Source: Haliclystus octoradiatus
Taxonomy: Eukaryota > Cnidaria > Staurozoa > Stauromedusae > Haliclystidae
Length of the DNA stretch: 64,000 nt
Reading direction: 5' to 3'
NCBI GenBank assembly: GCA_916610825.1
Contig: OU744452.1
Coordinates: forward strand, 2,453,543 to 2,517,542
Both the position numbers and the translations under genes were made by a program. The notes under the pieces were generated by a model, which was not told where the DNA came from, made no database searches, and saw nothing but the letters and a program-made list of their open reading frames with translations. Positions 1 to 64,000 of this stretch are shown here, piece by piece. Numbering within the stretch: the stretch's first letter is position 1; every line of letters starts with the position of its first letter.

Positions 1-528
1 GCTACTGAATGGGGTTCTTTTCCAGGGGTCGAAAACATTTTTAATTGCCCGTGACCACATAATTTTGCCTTTAAAGTGCCTGTAAATATTTTACCGGAAA
101 TGTTCCTTGTCAAGCAATTCAAACTAGCCTTATTTATACATAGACTAATTAATAATATACTAATCATCCTTTTGTACCTCTTATTCGGTTGTACTAATAA
201 ACTTTATGATTTTATTTATAGATTAAGAATAATTTTAAATTTTAGATAAATGTTCCTGCAGGAGAATACTATTGTTCAGTAATTGTGCCTGCGACCGCTG
301 GTCCCAACATTTTCTACCCCTGCTCTTTTCAATCAGTAGCTTTTGAATTTTACGGTGCTTTTCAGTAGTTTTTCAATAGAATGACAAAAGTTAGAGATTT
401 AAGATTAGATTCAAGTGTCTGGTGATTTTCAGTACTCAGTCCAATTTCAGTATGTTTTTAGTAGATTTTCAATAGCGACTCAGTCAATTTAAAATCCATA
501 GTGTATATGTAAATCATGTTTTTTTCAG
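1..528 (+). other. POLR2B intron, 3' part
   Basis: AT-rich sequence ending in a T-rich tract and CAG acceptor just before the first visible exon. No reading frame resembling the RPB2 N-terminus and no clear repeat was recognised, only loosely repeated TTTTCAGTAG-like words around 340-470. Confidence 0.6.
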
Positions 529-31497
<30,969 letters not shown>

Positions 31498-32149
31498 TCC
31501 ACTTTAATATTTTGTAAATAATTATAACCATGTTGGATGAGAAGATACAGCTAGATAGAAGTAAATGTAAGGGTATTGCTTCGAAACGTATATGTAATTT
31601 ACAAGAATTAGCATGTTCGGTATAGTATTTTGTATAAAAGTAAATAAAATATAAAATGAGATTTGCAATTGACGTTTTCATTCTATAGTTGGATTGTACT
31701 TTTTTCTCCCATCAACTCATGGTTACGTAATATCATTGAGCCTATTCTATGATGCTAGGTAGTATCGTAGTACTAAGGGTTGATTTCTTTTTCATCATTT
31801 TCTTTTCGCGTAGACGGAAGTTCATCGCATCATGCAATGCGTGTAAACAATACCAAACAGAACGTCATCAAGCATTAATGGCTAGCTAAATGCTTGATTG
31901 ATGGCTGATTAATGGGTAGATAATATAATTTCATGACTACAGAAATTCGTACAGTAAAAATGACAAATTAACTTCAATGAAAGTAAAACATATCACATGG
32001 AAATTTCATGGCTAGGGCTTGGCTAGGGTACTCTTATAAAACGTTGGCCCAATTTATATTGTCGATTTAAAATCGCAATTTAGCTTCCAGAGAAAAATAA
32101 CTAATACCATCAAAGGGCCAGTCGACTAAAATTGACGACAGGCTATGAC
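31498..32149. other. POLR2B 3'UTR and intergenic sequence
   Basis: Holds the candidate polyadenylation signal and otherwise AT-rich sequence. No gene was recognised. Confidence 0.6.
31643..31648 (+). promoter_or_regulatory. candidate POLR2B polyadenylation signal
   Basis: AATAAA hexamer 146 bases after the stop codon of POLR2B, in AT-rich sequence. Position and motif fit a 3'UTR end; no transcript data are available. Confidence 0.5.
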
Positions 32150-32772
32150 CAGAGCCATCTATTTACAAGAGTTGGGACACGCTTTCATGTGCCGCTATCG
32201 TCTCCTATTGGACAGATGCCATTCACGTGATTTTTTGGACGCCATTTTCGTACTTTCGGCACCAGGGTTCTTGTTCTTTTGGCGCCAGGTTTCCTGTTTT
32301 AAGCGAAGCGCGCGGAAAAATACAACTTGTATCAGTGATAACAAACATAGGCTATTAAATTATTAATTGTTGTGTTAATAGGCACAATAGTAATCGAAAT
32401 TAAAGTATTGTTTACTATTCCAACTGGGGACAAGAATTAGAAAAAGTTGTCTTTGACTGCAAAGAATAAGCGCAAGAGAGTAAGAGATGTAGTCCATACT
32501 CCACAAACTCCTTGTCCATTTAGCAATTCCAATAGCATAGCATTGATCTGATTTACTTTCGAGCAACATGCTGATGAGATCGATAACAAAGTAATAAAGT
32601 ATACATTGAAGTAAATTTTATTCTTATTTTGAGAGTCCAGCAAATGAATATGGAGAAAGACAACTAATAGATGGTTATATTACTCTTGTATCATGTTAAA
32701 CGATTGGTCATCGCTGAATCGCATTCTGCAAATCCGAAATTCTACTACGCATGCTCAGAAAAAGTAATTTGA

Positions 32773-33048
32773 TTGGCTGATTTCTCAAAACAATGGAATG
32801 ACGCTTGGCAAAGCGTGCGTCTGAGACAAACTTTAACAACTAGTATCAATGCTCTTGAAGAACCATGTGAAGAAAATCAACCATCATCGCACATCATCCG
32901 TGAGCAGAAACGTCTTGCTGCTACCCTCGTCCGCAGCCGTTACGGTCATCCTGATCATTTCTCGCTGTTTTCTCAACTACAGGCATGGAGGTCAATTCCT
33001 GCTTGGAAATCTTGGATAACCATCCACAAAAATACTGCTGTTACATAA
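32773..33048 (+). other. 91-codon open frame in left palindrome arm, unrecognised
   Basis: Opens with ATGGCT-like context after a CAATCAAAT-type segment and reads MADFSKQWNDAWQSVRLRQ at its start. The right arm carries a related but diverged start on the minus strand at 40164 (60 codons, MAYLERQWQKRASG...). Codons are not obviously constrained and I recognise no domain. It may be a fossil exon or promoter captured by the element rather than a gene. Confidence 0.25.
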
Positions 33049-33719
33049 TATGGAAGGTCAGGATGTGAGTGAAGATACATTTAATATGTATCCAACTCCT
33101 GGAGTTTGAAGAATCACATTTTAATCGTCAATTTACCAATTTCATTCCTTCGACATGAATTCAGGTGTGGTCATTTCCTTCACGGAATAGGCTACATGAG
33201 ATCTGGCAAATTCATCGAAAATCATATTTAAATCAATCGTTATAACAGAAGAACGTCAGTAAACAGGTAAATAATGTTCTTATTTGTATCTTCATCGAAA
33301 TCTTAAAGTTATTAGATTTTTTTTAAATTTTATTTTGACCCATTCTTACTGATTCAGGTTTTGACCTCTACGCAGCAAAATTCACGGAATGCGATCTGAA
33401 AAAGTCAACAGAAACCATGTTCAAATCAATCGTTATAACAGATGATTGTACAGTATTTGTACTAATAATTACGTTTATATGGCGATTAGTTTTCATTTTA
33501 ATCCAATGCGCTTTACAATTACATAACTTTTCGATGTAATAAATAGATAACTTATATTTGTTGTCTGTGTTTTCTATATTAATTTAGATCCAGTTTAGCC
33601 GTCGTTGTGTTGACTGGGTCACAATGTCGTTTTGGTGAAGCCACCTATACGACAAATTCAATAAATCAGTTTACTGATATGTATGTTCATGTTTATAATA
33701 AAACTGAAACTCTTTTAAT

Positions 33720-36262
33720 GCAGCCTTGTGATAATTGTTTCGCATTATAGACTTCATGCAAAAGGGTGTAGTTCCCATTCTGACTTGCATGTGTATCGAT
33801 TTCATACGAAATAAAAGGTACCCATGGATAATTATTTGATATTTGTTAGGAAACTACACAAAGTTCTACATAATAAATTGTGAAATGGTATTCTCAATTA
33901 GAAAACTGAAATTCTTGTCATGCAGCTGAGTGATAATTGTTTCGCATTATATAGACTTCAGGCAAAAGGGTGTATTTCCCATTCTGACTTGCATGTGTAT
34001 CGATTTCATACGAAATAAAAGGTACCCATGGATAATTATTTGATATTTGTTAGGAAACTACACGAAGTTCTACATAATAAATTGTGAAATGGTATTCTCA
34101 ATTACAAAACTGAAATTCTTGTCATGCAGCTGAGTGATAATTGTTTCGCATTATATAGACTTCAGGCAAAAGGGTGTATTTCCCATTCTGACTTGCATGT
34201 GTATCGATTTCATACGAAATAAAAGGTACCCATGGATAATTATTTGATATTTGTTAGGAAACTACACGAAGTTCTACATAATAAATTGTGAAATGGTATT
34301 CTCAATTAGAAAACTGAAATTCTTGTCATGCAGCTGAGTGATAATTGTTTCGCATTATATAGACTTCAGGCAAAAGGGTGTATTTCATACTCTGACTTGC
34401 ATGTGTATCGATTTTATACGAAATAAAAGGTACCCATTGATAATTATTTGATATTTGTTAGGAAACTACACTAAGTTCTATATAATAAATTGTGAAATGG
34501 TATTCTCATTTAGAAAACTGAAATTCTTCTCATGCAGCCGAGTGATAATTGTTTCGCATTATAGACTTCAGACAAGAGGGTGTATTTCCCGCTCTGACTT
34601 GCATGTGTATCGATTTTATACGAAATAAAAGGTACCCATGGATAATTATTTGATATTTGTTAGGAAACTACACTAAGTTCTATATAATAAATTGTGAAAT
34701 GGTATTCTCATTTAGAAAACTGAAATTCTTCTCATGCAGCCGAGTGATAATTGTTTCGCATTATAGACTTCAGACAAAAGGGTGTATTTCATACTCTGAC
34801 TTGCATGTGTATCGATTTTAATAAGAAATAAAAGGTACCCATGGATAATTATTTGATATTTGTTAGGAAACTACACTAAGTTCTATATAATAAATTGTGA
34901 AATGGTATTCTCATTTAGAAAACTGAAATTCTTCTAATGCAGCTGAGTGATAAATGTTTCGCATTATAGACTTCAGGCAAAAGGGTGTATTTCCCATTCT
35001 GACTTGCATGTTTATCGATTTTATACGAAATAAAAGGTACCCATGGATAATTATTTGATATTTGTTAGGAAACTACACTAAGTTCTATATAATAAATTGT
35101 GAAATGGTATTCTCATTTAGAAAACTGAAATTCTTCTCATGCAGCTGAGTGATAATTGTTTCGCATTATAGACTTCAGACAAAAGGGTGTATTTCATACT
35201 CTGACTTGCATGTGTATCGATTTTAATAAGAAATAAAAGGTACCCATGGATAATTATTTAATATTTGTTAGGAAACTACACTAAGTTCTATATAATAAAT
35301 TGTGAAATGGTATTCTCCTTTAGAAAACTGAAATTCTTCTCATGCAGCTGAGTGATAATTGTTTCGCATTATATAGACTTCAGGCAAAAGGGTGTATTTC
35401 ATACTCTGACTTGCATGTGTATCGATTTTATACGAAATAAAAGGTACCAATGGATAATTATTTGATATTTGTTAGGAAATTACACTAAGTTCTATATAAT
35501 AAATTGTGAAATGGTATTCTCATTTAGAAAACTGAAATTCTTCTAATGCAGCTGAGTGATAAATGTTTCGCATTATAGACTTCAGGCAAAAGGGTGTATT
35601 TCCCATTCTGACTTGCATGTGTATCGATTTTATACGAAATAAAAGGTACCCATGGATAATTATTTGATATTTGTTAGGAAACTACACTAAGTTCTATATA
35701 ATAAATTGTGAAATGGTATTCTCATTTAGAAAACTGAAATTCTTCTCATGCAGCCGAGTGATAATTGTTTCGCATTATAGACTTCAGACAAAAGGGTGTA
35801 TTTCATTTTCTGACTTGCATGTGTATCGATTTTAATAAGAAATAAAAGGTACCCATGGATAATTATTTGATATTTGTTAGGAAACTACACTAAGTTCTAT
35901 ATAATAAATTGTGAAATGGTATTCTCATTTAGAAAACTGAAATTCTTCTCATGCAGCCGAGTGATAATTGTTTCGCATTATAGACTTCAGACAAAAGGGT
36001 GTATTTCATTTTCTGACTTGCATGTGTATCGATTTTAATAAGAAATAAAAGGTACCCATGGATAATTATTTGATATTTGTTAGGAAACTACACCAAGTTC
36101 TATATAATAAATTGTGAAATGGTATTCTTATTTAGAAAACTGAAATTCTTCTCATGCAGCCGAGTGATAAATGTTTCGCATTATAGACTTCAGGCAAACC
36201 GAGTGATAATTATTGTTTCGCATTATAGACTTCATGCAAAAGGGTGTATTTCCTATTGTATG
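33720..36262 (+). repeat. ~203-bp tandem array, 12 forward copies
   Basis: GGTACCCATGGATAATTATT recurs at 33817, 34021, 34225, 34429, 34631, 34834, 35036, 35239, 35443, 35645, 35848 and 36051, a period of 202-204 bases. Each unit also has a TTCGCATTATAGACTTCAGG segment and AAAAGGGTGTATTTC. Units near the outside share variants (CATACGAAAT, CACGAAGTTC) that differ from the inner ones (AATAAGAAAT, CACTAAGTTC). Confidence 0.97.
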
Positions 36263-36473
36263 ACCTATAATGTGTGATAGTGATGTGTTACATTGCGTAT
36301 GTTGTGCTTAGGGCTTTTTGAAATGTTATGTATTGAGACATCTAGTTCTATTGGTAGTATAGTAATGTGAAGTCATTTAATATGTGTATGGTGTATCGTG
36401 GATGTCATGCTGCAGGCTATTTGTAATGTTAAGTACTGAGGCATTTAGCGCTATTGAATGATATACCACGTGT
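36263..36473. other. central spacer of the palindrome
   Basis: About 210 bases separate the two arrays and are not part of the 203-bp repeat. The spacer is itself a diverged direct repeat of ~105 bases: GGCTTTTTGAAATGTTATGT near 36312 against GGCTATTTGTAATGTTAAGT near 36415, each followed by an ATTGAGACAT/ACTGAGGCAT segment. Confidence 0.75.
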
Positions 36474-38860
36474 TGTAGTTTCCTAACAAATATCAAATAA
36501 TTATCCATGGGTACCTTTTATTTCTTATTAAAATCGATACACATGCAAGTCAGAAAATGAAATACACCCTTTTGTCTGAAGTCTATAATGCGAAACAATT
36601 ATCACTCGGCTGCATGAGAAGAATTTCAGTTTTCTAAATGAGAATACCATTTCACAATTTAATATATAAAACTTAGTGTAGTTTCCTAACAAATATCAAA
36701 TAATTATCCATGGTACCTTTTATTTCTTATTAAAATCGATACACATGCAAGTCAGAATGGGAAATACACCCTTTTGTCTGAAGTCTATAATGCGAAACAA
36801 TTATCACTCGGCTGCATGAGAAGAATTTCAGTTTTCTAAATGAGAATACCATTTCACAATTTATTATATAGAACTTAGTGTAGTTTCCTAACAAATATCA
36901 AATAATTATCCATGGGTACCTTTTATTTCGTATAAAATCGATACACATGCAAGTCAGAGTATGAAATACACCCTTTTGTCTGAAGTCTATAATGCGAAAC
37001 ATTTATCACTCGGCTGCATGACAAGAATTTCGGTTTTGTAATTGAGAATACCATTTCACAATTTATTACATAGAACTTAGTGTAGTTTTCTAACAAATAT
37101 CAAATAATTATCCATGGGTACCTTTTATTTCTTATTAAAATCGATACACATGCAAGTCAGAGTATGAAATACACCCTTTTGTCTGAAGTCGATAATGCGA
37201 AACAATTATCACTCGGCTGCATGAGAAGAATTTCAGTTTTCTAAATGAGAATACCATTTCATAATTTATTATAAAGAACTTAGTGTAGTTTCCTAACAAA
37301 TATCAAATAATTATCCATTGGTACCTTTTATTTCGTATAAAATCGATACACATGCAAGTCAGAATGGGAAATACACCCTTTTGTCTGAAGTCTATAATGC
37401 GAAACAATTATCACTCGGCTGCATGAGAAGAATTTCAGTTTTCTAAATGAGAATACCATTTCACAATTTATTATATAGAACTTAGTGTAGTTTCCTAACA
37501 AATATCAAATAATTATCCATGGGTACCTTTTATTTCTTATTAAAATCGATACACATGCAAGTCAGAAAATGAAATACACCCTTTTGTCTGAAGTCTATAA
37601 TGCGAAACGATTATCACTCGGCTGCATGAGAAGAATTTCAGTTTTCTTAATGAGAATACCATTTCACAATTTATTATATAGAACTTAGTGTAGTTTCCTA
37701 ACAAATAGCAAATAATTATCCATGGGTACCTTTTATTTCGTATAAAATCGATACACATGCAAGTCAGAGTATGAAATACACCCTTTTGCCTGAAGTCTAT
37801 ATAATGCAAAACAATTATCACTCAGCTGCATGAGAAGAATTTCAGTTTTCTAAAGGAGAATACCATTTCACAATTTATTATATAGAACTTAGTGTAGTTT
37901 CCTAACAAATATTAAATAATTATCCATGGGTACCTTTTATTTCTTATTAAAATCGATACACATGCAAGTCAGAGTATGAAATACACCCTTTTGTCTGAAG
38001 TCTATAATGCGAAACAATTATCACTCAGCTGCATGAGAAGAATTTCAGTTTTCTAAATGAGAATACCATTTCACAATTTATTATATAGAACTTAGTGTAG
38101 TTTCCTAACAAATATCAAATAATTATCCATGGGTACCTTTTATTTCGTATAAAATCGATACACATGCAAGTCAGAATGGGAAATACACCCTTTTGCCTGA
38201 AGTCTATAATGCGAAACATTTATCACTCAGCTGCATTAGAAGAATTTCAATTTTCTAAAGGAGAATACCATTTCACAATTTATTATATAGAACTTAGTGT
38301 AGTTTCCTAACAAATATCAAATAATTATCCATGGGTACCTTTTATTTCTTATTAAAATCGATACACATGCAAGTCAGAGTATGAAATACACCCTTTTGCC
38401 TGAAGTCTATATAATGCGAAACAATTATCACTCAGCTGCATGACAAGAATTTCAGTTTTCTAATTGAGAATACCATTTCACAATTTATTATGTAGAACTT
38501 CGTGTAGTTTCCTAACAAATATCAAATAATTATCCATTGGTACCTTTTATTTCGTATAAAATCGATACACATGCAAGTCAGAATGGGAAATACACCCTTT
38601 TGCCTGAAGTCTATATAATGCGAAACAATTATCACTCAGCTGCATGACAAGAATTCCAGTTTTCTAATTGAGAATACCATTTCACAATTTATTATGTAGA
38701 ACTTCGTGTAGTTTCCTAACAAATATCAAATAATTATCCATGGGTACCTTTTATTTCGTATGAAATCGATACACATGCAAGTCAGAATGGGAACTACACC
38801 CTTTTGCCTGAAGTCTATAATGCGAAACAATTATCACAAGGCTGCATTAAAAGAGTTTCA
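36474..38860 (-). repeat. ~203-bp tandem array, 12 inverted copies
   Basis: The inverse phrase AATAATTATCCATGGGTACC (with small variants) occurs 12 times from about 36507 to 38740. Inner copies carry the TTATTAAAATCG variant and outer ones CGTATGAAATCG, mirroring the order of variants in the forward array. Confidence 0.97.
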
Positions 38861-39139
38861 GTTTTTATTATAAACATGAACATACATATTAGTAAACTGA
38901 TTTATTGAATTTGTCGTATAGGTGGCTTCACCAAAACGACATTGTGACCCAGTCAACACAACGACGGCTAAACTGGATCTAAATTAATATAGAAAACACA
39001 GAAATCAAATATAAGTTATCTATTTATTACATCGAAAAGTTATGTAATTGTAAAGCGCATTGGATTAAAATGAAAACTAATCGCCATATAAACGTAATTA
39101 TTAGTACAAATACTGTACGATCATCGGTTATAACGATTG

Positions 39140-39800
39140 ATTTGAACATGGATTACTGACGTTCTTCTGTTATAACGATTGATTTAAATATGATTTTCGA
39201 TGAATTTGTCAGATCGCATTCCGTGAAGTTTGCCGCGTAGAAGTCAAAACCTGAATCAGTAAGAATGGGTCAAAATAAAATTTTAAAAAAATCTAATAAC
39301 TTTAAGATTTCTATGAAGATACAAATAAGAACATTATTTACCTGTTTACTGACGTTTTTCTGTTATAACGATTGATTTAAATATGATTTTCGATGAATTT
39401 GTCAGATCGCATTCCGTGAAGTTTGCCGCGTAGAGGTCAAAACCTGAATCAGTAAGAATGGGTCAACATAAAATTTAAAAAAAATCTAATAACTTTAAGA
39501 TTTCGATGAAGATACAAATAAGAACATTATTTACCTGTTTACTGACGTTCTTCTGTTATAACGATTGATTTAAATATGATTTTCGATGAATTTGTCAGAT
39601 CGCATTCCGTGAAGTTTGCCGCGTAGAGGTCAAAACCTGAATCAGTAAGAATGGGTCAAAATAAAATTTTAAAAATATCTAATAACTTTAAGATTTCGAT
39701 GAAGATACAAATAAGAACAGTATTTACCTGTTTACTGACGTTCTTCTATTATAACGATTGATTTAAACCTGATTTTCGATGAATTTGTCAGATCGCACGT
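39140..39800. repeat. ~190-bp subrepeat in right arm, 4 copies (about 2 in left arm)
   Basis: TATAACGATTGATTTAAATA recurs at about 39168, 39363, 39556 and 39750 (last with a variant). Each is followed by TTTTCGATGAATTTGTCAGA and GTCAAAACCTGAATCAGTAA. The left arm has the inverse with about two copies at 33170-33440, so the arms are unequal here. Confidence 0.85.
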
Positions 39801-40283
39801 ATTCCATGAAGTGAAATGACCACACCTGAATTTGTGTTGAAGGAATGAAATTGGTAAATTGAAGATTAAAATGTGATTCTTCAAACTCCAGGAGTTGGAT
39901 ACATATTAAATGTATCTTCACTAACATCTTGACGTTCCATATTATGTAACCGCCGTGTTTTGTTGATGATTATCGAAGCTTTTAGAGTAGAACTGATGTC
40001 TGTCCACGTGGTTGAGAAAAGAAGAAACCAGAAAGAACCGTAACAGCTACGGACAAGTTAATATTCAAAGCGTCGAAGGACGCGATACTTGAAATAATTT
40101 TGTTAGCATTTGCGCTGTCTGCTCCTGACGCACGCTTCTGCCATTGTCTTTCAAGATAAGCCAATCAAATTAGGTTATTTCATGATGACGTAACTTTTTC
40201 TGGACATGCGTAGAAGGATTTCGGATTTGCAGAATGCGCTTCAGCGCTCACCGTGTCCCAACTCTTGTAAATAGATGGCTCTG

Positions 40284-40926
40284 GCTATGACAGTGTGGGA
40301 ATAATCAACACATTTCAATTTACTCAGATGTTATTTTCTATTTTCGCATACCGGTACGTTGACACTATGGTTTCAGAAACAAATCTTGGGCTCATACGCT
40401 TGTTATCAATCGTCAAGATAAAATATTACTCAATAAAAAAAACATAACTGGAGGCAAAAAAAAATTGATATTCATCATAATTATAAATATACATTAATGA
40501 AAATCATAATACACCTAATCCAAATGATCATTAATAACGTTGCCTACATTCTAGCTACCTAAATTCAATACATAGGGGTCTAACTGGATTATAATTATGA
40601 AATACTAAGTTGACGGTATATAGATATAAGGAGATAAATTAAAATTGTAATAGTATAATAAAGTATTGCTCATACCAAACATGGTTACCAATCACAGATT
40701 GGAATGTACCGGAACAGTCATATTGAGAAACTAATATATTCTAATAGACTATTCCCAATTCAAACTGGATGTCACACTTCAGTATTGCTTAAACTTGAAG
40801 CTCATTTTACTGTCCATTTGTGACCTTGATTTGTGAAATGAGAATTGGAAAATATCACCACTTAAACTTAACATTCGCAATACTGCAACAACCATTTACT
40901 AAAATTATTCTGTACCACAAATGCTT
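40284..40926. other. intergenic sequence downstream of ARL1
   Basis: AT-rich and non-coding. It is the expected ARL1 3'UTR region on the minus strand, but no canonical AATAAA was found on that strand. Confidence 0.5.
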
Positions 40927-54208
<13,282 letters not shown>

Positions 54209-55007
54209 AACTTTTCTCAGCTAGAGCAAACGATTGTTATTAATATCATAACATAGCATCCAAATAATTGTATTGACGCTTCAATTAGCTTGATTATTAT
54301 CAATGTATAGCAACAAATAAACTCATAAATATAACAAAATTACAGAAAATGAGATGTGGCAAGTTTTGGCAGCATTTTTATTTCAACAGCGTGGAAGACT
54401 CATTACCATACCTCTACACCATTAATCTTATTACACATCTCAAAAGAAATCACAAAGTTTAGTTTGAAAATTTAAAGCATTTGAATGTCTTGAAATTATA
54501 CTTCATGGTTTTATAGTATTTCAGGTGATCTGGTGTTGCAATTAAGAGATGTTCTCAATAACATTTTAATCACAGTCAATCTCATTTATAGCAGTTAAAA
54601 AGCTTGTAAGTTCAACTGTTTGTATAGGCCTACTGTTCCCGAATTATCACCAACTGGGAGAGACAAACTTCCCTAAAACAAAAAAATCTTCTTTGCACCA
54701 AGAACATAGAAAGAAATTTGTAAACGAAAAATAGCTTTCAAATCTATATGATGATAAAGTAGTTTACCAATCAGCCCCTCTAGTGGGGCATGTAAAAAAG
54801 TAACCACTTTATAACCACAGTTGCTTAGGTGAAAATTAGGGGATAAATAGTAAGCCCCGTATGTGGCATGGTTGAAGTTCGTTCAGCGGTTTTAAATTTT
54901 TGTTTCTGCGCCGGTCAAAAAAAAAGATGGAAGACCCGCAGAAATTACGGGATTTTACACTGTTTTAAAACCAATTTATCGACCTATATTAATGGGTTTA
55001 TAATAAA
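54209..55007. promoter_or_regulatory. head-to-head intergenic region, putative bidirectional promoter
   Basis: The start codons of ARL1 (minus) and CECR2 (plus) are about 0.8 kb apart and diverge, so the promoters and 5'UTRs of both genes must share this interval unless further upstream exons exist. No TATA box or CpG-rich core stands out. Confidence 0.45.
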
Positions 55008-61020
<6,013 letters not shown>

Positions 61021-62880
61021 GTAGATAGTTCAAATTTCTTTCTAATCTAATTACAACAATATTTCCATTATTTGTGATGTAGGAAGGATTTGAACTTTAT
61101 AAAAGTGACACGTTTGAAGATGAGGCCAAAATCTTTATTCAATTTTGAAAATTTGCAGAATTTATGAAGACAGCACTATTTTGAATGCTGACTTGAACTT
61201 CAGTTACCGACACAAACGTTTGTATACTCTGTTATCTCCATTGCCATCTTCTCCACGCATTAAGATGTTAAAGAGGCAAAAATAACCGACAGATGCTATC
61301 GGCTTCCTGTGCATGTTTACGTTGTCCTTTGTGTCATTTCGATGTCTGCAGCTATAAATTTCACCAAGCGTGGTCACACAATCCATATATCAAGCACAGC
61401 TTGATGCAAGCTGCAAGCATTAAATCTGTCAAACGTTTTCTATCTCTGATATACTGTTATTATGCTCAAGATCTTACTTCGGTCAGTTTCTGAAAGAGTA
61501 CCATGAATTTAGACTCCTTACTTTTTACGATATCATCTCAAACTTTTAATAGTTTGAAATTATATTCTTGTCAGATTTATATGCTTTTTGAGTAGAAAGA
61601 GTTTGACTGCAAATTTCAAATCCTTCTAGTCTGCTGCAAGCTGTGTTCACACATTGTGTGTACTTGTTGTAAAGCTTTGAAGAACAATAGCAACGCTTTG
61701 CAAATTGAACCCAATTTGTTGAACCTGTTTCCAAAGGTGTTAAAGCTACTTTTGAAAAATAAAAATAATCAAAAGAGCAAATTTAAAAAAAGAAAATGGA
61801 TAATTTATGATTTTATGGGTCAAACTTTTGAAAAAACTAGAATACCAGTTACACGCAATGCGTGTTGTAGAGGCTACATGCATATATTAGCTACATGCAT
61901 GAGGGGCTATAACGTCCACAAATATCAAAAAATTGATTAATAGCAGATAATAAGAGATGCATTATTTACACATTTATGTGGCAAAATTATTTTATTTAAC
62001 ATTATTTATTGTTCTTTAACTGTGAGACTTGGTGATGGCAATTTATATATTTACGGGATACCGTGGATAACCCTGGAGCATGCTACATATAGCTGACCAT
62101 GAGTTATAAAATTGAATTTCATAATTTCTTTGCCATATTTGCAATTTCTTCTTCTCATTATCGTCTAGAAATAATTTCATAGCGGTCCGAGATAAATGGG
62201 ATAGTTATAGGCGAATCAGATTCAACATATTTGAATCGGATTCTGTAAGTAGTTTAATTTATAATAACATCCTTGTAGAATCATCATCATCAAATTCATC
62301 ACGTGTTCCGTAAATTGAGTTTATTAACGCAAATGTTCTTTCTAAGTTGTAATAAGGAAGCAAAGCCTTCCTAAATGCTACTTCTAAGTAATCTGAATTT
62401 GAAAAGGATATTAAGTGAGATTCTATTGCCCTCTATTCTCTTTCACTAATTCAATCAGATCACATTTAGTTGGTCAATTGTTGACCACTGGGCAGCACCG
62501 GTACCAACGATTTGTGACATTTGTTACCTGAATGCAATCTGAAAACTATTTCATTTGAAACTTGAATGATGATAATATCATCATGATTAACATTTGTAGT
62601 GCTGTTTTAAGAATGTGTGTATTTCACTCAGGGTTTTAATTTACAGTTTTACATTTTGTCCGAGCTATACGTATCAAATCTATATCCTCGTTTGTGCCTG
62701 TTTACAACTTGCATTCTTGAGTTCGGAGTTTTAACTCGTCTTGCTCCTGTCGTGCTTATGTAATAGGCTCACGCAATTGCTGGACACACTTTAACATGTG
62801 GTATACATGAATAAGCAGGACAAAGGAAATGGCTAGTTTGCATTGATGACATTGATTTCTCTTTTTCTCAACACAATCTT
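61021..62880. other. CECR2 intron (unfinished), no recognised feature
   Basis: AT-rich, non-coding by eye. The open frames present lack any family resemblance and do not join in frame to the donor at 61021. Confidence 0.5.
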
Positions 62881-62889
62881 GAGTACTTT

Positions 62890-63860
62890 TCGCACAGCTC
62901 GCTGCTTGTACTTATATCACCGTCATATAAGCTTAAACTTGTCACATTTCATGTGTTAGTAAATGTGTGAACTTTCGCTCCACTTGCAGACATAATAATC
63001 GACATAGATCATTGAAATTTGACACTGAGAAGTAAATTGACGGTTGCTTGTCAATCGTGAACTATTCGCAAAGTCCAGTTAAATTAAAAAAACTTGGATT
63101 CAGCAGAGTAAGCTCCTGAACAATAAGTCCACTTAACTGTAGCTATGCAATTTCTAAACATTTTAATTAGCATTTTATTATTTCCAAGAGTCTTTAATAA
63201 ATACATCCATGTCATTCTAATTTTGTTTACATTTAAACAATAGCAGCCGTACAATTGTTACTTTTCATGGATTAATAAATGCGTGAAAAGAACACATACA
63301 TACACACAGGCACGACGTATGGATCTCTATTCGTATATAGATAAGTGGCCTAGATAGATAATTGAAATTTAAAATACTTGGATTCAGCAGAATGTATTCC
63401 TGTAATATTTCCTTCTTGTATAAAAATAAGTTCCCATAGTTATGCTATTTCTAAAGCATATCGAAATATTTAAATTGAAATTTTACAATTTTATTATTTC
63501 CGTGGGCCTTTATATAATTACTTGATACATCCTTGTTATTCTAAACCTGTTTACATTAAAACAATAGCAGCGGCGACGATCGTCGGAACACCATGACAAC
63601 AGAGAAACACCTACTCGACAAAAAAAAACGACACTGGCGTTGTAAATATCTTACTTTTTTGCAGAAAATCGTTAATATCTCTTCATACAATAAAAAATCT
63701 AGAATAAATTATTAGCGCAGCTCGCTGTTTGGACAACGACGATCATTTTAAGCTATAGTTTGTCACATTTCATAGATTAATAAATGCGTGAAAAGAACAC
63801 ATACATACACACAGGCACGCACGGATCTCTATTTGTATATAGATAATTTCAGAACCAAAA
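62890..63860. repeat. divergent long-period repeat at right end
   Basis: TTAATAAATGCGTGAAAAGA and CACATACATACACACAGGCA recur at about 63270 and 63778, followed by GGATCTCTAT and GTATATAGATAA. ACTTGGATTCAGCAGA recurs at 63091 and 63378. GCTCGCTG(C/T)TTG then CACATTTCAT recur at 62899 and 63720. Together these suggest about three diverged, unequal units of 300-500 bp. Confidence 0.65.
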
Positions 63861-64000
63861 ATAAATGTTGAAATGTTGTAGGATTCCAGAATACTAAACT
63901 TGACATTAAATCTCAAAAAAAGACTATGTTGATTATCCTTGCGCAAATCTCCTTGATGTGGTATTAATTATGGAATTTTATCATTTTAGTAACGATACCA

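Follow-up and report, generated by a model that had tools for sequence, protein, structure and literature searches.

Mutator elements make target duplications of 8-11 bp, and those of the Rehavkus group, for example Rehavkus-1_TC of Tribolium, are described as 9 bp long, with a minisatellite inside the element (PMC6446971). For Tm1 of root-knot nematodes, foldback-like composite TIRs whose terminal motifs differ from one end to the other and, most often, 9-bp duplications are described, together with repeats of about 14 bp and a Phantom-type Mutator transposase in some members (PMC3169594). In Tetris, a foldback transposon of Drosophila virilis, each TIR is presented as a flanking domain, tandem repeats of about 220 bp and an inner domain; three complete copies have duplications of 8-9 bp, a transposase-bearing Tetris element is reported as not found, and the repeats also form long free arrays (PMC4079207). 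Galileo of Drosophila, a member of the P superfamily, is described with long, foldback-like and internally repetitive TIRs of variable length, an internal tandem repeat of about 210 bp in some copies, 7-bp duplications and a P transposase within the family (PMC3573991). Canonical P elements are given a TIR of 31 bp (PMC7313671).

The 8.1-kb unit analyzed here, in a window of 64 kb (the whole stretch of DNA that was analyzed), consists of two known kinds of transposon, and its inner part is a new example of a foldback element, not a new kind of transposon. Very probably the unit is a foldback nested in a P-type MITE. The inner element shares 9-bp duplications with Rehavkus and Tm1, a minisatellite in the element with Rehavkus, different terminal motifs on foldback-like ends with Tm1, the three-part arm with Tetris, for which likewise no transposase-bearing element was found, and long, repetitive arms of variable length with Galileo. 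It differs from Rehavkus in having two different repeats stacked per arm and no transposase of its own, and from Tm1 in its far longer repeats. Its parts, and those of the MITE, are the following (positions in the window).

20361..21042, + strand: second MITE copy, intact, 682 bp, with TATACAAG on each side
32142..32149: target duplication (8 bp) of the outer P-type MITE, left copy, GCTATGAC
32150..32705, + strand: outer P-superfamily MITE, left part (556 bp), beginning with the 31-bp TIR
32706..40252, + strand: inner foldback transposon of 7547 bp, starting with its A end
32706..33006, + strand: A end, GGTCATCGCTGAATC..., about 300 bp; identity across five copies 98.7-99.7%
33007..33200, + strand: arm segment common to both arms, A-side and B-side types 90-92% alike
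33455..33699, + strand: inner segment of the arm (245 bp), with an identity of 98.4-100% across arms and copies
33700..36198, + strand: A-arm array of the ~203-bp repeat (TRF unit 202 bp), 12.3 copies
36241..36473, + strand: single central spacer, 233 bp
36474..38865, - strand: B-arm array of the ~203-bp repeat, inverted (TRF unit 202 bp), 11.8 copies
39153..39797, - strand relative to the A arm: B-arm outer repeat, 193 bp, 3.3 copies by TRF
39983..40252, + strand: B end (reverse complement GGTGAGCGCTGAAGC...), about 270 bp
40253..40283, + strand: right TIR of the outer MITE (31 bp), the sole remnant of its right side
40284..40291: target duplication (8 bp) of the outer MITE, right copy, GCTATGAC

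The outer element accounts for the CAGAG-type inverted ends and the perfect 8-bp duplication given in the preliminary description, both of which hold: the TIRs are 31 bp long (the ends at 32150 and 40283 are inverted matches over 32 bp, the TIR plus one base), and the flanking 8-mer occurs three times on the + strand of the 64-kb window, its reverse complement not at all. The left part of this MITE is 99.3% identical over 540 bp to one MITE copy (L004) and 99.4% over 531 bp to another (L048). In the genome, the TIR was found 1240 times as an exact match (control 0), and paired elements were obtained from 24 of the 29 sources searched. Their duplications were exact 8-mers in 20 cases, carried one mismatch in three and four mismatches in one, so that 23 of 24 have the 8-bp duplication of the P superfamily with at most one mismatch. 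P elements make 8-bp duplications.

Because a P transposase domain is encoded in a 6.5-kb stretch between copies of this TIR, the outer MITE is, as judged from sequence, assigned to the P superfamily. This stretch, which was read in part, matched the Pfam family TNP-like GBD (1.5e-8) and the P transposase structure PDB 6p5a (9.5e-9), and was also matched, at a modest score (3.2e-6), in the genome-wide P family search; the Pfam match of a second frame lay below the cut-off (0.0013), and the flanking 8-mers are imperfect (GTACCACC / GCTCCACC). It is the one long relative that was read. The TIR has the length known from canonical P elements and a sequence of its own. Another long stretch (C1:12214455-12221119, 6665 bp) has the TIRs of the MITE and a perfect 8-bp duplication but gave no P match in the genome-wide search; possibly it is a further MITE that received an insertion. 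As a separate observation, a 719-codon hAT family showed no CAGAG end in the 901 bases read as a possible partner of the MITE, and the end of that element may lie elsewhere.

Between the two parts of the MITE lies an element with the termini GGTCATCGCTGAA / GGTGAGCGCTGAA. Its longest inverted match joins 33409-36108 to 36458-39158 (96.1%), and a further one joins 33007-33455 to 39540-39982 (90%). The palindromic arms described earlier are thus real over most of their length; however, the outermost ~300 bp of the two arms differ, save roughly 60 bases at the terminus and another match of about 30 bp, and the 193-bp repeat is expanded on one arm only. The count of 12 oppositely oriented copies of the ~203-bp repeat per arm agrees with TRF. 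Neither tandem repeat resembled the foldback ends at E 1.

Apart from the window copy, four complete copies were found elsewhere in the genome, and three fragments besides. The complete copies measure 4984-11772 bp, differ in repeat number and flanks, and all carry tandem subrepeats inside long inverted repeats of variable length; the proposed foldback-style architecture is therefore borne out in five copies. The largest (11.8 kb) includes an insert of 1.76 kb, and at C7 the palindrome is shortened. A search with the end patterns returned 13 places, all within the foldback family (control 0). Abutting target duplications of 9 bp were exact in three of the five complete copies, while a fourth has a duplicated 11-bp word offset by 8 bp; for the window copy, no target duplication of its own was found. 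In one of the four copies having the central spacer, at C10, the spacer is inverted relative to the ends. Relatives of spacer positions 36-233 occur at 76-84% in seven other places, C6:14768616, C4:7351688 and C5:10085447 among them.

The boundary between the two elements became obvious by comparing the right end of the window unit (324 bases) with the other copies. The match to the copies at C10, C5 (two), C6 (95%) and C7 (from base 96 onward) stops at base 293/294, where the TIR of the MITE begins. Since only one of the six B ends found, that in the window, is joined to the CAGAG TIR, and since the seven stretches that were read at the remaining copies and fragments showed no MITE sequence, we interpret the composite as a nesting, and the preliminary claim of one 8.1-kb transposable unit is not upheld. 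As the anatomy shows, the MITE of ~690 bp inserted here and created the duplication GCTATGAC. The non-coding foldback, which normally makes 9-bp duplications, then very probably inserted into the MITE. About 115 bp of the MITE are missing beside the foldback, as is the foldback's own duplication; in four of the five closest MITE copies measured, the two window junctions are 115 or 116 bp apart (the fifth, L048, lacks the word of the left junction). Both were probably lost by deletion during or after insertion.

No transposase was found in the foldback, and genes in it were rejected, as no stop-to-stop frame in any of the five complete copies is longer than 81-100 codons. Given the 9-bp duplications and the presence of satellite-bearing MULEs in the same genome, we somewhat favor mobilization of the family in trans by an end-recognizing transposase, most likely of the Mutator/Rehavkus kind. 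Among 85 MULE domain matches in the genome, two fall in one frame of 1435 codons that has MULE and SWIM matches above the cut-offs and a PHD match just below, and adjoins a 137-bp tandem array, as in a Rehavkus-like element. Neither the foldback nor a partner with the same ends was found to carry a MULE transposase: either end pattern, with three mismatches allowed, yielded no MULE-bearing element, and the two MULE ends placed by comparing copies (TAAWCGCTGTGAC... and GGGAGTGCTTATTCG...) are unlike those of the foldback. For the MULE with the TAAWCGCTGTGAC... end, no 9-bp duplication was found. A partner MULE with less similar ends may exist.

Near the three fragments, larger frames looked retroelement-like by eye; the one tested, in L020, is a reverse transcriptase, and L018 has a frame of 519 codons. 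The fragment at C4, which other tandem arrays adjoin, looked like a different foldback; a direct repeat of 171 bp (97.7% identity, spaced by about 7.4 kb), together with frames of Gypsy type, points instead to a possible retroelement insertion.

It is less likely, though still worth considering, that the foldback itself belongs to the P superfamily and, like Galileo, is served by P transposases, of which the genome has many (114 domain matches). The internally repetitive arms would suit such an origin, but the duplications are 9 bp (three of five copies), compared with 7 bp in Galileo and 8 bp in the local P MITE, the ends begin with GGT and not with CAGAG, and no P transposase match was found at places with foldback ends. 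We regard as improbable that a P transposase moved the whole 8.1 kb through the CAGAG TIRs and that GCTATGAC stems from that jump. Both 31-bp TIRs and the perfect duplication are intact, as this would require; nevertheless, a single composite was found among six B ends, none in the other seven stretches read, and the order MITE, then foldback accounts for the observations. The preliminary assignment to a single hAT-related foldback unit is very improbable. An 8-bp duplication with a CAGAG terminus would also suit hAT, and hAT domains are common in the genome (150 scored matches among 335 candidates). Yet none of the scored matches lies inside the one TIR-bounded relative read, of 6.5 kb, that relative carries a P transposase domain, and the inner part has ends of its own, with 9-bp duplications. 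The assembly of large palindromes that contain tandem repeats is difficult and exact repeat numbers could be wrong, but an artefact mirroring a satellite array is hardly credible because the palindrome recurs at four other loci with other lengths and flanks, the five having distinct arm lengths and A/B ends and three of them exact duplications.

With the nested foldback as the preferred reading, we turned to its repeats. For the ~203-bp repeat, 92 of 92 matches are confined to six family loci. The 193-bp repeat has 92 of 92 matches within eight such loci, if three short ones on C14, at a distance of 16.4 kb from the end fragment there, are included. In this genome search, which skips very common words, no free array of either repeat was found outside the family loci, different from Tetris. 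The repeats travel with the foldback, and the idea that it spreads satellite DNA is not supported. Mean identity was equal whether units were compared inside one arm, across arms or across copies (95.3-95.6% for the 203-bp and 96.4-96.6% for the 193-bp repeat). For 35 of 69 203-bp units the nearest relative was only in another copy, whereas 12 had it only on the opposite arm of their own copy; together, the equal identities and these relationships speak against general arm-to-arm conversion. In the window copy, the best partner of several repeats is at the matching position on the opposite arm. Expansion and contraction of the tandem repeats and recombination between arms may have led to copies of 5.0-11.8 kb and to a center that can flip.

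Nesting can thus mimic a new element, complete with a target duplication. The near-identical foldback copies let repeat gain, repeat loss and arm inversion be read directly, and the satellite-bearing MULEs of the same genome are candidates for the source of the foldback's transposase. Tentatively, the family, with its two stacked satellite classes per arm, might be one in which each arm can convert and invert the other without leaving the site; if true, hairpin-driven repeat rearrangement would have a natural system here, which Rehavkus-like MULEs that bear satellites might serve.

The inverted ends of the unit at window 32150-40283 agree over 32 bases, and GCTATGAC flanks it at left and right. 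The preliminary description had taken these 8.1 kb as one giant transposable unit; its repeat-array counts proved correct (by TRF, a 202-bp unit repeated 12.3 and 11.8 times), and the single unit itself gave way to a nested pair, a foldback element within a P-superfamily MITE. The two 202-bp arrays are mutually inverted, with 96% identity (BLAST).

Features of the window.
18578-19045 and 30005-30577, + strand: RPB2 (RNA polymerase II subunit) gene, exons (Pfam Rpb2 domains 4, 5, 7)
20361-21042: second MITE copy, 682 bp, TATACAAG at both flanks
24341-25303: 91-bp unit in tandem, 10.6 copies with 96% matches (TRF), no part of the foldback/MITE finding
32150-32705: retained left part of the MITE
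32706-40252: foldback
33700-36198: 12.3 tandem copies of the 202-bp unit (TRF)
36474-38865: 11.8 tandem copies of the 202-bp unit (TRF)
40253-40283: right TIR of the MITE

The nested unit starts about 1.6 kb past the second RPB2 frame.

The outer element belongs among the P-superfamily MITEs. A genome search with window 32120-32320 as query gave 40 scored matches (the best 40 of 1751 first-look candidates), and all 39 of these lying outside the window started at query base 24-31, where base 31 corresponds to the unit's last base. Pairing of ends was assessed in 29 sources, comprising 8 loci of this search (the unit itself included), 20 further stretches and the window. An element with both ends inside 1.2 kb was present in 24 of them, with a length of 668-694 bp; the sources L001, L040, L041, L045 and L054 gave no pair within this distance. 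The 8-bp duplications were exact in 20 of the 24 elements, with one mismatch in three and four mismatches in one. Their commonest bases (n = 23) were G-T-T-A-N-A-A-C, strongest at A7 and C8 (15/23 each) and T2 (13/23). The exact 31-bp TIR occurred 1240 times in the genome (complete count), its reversed control 0 times. Among the TIRs listed, a second size class of P-type MITE of about 280 bp was frequent, its paired TIRs on contig C1 being spaced by about 282 bp (e.g., C1:240625-240906).

Two inverted MITE TIRs, also among those listed, lie 6533 bp apart at C1:9350174-9356706. Both termini of this stretch resemble the MITE consensus, the one at 93.6% over 171 bp and the second at 92.6% over 54 bp, and its flanking 8-mers mismatch at 2 of 8 positions. 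A 1601-base piece from its middle holds two open frames: the first matched Pfam TNP-like GBD above cut-off (1.5e-8) and the P transposase structure 6p5a (9.5e-9), the second TNP-like RNaseH_C below cut-off (0.0013). The genome search with PF21788 also matched this place (3.2e-6). Another stretch, C1:12214455-12221119 (6665 bp), has P-type TIRs at its ends and a perfect 8-bp duplication, TTCCATAA; it had no P domain match in the genome-wide PF21788 search and may be one more case of an insertion into the MITE.

Inside lies a transposon separate from the MITE, of foldback type. With the last 324 bases of the unit as query, five other loci were found, the match ending at base 293 or 294, where the TIR starts; the C6 match was 95% identical and that on C7 started at base 96. 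Four complete copies lie outside the window, on C10 (6374 bp), C5 (9073 and 11772 bp) and C7 (4984 bp). Every complete copy carries an A end GGTCATCGCTGAATC and a B end GGTGAGCGCTGAAGC. Exact abutting 9-bp duplications were observed at three copies (ATACTAAAT, GGAGAAGAT and ATTCCAGCC); at the 11772-bp copy GTGGGGCAATG is repeated, with 8 additional bases at one end, and the window copy has no duplication of its own. The MITE consensus had zero matches in the stretches read around the four other complete copies and the fragments on C6, C4 and C14. A foldback end pattern occurred at 13 genome places, made up of the paired ends of five copies plus one end each at C6, C14 and C4 (control 0), and a second at 16 places, four of them elsewhere with three mismatches (control 2).

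Reading inward, the foldback consists of the A end, a shared segment, 193-bp repeats, a 245-bp segment, 203-bp repeats and a single 233-bp spacer, beyond which the same segments follow inverted, then the B end. Four copies hold the spacer, and in one of them, C10, its orientation to the ends is reversed; the C7 copy has lost it. The 11772-bp copy (C5:19277471-19289245, stretches L015/L016) has a 1762-bp insert of other sequence within its 193-bp array.

Repeat units per foldback copy (A arm/B arm), counted as matches of at least 90% of query length, so that the counts run low for arrays whose units are longer or shorter.
Window: 193-bp units 1/3; 203-bp units 12/11
C10: 193-bp units 10/5; 203-bp units 3/4
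C5, 9073 bp: 193-bp units 6/12; 203-bp units 8/6
C5, 11772 bp: 193-bp units 10/8; 203-bp units 8/11
C7: 193-bp units 3/7; 203-bp units 0/6

In the window copy several units find their best partner across the palindrome, and these pairs follow the order of the arms (A1-B1, A2/3-B2, A8-B5, A11-B7). Across all copies the nearest unit was found only in another copy for 35 of 69 units and only on the other arm for 12, and mean repeat identities revealed no copy-specific homogenisation. The A ends are mutually 98.7-99.7% identical, whereas the fragments on C6 and C4 resemble the window foldback, in parts, at 80-97%; these sequence identities suggest that the family is old and has had a recent burst.

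All 92 genome matches of the 203-bp unit fell within six foldback loci, and all 92 of the 193-bp unit within the same loci, within the C4 fragment and, in the case of three short matches, on C14, 16.4 kb from the end fragment there. No free array of either repeat was found genome-wide by a search that skips very common words. The spacer had 23 additional weaker matches (70-89%), seven of them spanning positions 36-233 at 76-84%. These seven lie at C6:14768616, C4:7351688, C5:10085447, C7:18943423, C7:18922180, C7:9062040 and C1:6385923; several show a second overlapping match, which suggests internal duplication. The dispersed relatives are a possible lead to the foldback's autonomous partner.

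Across the five complete copies the longest frame ranges from 81 to 100 codons. The MULE domain had 85 genome matches, two of them within one frame of 1435 codons, read at C10 (L063), that matched ZSWIM, MULE and SWIM above cut-offs and PHD and C48 protease (Ulp1) below. A 137-bp tandem array adjoins this MULE; its length is 2.7 kb at C10 and exceeds 8.5 kb at C5; Rehavkus is described, in the available part of the source, as combining a PHD finger with a minisatellite (PMC6446971).

Rehavkus-like MULE with 137-bp array.
C5:28417500-28433500 (stretches L062, L068)
C10:16069200-16084199 (stretches L069, L063)

A foldback copy begins about 6 kb past the C5 array, as far as that array was read. 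The single placed end of the 1435-codon MULE differs from the foldback ends, as does GGGAGTGCTTATTCG, one end of another MULE family; a target duplication of the former was sought and none found. We regard Rehavkus-like MULEs as the right kind of candidate transposase source, and as nothing beyond that. It is also possible that a P enzyme mobilises the foldback, because P transposases are abundant in the genome (114 matches).

The window unit retains 32150-32705 of the MITE, 99.3% identical to the copy in L004 across 540 bases, and on the right side the 31-bp TIR only. Four MITE copies retain their whole right side, and in these AAACGAT and GTGTCCC are spaced by 115 or 116 bp; a fifth (L048) lacks AAACGAT. 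In the window unit these 115-116 bp are missing and the foldback sits between the two junctions without a 9-bp duplication, which together indicate that it entered the MITE with loss of adjoining sequence; the loss may have occurred at insertion or later. Recombination with a distant copy is an unlikely origin of the window unit because of the identical GCTATGAC at both flanks; for Galileo, the available part of one account regards copies that lack matching duplications and have divergent TIRs as chimeric (PMC3573991).

Rehavkus-1_TC (PMC10218199), Tetris (PMC4079207), Tm1 (PMC3169594) and Galileo (PMC3573991), as far as the available parts of their descriptions extend, cover most structural features of the foldback; two stacked repeat classes per arm do not appear in those parts. 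The inner element represents a family within this structural class, and what appeared to be a giant single unit is resolved into a nested pair of elements.
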